Source of the DNA: Pseudomonas frederiksbergensis
GTDB taxonomy: Bacteria > Pseudomonadota > Gammaproteobacteria > Pseudomonadales > Pseudomonadaceae
Length of the DNA: 64,000 bases
NCBI RefSeq assembly: GCF_900105495.1
Contig: NZ_FNTF01000002.1
Coordinates: 3,588,501-3,652,500 of the forward strand
Direction of reading: 5' to 3'
Shown: positions 1 to 64,000 of the stretch, in pieces
How the letters are laid out: the number at the start of each line of letters is the position of its first letter
Position numbering within the stretch: the stretch's first letter is position 1
The notes under the pieces: generated by a model
Database searches by the model: none
The model's input: only the letters and a program-made list of their open reading frames with translations
Told to the model about the DNA's origin: nothing
Position numbers and translations under genes: made by a program

Positions 1-447
<447 letters not shown>

Positions 448-478
448 ATGAAGTTCACTTACCTCATCGGCAATGACA

Positions 479-1363
479 CTATGCCGTCGCTTCTACCATC
501 TGCTTTTTAGGTTGCTGCCAGGACTCGCTGGCGGTCTGGTCCATCGCTTCCTGGATCGCACGTTTGCGGGTCGCTTCGGCGCGGCGGCTGAAGTACCAAA
601 CCATAAAGGTCACCAGCGATACGGCGAGGAGAATCAGGCTGGCCACGGCATTGATCTCAGGTTTCACGCCCAGACGCACCGCCGAGAACACTTCCATCGG
701 CAGGGTCGTGGAGCCCGGGCCGGACACGAAGCTCGCCAGCACCAGGTCATCCAGCGACAGGGCAAACGACATCATGCCGCCGGCCGCCAGTGACGGCGCG
801 ATCATCGGAATGGTGATCAGGAAAAACACCTTGAACGGCTTCGCCCCGAGGTCCATGGCCGCTTCTTCGATGGACAGGTCCAGCTCACGCAAACGCGCCG
901 AAACCACCACCGCCACATACGCTGCGCAGAACGTCGTGTGAGCGATCCAGATGGTGACGATGCCACGCTCCATCGGCCAGCCAATCATCTGCGCCATCGC
1001 CACGAACAGCAGCAACAGCGACAGACCGGTGATCACTTCCGGCATCACCAGCGGCGCCGTCACCAAACCACCGAACAACGTGCGGCCCTTGAAGCGCGTG
1101 ACGCGCGTCAGCACAAACGCTGCCAACGTCCCCAGCGCTACCGCGGCAATCGCGGTGTAGCAGGCGATTTCCAGCGAGCGCACCACAGAACCCATCAGTT
1201 GCGAGTTATCGAGCAGACCGGCGTACCACTTGAACGACCAGCCGCCCCACACGGTTACCAATTTCGAGGCGTTGAACGAGTAGATCACCAGAATCAACAT
1301 CGGCAGGTAGATAAACGACAGGCCGAAAATCAGCATGAACTTTGAAAATCCGAAGCGTTTCAT
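479..1363 (-). CDS. potI: polyamine ABC transporter permease (PotI/PotC type)
   Basis: This 294-residue inner-membrane protein has about six hydrophobic segments and the BPD_transp_1 coupling region (EEAAMDLGAKPFKVFFLITIP, the EAA loop) that docks onto the ATPase. With PotH it forms the channel of the polyamine importer. Its start overlaps the potH stop by 4 bp (ATGA), which indicates translational coupling. Length and order fit PotI of the PotFGHI system. A 230-bp gap containing a REP repeat separates it from the binding-protein gene downstream. Confidence 0.9.
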   Translation of the reverse strand: MKRFGFSKFMLIFGLSFIYLPMLILVIYSFNASKLVTVWGGWSFKWYAGLLDNSQLMGSVVRSLEIACYTAIAAVALGTLAAFVLTRVTRFKGRTLFGGLVTAPLVMPEVITGLSLLLLFVAMAQMIGWPMERGIVTIWIAHTTFCAAYVAVVVSARLRELDLSIEEAAMDLGAKPFKVFFLITIPMIAPSLAAGGMMSFALSLDDLVLASFVSGPGSTTLPMEVFSAVRLGVKPEINAVASLILLAVSLVTFMVWYFSRRAEATRKRAIQEAMDQTASESWQQPKKQMVEATA

Positions 1364-2274
1364 CCCCGTGCCTCCATCTCTTTGGCCTGGCTGCGGTTGA
1401 ACAGCAGAATCGGCACAATCAGGATCAACAGCATCACCACCGCCAGGGCAGATGCCACCGGCCAGTCGCGGTTATTGAAGAACTCTTGCCACAGCACGCG
1501 ACCGATCATCAGCGTCTCCGGGCCACCCAGCAGTTCAGGAATCACGAACTCACCGACCACCGGAATGAACACCAGCATGCAGCCGGCAATGATCCCGTTC
1601 TTGGCCAACGGCACAGTGATTTTCCAGAAGCTGTTGAAGTTGCTCGAACCCAGGTCCGAAGCGGCTTCCAGAAGGCTGCCGTCGTGCTTGACCAGGTTGG
1701 CGTACAGCGGCAACACCATGAACGGCAAGTAGGCGTAAACCACGCCGATGTACACGGCCGTGTTGGTGTTGAGGATCTCGATCGGGTGATCGGTCAGCCC
1801 GGTCCACATCAGGAAACCGTTGAGCAATCCGTTGTTGCTGAGGATGCCCATCCACGCATAGACGCGGATCAGGATCGCAGTCCAGGTCGGCATCATGATC
1901 AACAGCAGCAGAACGTTTTGCGTTTCCTTGTTCGCTTTGGTGATCGCATAGGCCATCGGGAAACCGATCACCAGGCACATCAACGTGCTTAAAAACGCCA
2001 CCTTCAACGAGCCGAAATACGCCGAGATGTACAGCTCATCCTGAGTCAGCAACGTGTAGTTGCCGAGGTTCAGCAGCAGCTGGAACTTCTGCTCGGCGAA
2101 GGTGTAGATCTCCGAGTAAGGCGGAATGGCCAGGGCCGCTTCCGAGAAGCTGATCTTCATCACCAGGAAGAACGGCAGCATGAAGAACAGGAACAGCCAC
2201 AGGAAAGGAATCCCGATGACGAGCTTTCGACCACTCGGCATCAGCCGCATAAACCGCTGATTGAGTGTTTTCAT
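1360..2274 (-). CDS. potH: polyamine ABC transporter permease (PotH/PotB type)
   Basis: The chosen start (MKTLNQRFMRLMPSGRK) gives 304 residues and overlaps the ATPase stop by 4 bp; a longer in-frame start at 2310 would lie deep inside the upstream gene. The protein begins with a strong membrane segment (LVIGIPFLWLFLFFMLPFF), has six predicted membrane spans, and carries the EAA loop (LEAASDLGSSNFNSFWKITVP). It pairs with PotI in the importer. Overlapping start and stop codons on both sides show an operon transcribed from the ATPase gene. Confidence 0.9.
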   Translation of the reverse strand: MKTLNQRFMRLMPSGRKLVIGIPFLWLFLFFMLPFFLVMKISFSEAALAIPPYSEIYTFAEQKFQLLLNLGNYTLLTQDELYISAYFGSLKVAFLSTLMCLVIGFPMAYAITKANKETQNVLLLLIMMPTWTAILIRVYAWMGILSNNGLLNGFLMWTGLTDHPIEILNTNTAVYIGVVYAYLPFMVLPLYANLVKHDGSLLEAASDLGSSNFNSFWKITVPLAKNGIIAGCMLVFIPVVGEFVIPELLGGPETLMIGRVLWQEFFNNRDWPVASALAVVMLLILIVPILLFNRSQAKEMEARG

Positions 2275-3413
2275 GAGCGCAGTACCACGCCGCTGTCGTC
2301 TTCCCACCACACGTAGACCTTGTCGTCCCAGGTCGGACGGGCGCCACGGCGTTCGGCGTTGGCCATGAACGACTGCACGATCTTGCCGCCAGGCAATTCC
2401 ACGTAAAACACCGAGTGGCCGCCGAGGTAGGCGATGTCATGCACCTTGCCGCTGGACCAGTTGTAGCGGGTATCCGGCTGGGTGGTGCTGACCAGCAGTT
2501 TTTCCGGGCGGATGGCGTAGGTGATCGACTTGTCCTGCACCGAGGTGCTGACGCCGTGACCGACGTAAATCTTCTGCTCCAGGTCCGGGCTGTGAATGAT
2601 CGCGTGACCTTCAAGGTCTTCCACAACGGTGCCGTCGAAGGCGTTCACGTTGCCGATGAATTCGCAGACCATGCGGCTGACCGGCGCCTCATAAATGTCT
2701 ACCGGGCTGCCGATCTGTGCGATCCAGCCCAGGTGCATGATGGCGATGCGTTGGGCCATGGTCATGGCCTCTTCCTGATCGTGGGTCACCATCACGCAGG
2801 TCACGCCGACGCGCTCGATGATCTCGACCAACTCCAGTTGCATCTGCGAGCGCAGCTTCTTGTCCAGCGCGCCCATCGGTTCGTCGAGCAGCAACAGCTT
2901 CGGACGCTTGGCCAGGGAGCGAGCCAAGGCCACGCGCTGACGCTGGCCGCCGGACAATTGATGGGGTTTGCGCTTGGCATATTGGGTCATGTGCACCAGT
3001 CGCAGCATCTCTTCAACGCGGGCGTCGATTTCGCTGGTGGACAGACGATCCTGCTTGAGCCCGAACGCAATGTTCTGCGCCACCGTCATGTGTGGGAACA
3101 GCGCATAGGACTGGAACATCATGTTGATCGGCCGTTCGTACGGCGGCATGTCGGTGATGTCGACACCGTCGAGCAGAATCCGCCCTTCGGTCGGGCGCTC
3201 GAAGCCTGCGAGCATGCGCAGCAGGGTCGATTTGCCCGAACCGGAACCGCCGAGCAGGGCGAAGATTTCCCCTTGATGGATCTCAAGCGAGACATCGTCC
3301 ACCGCGGTGGTTTCGTCGAATTTCTTGGTGACGCGGTCGACTTTCACCAGCACCTTTTTCGGTGACTGGTGACCTTCAAGAGCCTTCCTGTAGATGCTGG
3401 AGGCGTTTGCCAT
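2271..3413 (-). CDS. potG: polyamine ABC transporter ATP-binding protein
   Basis: The 380-residue ATPase energises polyamine uptake. Visible motifs: Walker A GGSGSGKST at residues 55-63, Q-loop FQSYALFPHM near 100-109, ABC signature LSGGQRQR at 153-160 and Walker B LLLLDEP at 173-179. The C-terminal third is a TOBE-like regulatory domain, as in PotA/PotG. The start at MANASSIYRK was chosen because residues further upstream (from 3476) look non-coding and no family member has them. First gene of the transporter operon. PotA and PotG cannot be separated by motif alone; context with PotF-like, PotH and PotI favours PotG. Confidence 0.9.
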   Translation of the reverse strand: MANASSIYRKALEGHQSPKKVLVKVDRVTKKFDETTAVDDVSLEIHQGEIFALLGGSGSGKSTLLRMLAGFERPTEGRILLDGVDITDMPPYERPINMMFQSYALFPHMTVAQNIAFGLKQDRLSTSEIDARVEEMLRLVHMTQYAKRKPHQLSGGQRQRVALARSLAKRPKLLLLDEPMGALDKKLRSQMQLELVEIIERVGVTCVMVTHDQEEAMTMAQRIAIMHLGWIAQIGSPVDIYEAPVSRMVCEFIGNVNAFDGTVVEDLEGHAIIHSPDLEQKIYVGHGVSTSVQDKSITYAIRPEKLLVSTTQPDTRYNWSSGKVHDIAYLGGHSVFYVELPGGKIVQSFMANAERRGARPTWDDKVYVWWEDDSGVVLRS

Positions 3414-3513
3414 GTGAAACTCCCAACAGGTTTCAGTCGTCGGGCCAACGCGGCCTGACTTAATAGTTGATTGCAAGCCCGAGCTGTACGGTGTCAGTCA
3501 ATTCAACTGCGGA

Positions 3514-3610
3514 CCCTGTGGGAGTCGGGCTTGCCCGCGATGGCGGTGTGTCAGTCGACATCATCGTTACCTGACACACCGCTTTCGCGGGCAAGCCCGC
3601 TCCCACAGGG
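3514..3610. repeat. REP-type inverted repeat
   Basis: Arms CCCTGTGGGAGTCGGGCTTG and CAAGCCCGCTCCCACAGGG flank a GTGTGTCAG..CTGACACACCGC inner stem, in the gap between the transporter operon and puuD. The same class recurs at 6262, 9271, 19080 and 53529. Confidence 0.85.
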
Positions 3611-3782
3611 ATTTGCGCTTACTTCACTGGCATCGCCCATGCTCGGGCTTATTCGGCGCCGCCGTCCTGGCTGCCTGGTGGTACTTGTTGTTATCGCGTT
3701 TGTCGTTGTCGTGAGGGACCGGCGCGCAAAGGCACGCCCGCCTGACTCTCGGGGGCAGTAATTGATTTAGTTGTGTTTGAAG

Positions 3783-4544
3783 TCAGCGCTTGTTACGTAG
3801 CGCCGCCCGTCGCCGGCATGCATCACCGAACGCCTGGAAAATACTCAAGTAGGGCGGATTCGAAAGCACCTGCCATTCCGGGTGCCATTGCACGCCAACG
3901 GCAAAAGTCGGGCTGTGTTCAACCGAAATCGCTTCGATCAAACCGTCCGGCGCAATCGCTTCGGCGCGCAGGCCGGGCGCCAGTCGGTCGATGCCTTGGC
4001 TATGAATCGAATTGACCTGGAACACCTGCGGCAAATCCAGCGCCTGGAACACACCGCCCGGTTGCACGTTGACTGCATGCGCCGGTGCGTATTGCACCGC
4101 CAGGTCCGGATGATTCGCTTCCCGGTGATCCAGCATGCCCGGGAGTTCGTGGACCTTCTGATGCAGGCTGCCGCCGAACGCCACGTTCATTTCCTGAAAG
4201 CCCCGGCAGATGCCGAGCACTGGAACGCCTGCCGCAATGGCCGCACGCAATAAAGGAAGGGTGGTGGCGTCCCGTTGCGGATCGTGATCCGTGCCGGGAG
4301 CGCTGTCGGGGCCTTGATAGTGGAAGGGTTCCACATTCGAGGGTGAGCCGGTCAGCAGCAGACCGTCGAGCTGCGCGAGCAGGTCATCGATTTCGGTCAG
4401 GTCGCCTAAGGAAGGAATGATGACTGGCAGCCCCAAAGCCGCGACGCTGACAGCACGCAAGTACTTGTCGCCGCTGACGTGGTAAGGGTGCAGGCCAATC
4501 TGTTTGACGCAGGCTGTAACGCCGATCAATGGCTTGAGTGCCAT
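3783..4544 (-). CDS. puuD: gamma-glutamyl-GABA hydrolase (class I glutamine amidotransferase-like)
   Basis: Expected reaction: hydrolysis of 4-(gamma-glutamylamino)butanoate to GABA and glutamate, the last step of the Puu putrescine pathway (PauD in P. aeruginosa). The 253-residue protein has the peptidase C26 nucleophile in GICRGFQEMN (Cys113) and His221/Glu223 in VQWHPEW. The ATG at 4544 was preferred over the GTG at 4553 because GAGGTG then sits 6 bases upstream as the ribosome binding site. It is divergent from puuA with a 280-bp shared promoter region. Confidence 0.88.
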   Translation of the reverse strand: MALKPLIGVTACVKQIGLHPYHVSGDKYLRAVSVAALGLPVIIPSLGDLTEIDDLLAQLDGLLLTGSPSNVEPFHYQGPDSAPGTDHDPQRDATTLPLLRAAIAAGVPVLGICRGFQEMNVAFGGSLHQKVHELPGMLDHREANHPDLAVQYAPAHAVNVQPGGVFQALDLPQVFQVNSIHSQGIDRLAPGLRAEAIAPDGLIEAISVEHSPTFAVGVQWHPEWQVLSNPPYLSIFQAFGDACRRRAALRNKR

Positions 4545-4784
4545 TTTTATCACCTCGAAGTTTCACACTTGAACGAGCTTTTCCGGAGCTTAGCCTTGTT
4601 GATTTTAATTAACAACTCTCATGTAAAAAATTCTAAACGCCGCACGTCCGATCTTCAGGATTTACACGGTGCGCAAGACTGATTAGGCACTCTCGTGCCC
4701 AAGAAAGGCCCGAAAATAAAGGTTGAGAGGCTGAGTGTTCGCTATTGACTTCACTTTGCCGTTCGGGTTGACTGGGCTCGCAAC

Positions 4785-4799
4785 AAGGTAGTGAACATA
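4785..4799. promoter_or_regulatory. candidate PuuR operator upstream of puuA
   Basis: AAGGTAGTGAACATA ends 25 bp before the puuA ATG and differs by one base from the motif at 293-307 before the polyamine-binding-protein gene. At this distance a bound repressor would block RNA polymerase. The 280-bp divergent region also serves puuD. Operator role is inferred. Confidence 0.5.
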
Positions 4800-4824
4800 A
4801 TAATTAACAGCTAATAGGTGCATC

Positions 4825-6201
4825 ATGTCGGTCCCTCTGCGTACCGTTCAACTCAACGAAGCAAACGCATTCCTTAAGAAATATCCTGAGGTTTTGTACG
4901 TCGACCTTCTGATTGCGGATATGAACGGTGTGGTGCGCGGCAAGCGCATCGAGCGCACCAGTCTTCATAAGGTTTACGAAAAAGGCATCAACCTCCCGGC
5001 CTCTCTGTTTGCTCTGGACATCAACGGTTCTACGGTGGAAAGCACCGGCCTGGGTCTGGACATCGGCGACTCAGACCGAATCTGCTTCCCCATCCCCGAT
5101 ACCCTCAGCATCGAGCCCTGGCAGAAGCGCCCAACCGCGCAACTGTTAATGACCATGCACGAACTCGAAGGCCAGCCGTTCTTCGCTGACCCGCGCGAAG
5201 TGCTGCGTCAGGTCGTGAGCAAGTTCGATGCAATGGGCCTGACCATTTGCGCCGCGTTCGAACTCGAGTTCTACCTGATCGACCAGGATAACGTGAACGG
5301 TCGTCCGCAATCGCCACGCTCGCCGGTCTCCGGCAAACGTCCGATGTCGACTCAGGTGTATTTGATCGACGACCTCGACGAATACGTCGATTGCCTGCAA
5401 GACATCCTTGAAGGCGCGAAAGAGCAGGGCATCCCTGCCGACGCCATCGTCAAGGAAAGCGCCCCGGCGCAATTCGAAGTGAACCTGCACCACGTCAACG
5501 ACCCGATCAAGGCCTGCGACTACGCGGTGTTGCTCAAGCGTCTGGTGAAGAACATCGCCTACGACCACGAGATGGACACCACCTTCATGGCCAAGCCGTA
5601 TCCGGGCCAGGCGGGCAATGGTTTGCACGTGCACATTTCGATTCTCGACAAAGAAGGCAACAACATCTTTGCCAGCGAGGATCCCGAGCAGAACGCCGCG
5701 CTGCGACACGCGATCGGCGGTGTGCTCGAGACCCTGCCGGCGCAGATGGCGTTCCTGTGCCCGAACGTCAACTCGTACCGTCGTTTCGGCGCGCAGTTCT
5801 ACGTGCCGAACTCGCCGAGCTGGGGCATCGACAACCGCACCGTTGCGGTACGTGTGCCGACCGGTTCGCCGGACTCCGTGCGCATCGAACACCGCGTAGC
5901 GGGCGCTGATGCCAACCCGTACCTGCTGATGGCGTCGGTGCTGGCCGGTATCCACCACGGCCTGACCAACGAAATCGAACCGGGCGCACCGGTTGAAGGC
6001 AACAGCTACGAGCAGAACGAGCAGAGCCTGCCGAACAACCTGCGCGATGCATTGCGCGAGCTGGACGACAGCGAAGTCATGGCCCGTTACATCGACCCGA
6101 TGTACATCGACGTGTTCGTTGCGTGCAAGGAAAGCGAGCTGGCCGAGTTCGAAAACTCCATCTCGGACCTTGAGTACAACTGGTATTTGCACACCGTCTG
6201 A
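4825..6201 (+). CDS. puuA: gamma-glutamylpolyamine synthetase (glutamine synthetase family)
   Basis: The 458-residue protein belongs to the glutamine synthetase fold; it would join glutamate to putrescine or another polyamine with ATP, the entry step of the gamma-glutamylated route. Seen: the beta-grasp N-terminal part (YVDLLIADMNGVVRGKR), the catalytic metal site region AAFELEFYL, AGNGLHVHIS, and the C-terminal RVPTGSPDSVRIEHRVAGADANPY block. AGGTG lies 4 bases before ATG. puuC, puuB and puuR follow on the same strand and puuD is divergent, so polyamine rather than ammonia is the likely acceptor. Several paralogues (PauA1-7) exist in Pseudomonas; the exact amine is not readable here. Confidence 0.9.
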   Translation: MSVPLRTVQLNEANAFLKKYPEVLYVDLLIADMNGVVRGKRIERTSLHKVYEKGINLPASLFALDINGSTVESTGLGLDIGDSDRICFPIPDTLSIEPWQKRPTAQLLMTMHELEGQPFFADPREVLRQVVSKFDAMGLTICAAFELEFYLIDQDNVNGRPQSPRSPVSGKRPMSTQVYLIDDLDEYVDCLQDILEGAKEQGIPADAIVKESAPAQFEVNLHHVNDPIKACDYAVLLKRLVKNIAYDHEMDTTFMAKPYPGQAGNGLHVHISILDKEGNNIFASEDPEQNAALRHAIGGVLETLPAQMAFLCPNVNSYRRFGAQFYVPNSPSWGIDNRTVAVRVPTGSPDSVRIEHRVAGADANPYLLMASVLAGIHHGLTNEIEPGAPVEGNSYEQNEQSLPNNLRDALRELDDSEVMARYIDPMYIDVFVACKESELAEFENSISDLEYNWYLHTV

Positions 6202-6261
6202 TGGCTATTACCCGGCAGTTATGGGTCATGGGGTGCACACAAAACAAGTGTGCACCTCCCA

Positions 6262-6359
6262 TCCCTGTGGGAGCGGGCTTGCCCGCGATGACGGCAGCAC
6301 ATCCAACATTGATTTTGCCTGACACACCGCTATCGCGGGCAAGCCCGCTCCCACAGGGA
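6262..6359. repeat. REP-type inverted repeat between puuA and puuC
   Basis: CCCTGTGGGAGCGGGCTTGC and its complement end 98 bp apart, with an inner GATGACGG/ CTATCGCGGG stem. It fills the puuA-puuC gap and could uncouple expression of the two genes. Confidence 0.85.
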
Positions 6360-6424
6360 GTGGCGGTGTTCGCTGGTTGGCTTCAATCCGACAACTACTT
6401 ATTCCTCTGCGTCGAGTCACAACC

Positions 6425-7915
6425 ATGACAAACACTCGCAGCGACTGGGAACAACGCTTCCAGTCCCTAACACTCGAAGGCCGCGCATTCATCGACGGCC
6501 AATATTGCCCGGCACTCAGCGGCGACACCTTTGAATGCATGAGCCCGGTCGACGGCCGCTTCCTGGCCAACGTCGCCAGCACCGACGAAGCCGACGCCAA
6601 TGCGGCAGTCGCCGTCGCACGCCGCACCTTCGAATCCGGCATCTGGGCCAATCTCGCCCCGGCCGAACGCAAGCGCATCCTGATCCGCTTCGCCGACCTG
6701 ATCCTGGCCAACCAGGAAGAACTCGCCCTGCTCGAAACCCTCGACATGGGCAAGCCGATCAACGACTCGATGAACATCGACATCCCGGCGACCGCCAACG
6801 CGATCCGCTGGAGCGCCGAAGCCATCGACAAGATCTACGACGAAGTCGCCGCCACGCCGCACGACCAACTCGGCCTCATCACCCGCGAACCTGCGGGTGT
6901 GGTCGCCGCCATCGTGCCGTGGAACTTCCCGTTGATCATGGCCAGCTGGAAGTTCGCTCCAGCCCTCGCGGCGGGTAACTCGTTCATCCTCAAGCCTTCG
7001 GAAAAGTCGCCACTGACCGCGATTCGCATCGCCCAACTGGCGCTGGAAGCGGGCATCCCCAAAGGCGTATTCAACGTCCTGCCGGGCTACGGTCACACCG
7101 TCGGCAAGGCGCTGGCGTTGCACATGGACGTCGACGTGCTGGCCTTCACAGGCTCGACCGCAATTGCCAAGCAACTGCTGATCTATTCCGGCCAAAGCAA
7201 CATGAAACGCGTCTGGCTCGAAGCAGGGGGCAAGAGCCCGAACGTGGTGTTCGCCGACGCGCCGGATTTGCGCGCGGCAGCCCAAGCGGCGGCGGGTGCG
7301 ATTGCCTTCAACCAGGGCGAAGTCTGCACCGCCGGTTCGCGCTTGCTGGTGGAGCGCTCGATTCGCGAGCAGTTCATTCCGCTGCTGGTGGAAGCGCTGC
7401 AAGCCTGGAAACCGGGACACGCTCTCGATCCGGAAACCACCGTCGGCGCGGTCGTCGATCAGCGTCAACTGGACAACGTGCTGCGCTACATCCAGATCGG
7501 TAAAGACCAGGGCGCGCAACTGATCGCCGGCGGCAGCCGCACCCTCGAAGCCACCGGTGGCCTATACGTGGAACCGGCGATCTTCGACGGCGTGACCAAC
7601 GCCATGACCATCGCCCGGGAAGAAATCTTCGGCCCGGTGCTGTCGCTGATCACCTTCGACACCGAAGAAGAAGCGCTGGCCATCGCCAACGACAGCATCT
7701 TCGGCCTGGCCGCAGGCGTCTGGACCAGCAACCTGAGCAAGGCCCACACCTTCGCGCGCGGCTTGCGTGCTGGCAGTGTCTGGGTCAACCAGTACGACGG
7801 CGGCGACATGACCGCGCCGTTCGGCGGGTACAAGCAGTCGGGTAACGGTCGGGACAAATCGCTGCACGCGTTCGACAAATACACCGAACTCAAAGCGACC
7901 TGGATCAAGCTCTAA
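6425..7915 (+). CDS. puuC: gamma-glutamyl-gamma-aminobutyraldehyde dehydrogenase
   Basis: NAD(P)-dependent aldehyde dehydrogenase of 496 residues; in this context it should oxidise gamma-glutamyl-aminobutyraldehyde to the acid that PuuD cleaves. Catalytic Cys301 lies in GEVCTAGSR and the general base Glu266 in WLEAGGKSPN; the cofactor-binding PWNFPL and FTGS motifs are present. The start MTNTRSDWEQRF was preferred to an upstream in-frame ATG at 6377 that falls just after the REP element. The C-terminal block GGYKQSGNGRDKSLHAFDKYTELK is typical of PuuC/KauB. Separated from puuB by 55 bp, so probably co-transcribed with it. Confidence 0.9.
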   Translation: MTNTRSDWEQRFQSLTLEGRAFIDGQYCPALSGDTFECMSPVDGRFLANVASTDEADANAAVAVARRTFESGIWANLAPAERKRILIRFADLILANQEELALLETLDMGKPINDSMNIDIPATANAIRWSAEAIDKIYDEVAATPHDQLGLITREPAGVVAAIVPWNFPLIMASWKFAPALAAGNSFILKPSEKSPLTAIRIAQLALEAGIPKGVFNVLPGYGHTVGKALALHMDVDVLAFTGSTAIAKQLLIYSGQSNMKRVWLEAGGKSPNVVFADAPDLRAAAQAAAGAIAFNQGEVCTAGSRLLVERSIREQFIPLLVEALQAWKPGHALDPETTVGAVVDQRQLDNVLRYIQIGKDQGAQLIAGGSRTLEATGGLYVEPAIFDGVTNAMTIAREEIFGPVLSLITFDTEEEALAIANDSIFGLAAGVWTSNLSKAHTFARGLRAGSVWVNQYDGGDMTAPFGGYKQSGNGRDKSLHAFDKYTELKATWIKL

Positions 7916-7970
7916 CACCTATAAAAAAGCGACGGTCGCCGGCAGGTGCCAGCGGCCATCGGAGAAACCT

Positions 7971-9257
7971 ATGAAACAAACAACACATGTAAACAGCTAC
8001 TACGCCGCCACCCGCAACTTCACCGGCGACTTCCCGGTGCTTGAAGAGTTGGTGGAATGCGACGTCTGCGTGATCGGCGCCGGCTACACCGGTTTGTCCT
8101 CGGCGCTGTTCCTCGCCGAAGCGGGCTACAGCGTGACCGTGCTCGAAGCCGCCAAAGTCGGTTTCGGCGCCAGCGGTCGCAACGGCGGCCAATTGGTCAA
8201 CTCCTACAGCCGCGACGTCGATGTCATCGAAGAACGCTACGGCGACAAAACCGCCGAAGTCCTCGGCAGCATGATTTTCGAAGGCGCCGACATCATCCGT
8301 CAGCGCATCCAGCACTACGACATCCAGTGCGACTACCGCCCGGGCGGCATCTTCGCCGCGCTGAACAAAAAGCAGCTCAAAGGCCTGGCCGAGCAGAAAA
8401 GCAGCTGGGAACGCTACGGCAACAAAAACCTGACAATGCTCGACGCGGCGGACATCAAGCGCGAAGTCGGTTGCGACAACTACGTCGGCGGCCTGCTCGA
8501 CATGCAGGGCGGCCACATCCACCCGCTGAACCTGGCCCTCGGCGAAGCCTCGGCCATCATCGGCCTGGGCGGCAAAATCTACGAACAATCGGCCGCAGTG
8601 GAAATCACCTACGGCGAACCGATCACCGTGCGCACCGCCAAAGGCGTGGTTCGCGCCAAGTACCTGCTGATTGCCGGCAACGCCTACCTGCCGCAAGACC
8701 TCGATAACCGCGTCACGCGCAAAAGCATGCCGTGCGGCTCGCAAATCGTCGTCACCGAACCGTTGTCCGAGAAGGTTGCCCGCAGCCTGATCAAAAACAA
8801 CTACTGCGTCGAAGACTGCAACTACCTGCTCGACTACTACCGCCTCACCGCCGACAACCGCTTGCTGTACGGCGGCGGCGTGGTCTACGGCGCCCGCGAA
8901 CCGGACGACATCGAACAACTGATCAAGCCGAAAATCCTCAAGACCTTCCCGCAACTGAAGGACGTGAAGATCGACTACCGCTGGACCGGCAACTTCCTGC
9001 TGACCATGTCGCGCATGCCGCAATTCGGCCGCATCGAGAAAAACGCCTACTACATGCAAGGCTACAGCGGCCACGGCGTCACCTGCTCGCACCTGGCCGG
9101 CAAACTGATCTCGGAAATGATCCGCGGCGACGCCGAACGCTTCGATGCCTTCGCTTCGCTCCCGCACATGCCCATGATCGGCGGCCGCACCTTCCAGGCC
9201 CCACTCACCGCCATGGGTGCCGCGTACTACGCGCTGCGGGACCGTTTCGGCATCTAG
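7971..9257 (+). CDS. puuB: gamma-glutamylputrescine oxidase (FAD-dependent, DAO family)
   Basis: The 428-residue flavoenzyme carries the Rossmann FAD motif GAGYTG at residues 36-41 and the DAO-family tail (MQGYSGHGVTCSHLAGKLI). Expected role is oxidative deamination of gamma-glutamylputrescine to the aldehyde used by PuuC, releasing ammonia and hydrogen peroxide. GGAGA precedes the ATG. PauB paralogues are several in Pseudomonas; the assignment rests on position between puuC and puuR. Confidence 0.9.
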   Translation: MKQTTHVNSYYAATRNFTGDFPVLEELVECDVCVIGAGYTGLSSALFLAEAGYSVTVLEAAKVGFGASGRNGGQLVNSYSRDVDVIEERYGDKTAEVLGSMIFEGADIIRQRIQHYDIQCDYRPGGIFAALNKKQLKGLAEQKSSWERYGNKNLTMLDAADIKREVGCDNYVGGLLDMQGGHIHPLNLALGEASAIIGLGGKIYEQSAAVEITYGEPITVRTAKGVVRAKYLLIAGNAYLPQDLDNRVTRKSMPCGSQIVVTEPLSEKVARSLIKNNYCVEDCNYLLDYYRLTADNRLLYGGGVVYGAREPDDIEQLIKPKILKTFPQLKDVKIDYRWTGNFLLTMSRMPQFGRIEKNAYYMQGYSGHGVTCSHLAGKLISEMIRGDAERFDAFASLPHMPMIGGRTFQAPLTAMGAAYYALRDRFGI

Positions 9258-9270
9258 TCGTCAACACAAT

Positions 9271-9455
9271 CCCTGTGGGAGCGGGCTTGCCCGCGAAGAC
9301 GGCTTAACATCCAACAATGATGTAGCTGACACACCGCCTTCGCGAGCAAGTCGAATCGTCGCACCGCCGCTCCCACAGAGATCCATGGCCTACACAAAAT
9401 CTGCGACCAACCAAATCCAAACTGTGGGAGTGAGCCTGCTCGCGATGAGGCCATA
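9271..9455. repeat. cluster of REP-type elements between puuB and puuR
   Basis: A full inverted pair (CCCTGTGGGAGCGGGCTTGC at 9271 and GCCGCTCCCACAGAG near 9366-9380) is followed by a lone, decayed arm ACTGTGGGAGTGAGCCTGC near 9421. The rest of the 446-bp gap up to puuR has no gene I can support. Confidence 0.75.
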
Positions 9456-9703
9456 CCAGTCACTATCAACCCCAACTGACACACAGCAACCACACCTACA
9501 CCTTTCACACCCAAATCCCCCCAACTTCAGGCTAAAACAACCTTTTCATCCACCCATTCATCGAACCTGCTGAGCAACACAACCAAACGTGATTTAATAC
9601 CCGCCTTTCAAATTTCCGGGACAGGGAAGCGGTGTTTTTCGCGGCCAAAAGTCGCCCGCCATCCACCCCCATAACCCTTAAGTATTCCTCGCATAAGGCT
9701 GTC

Positions 9704-10252
9704 ATGGACACGGGCTCACGACTCAAACTAGTACGCGAAAGCTACAAACTCTCCCAGCGCGAGCTGGCCCGGCGTAGCGGCGTCACCAATGCCACCATCT
9801 CCCTGATCGAACAAAATCGCGTCAGTCCCTCCGTCAGCTCCCTGAAAAAACTGCTCGAAGGCATCCCCATGTCCTTGGCGGACTTCTTCACCTTCGACCA
9901 ACCGCCCCGCGAACACCAATACGTGTTCCGCGCCAACGAACAGCCGGATCTAGGCCGTCATGGGCTGCGGTTGCTGCTGATTGGCGCTTCGGTGCCGAGT
10001 CGGCAGATGCGCCTTTTGCGCGAGCAATACGCGCCAGGGGCGAGTTCGGGGGAAGAACCGATTGTGCATTCGGAAGGGGAGGAGTGTGGGCTGGTTACGC
10101 GGGGGACGGTTGAGCTCACGGTGGATGGGCAGATTAGTGTGCTGAATGCTGGGGATGGGTATTACTTTCCGACGACGCTGCCGCATCGGTTTCGGAATAT
10201 TGGGGCGGATGAGGCGGAGATTATTAGTGCGAATACGCCGGCTAACTTCTAA
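9704..10252 (+). CDS. puuR: HTH-XRE/cupin transcriptional regulator of polyamine catabolism
   Basis: A 182-residue regulator: N-terminal HTH (LSQRELARRSGVTNATISLIEQ, about residues 16-37) joined to a C-terminal cupin that ends IISANTPANF, closely like the end of E. coli PuuR. PuuR-type proteins repress puu genes and release DNA when putrescine is present. The ATG at 9704 has AAGG upstream; a longer in-frame start at 9632 adds residues absent from the family. Likely targets are the two matching motifs at 293 and 4785. The P. aeruginosa counterpart is PauR. Third-position GC falls toward the 3' end, near the island border. Confidence 0.87.
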   Translation: MDTGSRLKLVRESYKLSQRELARRSGVTNATISLIEQNRVSPSVSSLKKLLEGIPMSLADFFTFDQPPREHQYVFRANEQPDLGRHGLRLLLIGASVPSRQMRLLREQYAPGASSGEEPIVHSEGEECGLVTRGTVELTVDGQISVLNAGDGYYFPTTLPHRFRNIGADEAEIISANTPANF

Positions 10253-10319
10253 TTAGTTAACTGTTTCAGTGTTTCCCTGCATTGGATGCAGGGCCCTGAA
10301 GTTTTTGAACGTTGTACTC

Positions 10320-10769
10320 ATGATGGATTATGTGTTGAAGGATATTCGAACAATTGGCTATTACCTCTGGGCATGGATCATGGTCTTCGCCTGTGCAGCG
10401 TTTTATTCCGTGATACTTATGTTGGGGTTGATGCAGGTAATAATCCTGGAAGACACGCAGTTCTATGCTGTAGGCCTTGCAGTTTATGTGGTTTTTTGCT
10501 TTCTCGGCTTGCGCTACTACGTTCCAAGGTTGCGGAGAATGGAACTCGATGAGACGTTGAATGGCAGGTACACCAGTGTGCGAGCTTCCAGGATAGCAAT
10601 CTTCATCGGTGCTTCAATTGGGACCATAATTTTTATCCCTCAGATTGATAAGATCAAATTCTTGAGTGATTTACCTCGTTGGGGTGCCATTGGGGTTTTG
10701 TTTTTTGCTTTTGCATGTGCCGTTTCTGTTTTTTCTCACTATGTTTGGAAGCCGGGTCGCAGGCACTAA
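10320..10769 (+). CDS. four-helix membrane protein, candidate immunity protein A
   Basis: This 149-residue protein is not recognised as a named family. It has about four hydrophobic segments (LWAWIMVFACAAFYSVILML; FYAVGLAVYVVFCFLGL; IAIFIGASIGTIIFI; WGAIGVLFFAFACAV). It aligns by eye with the protein at 11151-11573: YYVPRLRR versus YYCFPSYI, IGASIGTIIF versus FGAFIGSLFW, QIDK versus QIDQ, with similar spacing. Both converge on the DUF4225 gene. I infer an immunity role against a membrane-acting effector. Codon use is AT-richer than in the puu genes. ATG codons at 10320 and 10323 are both possible starts. Confidence 0.6.
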   Translation: MMDYVLKDIRTIGYYLWAWIMVFACAAFYSVILMLGLMQVIILEDTQFYAVGLAVYVVFCFLGLRYYVPRLRRMELDETLNGRYTSVRASRIAIFIGASIGTIIFIPQIDKIKFLSDLPRWGAIGVLFFAFACAVSVFSHYVWKPGRRH

Positions 10770-10780
10770 TTAATTCCAGC

Positions 10781-10829
10781 AAAAAAGGTGACAGATCTAT
10801 TTGGATAAATAGATCTGTCACCTTTTTTT
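10781..10829. terminator. perfect 16-bp-stem palindrome with A/T flanks (bidirectional terminator-like)
   Basis: GGTGACAGATCTATTT, loop GGAT, then AAATAGATCTGTCACC, bordered by AAAAAA and TTTTTTT. It starts 12 bp after the stop of the membrane protein gene. A nearly identical copy is at 13971-14006 and a diverged one at 49114-49152. A partial GTCACCTTTTTTT echo follows at 10830. Confidence 0.8.
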
Positions 10830-11150
10830 GTCACCTTTTTTTATTAAATCCGATTCCTGATCAGGTTTCGGACTTTTTATTTATGCGCCGCTTTAAAAAC
10901 ATCTTTATTACTCAGACAAAAGCTTTCCATTCTGAAGATCCTCTATAGCCCTGGTTTTTTGGTGAGTTGCGTCTGTGGCGTTGGGAAAAATACGTAAGAA
11001 AAAAAGAAGTGGTGTGTAGGGCTCTTCGGATCGTCGCTCGTTTAGGGCGTTTTTAGAGTGAGCAATAGTAATAATATGATTATAGTTTTGGGTGCATGAA
11101 CTGGTTGTATCGAAGCTCAAAAAACCATCAGACTGTTTGAGGGGGTGTTA
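10830..11150. other. AT-rich intergenic stretch between the two membrane protein genes
   Basis: No gene is supported. A 70-codon open frame on the minus strand (10908-11120) has no convincing start or ribosome site and may be a remnant. The last 40 bp contain the GAGGGGG ribosome site of the next gene. Confidence 0.5.
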
Positions 11151-11573
11151 ATGCGGTTGCGGGTTTTCTTTACCGTTTTAATTTCGGATTCACTAGCTGT
11201 CATGCTTTCGATGTTTTATGCGGCATTGCTTGTTTGGTTAATAGAAAAAGTGGTCCCTATAAGTGGGGTTTATTATTGGCTGGTGCTGGGTGTTTTTTTT
11301 GTTTTTTTGTTGTTTGTTAATTTTTATTACTGTTTTCCCAGCTATATTGATGTTTTACTTGGGCGGGATTTTAACCCCGAAAGAGACTCTGCTTGGGTTG
11401 CGTATTTTGGCGCTTTTATCGGTTCTTTGTTCTGGACTGCCGTTATTGCTCTACAAATTGATCAAGAGTTTTCGCCGCAAGGCAATCTTTCGTTTATCGT
11501 TAATGTGGCTGTTTTTATGTTGGTTTTTGCCTGTTTATGCATTTATATAATGAGGCTGCGTCGAAGAAAGTGA
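11151..11573 (+). CDS. four-helix membrane protein, candidate immunity protein B
   Basis: A 140-residue protein with four hydrophobic segments and a basic C-terminus (MRLRRRK). The ATG at 11151 follows GAGGGGG with 5-base spacing; the GTG at 11145 is a weaker option. It is related by eye to the protein at 10320-10769 in helix order, the charged loop after helix 2 and the QID(K/Q) after helix 3. It ends 12 bp from the converging DUF4225 stop. Very T-rich and low GC for this chromosome, suggesting recent acquisition. Immunity function is inferred from pairing with a Hcp-linked gene. Confidence 0.65.
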   Translation: MRLRVFFTVLISDSLAVMLSMFYAALLVWLIEKVVPISGVYYWLVLGVFFVFLLFVNFYYCFPSYIDVLLGRDFNPERDSAWVAYFGAFIGSLFWTAVIALQIDQEFSPQGNLSFIVNVAVFMLVFACLCIYIMRLRRRK

Positions 11574-11584
11574 TGTGATTGAAT

Positions 11585-12271
11585 TCATTCTAAAGCTGTT
11601 TCTTCTGCTATGTTTTTTATTGTGATTGTATCGATCAATGCTTCAAAGGCCAGTGCTAGTTTCCCCATTTGTTTGTACGCTCGTTCATAGTTGATAGGAT
11701 CTTCCCTGAAAAGTTCTAGCGTATCGGTTTTACGCACTAAACTCATTGCGCCGAAAGCTGATAGCCCTAAGTCCATAGAATAATAGATAGTGTTTCCGAT
11801 TTTAGTGTCTTTGGCTAGATGTTGGTATGTTTTTCTAACTGGCCCTACTGTGCTGGGCGCGTCAGGTCCGTTGTATATATTTCCTGCGCTTTCATAAATA
11901 TTGTTTGCTCCATGCGCAACGTAGGTTAACCCACTGGCTAATTTAATACCTCTTGAGTTTGCGAGTGATGAAACCCCAGTTTGAATTTGAATTGCACCCG
12001 CTAAGATCCCAATGCCATTTTGAGTGTAAAACATCGCTTTGGCCGTCAAATCGGCATATTCTTCTCTGAGCTGTTGCAAGCCCTGCTGCGCACTGATCAA
12101 GCCTTCATCAACCGCTTGGATAATCTCGTTAGCAAAAGATGAAACAATCGAACTAAATTGAAGCTGCAAAAAGCTATCGTATAACTGCGTAGCGCCGATA
12201 GTGCACCCGAACGCTACAAGATTCGATGCAGCTTTAGTAACGTCGTGAATGTCACAGGATTCATCACTCAT
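11585..12271 (-). CDS. DUF4225 protein, putative Hcp-linked type VI effector
   Basis: The 228-residue product matches the DUF4225 pattern as I know it, in particular the block SGLTYVAHGANNIYESAGNI. A glycine- and alanine-rich apolar stretch (GIGILAGAIQIQTGVSSL) could insert in membranes. Its ATG (12271) lies inside the last codons of hcp, giving an 8-bp overlap and tight coupling; the in-frame extension to 12373 would run deep into hcp. Effectors encoded directly behind hcp are commonly loaded into the Hcp tube. No catalytic motif is visible, and the partner candidates are membrane proteins, so a membrane-damaging toxin is the favoured inference. Confidence 0.6.
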   Translation of the reverse strand: MSDESCDIHDVTKAASNLVAFGCTIGATQLYDSFLQLQFSSIVSSFANEIIQAVDEGLISAQQGLQQLREEYADLTAKAMFYTQNGIGILAGAIQIQTGVSSLANSRGIKLASGLTYVAHGANNIYESAGNIYNGPDAPSTVGPVRKTYQHLAKDTKIGNTIYYSMDLGLSAFGAMSLVRKTDTLELFREDPINYERAYKQMGKLALAFEALIDTITIKNIAEETALE

Positions 12272-12764
12272 CCTCATTTCCCCAAGTGCTATAAGCACAC
12301 GTACTTCCCTGAATGTGCGTCCAGCTAATATCACGATAACGAATGGATACCATTTCTTGTGGTTGTGCATCATTCATATGAATGGCATGAGTGACTTGAA
12401 GGTTGATATGCGCAATTTTCGCACCCGTGAGCCGTATTGAATAATATTTATCCTGGCCGCCAGTTGGTGATGTTCGATAAAAATGGATCGTGCACTCTAT
12501 CTCCTCGCGCTCATGAAGTGCGCTGGCCAACAACGGTGAAGATTTATCGATATTTTTCGTGATCGTGATCGGTAGATGCTTGCCGCGACCACCTGAAACT
12601 CCACCGTCATTGCCCGTAATCATGTTGTGCGAATACGCGAGAATCATGATTTCGTCTTCATGATCAATCTGACATTTGTTGCCGATTGAATTCAGGCCAG
12701 AACAACCGGCGGAAATCAAACCTTGTCGTTTGCCGGTCATGCTCATGTAACCGTGATTAGCCAT
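12264..12764 (-). CDS. hcp: type VI secretion tube protein Hcp
   Basis: The 166-residue protein shows the Hcp pattern: MANHGYMSMTGK start, QGLISAGCS, DEIMILAYSHNM, GKHLPITITKNIDKSSPLL, and IRYRDISWTH near the C-terminus. Hcp hexamers stack into the inner tube and can carry small effectors in the lumen. GGAG lies 8 bases before the ATG at 12764; a GTG at 12773 is the only longer option. No sheath, baseplate or VgrG gene is in the window, so this is an orphan hcp relying on a T6SS encoded elsewhere. It overlaps the DUF4225 gene downstream. A shorter copy of its middle part occurs at 14018-14103. Confidence 0.88.
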   Translation of the reverse strand: MANHGYMSMTGKRQGLISAGCSGLNSIGNKCQIDHEDEIMILAYSHNMITGNDGGVSGGRGKHLPITITKNIDKSSPLLASALHEREEIECTIHFYRTSPTGGQDKYYSIRLTGAKIAHINLQVTHAIHMNDAQPQEMVSIRYRDISWTHIQGSTCAYSTWGNEDE

Positions 12765-13127
12765 ATGTGCCACTCCTTATAGTCAGCTGCTCGCGTTGTT
12801 TCGAGCGTAACATTTGCATTAGAGGGAGTATGGCGAGGTGATTCAGCAACTAATTAAGTTCAGACTTGTCTTGCGGCGGGTAAAGAATTTAGGCGAGGAA
12901 TAATCCTACAAGCAGACTCTTAATTTATGTGAATGACGACTTACTTAAAAAAGGTAGTAAATTAAGGTATGAATATTCTGACTCATATTTCGTACAAGTT
13001 AGTTACTAGCAATCGCTGATTTTCAGATTTGGATTTCTTCATAGTCGCGACCCTCTAGCTCGGACGTCTCAGGCTAGGACTGCAACATAGGCATCTACGG
13101 GTTCGAGAGTATTTTTAGAAAAAACTG
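12765..13127. other. AT-rich gap upstream of hcp
   Basis: The first tens of bases hold the ribosome site and presumably the promoter of hcp. I see no supported gene here; a minus-strand open frame starting in the next stretch (13069-13290) is discussed as rejected. Confidence 0.4.
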
Positions 13128-13156
13128 TTGACATTTTTTTTGTGAAATTGAATATT
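13128..13156 (+). promoter_or_regulatory. sigma-70-like promoter candidate
   Basis: TTGACA at 13128-13133 and AATATT at 13151-13156, with a 17-bp spacer. It points toward the LysE-type gene, whose start is 210 bp further on. Between them a 7-codon leader-like frame (ATG at 13224, with GGAGAG upstream) is visible but unproven. Confidence 0.4.
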
Positions 13157-13365
13157 TCTCCGGCGCAGGACAGCGCAACAAGGATCGACAATAATAAAAC
13201 CAAGGAATACACGGAGAGAATCTGATGAGCATTCAGGAATGCGTTTAATATAAGGGAAAATGAACAAGCGTTATACGATGCTACTTGCAATAATATTGCT
13301 GGCTGAAGATTTTAATCGTCCTCATTATCGCGCCAGCGTGGAGTATTTAAGGTGGTCGAAAAGTA

Positions 13366-13971
13366 ATGCAAGATTTTCAGCAGTCTCTGCTATTTTCTAT
13401 GATGCTATCGATTTCATTTGGGCCGATTGCCTTAATTGTATTGAGGCAATCAGTTTTGTTTGGGCGAATGAGTGCAGTGCCAAGTGCGTTAGGTGCCGCT
13501 ATCGCCGATGTTTTATATGCCGCAGTTGCATTGATGAGTGCCACACTTGTGAGTGTTTTTGTGTTTCAACTTCAAGGTCTGTTGATTATTGCATCTATAG
13601 TTTATCTGTTTTACTTGGGTGTAAAAATATTCATGTCTGCGGGTGCTGACATATCGGTTTCGCAACAGGCTGGATTTATTTCCGTTTTTGCTTTGACGAT
13701 TACTAATCCACTGACCATCGTGGCAATTACTTCTTACGTTTTTGCCAATCACTCGGGTGGCGCAGCGGTCAATATTCCTGCCTTTCTTTCAGGCTTTTTT
13801 ATCGGTAGCTTTACTTGTCAAATGGTGTATGTGTTAGGAGGGGGTGCTGTAAGTAATACATTGTCTGGTCGGGTGAATTTTAAAATACTAAGCTGGCTGA
13901 GTGGCTTTTATCTGATTGCATTCTCTATATGGAAATTGCACCATCTTATTAGTGGAGAAATGATGGCGTAG
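13366..13971 (+). CDS. LysE-family translocator
   Basis: A 201-residue, strongly hydrophobic protein with about six membrane segments and the LysE/RhtB features FSMMLSISFGPIALIVLRQS at the N-terminus, GAAIADVLYAAVAL, and NPLTIVAI in the middle. LysE-type proteins export amino acids or related small molecules. A stop codon directly precedes the ATG, fixing the start. It is AT-rich like the rest of the island, and its stop overlaps the first base of the palindromic hairpin at 13971. The substrate cannot be told. Confidence 0.8.
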   Translation: MQDFQQSLLFSMMLSISFGPIALIVLRQSVLFGRMSAVPSALGAAIADVLYAAVALMSATLVSVFVFQLQGLLIIASIVYLFYLGVKIFMSAGADISVSQQAGFISVFALTITNPLTIVAITSYVFANHSGGAAVNIPAFLSGFFIGSFTCQMVYVLGGGAVSNTLSGRVNFKILSWLSGFYLIAFSIWKLHHLISGEMMA

Positions 13972-14006
13972 GTGACAGATCTATTTGAATAAATAGATCT
14001 GTCACT
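13971..14006. terminator. second copy of the 36-bp palindrome, terminator-like
   Basis: GGTGACAGATCTATTT, loop GAAT, AAATAGATCTGTCACT followed by TTTTT. It differs from the copy at 10787-10822 at only two positions. It begins on the last base of the LysE-type stop codon and could end that transcript. Confidence 0.8.
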
Positions 14007-14017
14007 TTTTTCTTTCA

Positions 14018-14103
14018 GAAGTTTTATCGACATTCTTAGTGATCATGATCGGTAGATGCTTGCCGCGATCGCCTGAAACTCCACCGTCATTGCCCGTAAT
14101 GAT
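14018..14103 (-). pseudogene. hcp fragment
   Basis: Read on the minus strand, this 86-bp piece encodes a stretch equivalent to Hcp residues about 49-76 (ITGNDGGVSGDRGKHLPIM and onward), with four differences from the intact copy at 12264-12764. Both ends are cut and no flanking hcp sequence remains. Synonymous and amino-acid differences show it is an older or different hcp copy, not a fresh duplication. Confidence 0.8.
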
Positions 14104-14113
14104 CAAGTATAAG

Positions 14114-14136
14114 AACCCGCATCAACGCGGGTTTTT
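14114..14136 (+). terminator. rho-independent terminator
   Basis: AACCCGC, loop ATCAA, GCGGGTT and a T-run. It lies downstream of the LysE-type gene and hcp fragment, at the border where normal GC content resumes. Confidence 0.7.
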
Positions 14137-14152
14137 ATTGGGGTTGAAATGA

Positions 14153-14446
14153 TCACTGACCTTTTGGCGTATCAAACCCACGCTGCTCAATCACCCGAAA
14201 CACATCGCTCACATCCTGGACCATGATCCGGGCGATGTTGGTGACGGTGTTGATGTCGTTCTCGGCATAGTCCGGCAGGCTGGTGCAGGCCATGAGGTGC
14301 AGGTATTTGAGGACGGCGCTGAGGCGTTCGCTGACGCAGTTGTGGAGTTCTTGGAGTGGGGCGTCGCTGTCGATGAGCAGAACGGGGTAGTCGGTGGCGA
14401 ATTGGGACATAGGGGTGAAGCGGTGGGGCGGGTTTTGGGTTTTCAT
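14153..14446 (-). CDS. small Pseudomonas-type hypothetical protein
   Basis: The 97-residue product starts MKTQNPPHRFTP; GAGGA lies 8 bases before the ATG. The C-terminal half is a helix-rich block (LQELHNCVSERLSAVLKYLHLM, then INTVTNIARIMVQDVSDVFRVIE) like the DUF3077/DUF6124 group of small Pseudomonas proteins; this family link is from memory and tentative. The frame stays open upstream to 14590, but that part overlaps the structured leader. No function is known to me. Confidence 0.65.
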   Translation of the reverse strand: MKTQNPPHRFTPMSQFATDYPVLLIDSDAPLQELHNCVSERLSAVLKYLHLMACTSLPDYAENDINTVTNIARIMVQDVSDVFRVIEQRGFDTPKGQ

Positions 14447-14502
14447 GGTGTAAATCCTCACAAAAGAAGAATTGCCACCTTTCTGCTGCGAAACAAATGG
14501 GT

Positions 14503-14581
14503 GGCAGCTGTGTGCGGGTTCGCAGACCGGGGGATTTACACCAGTTCCGGCAGACCCGTAAGTCTCCCGCACACAACCGCC
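14503..14581 (-). ncRNA. structured 5' leader of the small protein gene (candidate cis-regulatory RNA)
   Basis: On the minus strand, arms GGCGGTTGTGTGCGGG and CCCGCACACAGCTGCC close a roughly 79-nt hairpin with one G-U or mismatch position. Inside it, ACGGGTCTGCCGG and CCGGTCTGCGA suggest further helices. The element ends 57 nt before the ATG at 14446, so it would be in the 5' UTR. Similar leaders precede related small genes in Pseudomonas as far as I recall. Ligand or mechanism unknown. Confidence 0.55.
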
Positions 14582-14933
14582 ATAAAACACGATGCAGTCG
14601 AAGTCGGCTGCATCATGCCTGACAGTGCTTTGGTGTCAATCTCGAGGGCTGCGAAACCCTATCGCTAACTGCGGTCAGCGACAGGTCGAATATAGGCGGC
14701 CATTTTGCTGCTCACAACCGGGCTGTAGGACGGTTTGGCGTTTGTTTTGACAAGGCTGAATACCACTGTTTTCGGGCTTGTCGCGGTGATTCGGGTCGTG
14801 TGGAGGCCCTTGGGAAATGGGAGGCAGGTTTTAGGGCCGCTTCGCGACCCAACGGGGATAAATCCCCTCGCCACAAAGGGTGAATTCCTACGCGAATTTC
14901 GGATGTCAGGTTTATGAAATCGGGTGGCCAGGA
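14582..14933. other. intergenic stretch without a supported gene
   Basis: Contains a decayed REP-like piece (CCGCTTCGCGACCCAACGGG and CCCCTCGCCACAAAG near 14828-14878). Open frames here are short and lack ribosome sites. Confidence 0.5.
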
Positions 14934-14935
14934 AC

Positions 14936-14974
14936 AACAAAGCCCCGAATCTTCGGGGCTTTGTTGTTTGCGAT
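14936..14974. terminator. bidirectional terminator
   Basis: AACAACAAAGCCCCGAA, TC, TTCGGGGCTTTGTTGTT: a long near-perfect stem with A-rich and T-rich ends, downstream of the minus-strand PLDc_N gene. Confidence 0.85.
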
Positions 14975-15013
14975 TGCGCCGTTCAAAAAATCCTTACCGC
15001 ACAGCATGCAACG

Positions 15014-15232
15014 TTATTGCCTGGCCTGCGGTGAATGCGGGTTCTGATCGGTGTGTTTCGGTCCGGCCAGTGCCCACGCTATCAGCCCGAACAGCGGTAC
15101 GAACACGATTACCACCATCCATACGAGTTTGTTGCTGGATTTGCCTTCGGCTTTGCGCACTTTGTTGATTGCCCATAGCTCGATGAGCAAAAGAATTGCT
15201 GTGAGTACGATCCAGATGGTTTCGGTTTGCAT
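15014..15232 (-). CDS. PLDc_N domain small membrane protein
   Basis: A 72-residue protein: one N-terminal membrane helix (IWIVLTAILLLIELWAI), a short basic loop, and a second helix (LVWMVVIVFVPLFGLIAWALAG). This is the PLDc_N (cardiolipin synthase N-terminal) pattern without any phospholipase domain; such stand-alone proteins are common and uncharacterised. Followed by the strong terminator at 14936-14974. Confidence 0.8.
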   Translation of the reverse strand: MQTETIWIVLTAILLLIELWAINKVRKAEGKSSNKLVWMVVIVFVPLFGLIAWALAGPKHTDQNPHSPQARQ

Positions 15233-15289
15233 TGGTCACCCTCCTGATAGTCATTCAGTTAGGCGAACGGGTGTGGGCAGGGTTCATTA

Positions 15290-15415
15290 AATTTTGGGGT
15301 TTTGTGGCGAGGACGGGTGAAGCGAAAACGGGTTTGCTCGCTAAAGGTGTGACAGTCGACATGAGTGTTGAATGTCATGACCTCTTCGCGAGCAGGCTCG
15401 CTCCCACAGGGGATT
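15290..15415. repeat. REP-type inverted repeat
   Basis: TTTTGTGGCGAGGACGGGTG at the left and TTCGCGAGCAGGCTCGCTCC with CCACAGGGG at the right form a degenerate pair between the PLDc_N gene and the NCS1 permease gene. Confidence 0.65.
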
Positions 15416-15424
15416 GGGTTCCAA

Positions 15425-16840
15425 TTACAGACTGGTGGCGAGTTTTCCGGTTGAGAGGCGGCGTTTGTAGGCGGTGTCGCGGTTGGCTAGCCAGTAGTAG
15501 AGCGGGGAGGTGATGAGTAGGCCTACCAGCCAGGACAAGTCAGCGCCGTTGATGTGTTCGGAGATGGGGCCGACGTACAGCGGCGTGTTCATGAACGGGA
15601 TCTGCACCACGATGCCAATCGCGTAGGCCAACAGTGCCTGCGGGTTGTACCGGCCATAAATCCCGCCGTCGACTTTGAAGATCGAGCCGATGTCGTACTG
15701 ACCTTTGTGAATCGCGTAGAAGTCGATCAGGTTGATCGCGGTCCACGGCACCAGTACCACGAGCAACACCAGCACCATGTCGACGAAGTGGCCGATGAAG
15801 TTGGCGGAGGCGCCGACGGCGGCGAAGCAGCAGGCGGCGAGGACGATGATGGAGAGGACGGCGCGGCTTTTGGCGGTGGGGATCCAGCGGTAGGCGAAGG
15901 TTTGCACCAGGGTGATCAGCGACAGCACGGCGCCGTAGAGATTGAGGGCGTTGTGGCTGATGACGCTGAGCAGGAACAGCACGAGCATCAGTGGGCCGAT
16001 GGAGCCGGTGGCGAGTTTGACGGCCTCCATGGTGTCCATGCCGACGGGTGTGGCGAGGACGGCGACGGCGCCGAAGATGAACGAGAGGCTGGAGCCGAGC
16101 ACGGTGCCGAGGTAAGTGGTCCAGAACGTTGCGGCCACGGGCACATTGGCGGGCAGGTAGCGCGAGTAGTCGGAGACGTAGGGCGCGAAGGCTATTTGCC
16201 AGAGCGCAGCGAGCGAAACGGTGGCGAGCCAACCGGAGATGTTGAAGCTGCCGCGGGTGAGGAAGTCGGTGGTCTGCACGTGGGTGAAGATGTAGCCGAA
16301 GCCCAGCACGATTCCGGCGCCGAGCACCCAGGTGCCGATGCGGTTGAGCACGTGAATGAAGCGGTAGCCGATGATGCCGATGATGCCCGAACCGAGGGCG
16401 CCGATGACGATGCCCACCGGCACTGGCACGCTGTCGACCACGCCGTGCAGGGATTTACCGGCGAGGACGATGTTGGAGGCGAAGAAGCCGATGTACATGA
16501 TGCCGGCGATCAGCACCACCAGCAGCGCGCCGAGGGAGCCGAACTGGGCCCTGCTCTGGATCATTTGTGGGATGCCCATCTGCGGGCCTTGCGCCGAGTG
16601 CAGCGCCATCAGCACGCCGCCGACCAGGTGGCCGACGAGGATGGCGACGATGCCCCACACCAGGTTCAGGTGGAACATTTGCACGCCGAGGGCGCCGGTG
16701 ACGATGGGTAATGGGGCGATGTTGCCGCCGAACCAGAGGGTGAACAGGTCGCGGGTTTTGCCGTGGCGATCTTCGGGTGGCACGTAGCCGATGGTGTGTT
16801 TTTCGATGAGCGGGGCGGAGGTTGTTGCTGCGGTAACCAT
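15425..16840 (-). CDS. NCS1-family nucleobase/cytosine-type permease
   Basis: The 471-residue protein has about 12 membrane segments and the N-terminal NCS1 signature region (LFTLWFGGNIAPLPIVTGAL). NCS1 carriers bring in cytosine, purines, hydantoins, allantoin or related compounds by cation symport. The ATG at 16840 (MVTAATTSAP) has GGAG upstream; the open frame continues to 17041 but that part is not family-like. It lies downstream, on the same strand, of deacylase, DUF1028, RidA and monooxygenase genes, so its substrate may feed that set. A 378-bp gap with a long inverted repeat separates it from the argE-like gene. Confidence 0.88.
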   Translation of the reverse strand: MVTAATTSAPLIEKHTIGYVPPEDRHGKTRDLFTLWFGGNIAPLPIVTGALGVQMFHLNLVWGIVAILVGHLVGGVLMALHSAQGPQMGIPQMIQSRAQFGSLGALLVVLIAGIMYIGFFASNIVLAGKSLHGVVDSVPVPVGIVIGALGSGIIGIIGYRFIHVLNRIGTWVLGAGIVLGFGYIFTHVQTTDFLTRGSFNISGWLATVSLAALWQIAFAPYVSDYSRYLPANVPVAATFWTTYLGTVLGSSLSFIFGAVAVLATPVGMDTMEAVKLATGSIGPLMLVLFLLSVISHNALNLYGAVLSLITLVQTFAYRWIPTAKSRAVLSIIVLAACCFAAVGASANFIGHFVDMVLVLLVVLVPWTAINLIDFYAIHKGQYDIGSIFKVDGGIYGRYNPQALLAYAIGIVVQIPFMNTPLYVGPISEHINGADLSWLVGLLITSPLYYWLANRDTAYKRRLSTGKLATSL

Positions 16841-17050
16841 GACGGACTCCAAGGCAATTTGAGTACGTGGACGTACTTCGGTGAGCGCCGCGCGGAGGCG
16901 ACGCTTTTCTTGTTGGAGTTGATGATGTGCGGTGGTGAGTGAGAGATAAATTAGTAAGTTTGTGGGTATAGACGCTAAAAAATGTATGTCGGGTGGTCGC
17001 CGAAAACCTGTGGGGTACAGGGGATTGGATCGTCGAAACACCGCGCAACG

Positions 17051-17184
17051 TGTAGCAGCTGGCGAAGCCTGCGTTCGGCTGCGAAGCAGTCGTAAACCCT
17101 GCGCACGCGGTTTTCCTGATGCACCGAGTCGTCAGATTTTGCGACTGCTTCGCAGCCGAACGCAGGCTTCGCCAGCTGCTACAG
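17051..17184. repeat. long inverted repeat, TAGCAGCTGGCGAAGCC class
   Basis: TAGCAGCTGGCGAAGCCTGC, then TTCGGCTGCGAAGCAGTCG, are mirrored by CGACTGCTTCGCAGCCGAAC and GCAGGCTTCGCCAGCTGCTA. The stems are almost perfect over about 45 bp with a loop of about 45 bp. The same class occurs at 26762, 55449 and 59619. The remainder of the 16841-17218 gap holds no gene. Confidence 0.88.
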
Positions 17185-17218
17185 GAACCTGTTGCGGACG
17201 CGTTTTTGTGGGGGCGAG

Positions 17219-18367
17219 TTAGCTGATTGATTGCAGCATTCGCTGGAGCATGGTGTCGCAGGCGGTGAGTTGTTCGAGGCTGACGAATTCGTCGGGTTTG
17301 TGGCCTTGGTCCATGCTGCCGGGGCCGCACACTACTGTGGGAATGCCTGCGGCGTCGAACAGGCCGCCCTCGGTTCCGAAGGCTACGGTGCCGAACTCTC
17401 GGGAGCCGCAGAAAGTCGCAATCAACTCAGCCGCTTCACTCTGCGCATCGGTCGCCAACCCGGGATACGCGGACAACTCGCTAAATCGAATTTCACTCTG
17501 TTCACTCACCGCCCGCATGCGCGGCAAGACTTGCTGTTCGGCATAAGCTTTGAGCTCCTGCGCAACGTCGCTCGGATCATGCGAGGGTAGGGCGCGGATT
17601 TCGAAGTCGAAGCGGCAATCGGCGGGGACGATGTTCAGGGCCTTGCCGCCGCAAATCACCCCGGTTTGCACGGTGCTGAACGGCGGATCGAAACGGGCGT
17701 CGTGATGCTCGGGGGCTTTGAGCCGGTTGCCGATCCGCCCCAGTTCACCGATCAGTTCGGCGGCGTATTCAATCGCATTGACCCCAAGCGGTGCGTACGC
17801 CGAATGGCACGCTTGACCGTGAATGTCGCAGCGCATCGCCAGTTTGCCTTTATGGCCCAACACCGGTTTGAGCTCGGTCGGTTCGCCAATGATGCAGAGC
17901 ATCGGTTTGACCGGACGCTTTTCCAATTCCGACAGCAACGAACGCACACCCAGGCAGCCGACTTCTTCATCGTAGGACAGCGCGATGTGTACCGGCAGCC
18001 GCAGCGTGGCGTTCACCAGCGGCGGGACCAGCGCAAGTACGCAGGCGATGTAGCCTTTCATGTCCGCGGTGCCGCGACCGTACAGTTTGCCGTCGCGCTC
18101 GGTGAGTTCGAACGGAGCAACGGTCCACGGCTGGCCGTCGACGGGCACCACGTCGGTGTGCCCCGACAGCACGATGCCCGGCCGATCCGCCGGGCCAATG
18201 GTTGCGAACAGATTGGCCTTGCTGCGCTGCTCGTTGTAGACCAGTTCGCAAGGCACGTCGAAGCGCTCGAGGTAGTCGCGGACAAACTCGATGAGCTGCA
18301 GGTTTGATTCGCGGCTGGTGGTGTCAAACGCCACCAATGTTTTCAGCAAATCGCGGCTGTTGCTCAT
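17219..18367 (-). CDS. argE: ArgE-like M20 deacylase
   Basis: A 382-residue M20-family zinc hydrolase. The metal-binding core SGHTDVVPVDG (His70, Asp72) and YDEEVGCLGV (catalytic Glu) are visible, and CGPGSMDQGHKPDEFV near the C-terminus is typical of acetylornithine deacetylase. Pseudomonas makes arginine mainly by the acetyl cycle, and this gene sits among DUF1028, RidA and a permease rather than arg genes. A catabolic N-acyl or N-carbamoyl amino acid hydrolase is therefore as likely as true ArgE. It overlaps the DUF1028 stop/start by 4 bp. Confidence 0.82.
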   Translation of the reverse strand: MSNSRDLLKTLVAFDTTSRESNLQLIEFVRDYLERFDVPCELVYNEQRSKANLFATIGPADRPGIVLSGHTDVVPVDGQPWTVAPFELTERDGKLYGRGTADMKGYIACVLALVPPLVNATLRLPVHIALSYDEEVGCLGVRSLLSELEKRPVKPMLCIIGEPTELKPVLGHKGKLAMRCDIHGQACHSAYAPLGVNAIEYAAELIGELGRIGNRLKAPEHHDARFDPPFSTVQTGVICGGKALNIVPADCRFDFEIRALPSHDPSDVAQELKAYAEQQVLPRMRAVSEQSEIRFSELSAYPGLATDAQSEAAELIATFCGSREFGTVAFGTEGGLFDAAGIPTVVCGPGSMDQGHKPDEFVSLEQLTACDTMLQRMLQSIS

Positions 18368-19041
18368 CGGTCGTCTCCGGCAACGCCGTAGCCGGGGGAT
18401 TTGTCGGGGGCGAGGGCGCGGTCGATGTAGTCCTGGACCTGGGGGCGATAGGCGTCCCAGAGTTTCTCAAGCTGGCCGATCGGGTCGTGATCCGCCCAAT
18501 CCACCCGCAGGTTGATAATAGGCCAGGTCAATTCGCCGACCACCACCACCGCCGCCGAATGCACCGGCCCGGCTTCGCCACCCGCGGCGATGGCCGCTTT
18601 CATGGCCGCGAGCAGACGGTCGGTCAGTTGGCCTTCGCCATGCTCGAATGCCTCGACCATGGCCTCGATCACTGCACGGTCCGCCAGCATGTTGCCGGCC
18701 GCGACGCATTGATCACCGGATACGGCGTTGTGGTTGCCCAGGGTTTGCGAACCGCTGAAATGCGCGGTGCGGCCGAGGTGGTCAATCGCCGTGATCTGGC
18801 GATATTGGCTGTAGCCGTTGCGGGTCAGGACTTTGTCCAGTGCCTCGGCCGGTGCAAGGCCCTGTTCCATCAGGGCGAGGACTTCCGGGCCGAGTGACGG
18901 CAAGGTGATGTTTTGTGTGGAGACGGCGCCGACGCCCGGCAGCAGCCAAGGGCAACGGGCGCCGACGGCGATGCTCGAGGAACTGATCGCAATGCCGAAC
19001 TGACCGGTTTCGGGGCAACGTGCTGCGATGGAGAAGGTCAT
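18364..19041 (-). CDS. DUF1028 (Ntn-hydrolase-like) protein
   Basis: The 225-residue product starts MTFSIAARCPETGQFGIAISSSS and contains VGARCPWLLPGVGAVSTQN, the DUF1028 hallmark. The fold of the family is related to Ntn hydrolases, but the substrate is not established to my knowledge. Its ATGA overlap with the ArgE-like gene shows co-translation, so it likely acts in the same pathway. Confidence 0.85.
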   Translation of the reverse strand: MTFSIAARCPETGQFGIAISSSSIAVGARCPWLLPGVGAVSTQNITLPSLGPEVLALMEQGLAPAEALDKVLTRNGYSQYRQITAIDHLGRTAHFSGSQTLGNHNAVSGDQCVAAGNMLADRAVIEAMVEAFEHGEGQLTDRLLAAMKAAIAAGGEAGPVHSAAVVVVGELTWPIINLRVDWADHDPIGQLEKLWDAYRPQVQDYIDRALAPDKSPGYGVAGDDR

Positions 19042-19079
19042 GGGGTTGTTCCTTGTATTGCCTTGGCGAAGTGGGTGTC

Positions 19080-19185
19080 TGGGCGGACGCCTTCGCGGGC
19101 AAGCCCGCTCCCACAGGGATCTTCAGTGGCCACAGATTTGTGTACGACGACTAACCTGTGGGAGCTGGCTTGCCTGCGATGGCCG
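19080..19185. repeat. REP-type elements
   Basis: CTTCGCGGGCAAGCCCGCTC and, 60 bp on, CCTGTGGGAGCTGGCTTGCC in the opposite sense form a decayed pair between the DUF1028 and RidA genes. Confidence 0.7.
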
Positions 19186-19194
19186 CGACTCGGT

Positions 19195-19611
19195 CTACTC
19201 GGGAATCACCGCAATCACATCAATCTCCATCAACCACTGCGGCTGCCCCAGTGCGGAGACCACCAACCCGGTCGAAATCGGAAACACGCCCTTCAGCCAC
19301 TTGCCCACTTCCTGATAAACCGGCTCGCGATACCGCGGATCGATCAGGTAAGTGGTGGTTTTAACGATATGGCTAAGGTCGCTACCAGCCTCTTCCAGCA
19401 ACTGTTTGACGTTGCGCATGGCTTGCTCGGTTTGCGCTCGCGGGTCACCGAGGCCCACCAGGTTGCCTTCGAAATCAGTCCCGACCTGACCGCGAACATA
19501 CACAGTGTTGCCGGCCCGGACGGCCTGGCACAGGTCATTGTCCAGGCTCTGGTTCGGGTAGGTTTCCTTGGTGTTGAACATGCGAATACGGGTATGAGTT
19601 GGCGTGGACAT
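19195..19611 (-). CDS. RidA/YjgF-family protein
   Basis: The 138-residue protein has the RidA outline: QAVRAGNTVYVRGQVGTD near the N-terminus, AMRNVKQLLEEAGSDLSHIVK in the middle, and STGLVVSALGQPQWLMEIDV at the end. RidA proteins hydrolyse reactive enamine/imine intermediates; catabolic-operon members often work on a pathway product. It is 24 bp from the flavin monooxygenase gene upstream and probably in its operon. The active-site Arg of canonical RidA corresponds to a region where this copy reads TSTGL..VSALG without an obvious Arg, so activity may differ. Confidence 0.82.
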   Translation of the reverse strand: MSTPTHTRIRMFNTKETYPNQSLDNDLCQAVRAGNTVYVRGQVGTDFEGNLVGLGDPRAQTEQAMRNVKQLLEEAGSDLSHIVKTTTYLIDPRYREPVYQEVGKWLKGVFPISTGLVVSALGQPQWLMEIDVIAVIPE

Positions 19612-19635
19612 TTGAAGCTCCTAAAGAAAAATGGC

Positions 19636-20946
19636 TCAAGCGCTGACGGTTGCTTTTTGGGCGGCCGGGACGGTTTCAGCCTCGCGTTGCGCGGCGTCGT
19701 GGTAGTCGAGGTAGGAACGCTGGATGGCGATGTGATCCGCCACGTACTTGGCGTCGTGCCAAACGCCCCAGATGAACGAAGACCCGCGGCGGGACTGCCA
19801 CGGCAGGCCGAGGAAATACACGCCCGGCTCGCTCGAGACGCCGCGCTGATGCGCTGGCTTGCCGTTGTCGTCGAAGGCATCAACCTTGAGCCAGCTGTAA
19901 TCCGTGGCAAAACCGGTGGCCCAGATGATCGAGGTCACGCCGGCCTGGGCCAGGTCGAGTTCAAGAATCGGGTTGGTCACGCATTCCGGATCGGAAAAGG
20001 TCATGCGCGCTTCAGGTTCTTCCGGCAAGTCCAGGCCGTTGCGCTCGATGTAGGCGTCAGCCGCGTTGAGCAGCGCCAGATAGTTCTCATCGCCGCGCGC
20101 CAGGTTCTCGGCAAGGTTCGGTTGAAAAGTCGCTACGCCGCCGTTGAACGATTGGGTCAAACCCACCAGCGTCATGCCGCGATGGGCCAGCCCACGGAAG
20201 TCCACCGTGCGGCCGCCGTGTGCGCCGCTGACCGCGATGGTGACGTGTTCCCGGCCAGGTTTCATGGCGGCCTGATCCCATTCGCCCAGCACACCCAGCC
20301 ACCAGCAGAAATCACGGTTGCGATAGGCGCGAGGAGGGCGGTCGTGGGCACCGACCGAGAGGTACACCTTCTTGCCGGCACGCTGCAGTTCATCGGCGAT
20401 TTGCACGCCCGACGAACCGGCGCCGACGACCAGCACTGCACCCTCGGGCAGTTGCGCCGGGTTGCGGTATTCGGCCGAGTGGATTTGGGTGAATGGCTGA
20501 TCTTTCGGCGCAATCGGCGGGATGACCGGACGCTGGAAAGGCCCGGTGGCAGCCACCACGCGGTTGGCCTCGATCACGCCTTCAGAGGTTTCTATGGTGA
20601 AGCCCGGGCGACCGACATTGCGCTCAACCTTCAGCACGTCCACGCCGGTGCGGATCGGGGCGTTGAATTTTTTGGCGTAGGCTTCGAAATAGTCGGCGAC
20701 CCGCTCTTTCGGGGCGAAGTCGTCGGGGCTGAGGTCGTCGAAATCGAGACCGGGAAAACGGTCGTGCCAGGCCGGACCGTTGGCCACCAGCGAATCCCAG
20801 CGTCCGGTGCGCCAGCGTTCGGCGATACGGTTGCGCTCCAGTACCAAATGCGGCACGCCGAGTTTGCTCAAGTGTTCACTCATGGCCACGCCAGCCTGAC
20901 CGGCGCCAACAATCAGCGTATCTGTTTTTATTTTTTCAGTGGTCAT
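19636..20946 (-). CDS. flavin-containing monooxygenase (CzcO-like)
   Basis: A 436-residue flavoprotein. FAD motif GAGQAG at residues 14-19, the FxGxxxH-like region before the second Rossmann motif VVGAGSSG (about residue 185), and IWATGFATDYSW near the C-terminus are typical of class B flavin monooxygenases and CzcO-type proteins. It would hydroxylate or oxidise a small organic substrate with NADPH and oxygen. The start at 20946 has AAGGG upstream. It is the most upstream gene of the minus-strand set. Confidence 0.85.
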   Translation of the reverse strand: MTTEKIKTDTLIVGAGQAGVAMSEHLSKLGVPHLVLERNRIAERWRTGRWDSLVANGPAWHDRFPGLDFDDLSPDDFAPKERVADYFEAYAKKFNAPIRTGVDVLKVERNVGRPGFTIETSEGVIEANRVVAATGPFQRPVIPPIAPKDQPFTQIHSAEYRNPAQLPEGAVLVVGAGSSGVQIADELQRAGKKVYLSVGAHDRPPRAYRNRDFCWWLGVLGEWDQAAMKPGREHVTIAVSGAHGGRTVDFRGLAHRGMTLVGLTQSFNGGVATFQPNLAENLARGDENYLALLNAADAYIERNGLDLPEEPEARMTFSDPECVTNPILELDLAQAGVTSIIWATGFATDYSWLKVDAFDDNGKPAHQRGVSSEPGVYFLGLPWQSRRGSSFIWGVWHDAKYVADHIAIQRSYLDYHDAAQREAETVPAAQKATVSA

Positions 20947-21293
20947 CTCTATACCCTTCGAAGTTGGATTTAGGTCGGTAACGGCCTGCCATTTCTTGGG
21001 GTCAAGACTAGGGATCACCCTGGTATCGGTAAAATATTATTAAGCTGGCATTTGAGTATAAATAACTGATGCAGAACGGCATCGAGTCCGGACACGGGGA
21101 ATGGCGCTCAGAGAAATCTCCTTGAAAACAAGGTGCAAGCGCAAAAGATCAGTCGTTGTGGATAGGTCGCGTTGTGATAGATCAAGTCTGAACTAAGCTG
21201 TTCGATGTGCTTGCCGATGGCGGGTCTTGACCGCCCCGGCACGGCTGAAAACCAGGATCACGCTGACACGGCCGCCGTGGCGAGGATGAGCGC
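20947..21293. other. divergent promoter region, monooxygenase versus VIT-family gene
   Basis: An AT-rich patch (TAAAATATTATTAAGC near 21031) could be part of the monooxygenase promoter. No gene or clear operator is visible. Confidence 0.4.
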
Positions 21294-21956
21294 ATGCAAA
21301 GCACTGGAGAGCAAAAGCGGGCCCGTGTTCTTGATCCGGTTGACCGTGTCACGGAGGTCATTTTCGGCCTGCTCATGGCAATGACGTTCACTGGGACGAT
21401 CAGCGTGGCCACATCTGGTCAGGAGGAGGAACGGACGATGATGATCGCCGCGCTGGGTTGCAACCTCGCCTGGGGGTTGGCAGACGCGGTGATGTATTTG
21501 CTGCGAACCCTGATCGAGCGCACGCGTAACCGTACGCTTCGCACCAATCTGCGTGATGCGACGGATGCCGCCGCCGGGCAAGCGCTCATTGCCGAGGCGT
21601 TACCCCCGCGTCTTGCCGCAGCGGCCGGCCCTGATGAGCTGGAATCGTTGCGCCGCCGCCTGGTCGAGTATTCATCCATGCCAGTACAACCGAACCTAGG
21701 TTGGGATGATTTCAAGGGCGCTTTCGGCGTTTTCCTGTTGGTGGTGTTCTCGACATTCCCGCTAGTCGTGCCGTTTCTGTTGCTCGACCAGACAGCGCTC
21801 GCTGTGCGCATGTCTAACCTGGTCGGACTTGTGGTGCTGTTCATCGCCGGCTGGATGCTCTCGACGTATGCCGGCGCAAAACCGTGGCAAGGCGGACTCG
21901 CGATGGCCGTCACCGGCGCTGTACTGATTACTGCGATCATCGCCCTCGGCGGATGA
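21294..21956 (+). CDS. VIT1/CCC1-family metal transporter-like membrane protein
   Basis: The 220-residue protein has about five hydrophobic segments and the N-terminal pattern DRVTEVIFGLLMAMTFTGTIS, which matches the VIT1/CCC1 iron and manganese transporter group. GAGGATGAG lies just before the ATG. A hydrophilic loop separates the first two from the last three helices. It is followed after 43 bp by a polyphosphate kinase gene; polyphosphate binds metals, so a shared role in metal or stress homeostasis is a reasonable inference. Confidence 0.75.
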   Translation: MQSTGEQKRARVLDPVDRVTEVIFGLLMAMTFTGTISVATSGQEEERTMMIAALGCNLAWGLADAVMYLLRTLIERTRNRTLRTNLRDATDAAAGQALIAEALPPRLAAAAGPDELESLRRRLVEYSSMPVQPNLGWDDFKGAFGVFLLVVFSTFPLVVPFLLLDQTALAVRMSNLVGLVVLFIAGWMLSTYAGAKPWQGGLAMAVTGAVLITAIIALGG

Positions 21957-21999
21957 GCAGATGGCAAACCCTAGGCTGTTTATTGGTGAGGTCTCGAAC

Positions 22000-22821
22000 A
22001 TGGCAAAAGACAAGAAAAAAGCCCCCAAGAGTAAAGCTGCTGAAACCGCGAAACTTAAAAGCAAGGATTATCTTGAGCAACTGCGTGGCCTGCATGTCGA
22101 GTTGGTCAAGTTACAGGAGTGGGTAAAAGCCAAGGGCGTCAAGATCTGCATCGTCTTCGAGGGGCGCGATGGCGCTGGCAAGGGCGGAACGATCAAGGCG
22201 ATCACCGAACGCGTCAGCCCGCGTGTCTTTCGGGTCGTGGCGCTGACGGCGCCGAGTGATCGAGAGAAAAGCCAGATGTACGTCCAGCGTTACCTGCCAT
22301 ACCTTCCCGCGGCCGGCGAAGTGGTGATCTTCGATCGCAGTTGGTACAACCGGGCGGGCGTCGAGCGGGTGATGGGGTTCTGCACCAAAGAGCAGGTGGC
22401 CAGTTTCCTGAAGACAACGCCTTTGGTGGAGCGGGCAATCGTCGACTCGGGGGTGATCCTGCTCAAATACTGGCTGGAAGTCAGCGAAGATGAGCAGACC
22501 CGCCGGCTTCAGGAGCGCATCAAGGATGGGCGCAAAATCTGGAAGTTGACCCCCATGGATCTCAAGTCATACAGCCGCTGGTATGACTATTCGCGCGCGC
22601 GTGACGACATGTTCCAGGCAACCGACACCAATCATGCCCCGTGGCTGGTGGCTAACTCCAACGACAAACGGCGAGCGCGTCTTAACATCATCTCCGATTT
22701 GCTCAGCCGCATCCCGTACAAGGAAGTCCCACGCGAGGAGGTGGTGTTGCCCAAGCGGCAGAAACCAGCTGGCTATAAAGAGCCGGATTATCCGCACCGG
22801 CGAGTACCCGAAAAATTCTGA
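22000..22821 (+). CDS. ppk2: polyphosphate kinase 2
   Basis: PPK2 uses inorganic polyphosphate to phosphorylate nucleotides. The 273-residue product has Walker A GRDGAGKGG at residues 55-63, the Walker B/lid region IFDRSWYNRAGVERVMGF, and WKLTPMDLKSYSRWYDYSRARD, all typical of single-domain PPK2. Start chosen at MAKDKKKAPK, with GAGG 8 bases upstream; an ATG at 21961 would add 13 residues. The nucleotide preference (ADP, GDP or AMP) cannot be read. It sits between the VIT-family and SulP genes. Confidence 0.9.
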   Translation: MAKDKKKAPKSKAAETAKLKSKDYLEQLRGLHVELVKLQEWVKAKGVKICIVFEGRDGAGKGGTIKAITERVSPRVFRVVALTAPSDREKSQMYVQRYLPYLPAAGEVVIFDRSWYNRAGVERVMGFCTKEQVASFLKTTPLVERAIVDSGVILLKYWLEVSEDEQTRRLQERIKDGRKIWKLTPMDLKSYSRWYDYSRARDDMFQATDTNHAPWLVANSNDKRRARLNIISDLLSRIPYKEVPREEVVLPKRQKPAGYKEPDYPHRRVPEKF

Positions 22822-22870
22822 CGGGCACGTTCAAGCGGATCTGCGCGGTACACCTATAGGCCATAGCTTT

Positions 22871-24640
22871 ATGAGCGATTCGGATGCTTCGTCTCCCGTC
22901 CCGGAACCGGGCCGGATTGCACACCGCAATACCAGCGGGCAATCCGGCTGGAGCCGCTGGCTTCCCGGGCTTCGCACGTTGCGCGAGTACCAGATTGCCT
23001 GGTTGCGTCACGACATCATGGCCGGGCTGGTGCTCACCACGATGTTGGTGCCCGTCGGCATCGCCTATGCCGTGGCTTCGGGCGTACCCGGCATCTATGG
23101 CCTCTATGCGACCATCGTTCCGCTACTCGCTTATGCATTGTTCGGGCCTAGCCGGATTCTGGTGCTGGGTCCGGATTCTTCACTGGCCGCGGTAATCCTG
23201 GCTGTCGTCCTGCCCCTGTCGGGCGGTGATCCGCATCGCGCCGTCGCACTTGCAAGCATGATGGCGATCGTTTCAGGCGTCGTCTGTATCCTGGCGGGCA
23301 TCATGCGTTTGGGCTTCATTACCGAGTTGCTTTCCAAGCCGATCCGCTACGGGTACATGAACGGCATCGCGCTGACCGTATTGATCAGCCAACTGCCCAA
23401 GTTTTTCGGTTTTTCGATTGAGTCCGATGGCCCGCTGAGAAACATATGGGCAATCTTCAACGCGGTGATTGAAGGAAAGACCAACTGGGCTGCGTTCACG
23501 ATCGGCGCCGCTACCTTGATCGTGATCCTGCTGCTCAAGGGCTTCAAGCGCGTACCGGGCATCCTGATCGCCGTGGCGGGCGCCACCATCGCCGTCGGTG
23601 TGCTGGACCTTGCCGAGCGTGCGGGTGTGTCGGTCCTCGGTGTTCTGCCACAAGGGTTACCTGCGTTCGCCATCCCCTGGATTACCCGCGCCGATATTGT
23701 CCCCGTGCTCATCGGCGGGTGCGCCGTTGCCTTGGTGTCGTTCGCCGACACCAGCGTGCTCTCGCGTGTCTATGCGGCACGGACCCGCACCTATGTCGAT
23801 CCGAACCAGGAAATGGCGGGGCTCGGTTTTGCCAATCTGGCGGCTGGGTTTTTCCAGGGCTTTGCGATCAGCAGCAGTTCCTCACGGACCCCCGTGGCCG
23901 AAGCCGCTGGCGCCAAAACCCAGTTGACCGGGGTGGTCGGCGCGTTGGCCGTTGCCCTGCTGTTGATGGTGGCGCCCAACCTGTTGCAGAACTTGCCCAC
24001 CAGCGCACTGGCAGCGGTCGTGATCGCGTCGGCCATCGGCCTGATTGAAGTCGCTGACCTGCGACGTATTTATCGCATCCAGCGCTGGGAATTCTGGCTC
24101 TCGATCGTTTGCACCGTCGGGGTGGCCGTGTTCGGTGCGATCGAGGGCATCGGGCTGGCCATCGTGATCGCTGTGATCGAATTTCTGTGGGATGGCTGGC
24201 GGCCGTATTCCGCGGTACTGGGGCGAGTCGATGGCGTCAAGGGCTACCACGACATCCAGCGCTATCCCGACGCGCACCTTATCCCCGGCCTGGTGCTGTT
24301 TCGCTGGGATGCGCCGTTGTTCTTCGCCAATGCCGAACTGTTCAATGACCGAGTGCTTGATGCGGTGGCAGCATCGCCTACGCCCGTGCGCTGGTTGGTG
24401 GTGGCGGCAGAACCCGTCACCAGTGTGGACGTGACCTCCGCCGACATGCTGGCTGAATTGGACGACACCTTGCACGCGGCGGGCATCAAGTTGTGCGTGG
24501 CCGAGATGAAAGACCCGGTCAAGGACAAGCTGAAGCGATTCGGGCTGTTCGCGCGGCTTGGCGAAACGGCGTTCTTTCCAACCATCGGCAATGCCGTCGA
24601 CAGCTACCTGATGATCCATCCAGCGGAGGGCGCGCGCTGA
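22871..24640 (+). CDS. SulP-family inorganic anion transporter with STAS domain
   Basis: The 589-residue protein has a short hydrophilic N-terminus, 10-12 membrane segments beginning MAGLVLTTMLVPVGIAYAVASGVPGIYGLYA, and a C-terminal cytoplasmic STAS domain (from about residue 440, including VRWLVVAAEPVTSVDVTSADML). SulP carriers move sulfate, bicarbonate or related anions. The ATG at 22871 fits the family start; ribosome binding is weak. It follows ppk2 by 49 bp. The anion is not readable from sequence. Confidence 0.87.
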   Translation: MSDSDASSPVPEPGRIAHRNTSGQSGWSRWLPGLRTLREYQIAWLRHDIMAGLVLTTMLVPVGIAYAVASGVPGIYGLYATIVPLLAYALFGPSRILVLGPDSSLAAVILAVVLPLSGGDPHRAVALASMMAIVSGVVCILAGIMRLGFITELLSKPIRYGYMNGIALTVLISQLPKFFGFSIESDGPLRNIWAIFNAVIEGKTNWAAFTIGAATLIVILLLKGFKRVPGILIAVAGATIAVGVLDLAERAGVSVLGVLPQGLPAFAIPWITRADIVPVLIGGCAVALVSFADTSVLSRVYAARTRTYVDPNQEMAGLGFANLAAGFFQGFAISSSSSRTPVAEAAGAKTQLTGVVGALAVALLLMVAPNLLQNLPTSALAAVVIASAIGLIEVADLRRIYRIQRWEFWLSIVCTVGVAVFGAIEGIGLAIVIAVIEFLWDGWRPYSAVLGRVDGVKGYHDIQRYPDAHLIPGLVLFRWDAPLFFANAELFNDRVLDAVAASPTPVRWLVVAAEPVTSVDVTSADMLAELDDTLHAAGIKLCVAEMKDPVKDKLKRFGLFARLGETAFFPTIGNAVDSYLMIHPAEGAR

Positions 24641-24743
24641 GTCGCATCGGCGCCGAGTCGTTTGGGGTTTCCTGCCTTCAAGGTGCGCGAAGAGACAATC
24701 CGTACCAGAATGAGCGAACCCATTCCTCTTCTGGAGAACCAGG

Positions 24744-25223
24744 ATGATCAGCAAAAACACGATTTGTCTGTGGTACGACGGCACCGCGCTGGAGGCTGCG
24801 ACGTTCTACGCCAAAACCTTCCCGGACAGCGAGGTGGGAACTATTCTTCGCGCACCCGGTGACTATCCGGCAGGCAAGCAGGGCGATGTCCTGACGGTTG
24901 AGTTCACGGTGATGGGCATTCCTTGTCTCGGGCTGAACGGGGGCTCGGGGGTCAAGCACAACGAGGCTTTTTCATTCCAGGTGGCGACCGACGACCAAGC
25001 CGAAACGGACCGCTTGTGGAACGCGATTGTCGGAAACGGCGGCCAGGAAAACGTATGCGGCTGGTGCCAGGACAAGTGGGGATTGTCATGGCAGATCACC
25101 CCACGGGTTCTGAGCGCTGCGATAGCCAATCCTGATCAAGCCGCGGCCAAACGCGCGTTCGACGCCATGATGGAGATGGGAAAGATCGACATCGCTGCGA
25201 TTGAAGCGGCTGTTAAGGGTTAA
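24744..25223 (+). CDS. VOC-superfamily protein (PhnB/3-demethylubiquinone methyltransferase-like domain)
   Basis: A 159-residue protein with the pattern ICLWYDGTALEAATFYAKTFPDS, FTVMGIPCLGLNGG and CGWCQDKWGLSWQITP, typical of the PhnB-like branch of the glyoxalase/VOC fold. The old 3-demethylubiquinone methyltransferase name is a misnomer. GGAG precedes the ATG. No catalytic role can be assigned. Confidence 0.82.
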   Translation: MISKNTICLWYDGTALEAATFYAKTFPDSEVGTILRAPGDYPAGKQGDVLTVEFTVMGIPCLGLNGGSGVKHNEAFSFQVATDDQAETDRLWNAIVGNGGQENVCGWCQDKWGLSWQITPRVLSAAIANPDQAAAKRAFDAMMEMGKIDIAAIEAAVKG

Positions 25224-25241
25224 CCGACCCTGCTTGGGGGG

Positions 25242-25667
25242 CTACTGGGTTTTCCAGTGCCCTCCACCCGACTCGCAATCAATTTTTGCCTGACCCAAGT
25301 GTTCAGCGCCGTAGTAATACGTAGTGACCTTGGCATTGTTCGGAATAATCAGCGATGTGCTGCTCTTGTCCTTGCTGGTGGAGTGAGGATTGGCCAGTGA
25401 CTCTTGCGTCAACGTGGCGACGCAAGTGGCCTGAGAATGATCGGCGCACTGTTCGACTTTTTTCTTGGTGCTGGTCAGCATTTCTTTGCTCTCGTTGCTG
25501 CATGACCAATCGATCGCGTTCACCGGCATGTTTTCGTACTCATAACAGCTATGCGTTTCGACCACCGGCACCGAAGGGCTTTGAGAGCGGGTCAGCACAT
25601 CACAGCCTTCAGCCATGACCAGGGTCGGGCTCAGGCTGGCAAGCAGAAGCAGCAGTCTACTGTTCAT
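25242..25667 (-). CDS. secreted Cys-rich small protein
   Basis: The 141-residue product has a signal peptide (MNSRLLLLLASLSPTLVMAEG) and six Cys in the mature part, including CDVL, SCYEY, WSCSN, EQCAD, ATCVA and IDCES, so disulfides are likely in the periplasm. AGAGGAAA lies before the ATG at 25667; the frame stays open to 25844 but that part is not signal-like. No family recognised. Confidence 0.7.
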   Translation of the reverse strand: MNSRLLLLLASLSPTLVMAEGCDVLTRSQSPSVPVVETHSCYEYENMPVNAIDWSCSNESKEMLTSTKKKVEQCADHSQATCVATLTQESLANPHSTSKDKSSTSLIIPNNAKVTTYYYGAEHLGQAKIDCESGGGHWKTQ

Positions 25668-25865
25668 CGCGATTTCCTCTCCAATGGGGCGCCTTGTTTG
25701 AACAAAATCAGCGCTGATACGGTTTTGAAAACGCGATGAAGCGCGGGGTTCCATTGGTTTTCGGATCCGCTGTGGGAGGGGGCGCAAAAAGCGCAGGCCC
25801 GATGGTATGCTCGCCGCGCCACGCGCTGGCAATCCAGGGAACACTCTTTAAGGAAGGGATGGCGG

Positions 25866-26237
25866 ATGATCGATTTCAACAACAAAGGCTTTTTCAAACT
25901 CAAGCAAAACAACGAGTACGCGGAGCGAGTCACCGCGCTGCTGCTGGACGGTGAACAGGTCATTGATGCCTATAAATCCATGCGCGATGGCGTGGTGTTT
26001 ACCAACAAGCGAATCATCGCGGTGAACGTCCAAGGCATCACCGGCAGCAAAAAAGACTTCACTTCGTTGCCCTACAAAAACATCGTCGCTTATTCCGTGG
26101 AAACCTCGGGCACCTTCGACCTGGATTCCGAGCTGGAAATCTATTTCTCGGCGCTGGGCAGAGTGAAGTTTGAATTCACCGGCAGGACGTCGATGGTCGA
26201 GATTTCCAAACTTATCTCACAGCATTTGTTGGGCTGA
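25866..26237 (+). CDS. bacterial PH-domain protein
   Basis: A 123-residue single-domain protein. VFTNKRIIAVNVQGITGSKKDFTSLPY followed by alternating hydrophobic strands and a C-terminal helix (SMVEISKLISQHLL) fits the bacterial pleckstrin-homology (bPH) fold. Cytoplasmic, function unknown. AAGGAAGGGATGGCGG lies directly upstream. Confidence 0.8.
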   Translation: MIDFNNKGFFKLKQNNEYAERVTALLLDGEQVIDAYKSMRDGVVFTNKRIIAVNVQGITGSKKDFTSLPYKNIVAYSVETSGTFDLDSELEIYFSALGRVKFEFTGRTSMVEISKLISQHLLG

Positions 26238-26302
26238 GCCCCGATTTTCACGGTTATTACGGCGAGCTCCAATGCGAACGCCGATTACCCAGGGAGAGCG
26301 AC

Positions 26303-26725
26303 ATGAGCCAGACACTGGAACGCGCCATTGCCATCGCCGCCACCGCGCACGAGGGCCAGGTCGACAAGGGCGGAAGTCCTTACATCCTGCATCCGCTGAA
26401 AGTCATGTTGCGGGTCAACACGCTGGAAGAACGCATCGTCGCGGTGCTGCATGACGTGGTCGAAGACTGCGGCCTCAGCCTTGATGACCTGCGCAAGGAA
26501 GGCTTCAGCGAAGCCGTTCTGACCGCCATCGAGTCCGTCACTAAAGTGCCGGGCGAGTCCTATGAAACCTTCGTCGAACGCGCGGCGCAGAACCCGATAG
26601 GCCGGGTGGTGAAACTGGCGGACCTGGAAGAGAACAGCGACTTGTCGCGGATCGCGCAGCCGTCGTGGGAAGACCTGGAACGCGTTGAAAAATATCGGCG
26701 GGCGATTGGCGTGTTGCGCTCGTAA
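26303..26725 (+). CDS. HD-domain hydrolase, SpoT/MESH1-like
   Basis: The 140-residue protein has the HD pattern AHEGQVDKGGSPYILHPLKVM, VAVLHDVVEDCGLSLDDL and VKLADLEENSD, as in the hydrolase domain of RelA/SpoT and MESH1. It would hydrolyse (p)ppGpp or NADPH, or another nucleotide. No synthetase domain is attached. Substrate inferred only from family. Confidence 0.8.
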   Translation: MSQTLERAIAIAATAHEGQVDKGGSPYILHPLKVMLRVNTLEERIVAVLHDVVEDCGLSLDDLRKEGFSEAVLTAIESVTKVPGESYETFVERAAQNPIGRVVKLADLEENSDLSRIAQPSWEDLERVEKYRRAIGVLRS

Positions 26726-26761
26726 CAAGCCAAACAAATAGATCAATAACACCCCGCACTG

Positions 26762-26892
26762 GTAGCAGCTGGCGAAGCCTGCGTTCGGCTGCGAAGCAGT
26801 CGTAAACCTGAGTGCAAGTTTTGTCTGAAACACCGCATCGTCTGATTTCACGACTGCTTCGCAGCCGAACGCAGGCTTCGCCAGCTGCTACA
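26762..26892. repeat. long inverted repeat, TAGCAGCTGGCGAAGCC class
   Basis: Same arms as at 17051-17184, about 45 bp each, with a different loop. Lies in the convergent gap between the HD hydrolase and the MFS transporter. Confidence 0.88.
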
Positions 26893-27024
26893 TAGTGCGA
26901 GTTGCATTACTGCGCAATATCATCAGTGCGCGGGGAAAGAGCCCCGAAGCCATGTCGATGAGCGTAGACCGTTTGACCGTCTCTGGATCGCCCTCTCCCT
27001 GGCAGGAGAGGGCGAGCGCCAGCC

Positions 27025-28701
27025 TCAGGTGTGATGAATGTCCCGATCCTTGGTTTCCGGCAGGAAGAACGTGCCAAGAATGGCCGTCATTACGGCGATG
27101 ACAATCGGGTACCACAGCCCGTAGTAGATATCACCGGTGGCCGCGACCATGGCGAACGCCACCGTGGGCAGAAATCCGCCGAACCATCCGTTGCCGATGT
27201 GGTAGGGCAGCGACATCGAGGTGTAGCGGATGCGCGCCGGGAACAGTTCCACCAGCCAGGCGGCGATCGGGCCGTAGACCATCGTCACGTAGATTACGAG
27301 GATGGTCAGGAGCAGCAGCACCATCGGGTAATTGGTCTTGGCCGGGTCGGCCTTCTCGGGGTAGCCGGCATCCTTGAGCGCGGTACCGAGGGTGGCGGCG
27401 AAGGCGTCGTTCTTGGCTTTGAAGTCGGCGGCCGGCATGCCGGTGCCCTCGAAGCTCTGGATCACTTTGCCGCCGATGCGGACCTGCGCGACGGTGCCCG
27501 GTTCAGCCTTCTCGTTCTGGTAGGGAATGGCCCTTTTCGCCAGCACGGTCTTGGCCAGGTCGCAGGAGCTGGTGAATTTGGCCTTGCCCACCGGGTCGAA
27601 CTGGAACGAGCACTGGCCGGGATCGGCGACCACCGTGACCGGGTTCTTCTCCTGTGCGACGAACACGTCGGGGTTACCGTATTGGGTCAACGCATTGAAG
27701 ATCGGGAAGTAGGTCACTGCCGCCAGGATGCAGCCGGCCATGATGATCCCCTTGCGGCCGATGCGGTCGGACAGGCTGCCGAATATGACGAAAAACGGCG
27801 TACCGATCAGCAAAGAGCCGGCAATCAGCAGGTTGGCGGTCTGCGCTTCGATCTTCAGCGTTTGCAGCAGGAAGAACAGCGCGTAGAACTGCCCGGTGTA
27901 CCAGACGACGGCCTGGCCGGCAGTGCCGCCGAGCAGGGCCATGATCACGATCTTGAGGTTTTCCCAGCGGGCGAAGGATTCGGTCAGCGGCGCCTTGGAC
28001 GACTTGCCTTCTTCCTTCATCTTCAAGAACACCGGTGACTCGCTGAGTTGCAGGCGGATGTACACCGAAATGATCAGCAGCAGGATCGACAGCAGGAAGG
28101 GAATCCGCCAGCCCCAAGCCTCGAACGCTTCGGTGCCGAGAATGGTTCGGCAGGCGAGGATCACCAGTAGCGAGAGGAACAGGCCGAGGGTCGCGGTGGT
28201 CTGGATCCACGAGGTGAAGTAGCCGCGTTTGCCTTTCGGCGCATGCTCGGCCACGTAGGTCGCTGCGCCGCCGTATTCACCGCCCAAGGCCAGGCCTTGC
28301 AGCAGGCGCAGGGTGATCAGGATGATCGGTGCCGCCACGCCGATGGTCGCGTAGCCCGGCAAAAAGCCCACGACGGCGGTGGAAATACCCATGATCACGA
28401 TGGTGATGAGAAAGGTGTGTTTGCGTCCGATCATGTCCCCCAGTCGGCCGAACACGATGGCGCCGAATGGGCGTACCGCGAAGCCCGCGGCGAACGCGAG
28501 CAGCGCGAAGATGAAGGAAGTTGTCTCATTGACGCCGGCGAAGAAGTGCTTGGCAATGATCGCCGCGAGAGACCCATAAAGGTAGAAGTCGTACCACTCG
28601 AACACGGTGCCCAGGGACGAGGCAAAAATGACCTTGCGCTCCTCCTTGGTGATCCCGTGGTGGGGCGTGCTGCCCGTGGAAGTGTTGTCGATTGCGGCCA
28701 T
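27025..28701 (-). CDS. MHS-family MFS transporter
   Basis: A 558-residue symporter of the metabolite:H+ family. Seen: SLGTVFEWYDFYLYGSLAAII at the start of helix 1, GRLGDMIGRKHTF in the loop 2-3, and GGEYGGAATYVAEHAPKGKRGYFTSW. Between the last helix groups there is an insert of about 110 mostly hydrophilic residues (about 340-455) with two Cys (GQCSF, SSCDL), most likely periplasmic. It ends near an ornithine decarboxylase gene on the same strand (356-bp gap with REP). Related carriers move carboxylates or betaines; the substrate is unknown. Confidence 0.85.
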   Translation of the reverse strand: MAAIDNTSTGSTPHHGITKEERKVIFASSLGTVFEWYDFYLYGSLAAIIAKHFFAGVNETTSFIFALLAFAAGFAVRPFGAIVFGRLGDMIGRKHTFLITIVIMGISTAVVGFLPGYATIGVAAPIILITLRLLQGLALGGEYGGAATYVAEHAPKGKRGYFTSWIQTTATLGLFLSLLVILACRTILGTEAFEAWGWRIPFLLSILLLIISVYIRLQLSESPVFLKMKEEGKSSKAPLTESFARWENLKIVIMALLGGTAGQAVVWYTGQFYALFFLLQTLKIEAQTANLLIAGSLLIGTPFFVIFGSLSDRIGRKGIIMAGCILAAVTYFPIFNALTQYGNPDVFVAQEKNPVTVVADPGQCSFQFDPVGKAKFTSSCDLAKTVLAKRAIPYQNEKAEPGTVAQVRIGGKVIQSFEGTGMPAADFKAKNDAFAATLGTALKDAGYPEKADPAKTNYPMVLLLLTILVIYVTMVYGPIAAWLVELFPARIRYTSMSLPYHIGNGWFGGFLPTVAFAMVAATGDIYYGLWYPIVIAVMTAILGTFFLPETKDRDIHHT

Positions 28702-28966
28702 GAGTCTTCTCCGTCGTTTTTGTTATAGGCCGGAGTACCTCGTTACCTTATTGCCGCACCCAGGCCCCGGGGCTGAAGTCGTCGGATTACGGATTGCGCG
28801 AAGCATGCACACAGGCTGACGGCCTCGCATCGCTGCAAGGTTTACTGAAGCATAATCGGCTTCTCGCAGATATCCACTCGCCATCAAGTTCATCCCAAGA
28901 CCGATTCCCCGCGTGAGCCGCATCGCGATCCGGCGCATCAGTGGTTGCGGGCTCTGCAAACCAGCC

Positions 28967-29041
28967 CTGTAGGAGCAAAGCTTGCTCGCGATGCTGTTGG
29001 CGTTCCCGACGGCCCCATCGCGGGCAGCCATGCTCCTACAA
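28967..29041. repeat. REP-type inverted repeat
   Basis: CCTGTAGGAGCAAAGCTTGC and GGCAGCCATGCTCCTACA form a short decayed pair in the gap between speF and the MFS gene. The rest of 28702-28966 has no supported gene. Confidence 0.7.
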
Positions 29042-29057
29042 ATGATGTGCGCGTTAC

Positions 29058-31253
29058 TTAATGTGGGAGGGTCTTGATCACGTACCCATAGGCTCGAATG
29101 CGATCGCCTTCCTGTTTCAGGTACACGCCTTGCAACTCCGGTGTGAAGCCAGGAAGTGAGTTGATGCCTTCTTCCAGCGCCAGGAAGTACTTGAGCACCG
29201 CGCCGCCCCATATTTCCCCGGGCACCACGCAGAGCACGCCGGGTGGATAGGGAAGGGCACCTTCGGCAGCGATGCGACCCTGCGCGTCAGCCAGCGCCAC
29301 CAGTTCGACGTTGCCACGGATGAATTCGAACTGCGCTGCTTGCGGGTTCATCGCCTTTTTCGGGAAGTGTTCCTTGCGGAACATTGCCTTCTGCAAATGC
29401 TGCACGTCGTGGGTGCGGTAGAGGTCGTGCATTTCCTGGCAGAGTTGACGAATGGTGTAGTTGCGATAGCGCTCCTGATGCTGTGCATAGATAGCCGGCA
29501 ATACCCGGCTCATCGGCGCGTCATCACTGATGAAACGTTCAAAGCGCGCAATCTGCGAGGCGAGATGCGTCATTTTTGCCCAGTCTTCGGCCGGGGTGAG
29601 CAGGAACAGAATCGAGTTCAGGTCGCACTTTTCCGGAACGATGCCATTCTCGCGCAAGAAGTTGGCGAGAATGCCGGCATGGATGCCGAAGTCGGTGTAA
29701 CTGCCATCGACCGGGTCGATGCCGGGCGTGGTGAACAACAACTTGCACGGGTCGATGAAGTATTGCTTGTCGGCGTAACCGCTGAAGGCGTGCCAGCGAT
29801 CCTTCGGATGGAACTCGAAAAACCGGATGTCGTTGGCGATGTCTTCGGTCGGATGGTCCTGCCAGGGGCGACCGTCAATGGTGTCCGGCACGAAGGGGCG
29901 AACCAGGGTGCACGCTTCCAGGATCAACTTGCGCGCGTCGATGCCGAACTTCACACAGTCTTCCCACAGGCGCAGGCCGCTGCGGCCGGAATGGATGCGC
30001 GCGTTCACATCCAGTGAGGCGAACAGCGGGTAGAACGGGCTGGTGGAGGCTTGGGCCATGAAGGCGTTGTTCAGCTGCGCATGGCTGCAATAACGGGCCT
30101 GGCCCTTGATGTGCCGATCTTTCTTGTGGATCTGCGAGGCCTGGGAAAACCCCGCCTGCTGTTTGTGCACCGATTGCGTGACAAAGATGCCGGGATCGTT
30201 TTCATGCAGGTCCAGCAGCAGCGGCGAGCAGTCCTTCATCATCGGGATGAACTGTTCGTAGCCCACCCTCGCCGAGTCAAACAGGATGTAGTCGCACAGT
30301 TTGCCGATGCGATCGACGACTTGCCGGGCGTTGTAGACGGTGCCGTCATAAGTGCCCAGCTGAATGATCGCCAGGCGAAACGGCCGTGGCAGTCGGGCCT
30401 TGTCCGGTGCGACTTCGCTGATGAGTTCGCGCAGGTAGCCTTCTTCGAAGCAATGGGCGTCGATCCCGCCGATGAACCCATAAGGATTGCGTGCGGTTTC
30501 CAGGTAAACCGGGGTAGCCCCAGCCTGGATCAATGCACCCTGGTGATTGGATTTGTGGTTGTTGCGGTCGAACAGAACCAGATCGCCAGGCGTGAGCAGC
30601 GCGTTGGTGACCACCTTGTTGGAGGCCGAGGTGCCGTTGAGCACGAAGTAGGTCTTGTCGGCGTTGAACACTTTCGCGGCGTGTTTTTGCGCCAGCAGCG
30701 CCGGGCCTTCGTGGATCAGCAAATCGCCGAGTTTGACGTCGGCGTTGCACATGTCGGCGCGAAACAGGGTTTCGCCGAAGAAGTCGAAGAACTGCCGGCC
30801 AGCCGGGTGTTTGCGGAAAAACTGACCGCCCTGGTGACCCGGGCAGGCGAAGGTCGCGTTGGCTGACTCGGTGTAGTGCTTGAGGGCGTCGAAGAACGGC
30901 GGCAGCAGACTGTCTTCATAGGCTTTTGCCGCGGTCTCCAATTGGTTGCCATGGTATTCGGCGTTGTTGCGCGAGGGGTCAAAAATGCCATTCACCTGAA
31001 GCAGTACATCTTGCAGGTGCTGGTAGACGTCCCGGGCGCGGTTGCCGGAACCGGGGGAGGCAACGAGGAAAATGGGGATGTCGAAACCGGTTCGCTGCAA
31101 GGTGTCCAGGGCGCCCGCCATCACATCCTCGACAGAGAACACCGCAACCGCGATATCGGTGTAGTCGGTTTGATTGAGCGGAATGACTTCTCGGGAGGTC
31201 TGGAAACACTCGAACGAGGAATCACTGGCGGCAATTTTCAGGGCTGCTTTCAT
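29058..31253 (-). CDS. speF: ornithine decarboxylase, inducible type
   Basis: A 731-residue, PLP-dependent fold-I decarboxylase, the same length and layout as E. coli SpeF/SpeC: N-terminal wing, CPGHQGGQFFRKHPAG, the block NADKTYFVLNGTSASNKVV, and Lys364 in SVHKQQAGFSQ that should bind PLP. It would turn ornithine into putrescine plus carbon dioxide. At residue 329 the sequence reads FDSARVGYEQF; E. coli enzymes have Trp there as I recall. The neighbour is an MHS transporter instead of the usual PotE antiporter. Putrescine made here could be the substrate of the Puu genes in the same window. Confidence 0.9.
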   Translation of the reverse strand: MKAALKIAASDSSFECFQTSREVIPLNQTDYTDIAVAVFSVEDVMAGALDTLQRTGFDIPIFLVASPGSGNRARDVYQHLQDVLLQVNGIFDPSRNNAEYHGNQLETAAKAYEDSLLPPFFDALKHYTESANATFACPGHQGGQFFRKHPAGRQFFDFFGETLFRADMCNADVKLGDLLIHEGPALLAQKHAAKVFNADKTYFVLNGTSASNKVVTNALLTPGDLVLFDRNNHKSNHQGALIQAGATPVYLETARNPYGFIGGIDAHCFEEGYLRELISEVAPDKARLPRPFRLAIIQLGTYDGTVYNARQVVDRIGKLCDYILFDSARVGYEQFIPMMKDCSPLLLDLHENDPGIFVTQSVHKQQAGFSQASQIHKKDRHIKGQARYCSHAQLNNAFMAQASTSPFYPLFASLDVNARIHSGRSGLRLWEDCVKFGIDARKLILEACTLVRPFVPDTIDGRPWQDHPTEDIANDIRFFEFHPKDRWHAFSGYADKQYFIDPCKLLFTTPGIDPVDGSYTDFGIHAGILANFLRENGIVPEKCDLNSILFLLTPAEDWAKMTHLASQIARFERFISDDAPMSRVLPAIYAQHQERYRNYTIRQLCQEMHDLYRTHDVQHLQKAMFRKEHFPKKAMNPQAAQFEFIRGNVELVALADAQGRIAAEGALPYPPGVLCVVPGEIWGGAVLKYFLALEEGINSLPGFTPELQGVYLKQEGDRIRAYGYVIKTLPH

Positions 31254-31383
31254 GCGGGGGAAATCTCCTGGCGGACAGTCACTTGTCGGCTTTTTTCAAG
31301 AGATCAATTTAGCGAGGCAGCCTTCAATGGTCCCTGATCCACATCATGTGGACACGGGTTATCGAGCATGGGCTACGGCTTTT

Positions 31384-32271
31384 TTAACGGTTTTTACCAA
31401 GGACCGCCGACAGACGTTCGACCACTTCTGCTTCGACAACCCCTTCCTCAACGCCTTCATGAAAGACCGCGCAGCTCGCCGCGTTTTCGCCATCCATGCA
31501 GCGATAGACCGCCACTACGCTGCCCGGACCGGTGCCGGTGTGTCCGCTCAACATCAGATCGCCCCTGACCAGACCCTGCATCAGGCGGAGGCCGTAGCCT
31601 GGGGAAGTCCATGGGCGACCGGGAATCGGGCCGCCGAGGACGCGTGCCGATTGCATCGCTTGCAGCAGTGGGTTTGGCAGAAGACGCCCGGCCAGCAAAC
31701 CGTCCAGGCAACGGGCGGCATCCTCAAGCGGGCCAACCAGCAAGCCGTGATAGACCCAGCCAGGGTCGTAAGCTGGCGCGCTCCCCATGTTCACGCCCTG
31801 CAGATCGGCGCGCGTTCTGGCGAGGCGTACGCGGGTCAAGCGGAGGGGGGCGAACACTCGTTCCGTGAGCGCATCATCAAGCGTGCGCCCCGTCATGCGC
31901 TCAATCAGTCGCACGACGAACAGATAGCCGACGTTCGAATAACGCCAACCGTCCCCCGGTGCGTAGCGCAACCGGCTGGCATCGAGGCGTTGCAGCATGT
32001 CATCGGCTGACCACGGCGCCTCGTGGCGGGCCACGGCGTTGTGGTAGTCAGCGAGCTCGCCATAATCCGCCAGCCCGGCCTCGTGCCGCAGCAGTTGGCG
32101 CAGCGTGAAGCGGCCTTCAGCAACGACGTCGTCAAGTTCGATCAACCCGTCACGCACCAGTGACAACGCCGCGGCGGCGAGAACGGTTTTGGTAAAACTC
32201 CACCAGGGCACTGTTGTATCCAGCCTTTCAGGCGTGACGAGAGCACCGTTCGATACAAGGGAGCACAGCAT
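31384..32271 (-). CDS. serine hydrolase, class C beta-lactamase-like
   Basis: The 295-residue protein has the SxxK nucleophile SFTK (Ser25, Lys28), the second motif YSN in WRYSNVGYL, and HTGTG near the C-terminus in the place of KTG. This is the beta-lactamase/D-aminopeptidase/esterase EstB family. No signal peptide is visible, so a cytoplasmic esterase or peptidase is more likely than a resistance enzyme. Ribosome site weak. Confidence 0.8.
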   Translation of the reverse strand: MLCSLVSNGALVTPERLDTTVPWWSFTKTVLAAAALSLVRDGLIELDDVVAEGRFTLRQLLRHEAGLADYGELADYHNAVARHEAPWSADDMLQRLDASRLRYAPGDGWRYSNVGYLFVVRLIERMTGRTLDDALTERVFAPLRLTRVRLARTRADLQGVNMGSAPAYDPGWVYHGLLVGPLEDAARCLDGLLAGRLLPNPLLQAMQSARVLGGPIPGRPWTSPGYGLRLMQGLVRGDLMLSGHTGTGPGSVVAVYRCMDGENAASCAVFHEGVEEGVVEAEVVERLSAVLGKNR

Positions 32272-32321
32272 GTGTTGACTCTGGATGGAGGAGGAGGCGA
32301 ATTGCCCTTGGTTTCCGCCGA

Positions 32322-32390
32322 TCAGGCGTGACCCAACGCAATCGCGAACGAGACCACGATCATGCAGGCGAAGACAAAATTTAGATTCAT
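32322..32390 (-). CDS. possible 22-residue membrane peptide
   Basis: MNLNFVFACMIVVSFAIALG plus HA: a single hydrophobic helix encoded between the serine hydrolase and the DeoR gene. GGATG lies about 10 bases upstream. Too short to be sure; could be chance. Confidence 0.25.
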   Translation of the reverse strand: MNLNFVFACMIVVSFAIALGHA

Positions 32391-32568
32391 GAAGTTTTCA
32401 TCCAAAACACATGTGATGGCGCCATCTTGAATAGGTCACAAAGAAATAAAAAATTCGGCTTTATGATTTGTATCATCGAAACAATTGATGTCCGGCTGGT
32501 TTGTGTTTACCCCGTGATTTGGCTAGTCTCGCACAAACACGCAATTACGCGCAAAAGCGGGCAAAAAC

Positions 32569-33357
32569 ATGCACGATTCACACACGGCCGCCGAACTCCC
32601 TCAGTTGCGCCGGCAAAAAATCCTGTTGATTCTCGAACGTGACGGCAAGGTCATGGCGGGCGAGCTGAGCCAGCATTTCGCGGTGTCCGAAGACACCATT
32701 CGGCGTGACCTGGCGGAACTGGCGACCGCCGGGCTGGTGCAGCGGGTGCATGGCGGGGCGTTGCCGCGGCCCAAGGACACCGGCAAGGATTATTTCACCC
32801 GCGTCAGTGAAACCGACGAGGTGAAAACTCACCTGGCACAACTCGCCGCACGCCAGGTACACAACGGCCAGATTGTGATTTTCGATTCGGGTAGCACGAC
32901 ACTGCAGATCGCCCGATCACTACCGTCGGACATTGCCATTACGGCTATTACCGCCTCGCCGATGATCGCGATCACCTTGGCCGAATACAAAGGCATTACG
33001 GTGATTCTGGCCGGCGGACAACTCAACCCCGCGACCATGTCGGCCAGCGGGCATGAAACCCTGCGGCTGATCGAGGGCATCAAGGCTGATCTGCTGTTCA
33101 CGGGCGTCTGTGCGATTCACCCGGAAGTCGGCATCAGCTCCCTGCATTTCGATGAGGTGCCTGTCAAACAGGCGATGCTCGCCAGCGCCTCCTATGTCGT
33201 TGCTGTCACCACCGCCGACAAACTGGGGGCGGTGGAGCCGTTCGTGGTCGCGCCATGCCAGCGCATTCATACCCTGATCACCGAACGCCACGTGGCGTCG
33301 GGTAATGTCGAGGACTATCGGAAACTCGGGATTGAGGTGGTGCAGGTGGAGGCGTGA
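32569..33357 (+). CDS. DeoR-family transcriptional regulator
   Basis: 262 residues: N-terminal HTH (RRQKILLILERDGKVMAGELSQHFAVSEDTIRRDLAEL, residues about 15-50, quoted in part) and C-terminal DeoRC sugar-phosphate sensing domain (FDSGSTTLQIARSL; DKLGAVEPFVVAP). Family members repress sugar or polyol genes. No obvious target cluster is adjacent; the neighbour genes are moaA and the serine hydrolase. Confidence 0.87.
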   Translation: MHDSHTAAELPQLRRQKILLILERDGKVMAGELSQHFAVSEDTIRRDLAELATAGLVQRVHGGALPRPKDTGKDYFTRVSETDEVKTHLAQLAARQVHNGQIVIFDSGSTTLQIARSLPSDIAITAITASPMIAITLAEYKGITVILAGGQLNPATMSASGHETLRLIEGIKADLLFTGVCAIHPEVGISSLHFDEVPVKQAMLASASYVVAVTTADKLGAVEPFVVAPCQRIHTLITERHVASGNVEDYRKLGIEVVQVEA

Positions 33358-33359
33358 GT

Positions 33360-34358
33360 TCAGCCGCCCGTCATGTTCATGAAGCGAACCACCTGGACAT
33401 CGTCGTTCACTTCGAAATTGTGTCGATAGGGCTTGAGTTTTATCGCCTCGATGATGGCCTTTTCCAGGCGCTCGGGATGTCCGGGATGGCTGCGCAACAC
33501 GGCCTTGAGATCGACGGCGTGTTCATTGCCCAGACACAGCAGCAGACGGCCTTCCACCGTCAACCGAACCCGATTGCAGGTGCCACAAAAGTTGTGGCTG
33601 TGGGGGGAAATGAACCCCAGGCGAATCTGCGGTGCCTCCGCCAGGCGCCAGTAGCGCGACGGGCCTTGGGTCGACTCGGCGGACTCGATCAACGTGTAGC
33701 GCTCGGCGATCCGCTCACGGACCTGGCTGCTTGCGTAAAACGACTCGGCGCGGCTGTGTTCATGAATGGTGCCCAGCGGCATTTCTTCGATGAAAGAAAT
33801 GTCGAGATGTCGGTCGATGGCAAAGCTCACCAGATCGTTGATCTCATGGTCGTTACGGCCCTTCATCACCACGCAATTGAGTTTGGTGTGGCGAAATCCC
33901 GCGGCGTTGGCCGCGTCGATGCCGCTGATGACCTGCGCCAGATCGCCGGTGCGCGTCAGCTCACGAAAGCGTTGCGGGTCCAGGCTGTCGAGGCTGATGT
34001 TGAGCCGTTTGACCCCGGCCTCGAACAAGGGCGTTGCGAGCTTGCCCAGCTGCGAACCGTTGGTGGTCATGCACAGTTCACGCAGGCCGGGCAGGGCGGC
34101 GATCTTTTCGCACAGTTGCACCACGCCTGGACGGATCAGCGGTTCGCCGCCCGTGAGGCGGATCTTGCGGGTGCCCAACGCCACGAAGCTTTCGGCCAGT
34201 TGATAGATTTCTTCCAGGGTCAGTACCCGTTGTCGGGGCAGAAACTGCATGTCTTCGGCCATGCAATACACGCAACGGAAATCGCAGCGGTCGGTGACAG
34301 ACATCCGCAGATAGTCCACTCGCCTGGAAAACCCATCGATCAAGACTCGCTCTGACAT
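33360..34358 (-). CDS. moaA: GTP 3',8-cyclase
   Basis: Radical-SAM enzyme for the first step of molybdenum cofactor synthesis. Cys25, Cys29 and Cys32 in CDFRCVYC bind the SAM cluster; a second cluster set is seen in [11 protein letters not shown] and CLG. It ends in the conserved Gly-Gly (NMTGG). 332 residues, standard length. No other moa gene is adjacent. Confidence 0.93.
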
Positions 34359-34496
34359 GAACCCTTCGCCTGCATCCGTGAAATGAGTATTCCGCTAGCC
34401 CCGGAATTGTTGTGCGCAGACTAAGAGCAACTGTAGAGGGCGTCCAATCACTATTAGTGACCGGCTGATCGACAGGGTCGATGAAGGATTTGATTG

Positions 34497-34541
34497 CAAA
34501 AAAAACCGGAGCCCCATGACAGGGCTCCGGTTTTTTTCTAT
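34497..34541. terminator. bidirectional terminator
   Basis: AACCGGAGCCC, loop, GGGCTCCGGTT followed by TTTTT; A-run on the left side. Lies just after the stop of the CAP-domain gene and upstream of moaA. Confidence 0.85.
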
Positions 34542-34555
34542 CGGGCGTTCCGAAC

Positions 34556-35407
34556 TTATTGCGCCCCGAACATCGCCGTCCAGTAAATCCCCGGATCACT
34601 CTTCGGATCAACCGCATAGGCCGCGCCCAACTCCCGGTACTGCGGGTTCATCAGGTTGGCGCAGTGACCGGCGCTGGACACCCAGCCCTCGACCACCTTG
34701 CGCACTGTGTCCTGGCCGGCAGCGATGTTCTCGCCGACCTGCCCGCCGCTGTAACCGGCCAATTCAGCCCGGTCACCCGGCATGCGGCCATCGCGGTCCT
34801 TGTGATCGAAGTAATTGTTGTTGGCCATTGACCGGGCATGCTCCTCGGCCGCCGTCGCCAGCGTGGCGTTCCAGGTCAGTGGCGTGGCGGCGGCAAAGGA
34901 TTGCGTGCCGCACTGGCGCGGCTGGCTGCGTACGATGTTGAGCTCGGCCAGTAGTTTTTGGCCTTCCGCCTGCCAGTCGCCCAGGCGAGCGCTCAACAGT
35001 GGGCGCGCCAGCACGATGCGCCACTCGCGGTCCTGATGGCTGACGCCGACATCGACGAATTGCGGGTCCAGCACGATCTGGCAAAAACTCTCCTGAATGG
35101 CTTTCATCGCCGATGGCGCATCACGCGGCCCGGACAGGCTGATCGCCTGCACATTCTTCATCGGATAACCCGCGCTGGCCATTGCCTGCTGCAGATTGCC
35201 GACGCTGTTGGCGTTCAGCGCCAGCCGTGGGTCGCCGGCCAGCGGTGGCAGTTCCTGCGAGACCTGACCTGCGCAGCGCTGCACCTGGCTGCGGTAGAGA
35301 TTGATCGAATCAATCAGTTGTTTCTCGTCGACCGCCAACGCATTCACGGCGAATAACATCCCCAGTGACAACGTGGCAAGACGCATAGCAGATGATTTGA
35401 AACGCAT
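34556..35407 (-). CDS. CAP/SCP-domain secreted protein
   Basis: The 283-residue protein has a signal peptide (cut after NALA, about residue 25), an N-terminal half without clear family, and a C-terminal CAP domain (ATAAEEHARSMANNNYFDHK, GENIAAGQDTVRKVVEGWVSSAGHCANLMN). CAP proteins are secreted; bacterial members are mostly uncharacterised. Start chosen at 35407, where AAGGGGA sits 5 bases upstream and a signal peptide follows; the frame remains open to 36022 antisense to the next gene. Confidence 0.85.
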   Translation of the reverse strand: MRFKSSAMRLATLSLGMLFAVNALAVDEKQLIDSINLYRSQVQRCAGQVSQELPPLAGDPRLALNANSVGNLQQAMASAGYPMKNVQAISLSGPRDAPSAMKAIQESFCQIVLDPQFVDVGVSHQDREWRIVLARPLLSARLGDWQAEGQKLLAELNIVRSQPRQCGTQSFAAATPLTWNATLATAAEEHARSMANNNYFDHKDRDGRMPGDRAELAGYSGGQVGENIAAGQDTVRKVVEGWVSSAGHCANLMNPQYRELGAAYAVDPKSDPGIYWTAMFGAQ

Positions 35408-35581
35408 GGAAATCCCCTTGGGCTGACTGCGCTCATGATGCGCGATTTCCGCCCCGCGAGCGCAATGACTTTCACGCCCGAAGACAGTTTTTTTGTTCGT
35501 CTGTTGGAATCGATTCTGACAACTACAATCAAGCAAAGTCGCCAGTTCGGCGTGCTTGCGGTTCCGTCCGAAGGGTCGATC

Positions 35582-36202
35582 ATGCGAGTTGTCTGGATAG
35601 CCACCTGCTTGGCAATAACCCTTTTCACCGGCCAGGCCATCTCGTCTGAGCAGGATCAAAAAAAGGATATGGCTGAGGATAAGGCCGAAGTTCTTGAGCA
35701 AAAAGCGGCGGAGAAGGGCAGCGATGTACCAGTGCCCAAGTCCCAAGCCATCACCACTTCCGAAGTTCAGGCAGTCGATCCCGCGGGTGCGTCGCCGCTG
35801 GACGATGCAATCACCTGTATGGCCCGCTCCATCTATTGGGAAGCCAAAGGCAAATCGACCACCGACATGGAAGCCGTGGCCAGTGTCGTCATGAACCGCC
35901 TGGGCCATGAGGGCTTTCCGGACACGGTATGCGCCGTGGTCAAGCAGGGTTCTGAAACCAGAAATTGTCAGTTTTCGTGGTGGTGCGATGGACGCTCGGA
36001 TCAGGTCGAGGAAGAGTCCCAATACACGATTGCCAAGGAAATCGCGCGCAAGGCGCTAAACAAGCAACTGAACGACCGAACCCACGGCGCAATGTATTTT
36101 CACGACAGGAATGTGAAACCCGCTTGGGCCAGGAAATACATCAAGACCACCGAGACCTCGATGTTTCTTTTTTATAAACCGCGTGCCGGGGCGGCGAAGT
36201 AG
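35582..36202 (+). CDS. SleB-like cell-wall hydrolase
   Basis: 206 residues: a signal peptide (MRVVWIATCLAITLFTGQA), a charged linker rich in Lys and Glu, and a Hydrolase_2 domain (ARSIYWEAKGKSTTDMEAVA; NRLGHEGFPDTVC; FSWWCDG). The Glu in the WEAKG segment is the likely catalytic acid. It would cut peptidoglycan glycan strands in the periplasm. Divergent from the CAP-domain gene. Confidence 0.88.
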   Translation: MRVVWIATCLAITLFTGQAISSEQDQKKDMAEDKAEVLEQKAAEKGSDVPVPKSQAITTSEVQAVDPAGASPLDDAITCMARSIYWEAKGKSTTDMEAVASVVMNRLGHEGFPDTVCAVVKQGSETRNCQFSWWCDGRSDQVEEESQYTIAKEIARKALNKQLNDRTHGAMYFHDRNVKPAWARKYIKTTETSMFLFYKPRAGAAK

Positions 36203-36350
36203 GGATGTTCGCCTGAGCGAGGTCTTCGCCATTCTTAGGCGTATATTGATAGTGTCGATCCCGATAGTTGAGGCGATGGTAAATCGTCGGTGGTGTGACA
36301 GGCGAGAGCGCTGGGGGAGCTAGATATCCCGGAACGTTTGGAGGTGTTAC

Positions 36351-37253
36351 ATGAGCCAGTATCAACGACTCTTTCTGATAGCCGGTCCAGGCATGCGTCA
36401 CACTCCGGCATTGGAGCGAGCTGTCGCCATAGCCCAGGCCACTGGCGCAGCGCTGCACATCACGGTGTTTATCGAAGAGTCCCACCTGTTGGGTTTGAAG
36501 AGCGCGGGTGCACGTTTTCGTGAGGCCTGTCAGCAAGAAAACGAAAAATGGTTGCAGGATGAGGCCGATCTGATACGCGCGCGCGGGGTCGTGGTGAGTA
36601 CCGAAGTGCTTGTTACGCGGACTGCGCTGCAAGAAATACTTCGACATGTGGCAGAAATGCAGCCGGATCTGGTGATCAAGGACGTGCAACACGAATCAGC
36701 ACTCAAGCGCGTTTTCATTACGCCTCTGGATTGGCACCTGTTGCGCGAATGTCCGGTGGCGGTGCATTTGGTCAGTGAAATCAGGTGCCCACTTCCGCGG
36801 GTGGTCGTGGCGGCAGTCGATCCCTCACAACCTGAGACTCAGATCACGGGCATCAACGAGCGCATCATCCAGGCAGCGAACGGATTGTCCATGCAATGCA
36901 GCGCGGAACTGCATTTGCTGCATGCCTACGATCTGTCGCTGACCCATATATCCGACGCAGGCGCTGGTGCCGTGACGATGCCAGGTTTCAGCAATGAAGT
37001 GCGCAAGTCACTGCAAAAGTCATTTAGCGCATTGGCCGACCACTACGGCGTGCCCACTGAGCGCCAACACTTCGTTGAAGGGCCACCTGGCAAAGCCCTG
37101 GCCGACTTTGCAGCCCATCACCGGGCCGATGTGATCGTCATGGGAAATGCGCATCGCAAGGGACTGGGCAAATGGGTGGGCAGTACGACAGAGCATGTTC
37201 TGTACCAGGTGCCCTGCAACATTTTTGCCGTTAGCGGGTCTGCGAATCAGTGA
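36351..37253 (+). CDS. uspA: tandem universal stress protein
   Basis: The 300-residue protein contains two Usp domains (about 1-145 and 150-300). The second has the ATP-binding pattern DVIVMGNAHRKGLGKWVGSTTEHVLYQVPCNIF. A perfect GGAGGTG precedes the ATG. Members respond to starvation or low oxygen in Pseudomonas; no regulatory site is clearly visible here. Confidence 0.9.
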   Translation: MSQYQRLFLIAGPGMRHTPALERAVAIAQATGAALHITVFIEESHLLGLKSAGARFREACQQENEKWLQDEADLIRARGVVVSTEVLVTRTALQEILRHVAEMQPDLVIKDVQHESALKRVFITPLDWHLLRECPVAVHLVSEIRCPLPRVVVAAVDPSQPETQITGINERIIQAANGLSMQCSAELHLLHAYDLSLTHISDAGAGAVTMPGFSNEVRKSLQKSFSALADHYGVPTERQHFVEGPPGKALADFAAHHRADVIVMGNAHRKGLGKWVGSTTEHVLYQVPCNIFAVSGSANQ

Positions 37254-37295
37254 GTGGCCATGTCAGCCACTTCTCTACCGGGAATGGCAAGACAC

Positions 37296-38564
37296 TCAAA
37301 AACGCCAGGTCATGTTCCCGGTCACGGCTTGAATCCAGGCACTGTCGAATTGACCGGAAATGCGATGGCCCGAAACGTTTTTGGTCTGGTCCACCGGCAT
37401 GTCGCCAATCCAGATCATGGCCCAGCTGACATTGACGTCGGTGTACGTGTTCAGCGCATAGGTGGCTCCTGTTGCAAGGCGCCAGGATTCAGCCATTGGC
37501 ACGGTCACGGTGCGATTATGGTCGGACACGGCGCTGCTGTCGTAAGCCACGCCGACGTTCCACAGCCATTGCGGCGTGGCCTGGTATTGCGCGCCGAGCG
37601 ACAGGTGCCAGGTGTCCTTGAAGTGCGCGTCGACCGTGGTTGACTGAGCACCGAGGGCCGTGGTGTCCACCTGCACGGCGATGTCGCCAAACTCCGACCA
37701 GTCCTGCCAGTTCACCGAAGCCAGCAAGGCCCACTGTCGGTCGAGTTGCTGGAACAGGCTCAGGGTGACCGTCTGTGGAACGGTCATGTCGAGCTGGGTG
37801 TTCAGGCCGTCGAGGCGATCCAGCGCCGGGCCGTTGCCTTTGACATCCAGCCCGTCTTCGAAATCCAGGTCGACCTTGCTGGTGTAGGTCAGGCCAATGC
37901 GAGTGCCGGTTTGCGGGGCGTAAATCAACCCGACGTTGGCGCCGAACCCCCAATCTTTATCCTTGTATTTGAACTGGCCGTCCCCGCGGTCGGTAAAGCC
38001 GAACGGCGAACGGTCAATCGCGGTCTGGGCCTGGAGCATGCCGTACATGGCTTTTACGCCGAGCCCCACCGACCATTGCTCGTTAAAGCGGTAAGCCACG
38101 CTGGGCACTAATGACAAACCACCCAGGCTGGCGTTCTGCGCGAAGTAGCGCCCGGACCACTCGTTGTCGTAGTTGACCGCCAGGCCGAAGTCGGCGTACT
38201 GGCCGAAGCCGACGCTCCAGTGGTCGTCCAGTTCATGGCTGATGAAAAAGCTGCCGCCGGTAATCGGATCGAGGGCATTGCCACTGCCGCTGCCAGGCAC
38301 ATTGGTGTCGGCATCGCGATCGAAGCTCAGGTCGCCATACAGCACCTGCAAGCCACCGGTAATCTGCGTGCCTGGCAGGTAGCTCAGTCCCGCCGGGTTG
38401 CTGGCAATAGTCGAAGGACCCTGGGCCCGGGCGGCGGCACCGGCATTGGCCAGGCCAACGTTATCGGTGCCGATTTCGTAGAGCATGATACCGCCGGCCC
38501 AGGCTTGCTGACTGCACAGGGCCAATAACGTGAAGGCGGGCATTGCACCTGATCTGGTTTGCAT
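37296..38564 (-). CDS. FadL-family outer-membrane transport protein
   Basis: 422 residues with a signal peptide ending QQAWA and the FadL N-terminal plug GIMLYEIGTDNVGLANAGAA with SNPAGLSYL. The remainder alternates short aromatic strands and ends in an aromatic residue (MTWRF), as outer-membrane barrels do. FadL proteins carry fatty acids or aromatic hydrocarbons across the outer membrane. Convergent with the usp gene. Confidence 0.88.
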   Translation of the reverse strand: MQTRSGAMPAFTLLALCSQQAWAGGIMLYEIGTDNVGLANAGAAARAQGPSTIASNPAGLSYLPGTQITGGLQVLYGDLSFDRDADTNVPGSGSGNALDPITGGSFFISHELDDHWSVGFGQYADFGLAVNYDNEWSGRYFAQNASLGGLSLVPSVAYRFNEQWSVGLGVKAMYGMLQAQTAIDRSPFGFTDRGDGQFKYKDKDWGFGANVGLIYAPQTGTRIGLTYTSKVDLDFEDGLDVKGNGPALDRLDGLNTQLDMTVPQTVTLSLFQQLDRQWALLASVNWQDWSEFGDIAVQVDTTALGAQSTTVDAHFKDTWHLSLGAQYQATPQWLWNVGVAYDSSAVSDHNRTVTVPMAESWRLATGATYALNTYTDVNVSWAMIWIGDMPVDQTKNVSGHRISGQFDSAWIQAVTGNMTWRF

Positions 38565-38788
38565 GGATTAGATCCCGGCAAGTGTGCATTTTCGAAATAA
38601 GGGTAATAGCCATCATCGAGAAACATTGAACCAGCATGGTTCGATCACTCATAAGTGGTAGTTCATATTCTCGATATTGGAAGGGGCAAGATACGAATAA
38701 AGTTGCCAGCGCTGCCCGTTTATTGAGAACAGTTATGAGCTATACCCAATATTCCCCCATGCACTTCTTCCACTTTTGGAGGTTGTTT

Positions 38789-39235
38789 ATGAATACCCGC
38801 ATCGTCCCGTTCGCGCTACTCATGGCAAGTCTGTTCGGTTGCAGTACCGCTTCAAACCACTCAATGAATTTGCCTCTGGCTGCCACCCACGCCAATGTGG
38901 GTCACACTGGCAACGCCATATTGACCGCCGAAGGCAATCAAACCAATTTTGACTTCTATATCACGGGTGTTCCGACCGGAACCATGCTGCCCCCGCGCAT
39001 TTACACGTTCATCAACAAAGGCAGTTGCCAGCAACCCGGGCCTGTCGCATATGCAATGAACGATAAGGTCAATACAAAAAATGAGGCCGGTTCCAAGGGT
39101 TGGAGCTTTTACCGTAATGCGCCTGTCGCAACATCAGAGTTGCTTGCCGGAAAGTATTCCATCGTCGTACGGACATCACCCGAAGATGGCAGCGTCGATA
39201 TCTTTTGCGGCGATGTCGCGCAGGCAAAGCGCTGA
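38789..39235 (+). CDS. predicted lipoprotein
   Basis: 148 residues; the signal peptide ends in a lipobox LFGCS (Cys18), so it should be lipidated. The mature part has beta-rich character and no family I know. TTTTGGAGG precedes the ATG at 38789. Confidence 0.75.
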   Translation: MNTRIVPFALLMASLFGCSTASNHSMNLPLAATHANVGHTGNAILTAEGNQTNFDFYITGVPTGTMLPPRIYTFINKGSCQQPGPVAYAMNDKVNTKNEAGSKGWSFYRNAPVATSELLAGKYSIVVRTSPEDGSVDIFCGDVAQAKR

Positions 39236-39541
39236 AAATGATGCGATGAACAACTGAACATGTTGCCGTTCGGACAGCTGCTCTGTGAGAAGGAGCTGAC
39301 ACTAACGCCGTGGCTGATCAGCTGCCATAAATGACGGGCGTCCCAAATAGGCGCCCGTCGCTGAACGGCAAAAACCGCACTAGACTCCCTCGTGCGCCTT
39401 AAACCGTACGGGCTCATATAACAAGGGGGAATGATTCTGTATGCAGTACTTAGGCTAATCGCACGGTGGTCGTTGCACCCAGAATCAATGCAGTTGTGCA
39501 CTTGTCACCGGCCAACATAATGAAACAACGAGGTTGCTGGT
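39236..39541. other. intergenic region upstream of arylsulfatase
   Basis: No gene and no clear sigma-54 or sulfur-regulator motif could be recognised. Confidence 0.4.
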
Positions 39542-41200
39542 ATGAATAAGCTATCGGATCGTTTCAAGTTGTCTGTCGTGTTTGCTGCACTGTTGTCATT
39601 GAACGGGCTTGCCCACGCCGCTCAAACAGAAAAGACCAATATCCTGTTCATCGTCTCCGATGACACCGGTTATGGCGATTTGGGCCCCTATGGCGGTGGG
39701 ATCGGGCGCGGCATGCCTACACCCAAAATCGATGAGCTGGCGGCAGAAGGTGTGACGTTCTATTCCTTCTATGCACAGCCAAGTTGCACCCCTGGCCGGG
39801 CGGCCATGCAAACCGGGCGCATCCCCAATCGCAGCGGCATGACCACCGTGGCTTTCCAGGGCCAGGGCGGTGGTTTGCCAGCAGCCGAATGGACACTGGC
39901 ATCCGTGTTGAAGACCGGCGGCTACGACACCTATTTCACTGGGAAATGGCATTTGGGCGAAGCCGACTATGCGCTGCCCAATGCCCAGGGCTATGACGTG
40001 ATGAAGTACGTCGGCCTGTATCACCTGAATGCCTATACCTACGCCGACCCAACATGGTTCCCCGACATGGATTCGGAAACCCGGGAGATGTTCCAGAAGG
40101 TGACCAAAGGCGCACTGTCCGGCAAGGCCGGCGAAAAGGTGGTTGAAGAATTCAAGGTCAATGGTCAATACGTGGATACGCCTGTCGTGGATGGTAAACC
40201 CGGCGTGGTCGGCATTCCTTTTTTTGATAACTATGTCGAAAAGGCTGCGCTGGAGTTTCTCGACACAGCGGCAAAATCGGACAAGCCGTTTTTCATCAAC
40301 GTCAACTTCATGAAAGTGCACCAACCGAACTTGCCGGCCCCGGAGTTCGTTCATAAATCGATGTCCAAATCCAAATATGCCGATTCGGTCGTCGAACTCG
40401 ATACCCATATTGGCCGCATCATGGACAAGCTCAAGGCTCTCGGCCTGGATAAGAACACGCTGGTGGTTTACACCACCGACAACGGGGCCTGGCAGGACGT
40501 TTATCCGGATGCCGGTTACACCCCGTTTCGCGGCACCAAAGGCACGGTGCGTGAGGGCGGGAACCGGGTACCGGCCATTGCCGTGTGGCCAGACAAGATC
40601 AAGCCGAATACGAAAAACCACGAGATACTCGGTGGCCTGGATTTGATGGCGACTTTCGCCTCAGTGGCTGGAGTGAAGCTGCCCGAGAAGGATCGCGAAG
40701 GTCAACCGATCATCTTCGACAGTTACGACATGACGCCAGTACTCACCGGTAGCGCCCCTTCGCCGCGCAAGGAGTGGTTCTACTTTACCGAGAATGAATT
40801 GTCCCCGGGCGCGGCCCGTGTCGGGAACTACAAAGCGGTATTCAACCTGCGAGGCGACGATGGCGCACAAACAGGCGGTCTCGCCGTGGACTCTAACCTG
40901 GGCTGGAAAGGCGCCCAAAAGTATGTGGCCACCGTGCCGCAGGTTTTTGACTTGTGGCAAGACCCGCAAGAACGCTACGACCTGTTCATGAACAACTTTA
41001 CCGAGCGGACCTGGACCATGGTGCCGATCTCGGCAGCGATCATGAAGCTGATGAAAACCTACCTTGATTACCCGCCACGCAAATTGCAAAGCATGGGCTA
41101 TGACGGACCGATCGAGCTGTCGCAATACCAGAAATTCCAATACGTGCGTGATGCGCTGAAAAAAGAAGGCATCAACTTGTCACTGCCTAACGGCAACTGA
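39542..41200 (+). CDS. arylsulfatase
   Basis: A 552-residue alkaline-phosphatase-superfamily sulfatase. The signal peptide ends LAHA; metal ligands are in FIVSDDTGYGDLGPYG; the CxPxR motif SCTPGRAAMQTGR carries the Cys that becomes formylglycine. Its periplasmic product would release sulfate from aromatic or other sulfate esters. No maturation enzyme is adjacent. Not next to the SulP gene (22871). Confidence 0.92.
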   Translation: MNKLSDRFKLSVVFAALLSLNGLAHAAQTEKTNILFIVSDDTGYGDLGPYGGGIGRGMPTPKIDELAAEGVTFYSFYAQPSCTPGRAAMQTGRIPNRSGMTTVAFQGQGGGLPAAEWTLASVLKTGGYDTYFTGKWHLGEADYALPNAQGYDVMKYVGLYHLNAYTYADPTWFPDMDSETREMFQKVTKGALSGKAGEKVVEEFKVNGQYVDTPVVDGKPGVVGIPFFDNYVEKAALEFLDTAAKSDKPFFINVNFMKVHQPNLPAPEFVHKSMSKSKYADSVVELDTHIGRIMDKLKALGLDKNTLVVYTTDNGAWQDVYPDAGYTPFRGTKGTVREGGNRVPAIAVWPDKIKPNTKNHEILGGLDLMATFASVAGVKLPEKDREGQPIIFDSYDMTPVLTGSAPSPRKEWFYFTENELSPGAARVGNYKAVFNLRGDDGAQTGGLAVDSNLGWKGAQKYVATVPQVFDLWQDPQERYDLFMNNFTERTWTMVPISAAIMKLMKTYLDYPPRKLQSMGYDGPIELSQYQKFQYVRDALKKEGINLSLPNGN

Positions 41201-41406
41201 TCAAACCCGCTGAAAAATGGCGGCCTCTCCGGAGGTCGCCACTGTCGAGAGTCGGGCTCTTTAAAAAAAAACGTCGAGATAGGCAGGCATTGGCCGGTCG
41301 GAGCCCCACTGATGCAATTGGTCGCGATCCCGGTCAGCCGCGAGGCGGCTTGCCTATTATTACTAGACAGAAACGCAAACCACCTTTGACTTTGAGGGCG
41401 TGAGTC

Positions 41407-41664
41407 ATGATCTCCAGACTTGAGCTTCGCCACATCATTGAATGTGGTTTTCTGCCTCTTTCTTGCACCTGCACCGCAAATCCGGATGGATCGCTCATGA
41501 TAAAAGTGATCGACCCGTCAACGGGTCACGTGGAATTGTTGGTCACTGGTGTCAGAACCGAAACACTAACGTCCAGCCGTGCTATCGCGGAGTTGATCAG
41601 CGAATTACGAGGTGAAATGCTGGCTTTGAAAACAGAGCTTCCCTGTCAGAACTCTGTTGGCTGA
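41407..41664 (+). CDS. DUF1652 protein
   Basis: 85 residues, MISRLELRHIIECGFLPLSC start and a C-terminal helix, the standard Pseudomonas DUF1652 pattern. Unknown function. Confidence 0.85.
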   Translation: MISRLELRHIIECGFLPLSCTCTANPDGSLMIKVIDPSTGHVELLVTGVRTETLTSSRAIAELISELRGEMLALKTELPCQNSVG

Positions 41665-41672
41665 CAGCTAAT

Positions 41673-43829
41673 TTAAAGTTTTACGTCCAGCCGAATCAGA
41701 TTCGGGCCGTCTTGCCGCTCTATGTAAGCGGCGACGCGTTCGCCGATCCGTTGGAAACCGAGATCGACACGGTGTTGATTAAACGTCAGTTCCCGCACCT
41801 CTAAACGGTCAATACCAATGGGCAGTCGAGGTTGTCTGATAACTACTCGATAGTCTGAGGCATCGATGGTGATGCCCAGACATGCCTGCAACAGCATAAA
41901 AATGGAGCCTGCCGCCCAGGCTTGGGGTAAACAGGCCACCGGGTAGGCAACCGGCGCCTCACCCGGACCGCGCTTGAACCCGCAAAACAGTTCTGGTAAC
42001 CGCATCCCGAAGAAGGTCGCTGCCTCGAACATTCCGCTCAGGACACGGACAACGCCCAGCTGCTCGCCATACCTGGCCATACCCGCTGCGCACAGGGCTA
42101 CGTCGTGCGGCCAGACCGAACCGTTGTGATATGACATCGGGTTGAACCGCACGGCTCCGGTTTCGAGTGTTCGAACGCCCCAGCCGTTATAAAAAATACT
42201 GGTCAGAAATTGCCGGGCAACGGTTTTCCCCCGTTCTGGCGAAGGTAATCCGGTGAACAGCAGGTGGCCGGCGTTCGAAGCTTTTACCTCACAACGCTTG
42301 CCATTACCGTCGAGCGCTATTGCGTAAAATTGCTGATCCTCCATCCAGAAGCACCGCTCGACTGCCTGGCGTAACCTGACTGCGATGTTTTGCCAGCGAA
42401 CCGCGGCGTGTTCATTGCCTCGTTGTCTGGCCAATGTGCTCATGCTCAAAAATGCACGCCATGCATAACCTTGCACTTCTACCAAAGCGATGGGGCCTTC
42501 GGGATTACGGCCATCGCGATGAAAAATAGCATCATGACTGTCTTTCCAGCCTTGATTGGCCAAGCCGGTGACTTCCCCGCGCTGATAGCTGATGAAGCCT
42601 TCGGCATTCTTCAACGCATTGCTTTCCATCCAGAGCGTGGCCAATTCCAATGCGGGCCAAAGCGCATCAATGAACGCCAGATCGTTGGTCCGTTTTGCAT
42701 AGGCTCCGGCCAGCATCACAAACAAAGGCGTCGTATCGACGCCCCCGTAATAGCGCGCAAAGGGTAATTCGTTGAGTTTCGACATTTCTCCCTGACGCGT
42801 CTCGTGCATGATCTTTCCTGGTTCGGCATCGCTGAAGGTCGAAACCTCCTTGGCTTGATGAGCCGCCAGGTAGGCGAGCACACCTCGCGCAAGGGACGGA
42901 TTGAGCCAGAGTGATTGATAAGCGGTGATCACGGCGTCGCGACCAAAAGGCGTGGAGTACCAGGGGACTCCGGCATAGGGATAGGGGCCAGAGGGAAGAT
43001 CGGCCGTCAGTAAAGCAAGGTCGGCACGAGACTTGTTCACCCATGCCTGGAACAACCGGCCAGAAGCCTTGATGCGCGCGCCTCGTTGCTCTTTCCTGCG
43101 CATGGACCGGCAAGCTTGAGCGGCGGCGGACCGGTAGCGTGTCCGCCCGGGCTGGACGATGCTGGAGCCCACTTCAATATAAAGTTCGTGGCTCTGATGA
43201 GCGCCGATATAGATCTGGAAACTGGCACTGTCGCCGCTGATGTGTCCTGGAAACTCAGAAAAGCTGATTGCCATGCAACGTTGCTGATTGTCCAATCCCT
43301 TGTAATGAAGCACTACGCCTTGTTCGAATATTTCAGGCTCAGAGAAGGTGCCGCGCAGTGGCCGGCTTTGGCCGCGGACCTCGAACATGTCGAGAAAGTC
43401 GCCGCAAAACCGCAGGTCGATCGGCAGTTTTCCAGGTTGGTCGCTGTAGTTGAAAAGGCTGATGCACTCGAACATTCGCTCTTCCCATAAAAAGCGTTTG
43501 CGCTCGATATGGATGACCCCCCGTGGCGTATCTTCTTCTCCCAGTGCCGGGAGCGGGTGGTTGGTCAAATGGGAACGAAAATAGACATTGTCCTGACTGA
43601 CCGCTGCGGAGAGCAGCGATGGACGCTGGCCTGCCACGGTCAACTGGTACCTGGATAATAAACGAGTGTCGTGGTGAAACATGCCCACGGCGCCGCCGTC
43701 GATATCGCCAAACGCGTTGGCTACCAGGTACGTGTTGTGGTCGACCAGCACAAACAGGTTTTGGGCAATGGGTTCATTTGCGCACTGTTCGTGTTGAGGC
43801 TGTTCAGGAACGCTGGATGATTTTTTCAT
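41673..43829 (-). CDS. amylo-alpha-1,6-glucosidase (glycogen-debranching-like enzyme)
   Basis: 718 residues. The N-terminal domain (FVLVDHNTYLVANAFGDIDGGAVGMFHHDTRLLSRY) and the six-hairpin glycosidase core (YAGVPWYSTPFGRDAVITAYQSL; MSYHNGSVWPHDVALCAAGM) match the GDE_N/GH63-like debranching enzymes. It would remove alpha-1,6 branches or act on a related glucan. The glycosyltransferase gene upstream is only 24 bp away, so one operon. Confidence 0.87.
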   Translation of the reverse strand: MKKSSSVPEQPQHEQCANEPIAQNLFVLVDHNTYLVANAFGDIDGGAVGMFHHDTRLLSRYQLTVAGQRPSLLSAAVSQDNVYFRSHLTNHPLPALGEEDTPRGVIHIERKRFLWEERMFECISLFNYSDQPGKLPIDLRFCGDFLDMFEVRGQSRPLRGTFSEPEIFEQGVVLHYKGLDNQQRCMAISFSEFPGHISGDSASFQIYIGAHQSHELYIEVGSSIVQPGRTRYRSAAAQACRSMRRKEQRGARIKASGRLFQAWVNKSRADLALLTADLPSGPYPYAGVPWYSTPFGRDAVITAYQSLWLNPSLARGVLAYLAAHQAKEVSTFSDAEPGKIMHETRQGEMSKLNELPFARYYGGVDTTPLFVMLAGAYAKRTNDLAFIDALWPALELATLWMESNALKNAEGFISYQRGEVTGLANQGWKDSHDAIFHRDGRNPEGPIALVEVQGYAWRAFLSMSTLARQRGNEHAAVRWQNIAVRLRQAVERCFWMEDQQFYAIALDGNGKRCEVKASNAGHLLFTGLPSPERGKTVARQFLTSIFYNGWGVRTLETGAVRFNPMSYHNGSVWPHDVALCAAGMARYGEQLGVVRVLSGMFEAATFFGMRLPELFCGFKRGPGEAPVAYPVACLPQAWAAGSIFMLLQACLGITIDASDYRVVIRQPRLPIGIDRLEVRELTFNQHRVDLGFQRIGERVAAYIERQDGPNLIRLDVKL

Positions 43830-43853
43830 GGGCTAAATCAAGGCACCACGAAA

Positions 43854-44885
43854 TCAAACCCTATCGGTAAGTGTCCGGTAGAGGTCGACATAACGTTGCG
43901 CCATCACCTTGGCTGAAAAACGTCTATCGAATACGTCACGTATCACTTGTCGATCAAGCTCAAGCACTTGGCGGGTAGCGAGAACCGCCTCATGTTCGCT
44001 ATTGATTATGAAGCCGGTTACGCCATGATCAAGCACTTCGGGGACAGATCCGCAGCGCCAGGCGATGACCGGCGTACCACAAGCCATGGCTTCTATCATG
44101 ACCAGGCCAAAAGGTTCGGGCCAATCGATGGGGAACAGCAGCGCCCTGGCATTACCGAGGAACTCGGCCTTGTCCCCGTCGCCAATCTCTCCGATGAATT
44201 CAATACCGGGAAGCGTCAATAAGGGGCGTATCTGCTGTTCGAAGTACTCGCGATCGGCCGCATCGATCTTGGCAGCCATTTTCAACGGCAGCCCGGCAGC
44301 GCGGGCAATGCTGATAGCACGGTCAGGACGTTTTTCCGGTGAGATACGCCCCAGAAAGGCGAGGTAAGCACCCGGTCTCGGCTGGAACGTCAAACTGGAC
44401 TGCGATAAGCCGTGATAAATCGTATCGATCCAATTGGCGCAGGGTAACGGCTGGCGCTGATGTTGCGAGATCGAAACCAGGGGATAGGCAGGCCATCGAG
44501 AATAGGTGCCATCCAGGTCCTTGATATCCAGGCGGCCATGAAGGGTAGTCAAGACCTTATGGGCCATATCTTCGAAAAACGGAAAGTGCAATAAATCAAT
44601 ATGAAAGTGCAGCACATCGAACTCGGCCGCTCGATGTCGCAACTCATACAGCAAGTTCAAATGGCTTGCCAATTCTGACTTCAAGGGCGTGCCGTCAAGC
44701 CGCAACGCTTGATCCCGGGCGGCGACCAATGTCGCGCATGTACGGGATCCATTCGCAGCGAAGAGGGTGACGTCATGTCCCAGTTCGACCAAAGCATCCG
44801 TTAAATGAGCGACTACTCTTTCAGTTCCTCCGTAGAGAAAAGGGGGGACTGATTCGTACAGTGGCGCTATTTGTGCGATTTTCAT
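43854..44885 (-). CDS. glycosyltransferase family 4
   Basis: 343 residues starting MKIAQIAPLYESVPPFLYGG; the start was moved from 44900 to the ATG that fits GT4 proteins. GGTERVV, FLGRISPEKRPD and PFGLVMIEAMACGTPVIAW are the donor and catalytic motifs of the GT-B fold. Operon with the debranching-like enzyme. The glycan is unknown. Confidence 0.87.
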   Translation of the reverse strand: MKIAQIAPLYESVPPFLYGGTERVVAHLTDALVELGHDVTLFAANGSRTCATLVAARDQALRLDGTPLKSELASHLNLLYELRHRAAEFDVLHFHIDLLHFPFFEDMAHKVLTTLHGRLDIKDLDGTYSRWPAYPLVSISQHQRQPLPCANWIDTIYHGLSQSSLTFQPRPGAYLAFLGRISPEKRPDRAISIARAAGLPLKMAAKIDAADREYFEQQIRPLLTLPGIEFIGEIGDGDKAEFLGNARALLFPIDWPEPFGLVMIEAMACGTPVIAWRCGSVPEVLDHGVTGFIINSEHEAVLATRQVLELDRQVIRDVFDRRFSAKVMAQRYVDLYRTLTDRV

Positions 44886-45119
44886 AACCGCAATCCCCAA
44901 TCAGTCAACGGTCTTGGCAACATCATGCCGTCACAGTTTTTTCGACCAATCAGGAGAGAAATAGGGTTTAACGCCGCGACAAACGGTTTTATAGATAGAC
45001 CTATGGGCATGACGGATCTGGTAGCTCCAGCGTCCGCTTTCCACCCGAATCAAATTGCACAATATTAGAGGGAGAATCGGAGCCGCGGCCCGGAAAAGGC
45101 AACCGCGGCGACCGATCAA

Positions 45120-45698
45120 TCAGGCGGCGGGGAGCAGGCCTTTCTGTTTGGCGACGTGAATCGCCAGTGCGTCCATCAAGTCCGGGGACAGGCAGTCATA
45201 GGGTTCCAGGCCGATCGAGCGCAGGCGCTCGCGGATAGCCTTCATTTGCGCTGGCGGCGTACCGGTTTCGATGATGGAGGACACGAACGCCGCGAATCCC
45301 GGCGCAGCCCATCCGCTCTGTGGCGAAAGCTCGGTGTGGACGAAGTCCAGGCCATAAAATGCATGGTCCTTGTTCTCGATGCGCCCGAATAAATGGGCGT
45401 GACACTGCTTGCAGGCGTGGCGCTGGATGGTTGCGTTTTCGTCGACAATCTCCAGTTTTTCGCCATGGGCAATGACGCTGACCTTATCTCGTGGCACCAC
45501 GGCGATGACGGCGAATATCGCGTTTTGCGGTTTCCAGCATTTGCTGCAACCGCACGCGTGGTTATGCAGCGTTTGTGCGTCGATCTTGACCTCGACCTTG
45601 TCGGTCGCACACAGGCATTGCAGGGTGCCACCGGCGAAATTCTCGGCGGCGGGTTGGATACCATTGTCCAGTGCGGGGTGAAGTTGCAAGGTGCTCAT
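45120..45698 (-). CDS. gfa: S-(hydroxymethyl)glutathione synthase
   Basis: 192 residues of the GFA family: zinc-binding Cys in [16 protein letters not shown] and [10 protein letters not shown]. It speeds condensation of formaldehyde with glutathione, the first step of glutathione-linked formaldehyde removal. Full-length agrees with Gfa. No adh gene is beside it. Confidence 0.9.
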
Positions 45699-45960
45699 GC
45701 TGGCGTCTCCGTTTCAGGGTGACAGAGTGCCTGGGCCGTGCCCCAGACCGGTAGTTCATCGGAACTCGATGACGGCGCGGCTCGATTTGCCTTCATGCAT
45801 CAGATCGAACTGCGGCGGATTTTGAAAAGGGCACAGCGCATAAACGAGTGACCTCCTTCGGTGCGACCGGTCGGGTACCCAGATCAAGAATAGTCTGCGA
45901 TGACGCCTTGAGCGCGGCTTGGGCCTGCGCACGGGGGAGGGACGATAAAAGGCGGGACAC

Positions 45961-45992
45961 AAAAAACGGGCGCCGTCACGGCGCCCGTTTTC
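45961..45992. terminator. rho-independent terminator
   Basis: AAAAAACGGGCGCCGT, CA, CGGCGCCCGTTTTC: strong GC stem with A/T flanks in both directions. It lies downstream of the fragment at 45995-46137 and so may belong to a transcript from the DUF3616 gene. Confidence 0.8.
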
Positions 45993-45994
45993 AT

Positions 45995-46137
45995 TTATTC
46001 CGCTGCTTGAGCCCGCAAGCGTCGGCCGATCACATCCATCAAGTCACAGCCGTCGCGTAACGGAATGGCCAGCAGTTTGGAGAAGTCCGACAACACCACC
46101 GTGTATCTACAGGCCGCGTTGACGTAGATGTGCGTGG
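45995..46137 (-). pseudogene. possible gene remnant behind DUF3616 gene
   Basis: On the minus strand a frame reads VVLSDFSKLLAIPLRDGCD then LMDVIGRRLRAQAAE and a stop, immediately after the DUF3616 stop and before a terminator. It lacks an ATG. It looks like the C-terminal end of a helical protein whose front is lost, or a chance reading. Together with the upstream 45699-45960 stretch it leaves 438 bp with no intact gene. Confidence 0.3.
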
Positions 46138-47229
46138 CTAATCCAGGATGAACAGGTCTCCTTCCACATCCGTATCGCCGTGTTTACGACTCTCTGCCGC
46201 AGAGTCGTAGACGATCATCAGAACCTCCCCGGGCTGCTCGCCCGATTGGAACAGACACATGCCTTCAGCGTGATCGTTGCCTTGCCCGAAAGGCACCTCC
46301 AGCACCTTCTCCAATTGATCGGTGAAGACCACGCTTTCCTCGTCGGACGCGAAACCGCCGCGCCAGCGGAAGACCGTTACCGGACCGTCCTGCTCCATCG
46401 TAGGGCCCGCCAGGATCAGCAGATCGTCACCGCGGGTGCACAGGTCACGCAAGCCCAGCCCATTGAGCGCGAAGAAGTGCTTGCGGTAGCGGCGCCCATC
46501 CGGACCGATCTTCTTCAGCACCAGCGTGTCAGTCGAGGCGTCGTTCAGCTCAGGTTCTATCTCCAGCAACACGGCCCAGCCGCGTAGCACCGGTCCACGC
46601 AGCCCCAGCAGAAGGCGCGAGCCGATCACCGCCAACCCTTCGATATCGAAGCCGTTGTCCTTACCCGGGATACGCAGGAAGTCGCGTAGCTGAGGATCTT
46701 CAGCAATGGCCGCGGTCAGGTCGTTACCGGTTTCGTTGCCCGGTAGTTGCGCCGCTGTACGTCCATCGGCATCCACTTTCCTGGCGAGTACATAGCTGTC
46801 GTTTTGCTGCACCACAGGGATGCGGGCCAGCAGGAAACGATTGCCGTCCGCCTCTACTGTCGACAGGCGCTTGATATTCTTCTGTGCAGAAGTGCCGGCC
46901 TCGGCTTTCTTTCGCTTCAGGCTATGGGAGCCCACCACCCAAAGGTAGCCACTGTCAGGGACATAGGCCAAGCCTTCGATATCAATCTCGGCGTCTTGTT
47001 TCGGTATGGGCAGATCCAGATATTCCAGGAGCGCAAACGATTTGTGCTCGTCGCACCTTACGACGCCGCCGGGCGCAGCATCCTGGATTTTCAGGCGTTC
47101 CAGGCTCGTGGTTTCGTCGTTCGCCACCCAGAGTGTGTCGTCAATCTGCTGAGCGACCGAAAGGCCATTGCGCAACGACGCAAACGCTGGATCAAAGCTC
47201 AACAGCGCAAAACTGCTTCGGTGGCTCAT
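46138..47229 (-). CDS. DUF3616 protein
   Basis: 363 residues with repeated beta-rich blocks (AEIDIEGLAYVPDSGYLWVVGS; NGFDIEGLAVIGSRLLLGLRGP; GNDHAEGMCLF) consistent with a beta-propeller of the DUF3616 family. No signal peptide. Function not known. Confidence 0.85.
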   Translation of the reverse strand: MSHRSSFALLSFDPAFASLRNGLSVAQQIDDTLWVANDETTSLERLKIQDAAPGGVVRCDEHKSFALLEYLDLPIPKQDAEIDIEGLAYVPDSGYLWVVGSHSLKRKKAEAGTSAQKNIKRLSTVEADGNRFLLARIPVVQQNDSYVLARKVDADGRTAAQLPGNETGNDLTAAIAEDPQLRDFLRIPGKDNGFDIEGLAVIGSRLLLGLRGPVLRGWAVLLEIEPELNDASTDTLVLKKIGPDGRRYRKHFFALNGLGLRDLCTRGDDLLILAGPTMEQDGPVTVFRWRGGFASDEESVVFTDQLEKVLEVPFGQGNDHAEGMCLFQSGEQPGEVLMIVYDSAAESRKHGDTDVEGDLFILD

Positions 47230-47573
47230 GAGCGGTCTCCTGTTTTTATGGCGCGGCGCGCCGGTTATTCAGAACCGGCTTCTGAACGTGTTCTTGGTCC
47301 AGTGCATCCACTCATCCTAGCCGACCTGTGCACCGCTGATGGCTCAGGTCCCTTCGCCGCAAGCAACCAGAATTAGTTCCGTCAACGTTCAAAATAGCCG
47401 ACCAACGGTAACCCCGGCAGGCACAAAGCCTGCACTAATCACCTCGACGATCATTTGACGTCAATCTACTGCCATACCGTTTTCCTGATCAGCAGACCCA
47501 ATTGACACAGCTCAATAGCGTCGGTTCGAGCGCAACTGTGGCCGCAACATTCCCCGCATACAGGATTATTGAC
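47230..47573. other. gap between DUF3616 and PL7 genes
   Basis: Divergent promoters are expected. No gene, repeat or clear operator recognised. Confidence 0.4.
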
Positions 47574-48242
47574 ATGATCGACCTCGCCACCTGGAATTTA
47601 AGCATCCCTGAAGGCAGCCCACCGGCCACCATAGAAACGCCTCGACTGGCGCAAGGCTTCAAGGGCCAGTATTTCAGTTCTGAAGCCGCTACCCTTTCTT
47701 TCTGGGCACCTGTAACCGGTTCCAGGACGGCCAACGCTATTTACCCGCGCAGCGAGTTGCGGGAAACCTATAGCGATGGAAGGCTACGCAACTGGCAGTA
47801 TTCAGCGGCGGATAACATTCTGCGGGCGAATCTGAGCGTCAATCAGGTGCCCAGCTCCGGCAAGATCGTGATTGGTCAGATTCACAACAAGGACAGCAAC
47901 AGTCCCATGGTGAAGCTGGAATACCAATACAAAACGTCGGCTTCGACGGGAAACATTGTCGCCAAGGTGCGCATGCGCGCCGACGATGAAGAGGGCCAGG
48001 TCATTACCATTGCGACGGGTGTGCCGCTCGGCCGCAACTTTTCCTACCAGCTCCACCTCAGCCCGAAGGGCGCGCTGGGCATCAGCGCAGCAGGAAACAA
48101 CTGGAGAACCACCATCGACCCGAGCTGGAAGACCAAGCCACTGTATTTCAAAGCGGGCGCATATGTGCAGGACAACACCGGCTATCCCACCGAGGGCGGA
48201 AAAGTGACGTTCAGGATGCTGGAGGTCCAACACAACAATTAG
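47574..48242 (+). CDS. polysaccharide lyase family 7 alginate lyase
   Basis: 222 residues, one PL7 jelly-roll domain: RSELR (59-63), QIH (102-104) and the block YFKAGAYVQ near residue 195 are the three signature regions of the catalytic cleft. It would cleave alginate by beta-elimination. Start taken at MIDLATWNL; the open frame to 47502 gives no signal peptide either, so the enzyme may stay in the cell or leave by another route, as for small PL7 lyases such as PA1167 (recalled length similar). Confidence 0.9.
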   Translation: MIDLATWNLSIPEGSPPATIETPRLAQGFKGQYFSSEAATLSFWAPVTGSRTANAIYPRSELRETYSDGRLRNWQYSAADNILRANLSVNQVPSSGKIVIGQIHNKDSNSPMVKLEYQYKTSASTGNIVAKVRMRADDEEGQVITIATGVPLGRNFSYQLHLSPKGALGISAAGNNWRTTIDPSWKTKPLYFKAGAYVQDNTGYPTEGGKVTFRMLEVQHNN

Positions 48243-48509
48243 TCGCTTCTTTAGGTCACTACCGTTGGCACGCCGATCCGAAGGGTGAAAACCTTTAGTG
48301 GATTTCCTCGTCGATCGGCTACCAAGTGGCTAGCTGTCAGTGAACTCAACCGCGTGGACGGCAGATGCCCTCGAAGCCTTTCAAAACCATTGCGTGCGCA
48401 TACAGGGGGATTGCACCGTTTCGCGATGGGCAGCTATCGGCCCAAACCAGCCCCTGATGTATGTTTGTTGTCGCCATTTATTATTGGCACTCATGGAGGA
48501 TTCTGACTG

Positions 48510-49079
48510 ATGGCACGCGTGGGATTGATACTGACACCCGGTTTTGCGGACTGGGAATACGCTTTCATTGCTGGAACTGCGTCCCCGTTTTACGGGATCG
48601 ACGTCAGGTTTTTCGCTCCTGCTGCGGGGCAGTTCCGCTCGCAAGGTGGATTGGCAGTAACGGTCGATAGCAGTTTGCAAGAATGTCTGGACTGGAAACC
48701 GGACGTTGTTGTCGTCATTGGAGGAATGGTCTGGGAGCGTTCAGACGCACCGGATATTCGGGCCTTTCTTCACGCCAGTCGTTCAAGTGGAGCTGCAATT
48801 GCCGGTATTTGTGGGGGAACGCTGGCACTTGCCAGGGCCGGGCTTCTCGACACGGTTCCTCATACTTCAAACAGCGCTGATTTCTTAAAACAGCATGCCG
48901 TAGGTTATGAAGGGGGCACGCTTTATCAAAACAGTCCGGTCGCAGTGGTTGCAGACCGCATCATCACTGCTCCAGGCCCTGCACCCGTTAGTTTCACCTG
49001 CGCAGTGTTCGAAGGTGCCGGGCTATCTTCGGAAATCATTTCTCAGTTCAGGTCAATGTTGGCAGCGGAACATCGGTGA
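48510..49079 (+). CDS. DJ-1/PfpI-family protein
   Basis: 189 residues; nucleophile Cys101 in AGICGGTLALA, N-terminal VGLILTPGFADWEY. Related to ThiJ/PfpI glyoxalase, chaperone or amidotransferase-like enzymes. GGAGG about 10 bases upstream of ATG. Role not assigned. A diverged hairpin of the 10787 type follows. Confidence 0.82.
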   Translation: MARVGLILTPGFADWEYAFIAGTASPFYGIDVRFFAPAAGQFRSQGGLAVTVDSSLQECLDWKPDVVVVIGGMVWERSDAPDIRAFLHASRSSGAAIAGICGGTLALARAGLLDTVPHTSNSADFLKQHAVGYEGGTLYQNSPVAVVADRIITAPGPAPVSFTCAVFEGAGLSSEIISQFRSMLAAEHR

Positions 49080-49113
49080 TCGCTTGGTCGTAAAAACAGC
49101 CGATCCGATAAAA

Positions 49114-49152
49114 GGTGACGGATCTATTTAGCGAAAAAATAAATCTGTCACC
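49114..49152. terminator. diverged copy of the GGTGACAGATCTATTT palindrome
   Basis: GGTGACGGATCTATTT, AGCGAAAA, AATAAATCTGTCACC. Starts 35 bp after the DJ-1 stop. Same family as the two copies bordering the Hcp island. Confidence 0.65.
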
Positions 49153-49215
49153 TATTGAACGCTGAAACTACTCAAGCGGTTTTTTTGAACTGCGACAGTT
49201 TCTCGTACCCCGATT

Positions 49216-50268
49216 CTACAAACTGTCTTCTTTGTAGATAGACGACTGAAGAAACTCTGCTATCAGCGATGTAATTTGCTGTTGAATCTCCCCGCGCGGG
49301 CGAGCGTTGTTGCCATCTCGGCAAATGATGCCATCGCCTGGTACTTCTTCTTCAAGCAATGCCTGCGCGCCAGGTTTGCACATCGACAAGAAACTGAAAT
49401 GGCTTGCATCGCTGATTTCGACGTAGCGGCTTGATGCCGAAGGCAGGCGTTTGACCAGATTGGCAGACTCCAACTCAGCGGGAAGCTCCTCCGACGGTAC
49501 GCCGGCAGCGATCACCAGCGCGGGTACCGGCAGCGTTGCCAGGCTTTCATCGGTCATGCCCCGTGAAAGGCCCAGGTCCAAGGTAACCACAGCAGTGACG
49601 CGTTTATCGCGCCAATCGGCGGTCAATGCGGCCTTTGATTCCGAGGTGGTTGCGGGGTTTATCTTTGCGTAGACGGTGCAACTTGATAACTGCGGGTGGG
49701 CTTTGCAGTCATGGGCGAAGCGGTCTGGATCGAACCGGGCGCCGGCGATTTCCAGGGCGGTCCAGCCGCCGAGTGAATGGCCCACCACCGCAATTCGGTC
49801 ATTGGCGACCAAGCCGAATTTTTCAGGTTGAGTCGTGACCCCATCAATAGCTCTGCGCAAATCAACGGGCCGCTGCCATAACTGCGCCGCTGCTGGAGGG
49901 CTACGGTCATGAGTGGTAGTGCCGGGGTGGTTGATTGCGGCGACGATGTAACCCCTATGAGCCAGAGCACTGGCAAGCCAGATCTGGTTGCTCCAGTTAC
50001 CTCTGTACCCGTGGGAGAGCACCAACAATGGATGCTTGCCAGCAGCAGGCGGCGCGTCACGAACGGCAGAAGCCCCGACGAACACCGCATCATCACCAAT
50101 CATTTGCGTGGCAGCGGTAGTTGCACTGGGGTACCAGACGACCATTTCTAGCGCACGGTCATTGTGCGAGTCCGCCAGTGTGGAAGCGTGGAAGCCGACA
50201 GGGTTCTCGTCAGCGAGTGCGAGAGTCGTCAGCCCGGTCAACAACAGGGCGCCAAAAGCTATTTTCAA
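49216..50268 (-). CDS. alpha/beta hydrolase, PAF-acetylhydrolase/dienelactone-hydrolase type
   Basis: 350 residues, signal peptide MKIAFGALLLTGLTTLALA. The nucleophile elbow GHSLGG and the oxyanion-hole region LSHGYRGN are visible; a late SDASHFSF may supply the His. The first codon is TTG (50268), with AAGGAAG upstream; no ATG fits. Exported esterase of unknown substrate. Confidence 0.82.
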   Translation of the reverse strand: MKIAFGALLLTGLTTLALADENPVGFHASTLADSHNDRALEMVVWYPSATTAATQMIGDDAVFVGASAVRDAPPAAGKHPLLVLSHGYRGNWSNQIWLASALAHRGYIVAAINHPGTTTHDRSPPAAAQLWQRPVDLRRAIDGVTTQPEKFGLVANDRIAVVGHSLGGWTALEIAGARFDPDRFAHDCKAHPQLSSCTVYAKINPATTSESKAALTADWRDKRVTAVVTLDLGLSRGMTDESLATLPVPALVIAAGVPSEELPAELESANLVKRLPSASSRYVEISDASHFSFLSMCKPGAQALLEEEVPGDGIICRDGNNARPRGEIQQQITSLIAEFLQSSIYKEDSL

Positions 50269-50335
50269 TGCCGTTTCTTCCTTGATTAGACAAGTGCATG
50301 GTATGAGTTCAGCGCCCGTTTATAACGCAAGGTGC

Positions 50336-50821
50336 TCAAAGTTTGTAGCCAATCTGCCGCAACAGGCTCTTGCGCCACAGGATGTCTTCCTCGCCTTCAA
50401 TGTCACGGGCACAGAAGCCGTCCACCACGCCCAGAATCGCTCGCCCTTGCTCCGTCTCGACGAGAATCACTTCAGTCGGGTTGGCCGTTGCACAAAAAAT
50501 ACGGCACACCTCTGGAACCATTTTGACGGCGTTCAACACGTTTACGGGATAGAAGCCATCGTCGAGGAAAACGATGAAGCTATGGCCCGCGCCAATGGCT
50601 GTCGCATTCTTCTGGGCCAGTTCGATCATGGCGGTATCGGTGCCGGACCAGCGCACCAGGCATTTGCCGGAAGCTTCGCAAAAGGCCACGCCAAAGCGGA
50701 TTCCCGGCACGGCATTGACCAACGCTTCGTGGATGTCCTCGACGGACTTGATGAAGTGCGTCTGCCCCAGAATGAAGTTCGTCGCTTCCGGTTTATCGAT
50801 TTTCAACGTGCTGAGTTGCAT
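50336..50821 (-). CDS. adenosine-specific kinase family protein
   Basis: 161 residues matching the Adenosine_kin (DUF355) family: NFILGQTHFIKSVEDIHEAL, GIRFGVAFCEASGKCLVRWSG and ILGVVDGFCARDIEGEED. The activity was assigned from archaeal or thermophile members; its role in Pseudomonas is unclear. Confidence 0.85.
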   Translation of the reverse strand: MQLSTLKIDKPEATNFILGQTHFIKSVEDIHEALVNAVPGIRFGVAFCEASGKCLVRWSGTDTAMIELAQKNATAIGAGHSFIVFLDDGFYPVNVLNAVKMVPEVCRIFCATANPTEVILVETEQGRAILGVVDGFCARDIEGEEDILWRKSLLRQIGYKL

Positions 50822-50994
50822 CTCGAACGCCTCCTTCCACGATGTCGTTAATCTTCAGCCTAGCGTGAGAACGAGCCGGACGTTGATCGCCGCTGCGGTT
50901 GATACTTGAAAATACAAAAGACCCCGGTGCTGACACAGTGCAGATACATCAGTGCGCTTTCATGGGCCAGCCCCCACTCATAGAGAGAATTGCC

Positions 50995-51195
50995 ATGTAC
51001 CGCAAACTGCAGCAGGTCGCGAAGTTCCTCAGCCAGAGCGCCCGTTTGATGGTCGGAGTGCCCGATTACGATAACTACGTTGCGCAAATGGCGCTCAATC
51101 ATCCCGGCGAGCCGGTCATGAGCTATTCAGCGTTTTTTCGAGAGCGTCAGGAGGCCCGTTTCGGCCGTGGAAAATGCAATACCCGTTGCTGCTAG
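50995..51195 (+). CDS. YbdD/YjiX-family small protein
   Basis: 66 residues: ARLMVGVPDYDNYVAQMALN, PVMSYSAFFRERQEARFG and a terminal CC. In E. coli and Pseudomonas this partner normally follows a CstA/BtsT pyruvate or peptide transporter gene. Here no such gene is adjacent. GAGAGAATTGCC precedes the ATG at 50995. Confidence 0.88.
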   Translation: MYRKLQQVAKFLSQSARLMVGVPDYDNYVAQMALNHPGEPVMSYSAFFRERQEARFGRGKCNTRCC

Positions 51196-51325
51196 AACTT
51201 CGCATAGTTCAACGCATCGACAATGGCCGAGCCGCCGATGCCGGTCAGCATCAGTACCTGATGACCATCTTGCGACGCGATGTCAGTGGCTGTTAAATCA
51301 GACAGACCACTTTTAAGGTCAAAAG
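51192..51325 (-). pseudogene. 3' gene remnant
   Basis: A minus-strand frame reads SDLTATDIASQDGHQVLML and TGIGGSAIVDALNYAKF then a stop, with normal Pseudomonas codon use but no start; it fuses into the upstream region of the GlxA-type gene. Looks like the tail of a lost larger gene. Identity unknown. Confidence 0.35.
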
Positions 51326-51337
51326 AAAGCCGCCACC

Positions 51338-52270
51338 ATGCACACCATCGGACTCATCGTTTACCCCGGTTTTCAGGTGTTGGGCCTGGCCATGTGCGCC
51401 ACGTTCGAGTTGGCCAACATGGCCACCGACGAGCCGGCGTACGACATTGCCTTGCTGTCCGAGCTCGGCGGCACGGTGCAGACTTCCGCCGGTTTTGGCG
51501 TGGAAACCACGGCGTTCGACCAGCGCTCGTTCGACACGCTGCTGGTGATGGGCGACAACCTGATCCGCCCGGTATCCCCGGGCATGGTGGCGTTTTTGCG
51601 CAACGCCAGTCGGACCACCCGGCGTCTGGGCTCGATCTGCACCGGCGCGATTGCGCTGGCCGAGGCCGGGTTGCTCGACGGTCGGCGGGCGACCACTCAC
51701 TGGTGTCACGCGCCGGCGCTGCAGAAGGCGTACCCGCAGGTGAAGGTCGAGGAAGACCGGATCTTCATCAATGACGGCAACATCTGGACGGCGGCGGGCA
51801 TGAGCGCTTGTGTCGATCTGGCATTGGCCCTGGTTGAAGGCGACCTGGGCGTGGAAGTGGCGCGGCGGGTCGCCCGGCAATTGGTGGTGTATCACCGACG
51901 CGCGGGAGGGCAGTCGCAGTTTTCGGTAATGCTCGAACTGGCGCCCAAGACCGATCGCGTCCAGGCCGCGTTGGCCTATGCCAAGCAGAACCTGAAGGCT
52001 GCACTGTCGGTCGAGGAACTGGCCAGTGCCGCCCACCTCAGCCCCCGGCAATTCAGCCGTGTGTTCCATGCCGAAACCGGGCAATCACCGGCCAAGGCCA
52101 TCGAAAACCTGCGGGTAGAAGCGGCGCGTCTGATGATGGAAACCGGTCGGCACCCCATCGACGTGGTGGCGACCGATACCGGTTTTGGCGATCGAGAGCG
52201 GATGCGTCGGGCGTTTATCCGCGCATTTGGCCAGCCACCACAGGTCATCCAGCGCGCCAATCGCGGTTGA
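51338..52270 (+). CDS. GlxA-family regulator (DJ-1/PfpI + AraC HTH)
   Basis: 310 residues: N-terminal DJ-1/PfpI-like domain (TIGLIVYPGFQVLGLAMCATFE; LGSICTGAIALAEAGLL) and C-terminal AraC domain (ALSVEELASAAHLSPRQFSRVFHAE). Members such as ArgR, CdhR and GbdR control nitrogen compound use in Pseudomonas. The nitrilase gene follows on the same strand, so nitrile or amide use is a plausible target. Confidence 0.88.
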   Translation: MHTIGLIVYPGFQVLGLAMCATFELANMATDEPAYDIALLSELGGTVQTSAGFGVETTAFDQRSFDTLLVMGDNLIRPVSPGMVAFLRNASRTTRRLGSICTGAIALAEAGLLDGRRATTHWCHAPALQKAYPQVKVEEDRIFINDGNIWTAAGMSACVDLALALVEGDLGVEVARRVARQLVVYHRRAGGQSQFSVMLELAPKTDRVQAALAYAKQNLKAALSVEELASAAHLSPRQFSRVFHAETGQSPAKAIENLRVEAARLMMETGRHPIDVVATDTGFGDRERMRRAFIRAFGQPPQVIQRANRG

Positions 52271-52295
52271 TGCCAGTCAGTCAAACGTGACACTG

Positions 52296-52408
52296 AACCT
52301 GTGGCGAGGGAGCTTGCTCCCGCTGGGTCGCGAAGCGGCCCCCTTACCCCAAAAAAGAAGGGGACTGCTGCGCAAGTCCAGCGGGAGCAAGCTCCCTCGC
52401 CACAGGTT
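52296..52408. repeat. REP-type inverted repeat between regulator and nitrilase
   Basis: AACCTGTGGCGAGGGAGCTT is mirrored by AAGCTCCCTCGCCACAGGTT at the far end. Inner parts CTTGCTCCCGCTGG and CCAGCGGGAGCAAG extend the stem. Confidence 0.88.
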
Positions 52409-52534
52409 ACTCATCGATTACCGCGGGTGATGCTTGGGATGTCCTAAAAGGTGGTGTATTCGACATTTCGGCCCAAATATTATTGGCGTAATTTTGATCT
52501 CGTTGAAGTCCATTCCCTCAATGAGATCACCGCC

Positions 52535-53509
52535 ATGACCCTCGTAAAAGCCGCCGCCGTCCAAATCAGCCCCGTTCTTTACAGCCGTGAAGGCACCGTC
52601 GACAAAGTGGTGCAGAAGATTCTCGAACTCGGCGAGCAGGGCGTGCAGTTCGCCGTGTTCCCGGAAACCATCGTGCCTTACTACCCGTACTTTTCGTTCG
52701 TTCAGTCGCCTTTCGAAATGGCGGCTGAACACCTCAAACTGCTGGATCAGGCCGTCACTGTTCCTTCGGCTGCCACCGAGGCCATCGGCGCCGCCGCCAG
52801 ACAGGCGGGCATGGTGGTTTCAATCGGTGTCAATGAACGTGACGGCGGCACGTTGTACAACGCGCAGTTGTTGTTCGACGCCGACGGCAGCCTGATTCAG
52901 CATCGGCGCAAGATTTCCCCGACCTATCACGAACGCATGATCTGGGGCATGGGCGACGGCTCAGGCCTGCGCGCCACCGACAGCGCGGTAGGGCGCATCG
53001 GCCAGTTGGCGTGTTGGGAACATTACAACCCGCTGGCTCGTTATGCCTTGATGGTTGACGGCGAACAGATCCATGCGGCGATGTATCCAGGATCGTTTGC
53101 GGGGCCTTTGTTCGCTTCACAAATGGAAGTCAGCGTTCGCCAGCATGCGTTGGAGGCGGCATGTTTCGTGGTCAACTCCACCGCTTGGCTGAACCCTGAA
53201 CAACAGGCACAAATCATGGCCGACACCGGTTGCCCCATCGGCCCGATTTCCGGTGGTTGCTTTACCGCGATCATCAGCCCGGACGGCGTGGTGCTGGGCT
53301 CGCTGACCGAAGGCGAAGGCGAGGTGATCGCCGACCTCGACATGGGCCTGATCGACAGGCGCAAACGCATGATGGATTCGCGCGGTCACTACAGCCGCCC
53401 GGAACTGCTGAGCCTGCTGATCGACCGTACACCGACGAGTCATGTGCATGAACGCAGTGCACATCCGAAGTTGATAGTGAGCGAGGTGGTAGAAGAAACC
53501 TGTCGTTAA
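52535..53509 (+). CDS. nitrilase
   Basis: 324 residues of the carbon-nitrogen hydrolase family with the triad Glu44 ([15 protein letters not shown]), Lys126 ([20 protein letters not shown], quoted) and Cys160 (LACWEHYNP). The CWEHYNPL form is that of aliphatic/arylacetonitrilases. It would convert a nitrile to carboxylic acid and ammonia. Start [10 protein letters not shown] chosen; earlier in-frame ATG at 52451 is not family-like. Confidence 0.9.
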
Positions 53510-53528
53510 GCGGCTGAGACCGTATCGA

Positions 53529-53622
53529 CCCCATCGCGGGCAAGCCACGCTCCCACAGGGGAAATGCATTCCAATGTGGGAGCGTGCGATGCGATGATCC
53601 GACTTGCCCGCGATGGGGCCAT
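53529..53622. repeat. REP-type inverted repeat
   Basis: CCCATCGCGGGCAAGCCACG and CGACTTGCCCGCGATGGGG enclose a second pair CGCTCCCACA/TGTGGGAGCG. Convergent gap after nitrilase. Confidence 0.82.
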
Positions 53623-53646
53623 TACAGGCGCTAAAAAACTCCGGCC

Positions 53647-54345
53647 TTACAGTTCCTGACCCAAAAAGATCAACGTATTGCCATGGGCCTCTGCCGCTGC
53701 GCGTTGGTTGTAGCTGTCGCGATGCGAGCAGTTGAAGCCATGTTCGGCCTCTGGGTACACGACAATTTCGACGTTATCGTTGTTCTCGAAACGTTCGGCG
53801 ATCTTTTCCACGGCTTCCAGTGGGATATGGCTGTCCTGTTCGCCGAAGTGCATCAGCAGCGGCACTTCGATTTCATCGGCGCGGTCCAGCTGATTCTGGA
53901 TTCCGCCGCCGTAATAGGCGATGGCCACGTCCACCAGCCCATTGGCGGCGGTGTGGTACGAGAGCAAACCGCCGAAGCAGTAACCAATCGAGGCGATCCC
54001 ACCGTCCAGCCCCGGTTGGGCTTTCAAGGCGTCGATGGCCAGTTCGATGTCGGTCTGTGCCTTGCCGACGTCGGTGGCGTTCATCAACTCGACGGCGCGT
54101 TTCCAGCCGGCCTCGTCGTAACCCAGTTCGATACGGTGGCCGTTGCGCCAGAACAGGTCCGGTGCAATCACCAGGTAACCGTCGGCAGCGTATTGTTCAG
54201 CGACCGAGCGGATGTGTTCATTCACGCCAAAGATTTCCTGGATCAGCACGATCCCCGGGCCTTTGCGGGTATGCGGAATGGCCAGGTAAGCGCCGAATTT
54301 GCCGTCAGCGCTGTCGATCTCGATCCATTGGGTGGTCACGCTCAT
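53647..54345 (-). CDS. dienelactone hydrolase family protein
   Basis: 232 residues; Cys123 in GYCFGG is the nucleophile, Glu36 in IQEIFGVN and later Asp and His (EQDSHIP, EAEHGF) complete the site. Standard DLH length. No ring-cleavage genes are nearby, so the true substrate is open. It lies 126 bp behind the DoxX-type gene on the same strand. Confidence 0.88.
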   Translation of the reverse strand: MSVTTQWIEIDSADGKFGAYLAIPHTRKGPGIVLIQEIFGVNEHIRSVAEQYAADGYLVIAPDLFWRNGHRIELGYDEAGWKRAVELMNATDVGKAQTDIELAIDALKAQPGLDGGIASIGYCFGGLLSYHTAANGLVDVAIAYYGGGIQNQLDRADEIEVPLLMHFGEQDSHIPLEAVEKIAERFENNDNVEIVVYPEAEHGFNCSHRDSYNQRAAAEAHGNTLIFLGQEL

Positions 54346-54471
54346 GGTGGCTCCTGTCTTCGCAAGTGAGTGGGGTGAAGGTTACTGGGCTGCGTAGTCT
54401 TGAGGCTTGGCAGCGCCTGCATACGTTTCCATCATTCGGCGAAGCCGTCCACTGCCAATACCGGTGGCGCT

Positions 54472-54987
54472 TCAACGCTTGTCGCGACGCCAGAAGACTC
54501 GAGCCAGCAGCGCATCGAGGCTGAGCTTGCCGGCACCCGAGAGCAACAGCGGCATAAAGGCCGCGAGATAGATCAGCGGCAGTTTGAAGTTGCCGTGACC
54601 TTTGTTGCTGATGGCATAACCCTGAGCAAGCTCACTCAATGTAGACCAATCGGCTGGCCAGTGAACGGCGGCGGTCGCGACGACCGTGACCACGATCAAA
54701 ATCAACGCCGAGATCCGGGTTCCCAGGCCGACCAGTATGGCCAGGGCACAGATCAGTTCAGCCCACATCGACAGTTCCCAGTTCAGCGTGGCTGGCACGC
54801 GGTTGAAGGGGAACGGGAAGTTGTCCTGAATATCGGCGAACCAGTTTTCGCCATTGAATTTTTCCAGGCCTGATTCGAAGAACTCCCAGGCGAGGAATAC
54901 CCGCAGGGTCAGTGGCGCGATCCAGCTACCGACGCAGTCGAGCTTCAGATGCAAGCCTTTTACGGCCGACGAGAGTGAGGTGGTCAT
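54472..54987 (-). CDS. DoxX-family membrane protein, HvfX-like
   Basis: 171 residues with four membrane segments ([74 protein letters not shown]) in the DoxX order. The 72-residue EGKCG-repeat protein gene lies 54 bp upstream on the same strand. DoxX proteins in this setting are called HvfX in copper-binding RiPP loci. The precursor-modifying HvfB (DUF692) and HvfC (DUF2063) are absent from the whole window. Confidence 0.78.
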
Positions 54988-55041
54988 GGAGATCTCCGTT
55001 CAGTCAGGGAGGAGGGGCACCGCGGTGCCCCACGCAAAAGG

Positions 55042-55260
55042 TTACTTGCTGGCGCCGCACTTGCCTTCGCCGCATTTGCCTTCGCCACATTTACCTTCCG
55101 CCGGTTTTTCTGCCGAGTCGGCCTGGGCCTGGCTATAGCCGTGGGTCAGTTGTTTCATGCTGAACGCCTCGGACTCAGAGGCTGAAGCCGCGTTGGACAG
55201 GGCCAGGCCACCAGCGATGATCAGGCCGAGGGTCAAGGAAGAAGTCGAGAGTTTGAACAT
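55042..55260 (-). CDS. HvfA-like RiPP metallophore precursor with EGKCG repeats
   Basis: 72 residues: a signal peptide MFKLSTSSLTLGLIIAGGLA and onward to ASA, a linker, then EGKCG three times at residues 55-59, 60-64 and 65-69, ending ASK. In HvfA-type peptides the Cys of each EGKCG is changed to an oxazolone/thioamide that binds copper. GGAG sits 8 bases before the ATG. It leads a two-gene unit with the DoxX/HvfX-like gene. Without local HvfB/C, modification must come from elsewhere, or the peptide works unmodified. Confidence 0.8.
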   Translation of the reverse strand: MFKLSTSSLTLGLIIAGGLALSNAASASESEAFSMKQLTHGYSQAQADSAEKPAEGKCGEGKCGEGKCGASK

Positions 55261-55448
55261 GGTGATACTCCGTAGCATTGAGTGAGTTGAACGCTTTGAT
55301 TGGCGCGGCCAATCGACGGGCACAGTTCATCAAGCAGGTGTATCTGCGATGTGTCTTTGGCGAGGGGTTTTAGGGGCGGGGTGTGTCGGCAGGGGCGCTG
55401 TACACACTGTGATACGTAACCCTGAAATTTCTCGGCCAACCCGAAATC

Positions 55449-55632
55449 CTGTAGCAGCTGTCGAGCCTGCGCTCAGCTCTGTAGCAGCTGTCGAGCCCTA
55501 GCGAGGCTGCGTTCGGCTGCGAAGCAGCCGTAAACCCAGTGCACGCGATTAACCTGGACTACCGAGCCGCTGGATTTCACGACTGCTTCGCAGCCGAACG
55601 CAGCCTCGCTAGGGCTCGACAGCTGCTACAGG
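55449..55632. repeat. compound long inverted repeat, TAGCAGCTGTCGAGCC class
   Basis: Two left arms in tandem (TGTAGCAGCTGTCGAGCC at about 5450 and again at 55481) face one right arm GGCTCGACAGCTGCTACAGG; the inner stem GGCTGCGTTCGGCTGCGAAG is shared with other copies. This makes up most of the gap 55261-55753. Confidence 0.85.
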
Positions 55633-55753
55633 GGTAGTGTTTCAGTCGTGCAGATATCGCATGCTCCTGCAGGAAACTGTGATCCAGCACTGACCAGTGG
55701 CGTCTAGCGTCTGTGTCCCCGCGATCCCATGGGGCGAGACTTCGGAACCCTGC

Positions 55754-56662
55754 ATGCAAGCGCTGTTGAACGAGATCCTTGACGCAGTTCGTCCCCTGAT
55801 CGGCCAGGGCAAGGTGGCTGACTATATTCCCGCCCTCGGTACAGTGCCGGCCGATCAGTTGGGCATCGCGGTGTACGGCAATGACGGCGAACTGTATTGC
55901 GCCGGCGACGCCCATACGCTGTTCTCGGTGCAGAGTATTTCCAAGGTGTTCAGCCTGGTGCAGGCCATCGAACACTCCGGCGAAACCATTTGGACGCGCC
56001 TGGGTCACGAGCCTTCCGGCCAACCGTTCAATTCGCTGGTGCAACTGGAATTCGAACGCGGGCGACCGCGCAATCCCTTCATCAACGCCGGTGCGCTGGT
56101 GATCTGCGACATCAACCAGTCACGCTTTGCCGCGCCGGCGCTGTCGATGCGCGACTTTGTCCGTCGGCTGTCCGGCAACCCGCAAGTCATGGTAGATGGC
56201 AAGGTCGCCGAGTCGGAATACCAGCATCGCGCGCGCAATGCTGCGATGGCCTACCTGATGCAATCGTTCGGCAATTTTCACAACGATGTCGAAGCGGTGC
56301 TGCGCAGTTATTTCAGCCATTGCGCACTACGCATGAGCTGCGTGGATCTGGCGCGGGCGTTCTGTTTCCTGGCCAACGATGGTTTCTGCAAGCACAGCGG
56401 CGAACAGATCCTCACCGCGCGCCAGATCCAGCAAGTCAACTCGATCATGGCCACCAGCGGCCTCTACGATGAAGCCGGCAACTTTGCCTATCGCGTCGGT
56501 TTACCGGGCAAGAGCGGCGTGGGCGGGGGAATTGTCGCGGTGGTGCCGGGGCAATTTACCGTGTGCGTCTGGTCGCCGGAGTTGAACACCGCCGGCAACT
56601 CCCTCGCGGGCATGGCCGCGCTGGAGCTGCTGAGTCAGCGGATTGGCTGGTCGGTTTTCTAG
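55754..56662 (+). CDS. glsA: glutaminase
   Basis: 302 residues, serine-dependent beta-lactamase-like glutaminase. Ser61 and Lys64 in [20 protein letters not shown] and [19 protein letters not shown] are other hallmarks. Converts glutamine to glutamate and ammonia. ATG at 55754 gives the family length; the frame begins at 55697. A ProA-like dehydrogenase gene follows on the same strand. Confidence 0.92.
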
Positions 56663-56824
56663 GCACGGTACTGCCGCTCGACGGCCATCCTGGAAAACCG
56701 GAAATGCTTTTAGCGAGGAAACGGGCCGCCGGGTTTTCGATCAGTGGCCAGGCGTGCGGTTAATGACGCTCCAGGGATTTTCCTATACATTTTCCGACCG
56801 CCCCCTGCATGGTGAAACCGCTTC

Positions 56825-58327
56825 ATGTCTCTTGCGCTCGAACGTCTAGTCGCTGGCACAGCTATCCCTTTCGCCGGGAATCGTGTCTCTGTGGTCAGCC
56901 CCGAATTGGCCGCGCGTTTTCAGCCCGGGGACCATTTGCTGGTGGAGCAGGTCAGCGGCGAATTGTTACTGATTCCGGTAGTCGACCAGCAAGCGGCGGC
57001 CATTGCAATCGAGCGGGCGGAAGCGGCTTTCAGCGCAATATCCGCGGTTTCCGATCAAGCCATCAGCGAGTTCTTCGATCGCTTCGCCCAACGCCTGGAA
57101 GACCCTGCCTGCTGGGCTTTGATCGAAGCCGCCAACCTGGCCGATATCGAACGAGCCAAGGCCCGCGGGCGCTCCACCACGCGCCTTCTGGCGGATGAAC
57201 GCATGCGCCGCGACATGATCGCCGGCCTCAGGGCCTGGCGCGATGCGTCGGCTACGCGCGGCAAGGTGGTCAGTTGCGTCGAGCATGACGGCTGGAAAGT
57301 CGAGCAAGTGGTTTCTCCGCTGGGCATCGTCGCGTTCGTCTTCGAAGGCCGGCCGAATGTTTTCGCCGACGCCGCCGGTGTGTTGCGCACGGGTAACACA
57401 GCGGTGTTGCGAATCGGCAGCGATGCGTTGGGCACGGCGCAAGCCATCGTCACCCACGCGTTGAATCCGGCACTGAGCGACGCAGGGTTGCCTGCCGGCG
57501 CGGTGTCGCTGGTAGAAAGCGTCAATCACGCGGCCGGTTGGGCAATGTTCGCCGACCGACGCCTGTCACTGGCGGTGGCCCGTGGTTCGGGGCGCGCCGT
57601 CAGCCAGTTGGGCAGCATCGCCCAACAGGCTGGCACCGCCGTCAGCCTGCACGGCACCGGTGGCGCCTGGCTGATCGCCGACAAGGATGCCGATGCCCAG
57701 CGCTTTGCCGCGGTAGTGCGCAACTCGCTGGATCGCAAAGTCTGCAACACAATGAATGTCTGCCTGATTCACCGTGACCGTGTCGCAGAATTGTTGCCGC
57801 TGTTCCTCGACGCGCTGCAACAGGCCGGCACCGCACGCGGGCAGGGCTGCAAATTGCACATTGTCGAAGGCAGCGAGCAATACCTGCCGACTGATTGGCA
57901 GACCGCCAGTGTTGAGGTGTACCGCGCCGAAGGCTATCAGACCGAAGCGTTGGCCGAACCGTTGCCCGAGGACCAGTTGGGCCGCGAGTGGGAATGGGAA
58001 GAAACCCCGGAAGTCAGCTTGAAGATTGTCGATGACCTGGATAACGCCATCGCCTTGTTCAATTGTTATAGCCCGCAGTTCACCGTCTCGCTGATCAGTG
58101 AAGACGCCGCCGCTCAGGAACGCTTCTACAACGCGGTCAACGCACCTTTTGTCGGCAACGGGATTACCCGCTGGGTCGACGGACAGTACGCGCTGAACAA
58201 GCCGGAACTGGGGCTTTCGAACTGGGAGAGCGGTCGCCTGTTTGCTCGTAGCGCGATTCTCTCGGGAGATGGGGTGTTCACGATCCGCAGTCGCATGACT
58301 CAGATGGATCTGTCGGTCAAACGCTGA
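56825..58327 (+). CDS. aldehyde dehydrogenase, ProA-like
   Basis: 500 residues. The middle (GIVAFVFEGRPNVFADAAGV; SLARGSGRAV-like segment; NSLDRKVCNTMNVCLIH with the candidate catalytic Cys) follows glutamate-5-semialdehyde dehydrogenase, but it is about 80 residues longer than typical ProA, with an extra N-terminal region. No proB is beside it. With glsA it could handle glutamate derivatives; a true proline role is uncertain. Confidence 0.8.
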   Translation: MSLALERLVAGTAIPFAGNRVSVVSPELAARFQPGDHLLVEQVSGELLLIPVVDQQAAAIAIERAEAAFSAISAVSDQAISEFFDRFAQRLEDPACWALIEAANLADIERAKARGRSTTRLLADERMRRDMIAGLRAWRDASATRGKVVSCVEHDGWKVEQVVSPLGIVAFVFEGRPNVFADAAGVLRTGNTAVLRIGSDALGTAQAIVTHALNPALSDAGLPAGAVSLVESVNHAAGWAMFADRRLSLAVARGSGRAVSQLGSIAQQAGTAVSLHGTGGAWLIADKDADAQRFAAVVRNSLDRKVCNTMNVCLIHRDRVAELLPLFLDALQQAGTARGQGCKLHIVEGSEQYLPTDWQTASVEVYRAEGYQTEALAEPLPEDQLGREWEWEETPEVSLKIVDDLDNAIALFNCYSPQFTVSLISEDAAAQERFYNAVNAPFVGNGITRWVDGQYALNKPELGLSNWESGRLFARSAILSGDGVFTIRSRMTQMDLSVKR

Positions 58328-58493
58328 TCCGGCACCACGATCCCAGTCAACGGCCGCACTATACTTAATGTGCGCCCGTATGGGCGTGGCGAGCACTCGA
58401 AACGAATCAGATGTCCATAACGCTCGCCCGAGCGTCAAGGTTGCACCGCCAAGGGACGGGCAGTGCACCAGATGACGGAGAGAGGGTTACACC

Positions 58494-58844
58494 ATGAAAC
58501 TTCATTCCTTCCAACAATACTCTCATGATCTGGAAAGGGGCGTTCACGACACGTGGATTACCGCCAGGGTGAAGTCAGCCCTGGCAATGGCCGAACCCAG
58601 CTTTGGCCTGCAAATCCATGTGAAAACCCATGGGGGGACGGTGGCATTGAGCGGTCGCGTCAACACCCATAAACAGTGTGAGCGGGCGGTTGCTTTGGCC
58701 CGTTCGGTTCCGGGGGTTGTCGAAGTGGATGCCAGAGACTTGCTGACTCACGTGTTCACGCCAGGCAGTACTCAACAACCACCCAACGCGGAAGAGGCCC
58801 CTGAGAGTCGGCCACAATCGTCAACAAGGATCGACGATAAATAA
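58494..58844 (+). CDS. BON-domain protein
   Basis: 116 residues; one BON domain (ITARVKSALAMAEPSFGLQIH; GTVALSGRVNTHKQCERAVALARSVPGVVEV) then an acidic tail. No signal peptide is seen. BON domains bind phospholipid surfaces, often in stress-induced proteins. Confidence 0.85.
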   Translation: MKLHSFQQYSHDLERGVHDTWITARVKSALAMAEPSFGLQIHVKTHGGTVALSGRVNTHKQCERAVALARSVPGVVEVDARDLLTHVFTPGSTQQPPNAEEAPESRPQSSTRIDDK

Positions 58845-58920
58845 CCCGGTCGATGGTGTCAGTGCAACGCTCCCGTGAGCCGGGAGCGTTGCGTCGATCG
58901 CCTGTCTGCCAATCGACACT

Positions 58921-59583
58921 TCAGGCTGCTGCTTCTATGGATCGGGCTTGAAGGGCGCAGGTGTCCGGATACTCGGCGAGCGCCACAAAACGGTGGCTGT
59001 CGGCATCCAGTGCCTCGATGGAACCGGTCTCGATGTCGTAGACCCAACCATGCAAATTCAACAGGCCTTTCTCCTGAGCCAGGCGCACGCTCGGATGCGT
59101 CTGGATATTGGCCAGTTGCGCGATGACATTCTCCCGAACCATTGAACTCACCTTCGCCGCTTCATTGGCGTGCGGACGCGATTCGTTGATGACTTTCGCT
59201 GACTCGGCGTGTTGCAACCAGCCGCTGACGGCGGGCAAGTGGTCCATGCATGTGCACTTGGCGACGGCGGTCATGGCGCCACAGTCCGAGTGCCCGCAGA
59301 TCACAATATCGGTGACTCCAAGCACCGCGACCGCATATTCGACCGTAGCCGACACACCGCCGGGGTGAGGGCTGTAGGAGGGCACGATGTTGCCGGCATT
59401 GCGGATCACAAACAGTTCACCGGGTTCTTGTTGGGTCAGCAGTTCTGGCACGACACGGCTGTCGGAGCAGGTGATGAACAGCGTGCCCGGATGCTGGGTG
59501 GTGGCCAGGTGCTTGAACAGGTCGGTGCGTTGTGGAAAGGCGTCTTTCTGGAACTTCAAAAAACCTTCGATGAGCGCTTTCAT
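58921..59583 (-). CDS. cynT: beta-carbonic anhydrase, cyanate-operon type
   Basis: 220 residues. Zinc ligands Cys39 ([11 protein letters not shown], with Asp41) and the GHSDCGAM pair. It supplies bicarbonate, the co-substrate of cyanase. Start at 59583 has GAGGA upstream. In the same direction as cynS, with a 190-bp gap filled by an inverted repeat. Confidence 0.9.
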
Positions 59584-59618
59584 GGCGATGTCCTCTACGT
59601 GAATCAAATGATTGTTTT

Positions 59619-59728
59619 GTAGCAGCTGCCGAGCTTGCGAGGCTGCGTTCGAGGACGTAGTCCTCGCCAGATCCAGGCGACTGCTGCGCAGCCGAACGCA
59701 GCCTCGCAGGCTCGGCAGCTGCTACAGG
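59619..59728. repeat. long inverted repeat between cynS and cynT
   Basis: TGTAGCAGCTGCCGAGCTTG and GAGGCTGCGTTCG are mirrored by CGAACGCAGCCTC and CTCGGCAGCTGCTACA. Same class as at 55449; could lower read-through from cynS to cynT. Confidence 0.88.
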
Positions 59729-59772
59729 GAATCGTGTGTCACAGGTGGAAACTCGACTCGCCTGTCATCCGT

Positions 59773-60240
59773 TTAGAACGGACGCAGTGGCAGGAACTTG
59801 CCGTCGAGGGTGATCACCGCGCGGGAGCCGCCTTCCGGGTCTTCGACTTTTTTCATGTCGAGCTTGAAGTTGATTGCACTGATGATGCCGTCGCCGAATT
59901 GCTCATGAACCAGGGCTTTGAGGGTGGTGCCGTAAATCTGGATCATTTCGTAGAAGCGGTAGATGGTCGGGTCGGTCGGGACACCCGAGAGGCTGCCGCG
60001 CAACGGGATGATCTGCAGGCGGGCAACGGTGTCGGCGTCCAGGTCCAGCTTCTCGCCAATCACTTTGGCGGCGCTTTCCGGCAGCGGGTGCTGACCGAGC
60101 AGGGCGGCAGTGACGTAGGCCAGCCCGAGGCCGGTGCCGTCAGTCAGGTCCTGCCATGACAGGTTTTTGCGCGCTTTTGCATCGAGGATCGACGTGGTCA
60201 GGGCCAGGCTTGGGTCGCTGTAGGCGTGGGACTGTTGCAT
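59773..60240 (-). CDS. cynS: cyanate hydratase (cyanase)
   Basis: 155 residues, standard length. Forms ammonia and carbon dioxide from cyanate and bicarbonate. The catalytic domain [21 protein letters not shown] contains the conserved Arg and Glu, and INFKLDMKK follows with the Ser region before it (DGIISAINF). Divergent from cynR. Confidence 0.95.
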
Positions 60241-60365
60241 GGTGATTCTCCTGTCGGGAGTGAGGTTGCTTGGGTGTGGAGCCATCTTCTGCCGATCGAT
60301 CCATAGCGTCCAAGACCGATATACAATGCAGCGCATAAGCACAGCCTATAGATGGTGGTTTCCTC

Positions 60366-61271
60366 ATGCTGCTCCGACATTTGCGCTATTTACTGGCGGT
60401 CGCCGACCACGGCGGTTTCACCCGCGCCGCCGAGGCACTTCACGTTTCGCAGCCGACCCTGTCCCAACAGATCCGGCAACTGGAAGAAACCCTGGGCGTC
60501 AGCCTGTTCGATCGAACCTCGCGCACGGTGAAACCCACCGATGCGGGAGAGGCCTACATCGAATGTGCTCGTCGGGTGCTGGTGGAACTGGAGGCAGGCA
60601 AACGTGCGCTGCATGACGTAAAGGACTTGTCCCGAGGCACCCTGCGACTGGCCATGACCCCAACGTTCATGGCTTACCTGGTGGGGCCGCTGGTGCGCGA
60701 TTACCTGGCGCGGTATCCGAACATCCATCTACAGATTTACGAGCTGTCGATGGATGACATCGAGGCGGGGCTGGTGGATGACTCTCTGGACATCGCCATC
60801 GCGTTTACCCAGGTCAGAAATGCCGACATCGAGTCGATCCCGGCGTTTACCGAGACGTTGGGCGTCATGGTGGGGCGTGATCACCCGTTATACGAAAGCC
60901 AGGTCGCGTTGTCCGTGCAAGAGATCGCGCAACTGGAGTTTGCGCTGCTGACCCCCGACTTCGTTACCCGCACCCGCATTGATGAGTACTTTGCCCAGGA
61001 GCAAATCACGCCGAAGGTGGTGATCGAGGTCAACTCGGTGAGCACCTTGCTGGAAGTCATTCGGCACACGGCCATCGCCACCATTCTTCCGGAGCCCATT
61101 GCCACCGAGGACCGGGCGTTGCGCAAAATCCCGTTGTTGGGCGAGTCGCCCAAACGAGGGGCCGCGCTGCTTCGACGCAAAAACAACTATCACAGCGCAG
61201 CGTCGGTGGCTTTTATGGAGCTGGTATTGGGTGCGGCTGCCGGTGAGTCGACGACGTCAGTCTTCTATTAA
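60366..61271 (+). CDS. cynR: LysR-family regulator CynR
   Basis: 301 residues: LysR HTH (HLRYLLAVADHGGFTRAAEAL and following) and effector domain. Position divergent to cynS makes CynR, the cyanate-responsive activator, the natural reading. The 125-bp intergenic region should contain its binding site; no site can be pinned by eye. The last 15 bp overlap the converging gene. Confidence 0.9.
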   Translation: MLLRHLRYLLAVADHGGFTRAAEALHVSQPTLSQQIRQLEETLGVSLFDRTSRTVKPTDAGEAYIECARRVLVELEAGKRALHDVKDLSRGTLRLAMTPTFMAYLVGPLVRDYLARYPNIHLQIYELSMDDIEAGLVDDSLDIAIAFTQVRNADIESIPAFTETLGVMVGRDHPLYESQVALSVQEIAQLEFALLTPDFVTRTRIDEYFAQEQITPKVVIEVNSVSTLLEVIRHTAIATILPEPIATEDRALRKIPLLGESPKRGAALLRRKNNYHSAASVAFMELVLGAAAGESTTSVFY

Positions 61272-61559
61272 TTCACACACACCATTGGGCGCCTTGCCCG
61301 TGGAGGACACCGTGACCGAGTCGTCATCGGAGAGAGTGATCGAGATGATGACGCCCGAACCCCTGGCTTCGAAACGGCGATCGTCAATGGCTTTGGTCTC
61401 GGCTTCCTTGCTATTGATCAACACCGGTCCGTCCTGATCCGCATGAACAATGATGTTGCCGGGGCAGTCAGCATCGAACAACGGCACGCCGGTGACGGTG
61501 TTTGCATGGGCAGCACTAGCCATTACGAGTAACAGCAAGCCTGTCAGTTGTATGTTCAT
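61257..61559 (-). CDS. small exported protein
   Basis: 100 residues, signal peptide ending SAAHA, two Cys (DADCPGN, GVCELIED) that could form a disulfide. GGAGG 6 bases before the ATG. No family known. Convergent with cynR, overlapping it by 15 bp. Confidence 0.72.
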   Translation of the reverse strand: MNIQLTGLLLLVMASAAHANTVTGVPLFDADCPGNIIVHADQDGPVLINSKEAETKAIDDRRFEARGSGVIISITLSDDDSVTVSSTGKAPNGVCELIED

Positions 61560-61627
61560 CACAAACCTCCAATGATCCAGTGCACACGGTTAACGATAGC
61601 GGTGTTTGGTGCGCATGAGGCAAACAA

Positions 61628-61668
61628 AAAGGCCCCGCTCGATGTAACGAGCGAGGCCTTTTTATGGA
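61628..61668. terminator. bidirectional terminator
   Basis: AAAAAGGCCCCGCTCG, ATGTAA, CGAGCGAGGCCTTTTT. Downstream of the minus-strand gene at 61684. Confidence 0.85.
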
Positions 61669-61683
61669 TGGGGTGTGCAGGTG

Positions 61684-62013
61684 TCAGTAGAACCGGTCAA
61701 TCACCCGAACTTCGTTCTGGTTCTGCATCGAGGCCCACGCCTGTTTCAGCGTTTGCAGAACGTTACCGATGAAGTCCTTGTCAGCCGCGGCTTTCTTGCC
61801 GACATAGCCTTGGCCGCGACGGTACATCTTCAGTCGGGCGAGCAGGTTCTGGTTGTTCTTGTCGAACTCCGCTTCGTGAGCGTGAGGCGACAGGCAGTCG
61901 ATATGCACCTGGCCCGACTTGCTGATCCACAGAATATGGCTGTCATGGCTGTCTTTTTGCGCAGCGAACAGATGAGCCAGTTCATCGATAGTGGGTTGAT
62001 TGTTCAGATTCAT
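61684..62013 (-). CDS. conserved small hypothetical protein
   Basis: 109 residues, MNLNNQPTIDELAHLFAAQK start with AAGGGG upstream. Contains the block SHDSHILWISKSGQVHIDCL and a helical end. Cytoplasmic, unassigned. Strong terminator follows. Confidence 0.75.
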   Translation of the reverse strand: MNLNNQPTIDELAHLFAAQKDSHDSHILWISKSGQVHIDCLSPHAHEAEFDKNNQNLLARLKMYRRGQGYVGKKAAADKDFIGNVLQTLKQAWASMQNQNEVRVIDRFY

Positions 62014-62534
62014 AGTAAGCCCCTTGACCATTTGGTGATCTTTCAAAGTTGATTCGCTAATACAGGTAGCCCATCGGTTAGTTGATCCCTGGCACCGAAA
62101 CCAGGACGTCAGCAGTCAGCCGCCAAATTGACGGGGTCCCGCGTCTGTTGCATGTAGTCGTGTTGAATAACTGCTACGCAATAGCGTCACAACGAGGAGA
62201 AGCAGCGAAAACCTTCAGGCCACTGCCAACCTTTTCAGGGGTCGGTCACAAGCTTCATGAGGATTGATCGCCAGCGCTTCTCGTCCTTGTACTGGACGTT
62301 CAGGCCAGGTCAGCTTCTTCAATCTGCCTTGTGGGCAGCGTGTATCCGGGAAAAACAGCTCGGCGGTCAGACGAGCTTGCTCAAACGTGTTGCCTGTACT
62401 CCCGATCGGGGAGACGTCTGCATCATGCAAGGGCAAATCGGAGGCGTCAACGGTTTTGTAGTGATTATTTTTGGTCACTACATATTGTCGGACAAAGTTG
62501 TTTGGAATTAAAAAGCGCTAGGGGAACGCGCCAG
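62014..62534. other. 520-bp gap without a supported gene
   Basis: An 87-codon minus-strand open frame (62215-62478) would begin with GTG and lacks a ribosome site; it could be a remnant. No repeats stand out. Confidence 0.45.
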
Positions 62535-63056
62535 TCAGGACGATGGCAGCGATGTCTGGAATCGGTAAACGGTGCAGGGATAACCGTCTACCGGCTGCTG
62601 ATGCAGGGTGAACTCGCCATGGGTGAGATCAGGCAGGACCCGAGCCCAGAACCGCTGCGCAGGTTGATTCACGTCGAGGTGGAAAATTTGCCATTGACCG
62701 GGGAACCGGCTCAAGAGGGCGGAAACGACAAACTTCGCGACGCCTTGGCCACGAAAGCGTCGACTGACAAAGAAGTAGCCGATGTTGTACTCGGCGCCGG
62801 GAACTTGGGTTTCATCATCCACCGTCACGAAACCGGCCAATTCTCCATTAACCTTGATCAAAAACGGCCGGGTGGCGGGGTTGCGCCAGTAGCCCGGTTT
62901 GGGCTGAGCGTTGAAGAAGCCATGCTCACCGAGCTTCAGCGGCAGCCACTCGCTGAAGTCATACAGGTAGAACTGCATCAGGTTTTCAATCGTTTCCAGT
63001 TCGTCGCGCTGTGCGGCGTGCAGTTCAATCAAGGGCTGGCTGCTGATTGTCGCCAT
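62535..63056 (-). CDS. GNAT-family N-acetyltransferase
   Basis: 173 residues; the acetyl-CoA loop RRFRGQGVAKFVVSALL and strand pattern AGFVTVDDET..YNIGYFFVS are typical. GAGG precedes ATG at 63056. Substrate unknown. Confidence 0.87.
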   Translation of the reverse strand: MATISSQPLIELHAAQRDELETIENLMQFYLYDFSEWLPLKLGEHGFFNAQPKPGYWRNPATRPFLIKVNGELAGFVTVDDETQVPGAEYNIGYFFVSRRFRGQGVAKFVVSALLSRFPGQWQIFHLDVNQPAQRFWARVLPDLTHGEFTLHQQPVDGYPCTVYRFQTSLPSS

Positions 63057-63160
63057 GATCGTACCTCGCAGAAAGCAGGGTTGTTGCCTGGTGCGTAACT
63101 TGGGGAGTATCTCAGCTGACTCTGAAGAACATAGTCCATTCAGTCTCGCTCGAAATCCCC

Positions 63161-64000
63161 TCAGGTCTTGCTCGCCGGTTTTGCCGCGCGTTTGGTACCC
63201 GTCGAGGGCTTGCGTTTGGCGGGCTTGCGTTTGTTTTTCCACGGTGTTGCACCGCGCCCGGCGGGGCTTGCCGGTCCGCTGATGGTCAGGCTCAGCCCGG
63301 CGCAACGGGCCACCTGTTTGCTCATCCACGCGGCCTGTTTGGTGACGAATTCTTCCAGGCTCATCTCGCCGCTCTGCACCATGTCCAGCGCTTGCTCCCA
63401 AATGGCTGTGGTGCCCGGGTCGGCGATGGCTCGCGGCACGGCATCGATCAGGCTGAACGCGGCCGGGGTGGCGGCCAGGGCCTTGCCGTTCTTGATCAGA
63501 TAACCCCGGTCGAGCAGGCCCTGGATGATCGAAGCGCGGGTCGCTTCAGTGCCGATGCCAGTGGTGTCCTTGAGTTTCTGTTTGAGCAGCGGATCTTCCA
63601 CCAGTTTGGCGACGTTCTTCATCGCCTTGATCAGGTCGCCTTCGGTGAACGGTTTGGGTGGTTGCGTCCAGAGGTCCTTGAGCTTGACGTCGGCCACTGC
63701 GCAGTCACGTCCTTCAGCCAATGCCGGCAATGTTTGCGGCGCCGGTGCTTCCCGGCCCTTGGCCGGGGCAAGGGCCTCGGGCAGGGCGCGTTTCCAGCCG
63801 GGCTCGACGATCTGCTTGCCGACGGCACGAAAGGCTTCACCGGCGCAGTCGAAGTCGGCCTGGGTCCGGTCGTATTCATGGTTGGGCAGAAACTGCGCCA
63901 GGTAACGCGCGCGGATCAGGGTGTAGACCGCCCGCTGCTTGCCCGCCAGCCGCTCGAGGTTTTTCGCCGCAGCGGTGGGGATGATGCCGTGGTGAGCGCT
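63161..64000 (-). CDS. topB: DNA topoisomerase III, C-terminal part
   Basis: At least 279 codons are present; the 5' end is beyond the window. SAHHGIIPT near the start of the visible part, TTGIGTEATRASIIQGLLDRG and the Lys-rich tail (NKRKPAKRKPSTGTKRAAK) identify TopB, a type IA topoisomerase for resolving replication and recombination intermediates. The active-site Tyr lies outside the window. Confidence 0.92.
   Translation of the reverse strand, partial: SAHHGIIPTAAAKNLERLAGKQRAVYTLIRARYLAQFLPNHEYDRTQADFDCAGEAFRAVGKQIVEPGWKRALPEALAPAKGREAPAPQTLPALAEGRDCAVADVKLKDLWTQPPKPFTEGDLIKAMKNVAKLVEDPLLKQKLKDTTGIGTEATRASIIQGLLDRGYLIKNGKALAATPAAFSLIDAVPRAIADPGTTAIWEQALDMVQSGEMSLEEFVTKQAAWMSKQVARCAGLSLTISGPASPAGRGATPWKNKRKPAKRKPSTGTKRAAKPASKT

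Follow-up and report, generated by a model that had tools for sequence, protein, structure and literature searches.

The peptide gene A and its DoxX neighbour in Pseudomonas frederiksbergensis are probably the HvfA and HvfX parts of a dispersed, intact oxazolin/captophorin (thiooxazole metallophore) pathway in which the peptide, to judge from sequence comparison, would be matured in trans. With somewhat less assurance, we lean towards an arrangement in which one HvfB-HvfC pair lacking a precursor of its own acts in trans on two clients, the HvfX-paired peptide and an EfhP-like protein, with nothing but a common leader motif and a BfmR-type promoter box to tie the parts together, and with the whole being stable in most of one Pseudomonas clade. 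We infer modification in trans from features observed here, namely the parts themselves and their membership of all four Hvf families, their co-occurrence across genomes, their linkage in relatives, an L..GY leader motif and a shared promoter element.

An HvfA-HvfX pair in the window

The window, which is the whole stretch of 64,000 nucleotides that was analysed (C2:3588501-3652500, from a 6.39-Mb genome given as 100% complete), carries on its minus strand an ATG-started reading frame for a 72-residue peptide, A (55042-55260), which is of the export type and has exactly three EGKCG repeats, as the earlier note had described. Residues 1-27 (55180..55260, minus strand) form a probable Sec signal peptide, assigned by eye from a hydrophobic stretch with ASA at its end. 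The leader motif LTHGY (L..GY; residues 38-42, 55135..55149, minus strand) and the three tandem EGKCG units (residues 55-69, 55054..55098, minus strand) follow. The HvfA-like label held up, with a score of 27.7 bits against the HvfA family model of NCBIfam (NF050137, cut-off 19.5). Against the narrower HvfA equivalog model NF050188, A stayed under the cut-off (18.2 versus 95 bits), as did the precursor of an operon-linked relative (20.7 bits versus 95). Next to A, after a spacing of 54 bp, lies the expected DoxX/HvfX-like gene (54472-54987, minus strand), whose 171-residue product passed both NF050144 (HvfX family, 147.8 bits, cut-off 80) and Pfam DoxX (80.2 bits, cut-off 23.6). The dienelactone hydrolase gene beyond it (53647-54345, minus strand) was also correctly called, being confirmed by Pfam DLH, and is not a constant neighbour. 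It is absent from the 11-kb stretch in 5 of 16 relatives' A-DoxX loci (L086-L090), for which reason we rejected it as a substitute enzyme.

The median dN/dS was 0.183 for A (120 pairs; the window and 15 relatives, 16 loci) and 0.12 for the DoxX gene (107 computable pairs from the same 16 loci); together with the passed NF050137 cut-off, these values argue that A and DoxX are more than chance reading frames. Among the 17 genomes with an A-DoxX pair, the reading frame of A is complete in 16. The genome G058 (L091) was excluded from the dN/dS set; A there is without the signal-peptide segment and retains L..GY and two EGKCG repeats. Three repeats are unusual, since 18 of the 20 named relatives having A beside DoxX have two and only 2 have three. 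By its DoxX gene the nearest named relative in a single scan was P. frederiksbergensis AS1 (98%), where the A adjoining DoxX also has three. Between A and a glutaminase-like gene, at window positions 55470-55640, short blocks such as CAGCTGCTACAG and GCAGCCTCGCTAGG were seen by eye to be repeated in both orientations, and we presume their likeness to the short palindromic repeats frequent in Pseudomonas.

An HvfB-HvfC pair 1.03 Mb away

That HvfB and HvfC are missing, as first proposed, is true of the locus, where neither the window reading frames nor genome-wide family searches placed a DUF692 or DUF2063 gene between or next to A and DoxX, but not of the genome. There we found two DUF692 genes, along with two matches of the DUF2063 type, of which one is below the Pfam cut-off. 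One HvfB-HvfC pair, locus C (C2:4669.8-4670.9 kb; L004:7320-8925), lies 1.03 Mb from A. Its HvfB scored 419.7 bits against NF003818 (cut-off 360) and its HvfC 263.7 bits against NF050145 (cut-off 142). The HvfB aligned over residues 16-278, in two pieces, to the DUF692 structure 3BWW (E 2.6e-81), and the HvfC gave a weak alignment with 3DEE (E 3.3e-4). No EGKCG precursor was found beside the pair in its 16-kb stretch. The genome search that had been recommended also uncovered a second EGKCG precursor, an EfhP-like protein with two repeats and EF-hands (C2:61 kb), which by eye stands after an NADH dehydrogenase-like gene; weaker matches to EGKCG precursors (E 0.03 to 5.5) were inspected in part. 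The MNIO and PME1 partner genes are therefore present in the genome of A though not in its cluster, clustering being usual and not universal. Two alternatives had been offered, enzymes acting from another locus or a reduced, possibly different metal-handling system; comparative sequence evidence points to the former, and the presence of HvfA, HvfB, HvfC and HvfX families in one genome does not support the latter.

The second DUF692 gene belongs to a separate complete MNIO cluster identified by family models, locus B (C2:4589 kb; L003:3709-7104), which encodes a metallo-beta-lactamase-superfamily (Lactamase_B_2-type) protein, a 106-residue cysteine precursor, an MNIO, a partner protein and an HvfX-family DoxX protein. 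Both the MNIO (311.8 versus 360 bits) and the partner (62.7 versus 142 bits) stay under the HvfB and HvfC cut-offs. The precursor has neither EGKCG nor L..GY and is possibly of the published CxxxxC type, which often has a Lactamase_B_2-type protein. The earlier note had also reckoned with an HvfB/HvfC pair elsewhere that has an HvfA of its own. The HvfB-family pair has none beside it, and it is the other DUF692 gene that has its own, different precursor. As a separate observation, HvfB and HvfC of locus C are nearest to those of G131 (93% and 88%), which lacks the A-DoxX pair, and A and DoxX are nearest to genomes other than G131; exchange of the HvfBC pair between members of the genus may lie behind this.

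Co-occurrence across the genus

A and the locus C HvfB served as queries (E up to 0.001 each) against 199 genomes of the genus; we excluded matches that end before residue 61 of A (the only kind in G044 and G059) and delimited the HvfB clade at E 1e-90, the next match being at 2.9e-71. An EGKCG precursor and an HvfB of this clade occurred together in 83 genomes, the precursor alone in 1 (G183), HvfB alone in 1 (G148) and neither in 114, counts that do not amount to independent trials, as the genomes and loci share ancestry; the Fisher value for these counts is likewise not to be taken as a probability. The miss in G148 is a matter of search sensitivity, since a four-repeat precursor stands beside its HvfB. 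G183 is a real exception: its genome, in one contig, carries an EF-hand precursor and a DoxX ortholog and no HvfB of the locus C clade. An MNIO match of any kind was present in 165 of the 199 genomes; 81 had only MNIO matches from outside the HvfB clade, and just 1 of these, again G183, had an EGKCG precursor.

Conservation of the peptide-DoxX pair, which had been questioned at the outset, is partial. It was found in 17 of the 199 genomes, all 17 with the locus C-type HvfB, which in 3 of them (G129, G156 and G159) is the sole MNIO match. A DoxX ortholog is present in 70 genomes (71 matches minus that of G044, at 35% identity), 69 of which have the locus C-type HvfB and 17 of which have A beside DoxX. 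A second EGKCG match occurs in 17 of 17 pair-bearing genomes and is an EF-hand precursor in the two inspected, so that retention of HvfBC is explicable by this match alone.

Gene neighbourhoods in relatives

The surroundings of HvfB were compared for 82 copies from 80 of the 84 clade genomes, two of which have a second copy (G057, G072, G177 and G187 were left out). In a quick maximum-likelihood HvfB tree, 46 of the 82 copies have EGKCG within 3 kb and 36 have none, with 2 changes of state. The unlinked copies lie inside one clade of 38 (SH-aLRT 99), within which G053 and G100 are linked, each having a precursor of 67-68 residues without EF-hands directly upstream of HvfB-HvfC. The deep branch has the layout precursor-HvfB-HvfC-DoxX in one direction; both precursor and DoxX were called in 12 of its 13 tree rows, and L155, the remaining row, lacks a called precursor although EGKCG is nearby in the tree data. 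The middle branches have precursor-HvfB-HvfC. Nine loci (L126, L127, L131, L138, L141, L145, L146, L147 and L160) carry a response regulator, a histidine kinase, a ferric-reductase-like gene and DoxX facing HvfC-HvfB-HvfA, an order that matches PA4101-PA4107 of P. aeruginosa as reported in the available portions of the published accounts (PMC4148453, PMC8025907, PMC4053335); by this order, PA4104 would be the DoxX gene. L120 and L121 have the same facing layout minus the regulator, L092 has it minus the ferric-reductase-like gene, L122 has the same genes in a different order, and in many other middle-branch loci DoxX or the regulator is outside the 9-kb stretch. The DoxX proteins of relatives' precursor-HvfB-HvfC clusters are 60-78% identical to that of the window.

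Within the unlinked clade, the regulator pair is often still opposite HvfC (e.g. L106-L111), and DoxX is elsewhere, commonly near glutaminase-like and aldehyde-dehydrogenase-like genes (named by eye), standing with the ferric-reductase-like gene, with A, or with neither; the ferric-reductase-like gene is beside DoxX in 4 of 20 loci without A (L184-L186 and L190). We classified 80 named DoxX loci: 20 have A next to DoxX, 14 have the ferric-reductase-like gene and no A, 43 have neither, 3 are at a contig edge and none has both. The idea of the A-DoxX pair as a universal unit was rejected on the same count of 20 in 80. In the genome of the window itself, a search run without a positive control (E up to 0.001) did not find the ferric-reductase-like gene. 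As A and this gene are never together in those 80 loci and the search found no copy here, A may have replaced it beside DoxX. A DoxX tree, weakly supported, requires 4 changes to account for where A is present.

A shared leader motif and promoter box

All 65 distinct EGKCG precursors encoded at the loci examined carry a motif of the form [LM]..GY no more than 40 residues ahead of their first repeat, whether they are linked or unlinked to HvfB and whether or not they have EF-hands. The available text on Haemophilus influenzae reports that HvfBC favour the peptide carrying its signal sequence (PMC13419390), and a common leader would thus be a requirement for one enzyme pair with several clients. 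HvfC may be the protein that recognises L..GY; the precursors are related by descent, and something else may have kept the motif conserved.

Alignment of the 260 bp upstream of A in 16 loci brought out a TGTATC-N4-TGTGTA direct repeat and GACACA/GATACA half-sites. In the window the BfmR-type direct repeat upstream of A reads CGTATCACAGTGTGTA (55401..55416, minus strand), with one mismatch to TGTATC-N4-TGTGTM, and half-sites kept in the alignment of the 16 upstream regions lie between the box and the start of A (55339..55355, minus strand). One box (at most one mismatch) is upstream of A in 16 of 16 relatives' pair loci (L076-L091), 15 of which are the set from which the motif was derived. In the window there was 1 match versus 0.17 expected, and at least one match appeared in 16 of 100 shuffles. 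For other genes we scanned 300 bp upstream with TGTATC-N4-TGTRTM, in which one position was relaxed following the first scan, again allowing one mismatch. Of 36 unlinked loci, 33 have the box ahead of HvfB, and it precedes the EF-hand precursor in 4 of 4 loci (none exact), compared with 3.4% of 4000 random 300-bp control windows of the same loci. At locus B, the first pattern had no match in the 12-kb stretch even when two mismatches were allowed. An acetamidase/formamidase-family gene upstream of the locus C HvfBC (L004:9069-10403) has a BfmR-type box of its own in 15 of the 16 loci where the gene was found, and may belong to the same regulon.

The portions available of the P. aeruginosa studies give the BfmR sites as GATACAnnGC (footprints) and TACAA-N3-GATACA (ChIP-seq), and the top three BfmR regions as efhP-PA4106-PA4105, PA4103-PA4104 and bfmRS (PMC4148453, PMC8025907). 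Our box agrees with these sites in its half-site and 10-bp period, and a GATACA-type direct repeat is present in the promoters of the scattered parts. We infer on these grounds that BfmR control operates in this species. The candidate BfmR-type regulator-kinase pair (C2:4906.7-4908.7 kb) has two boxes upstream. Its regulator shares 94.7% and its kinase 86% identity with the corresponding proteins next to HvfBC in L107, and in relatives such a pair stands in the PA4101-PA4107 order. The copper two-component system DsbRS was considered as the regulator and dropped when the BfmR motif fitted. A literature search by title and abstract for TGTATC with Pseudomonas response regulators returned nothing relevant.

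A second regulator of the same type lies at C2:3506.4-3507.2 kb (L284:7507-8214), and no match to a kinase was found in its 16-kb stretch. It is followed by two small exported-looking, cysteine-free peptides (L284:8412-9152) with an N-terminus like that of A, ahead of which stands a box (L284:8352).

A model for maturation in trans

In the model that we propose, a BfmR-type regulator would activate the A-HvfX genes, the HvfB-HvfC pair and the EfhP-like EGKCG/EF-hand precursor via their shared boxes. HvfC would bind the leader of A (signal peptide and L..GY) in the cytoplasm, HvfB together with HvfC would oxidise the EGKCG cysteines to 5-thiooxazoles, and Sec would export the modified peptide to the periplasm, where it would buffer a soft metal that is probably copper. 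HvfX, called uncharacterised in the available text on H. influenzae (PMC13419390), would contribute a further step at the inner membrane. The chemistry proposed is that of the 5-thiooxazoles reported as the product of hvfABC and fonABC in E. coli (PMC13097082), and copper is carried over by analogy from oxazolin/captophorin relatives, for which the accessible reports describe copper binding (PMC13097082, PMC13419390). A broader part in envelope stress is also conceivable, given the BfmR link and the EF-hand client.

Against maturation in trans we count the exception G183, the A of G058, the second EGKCG match in 17 of 17 pair-bearing genomes, the presence of A in only 17 of the 70 genomes with a DoxX ortholog, and the missed NF050188 cut-off. 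In a rival account, HvfBC serves the EF-hand (EfhP-like) precursor only, and A is exported unmodified to work alongside DoxX as a simple thiol peptide with a metal-binding or redox function. The ubiquitous second EGKCG match, of the EF-hand type where inspected, speaks for that account, as does the fact that A is unlinked to HvfBC in all 17 pair-bearing genomes. We nevertheless regard it as unlikely, given that A shares the EGKCG core and the L..GY leader with linked precursors, that the linked client in G053 and G100 is the short form without EF-hands, and that the promoters of A and of HvfBC carry the same type of box.

It is very improbable that A is modified by the MNIO of locus B instead. 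An MNIO, a partner protein and an HvfX-family DoxX protein are all available there, but the locus has its own precursor with neither EGKCG nor L..GY, both enzymes fall short of the HvfB and HvfC models, the box is lacking, and the three pair-bearing genomes whose only MNIO match is in the HvfB clade have no such alternative. We give equally little credence to A-HvfX being a decaying, functionless remnant. The loss of the signal peptide in G058 and the lack of A beside DoxX in 36 other inspected loci (20 + 16) would suit a remnant; the low dN/dS of both genes, the intact frame in all but one pair-bearing genome and the conserved promoter element do not.

Relation to known systems

Earlier publications already cover the precursor family and its enzymes, the class of product and the existence of orphan precursors; the dispersed regulon is new. 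Oxazolin of H. influenzae (HvfABCX) likewise has an exported EGKCG precursor, an HvfB-type MNIO, an HvfC-type partner and a DoxX-like HvfX, but its hvfABCX genes form one operon according to the available text (PMC13419390), whereas HvfA-HvfX and HvfB-HvfC are 1.03 Mb apart here, and its HvfA has six modifiable cysteines, compared with three in A. The captophorins, including fontiphorin (FonABC), are 5-thiooxazole peptides that share with A the EGKCG repeats and with its genome an MNIO and a PME1 partner (PMC13097082); FonA has seven sites and clustered genes, in contrast to the three sites and dispersed genes found here. The portion of that report available describes modification by FonBC of a two-repeat and not of a single-repeat substrate (PMC13097082); A has three and most relatives have two.

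The BfmRS-controlled efhP-PA4106-PA4105 and PA4103-PA4104 genes of P. aeruginosa resemble the present set in the EF-hand EGKCG precursor, DUF692, DUF2063 and regulator pair, as far as the available accounts describe them (PMC4148453, PMC8025907, PMC4053335). That system is contiguous and includes a ferric-reductase-like gene, whereas here the parts are dispersed, that gene has no match, and the short EF-hand-free precursor beside DoxX is extra. Among the matches listed in a search that left most subscription journals outside, we found no paper that by name links BfmR to the Hvf-type/MNIO class of RiPPs.

Orphan Buf_EGKCG precursors are, like A, not next to an MNIO gene. The accessible part of the survey counts Buf_EGKCG in 2583 genomes, 67 without an MNIO gene, names both modification from another locus and no modification, and leaves modification in trans open (PMC12452194). 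In that part no partner locus, shared regulator or leader motif is assigned to them (PMC12452194), whereas there are candidates for all three here. The present genome is thus a concrete test case in which the precursor, the enzyme pair far from it and a further client can be named, together with a candidate leader motif and a regulator that is predicted; it suggests that gene-cluster mining misses the clients of precursor-less HvfBC pairs. EfhP, which has been studied as a calcium sensor, may itself carry thiooxazoles. Its homolog in P. fluorescens Pf0-1 was described in 2014 as being without DUF692 or DUF2063 neighbours, like the EF-hand precursor here; the available portion of that description proposes no partner in trans (PMC4053335), and we propose HvfBC.
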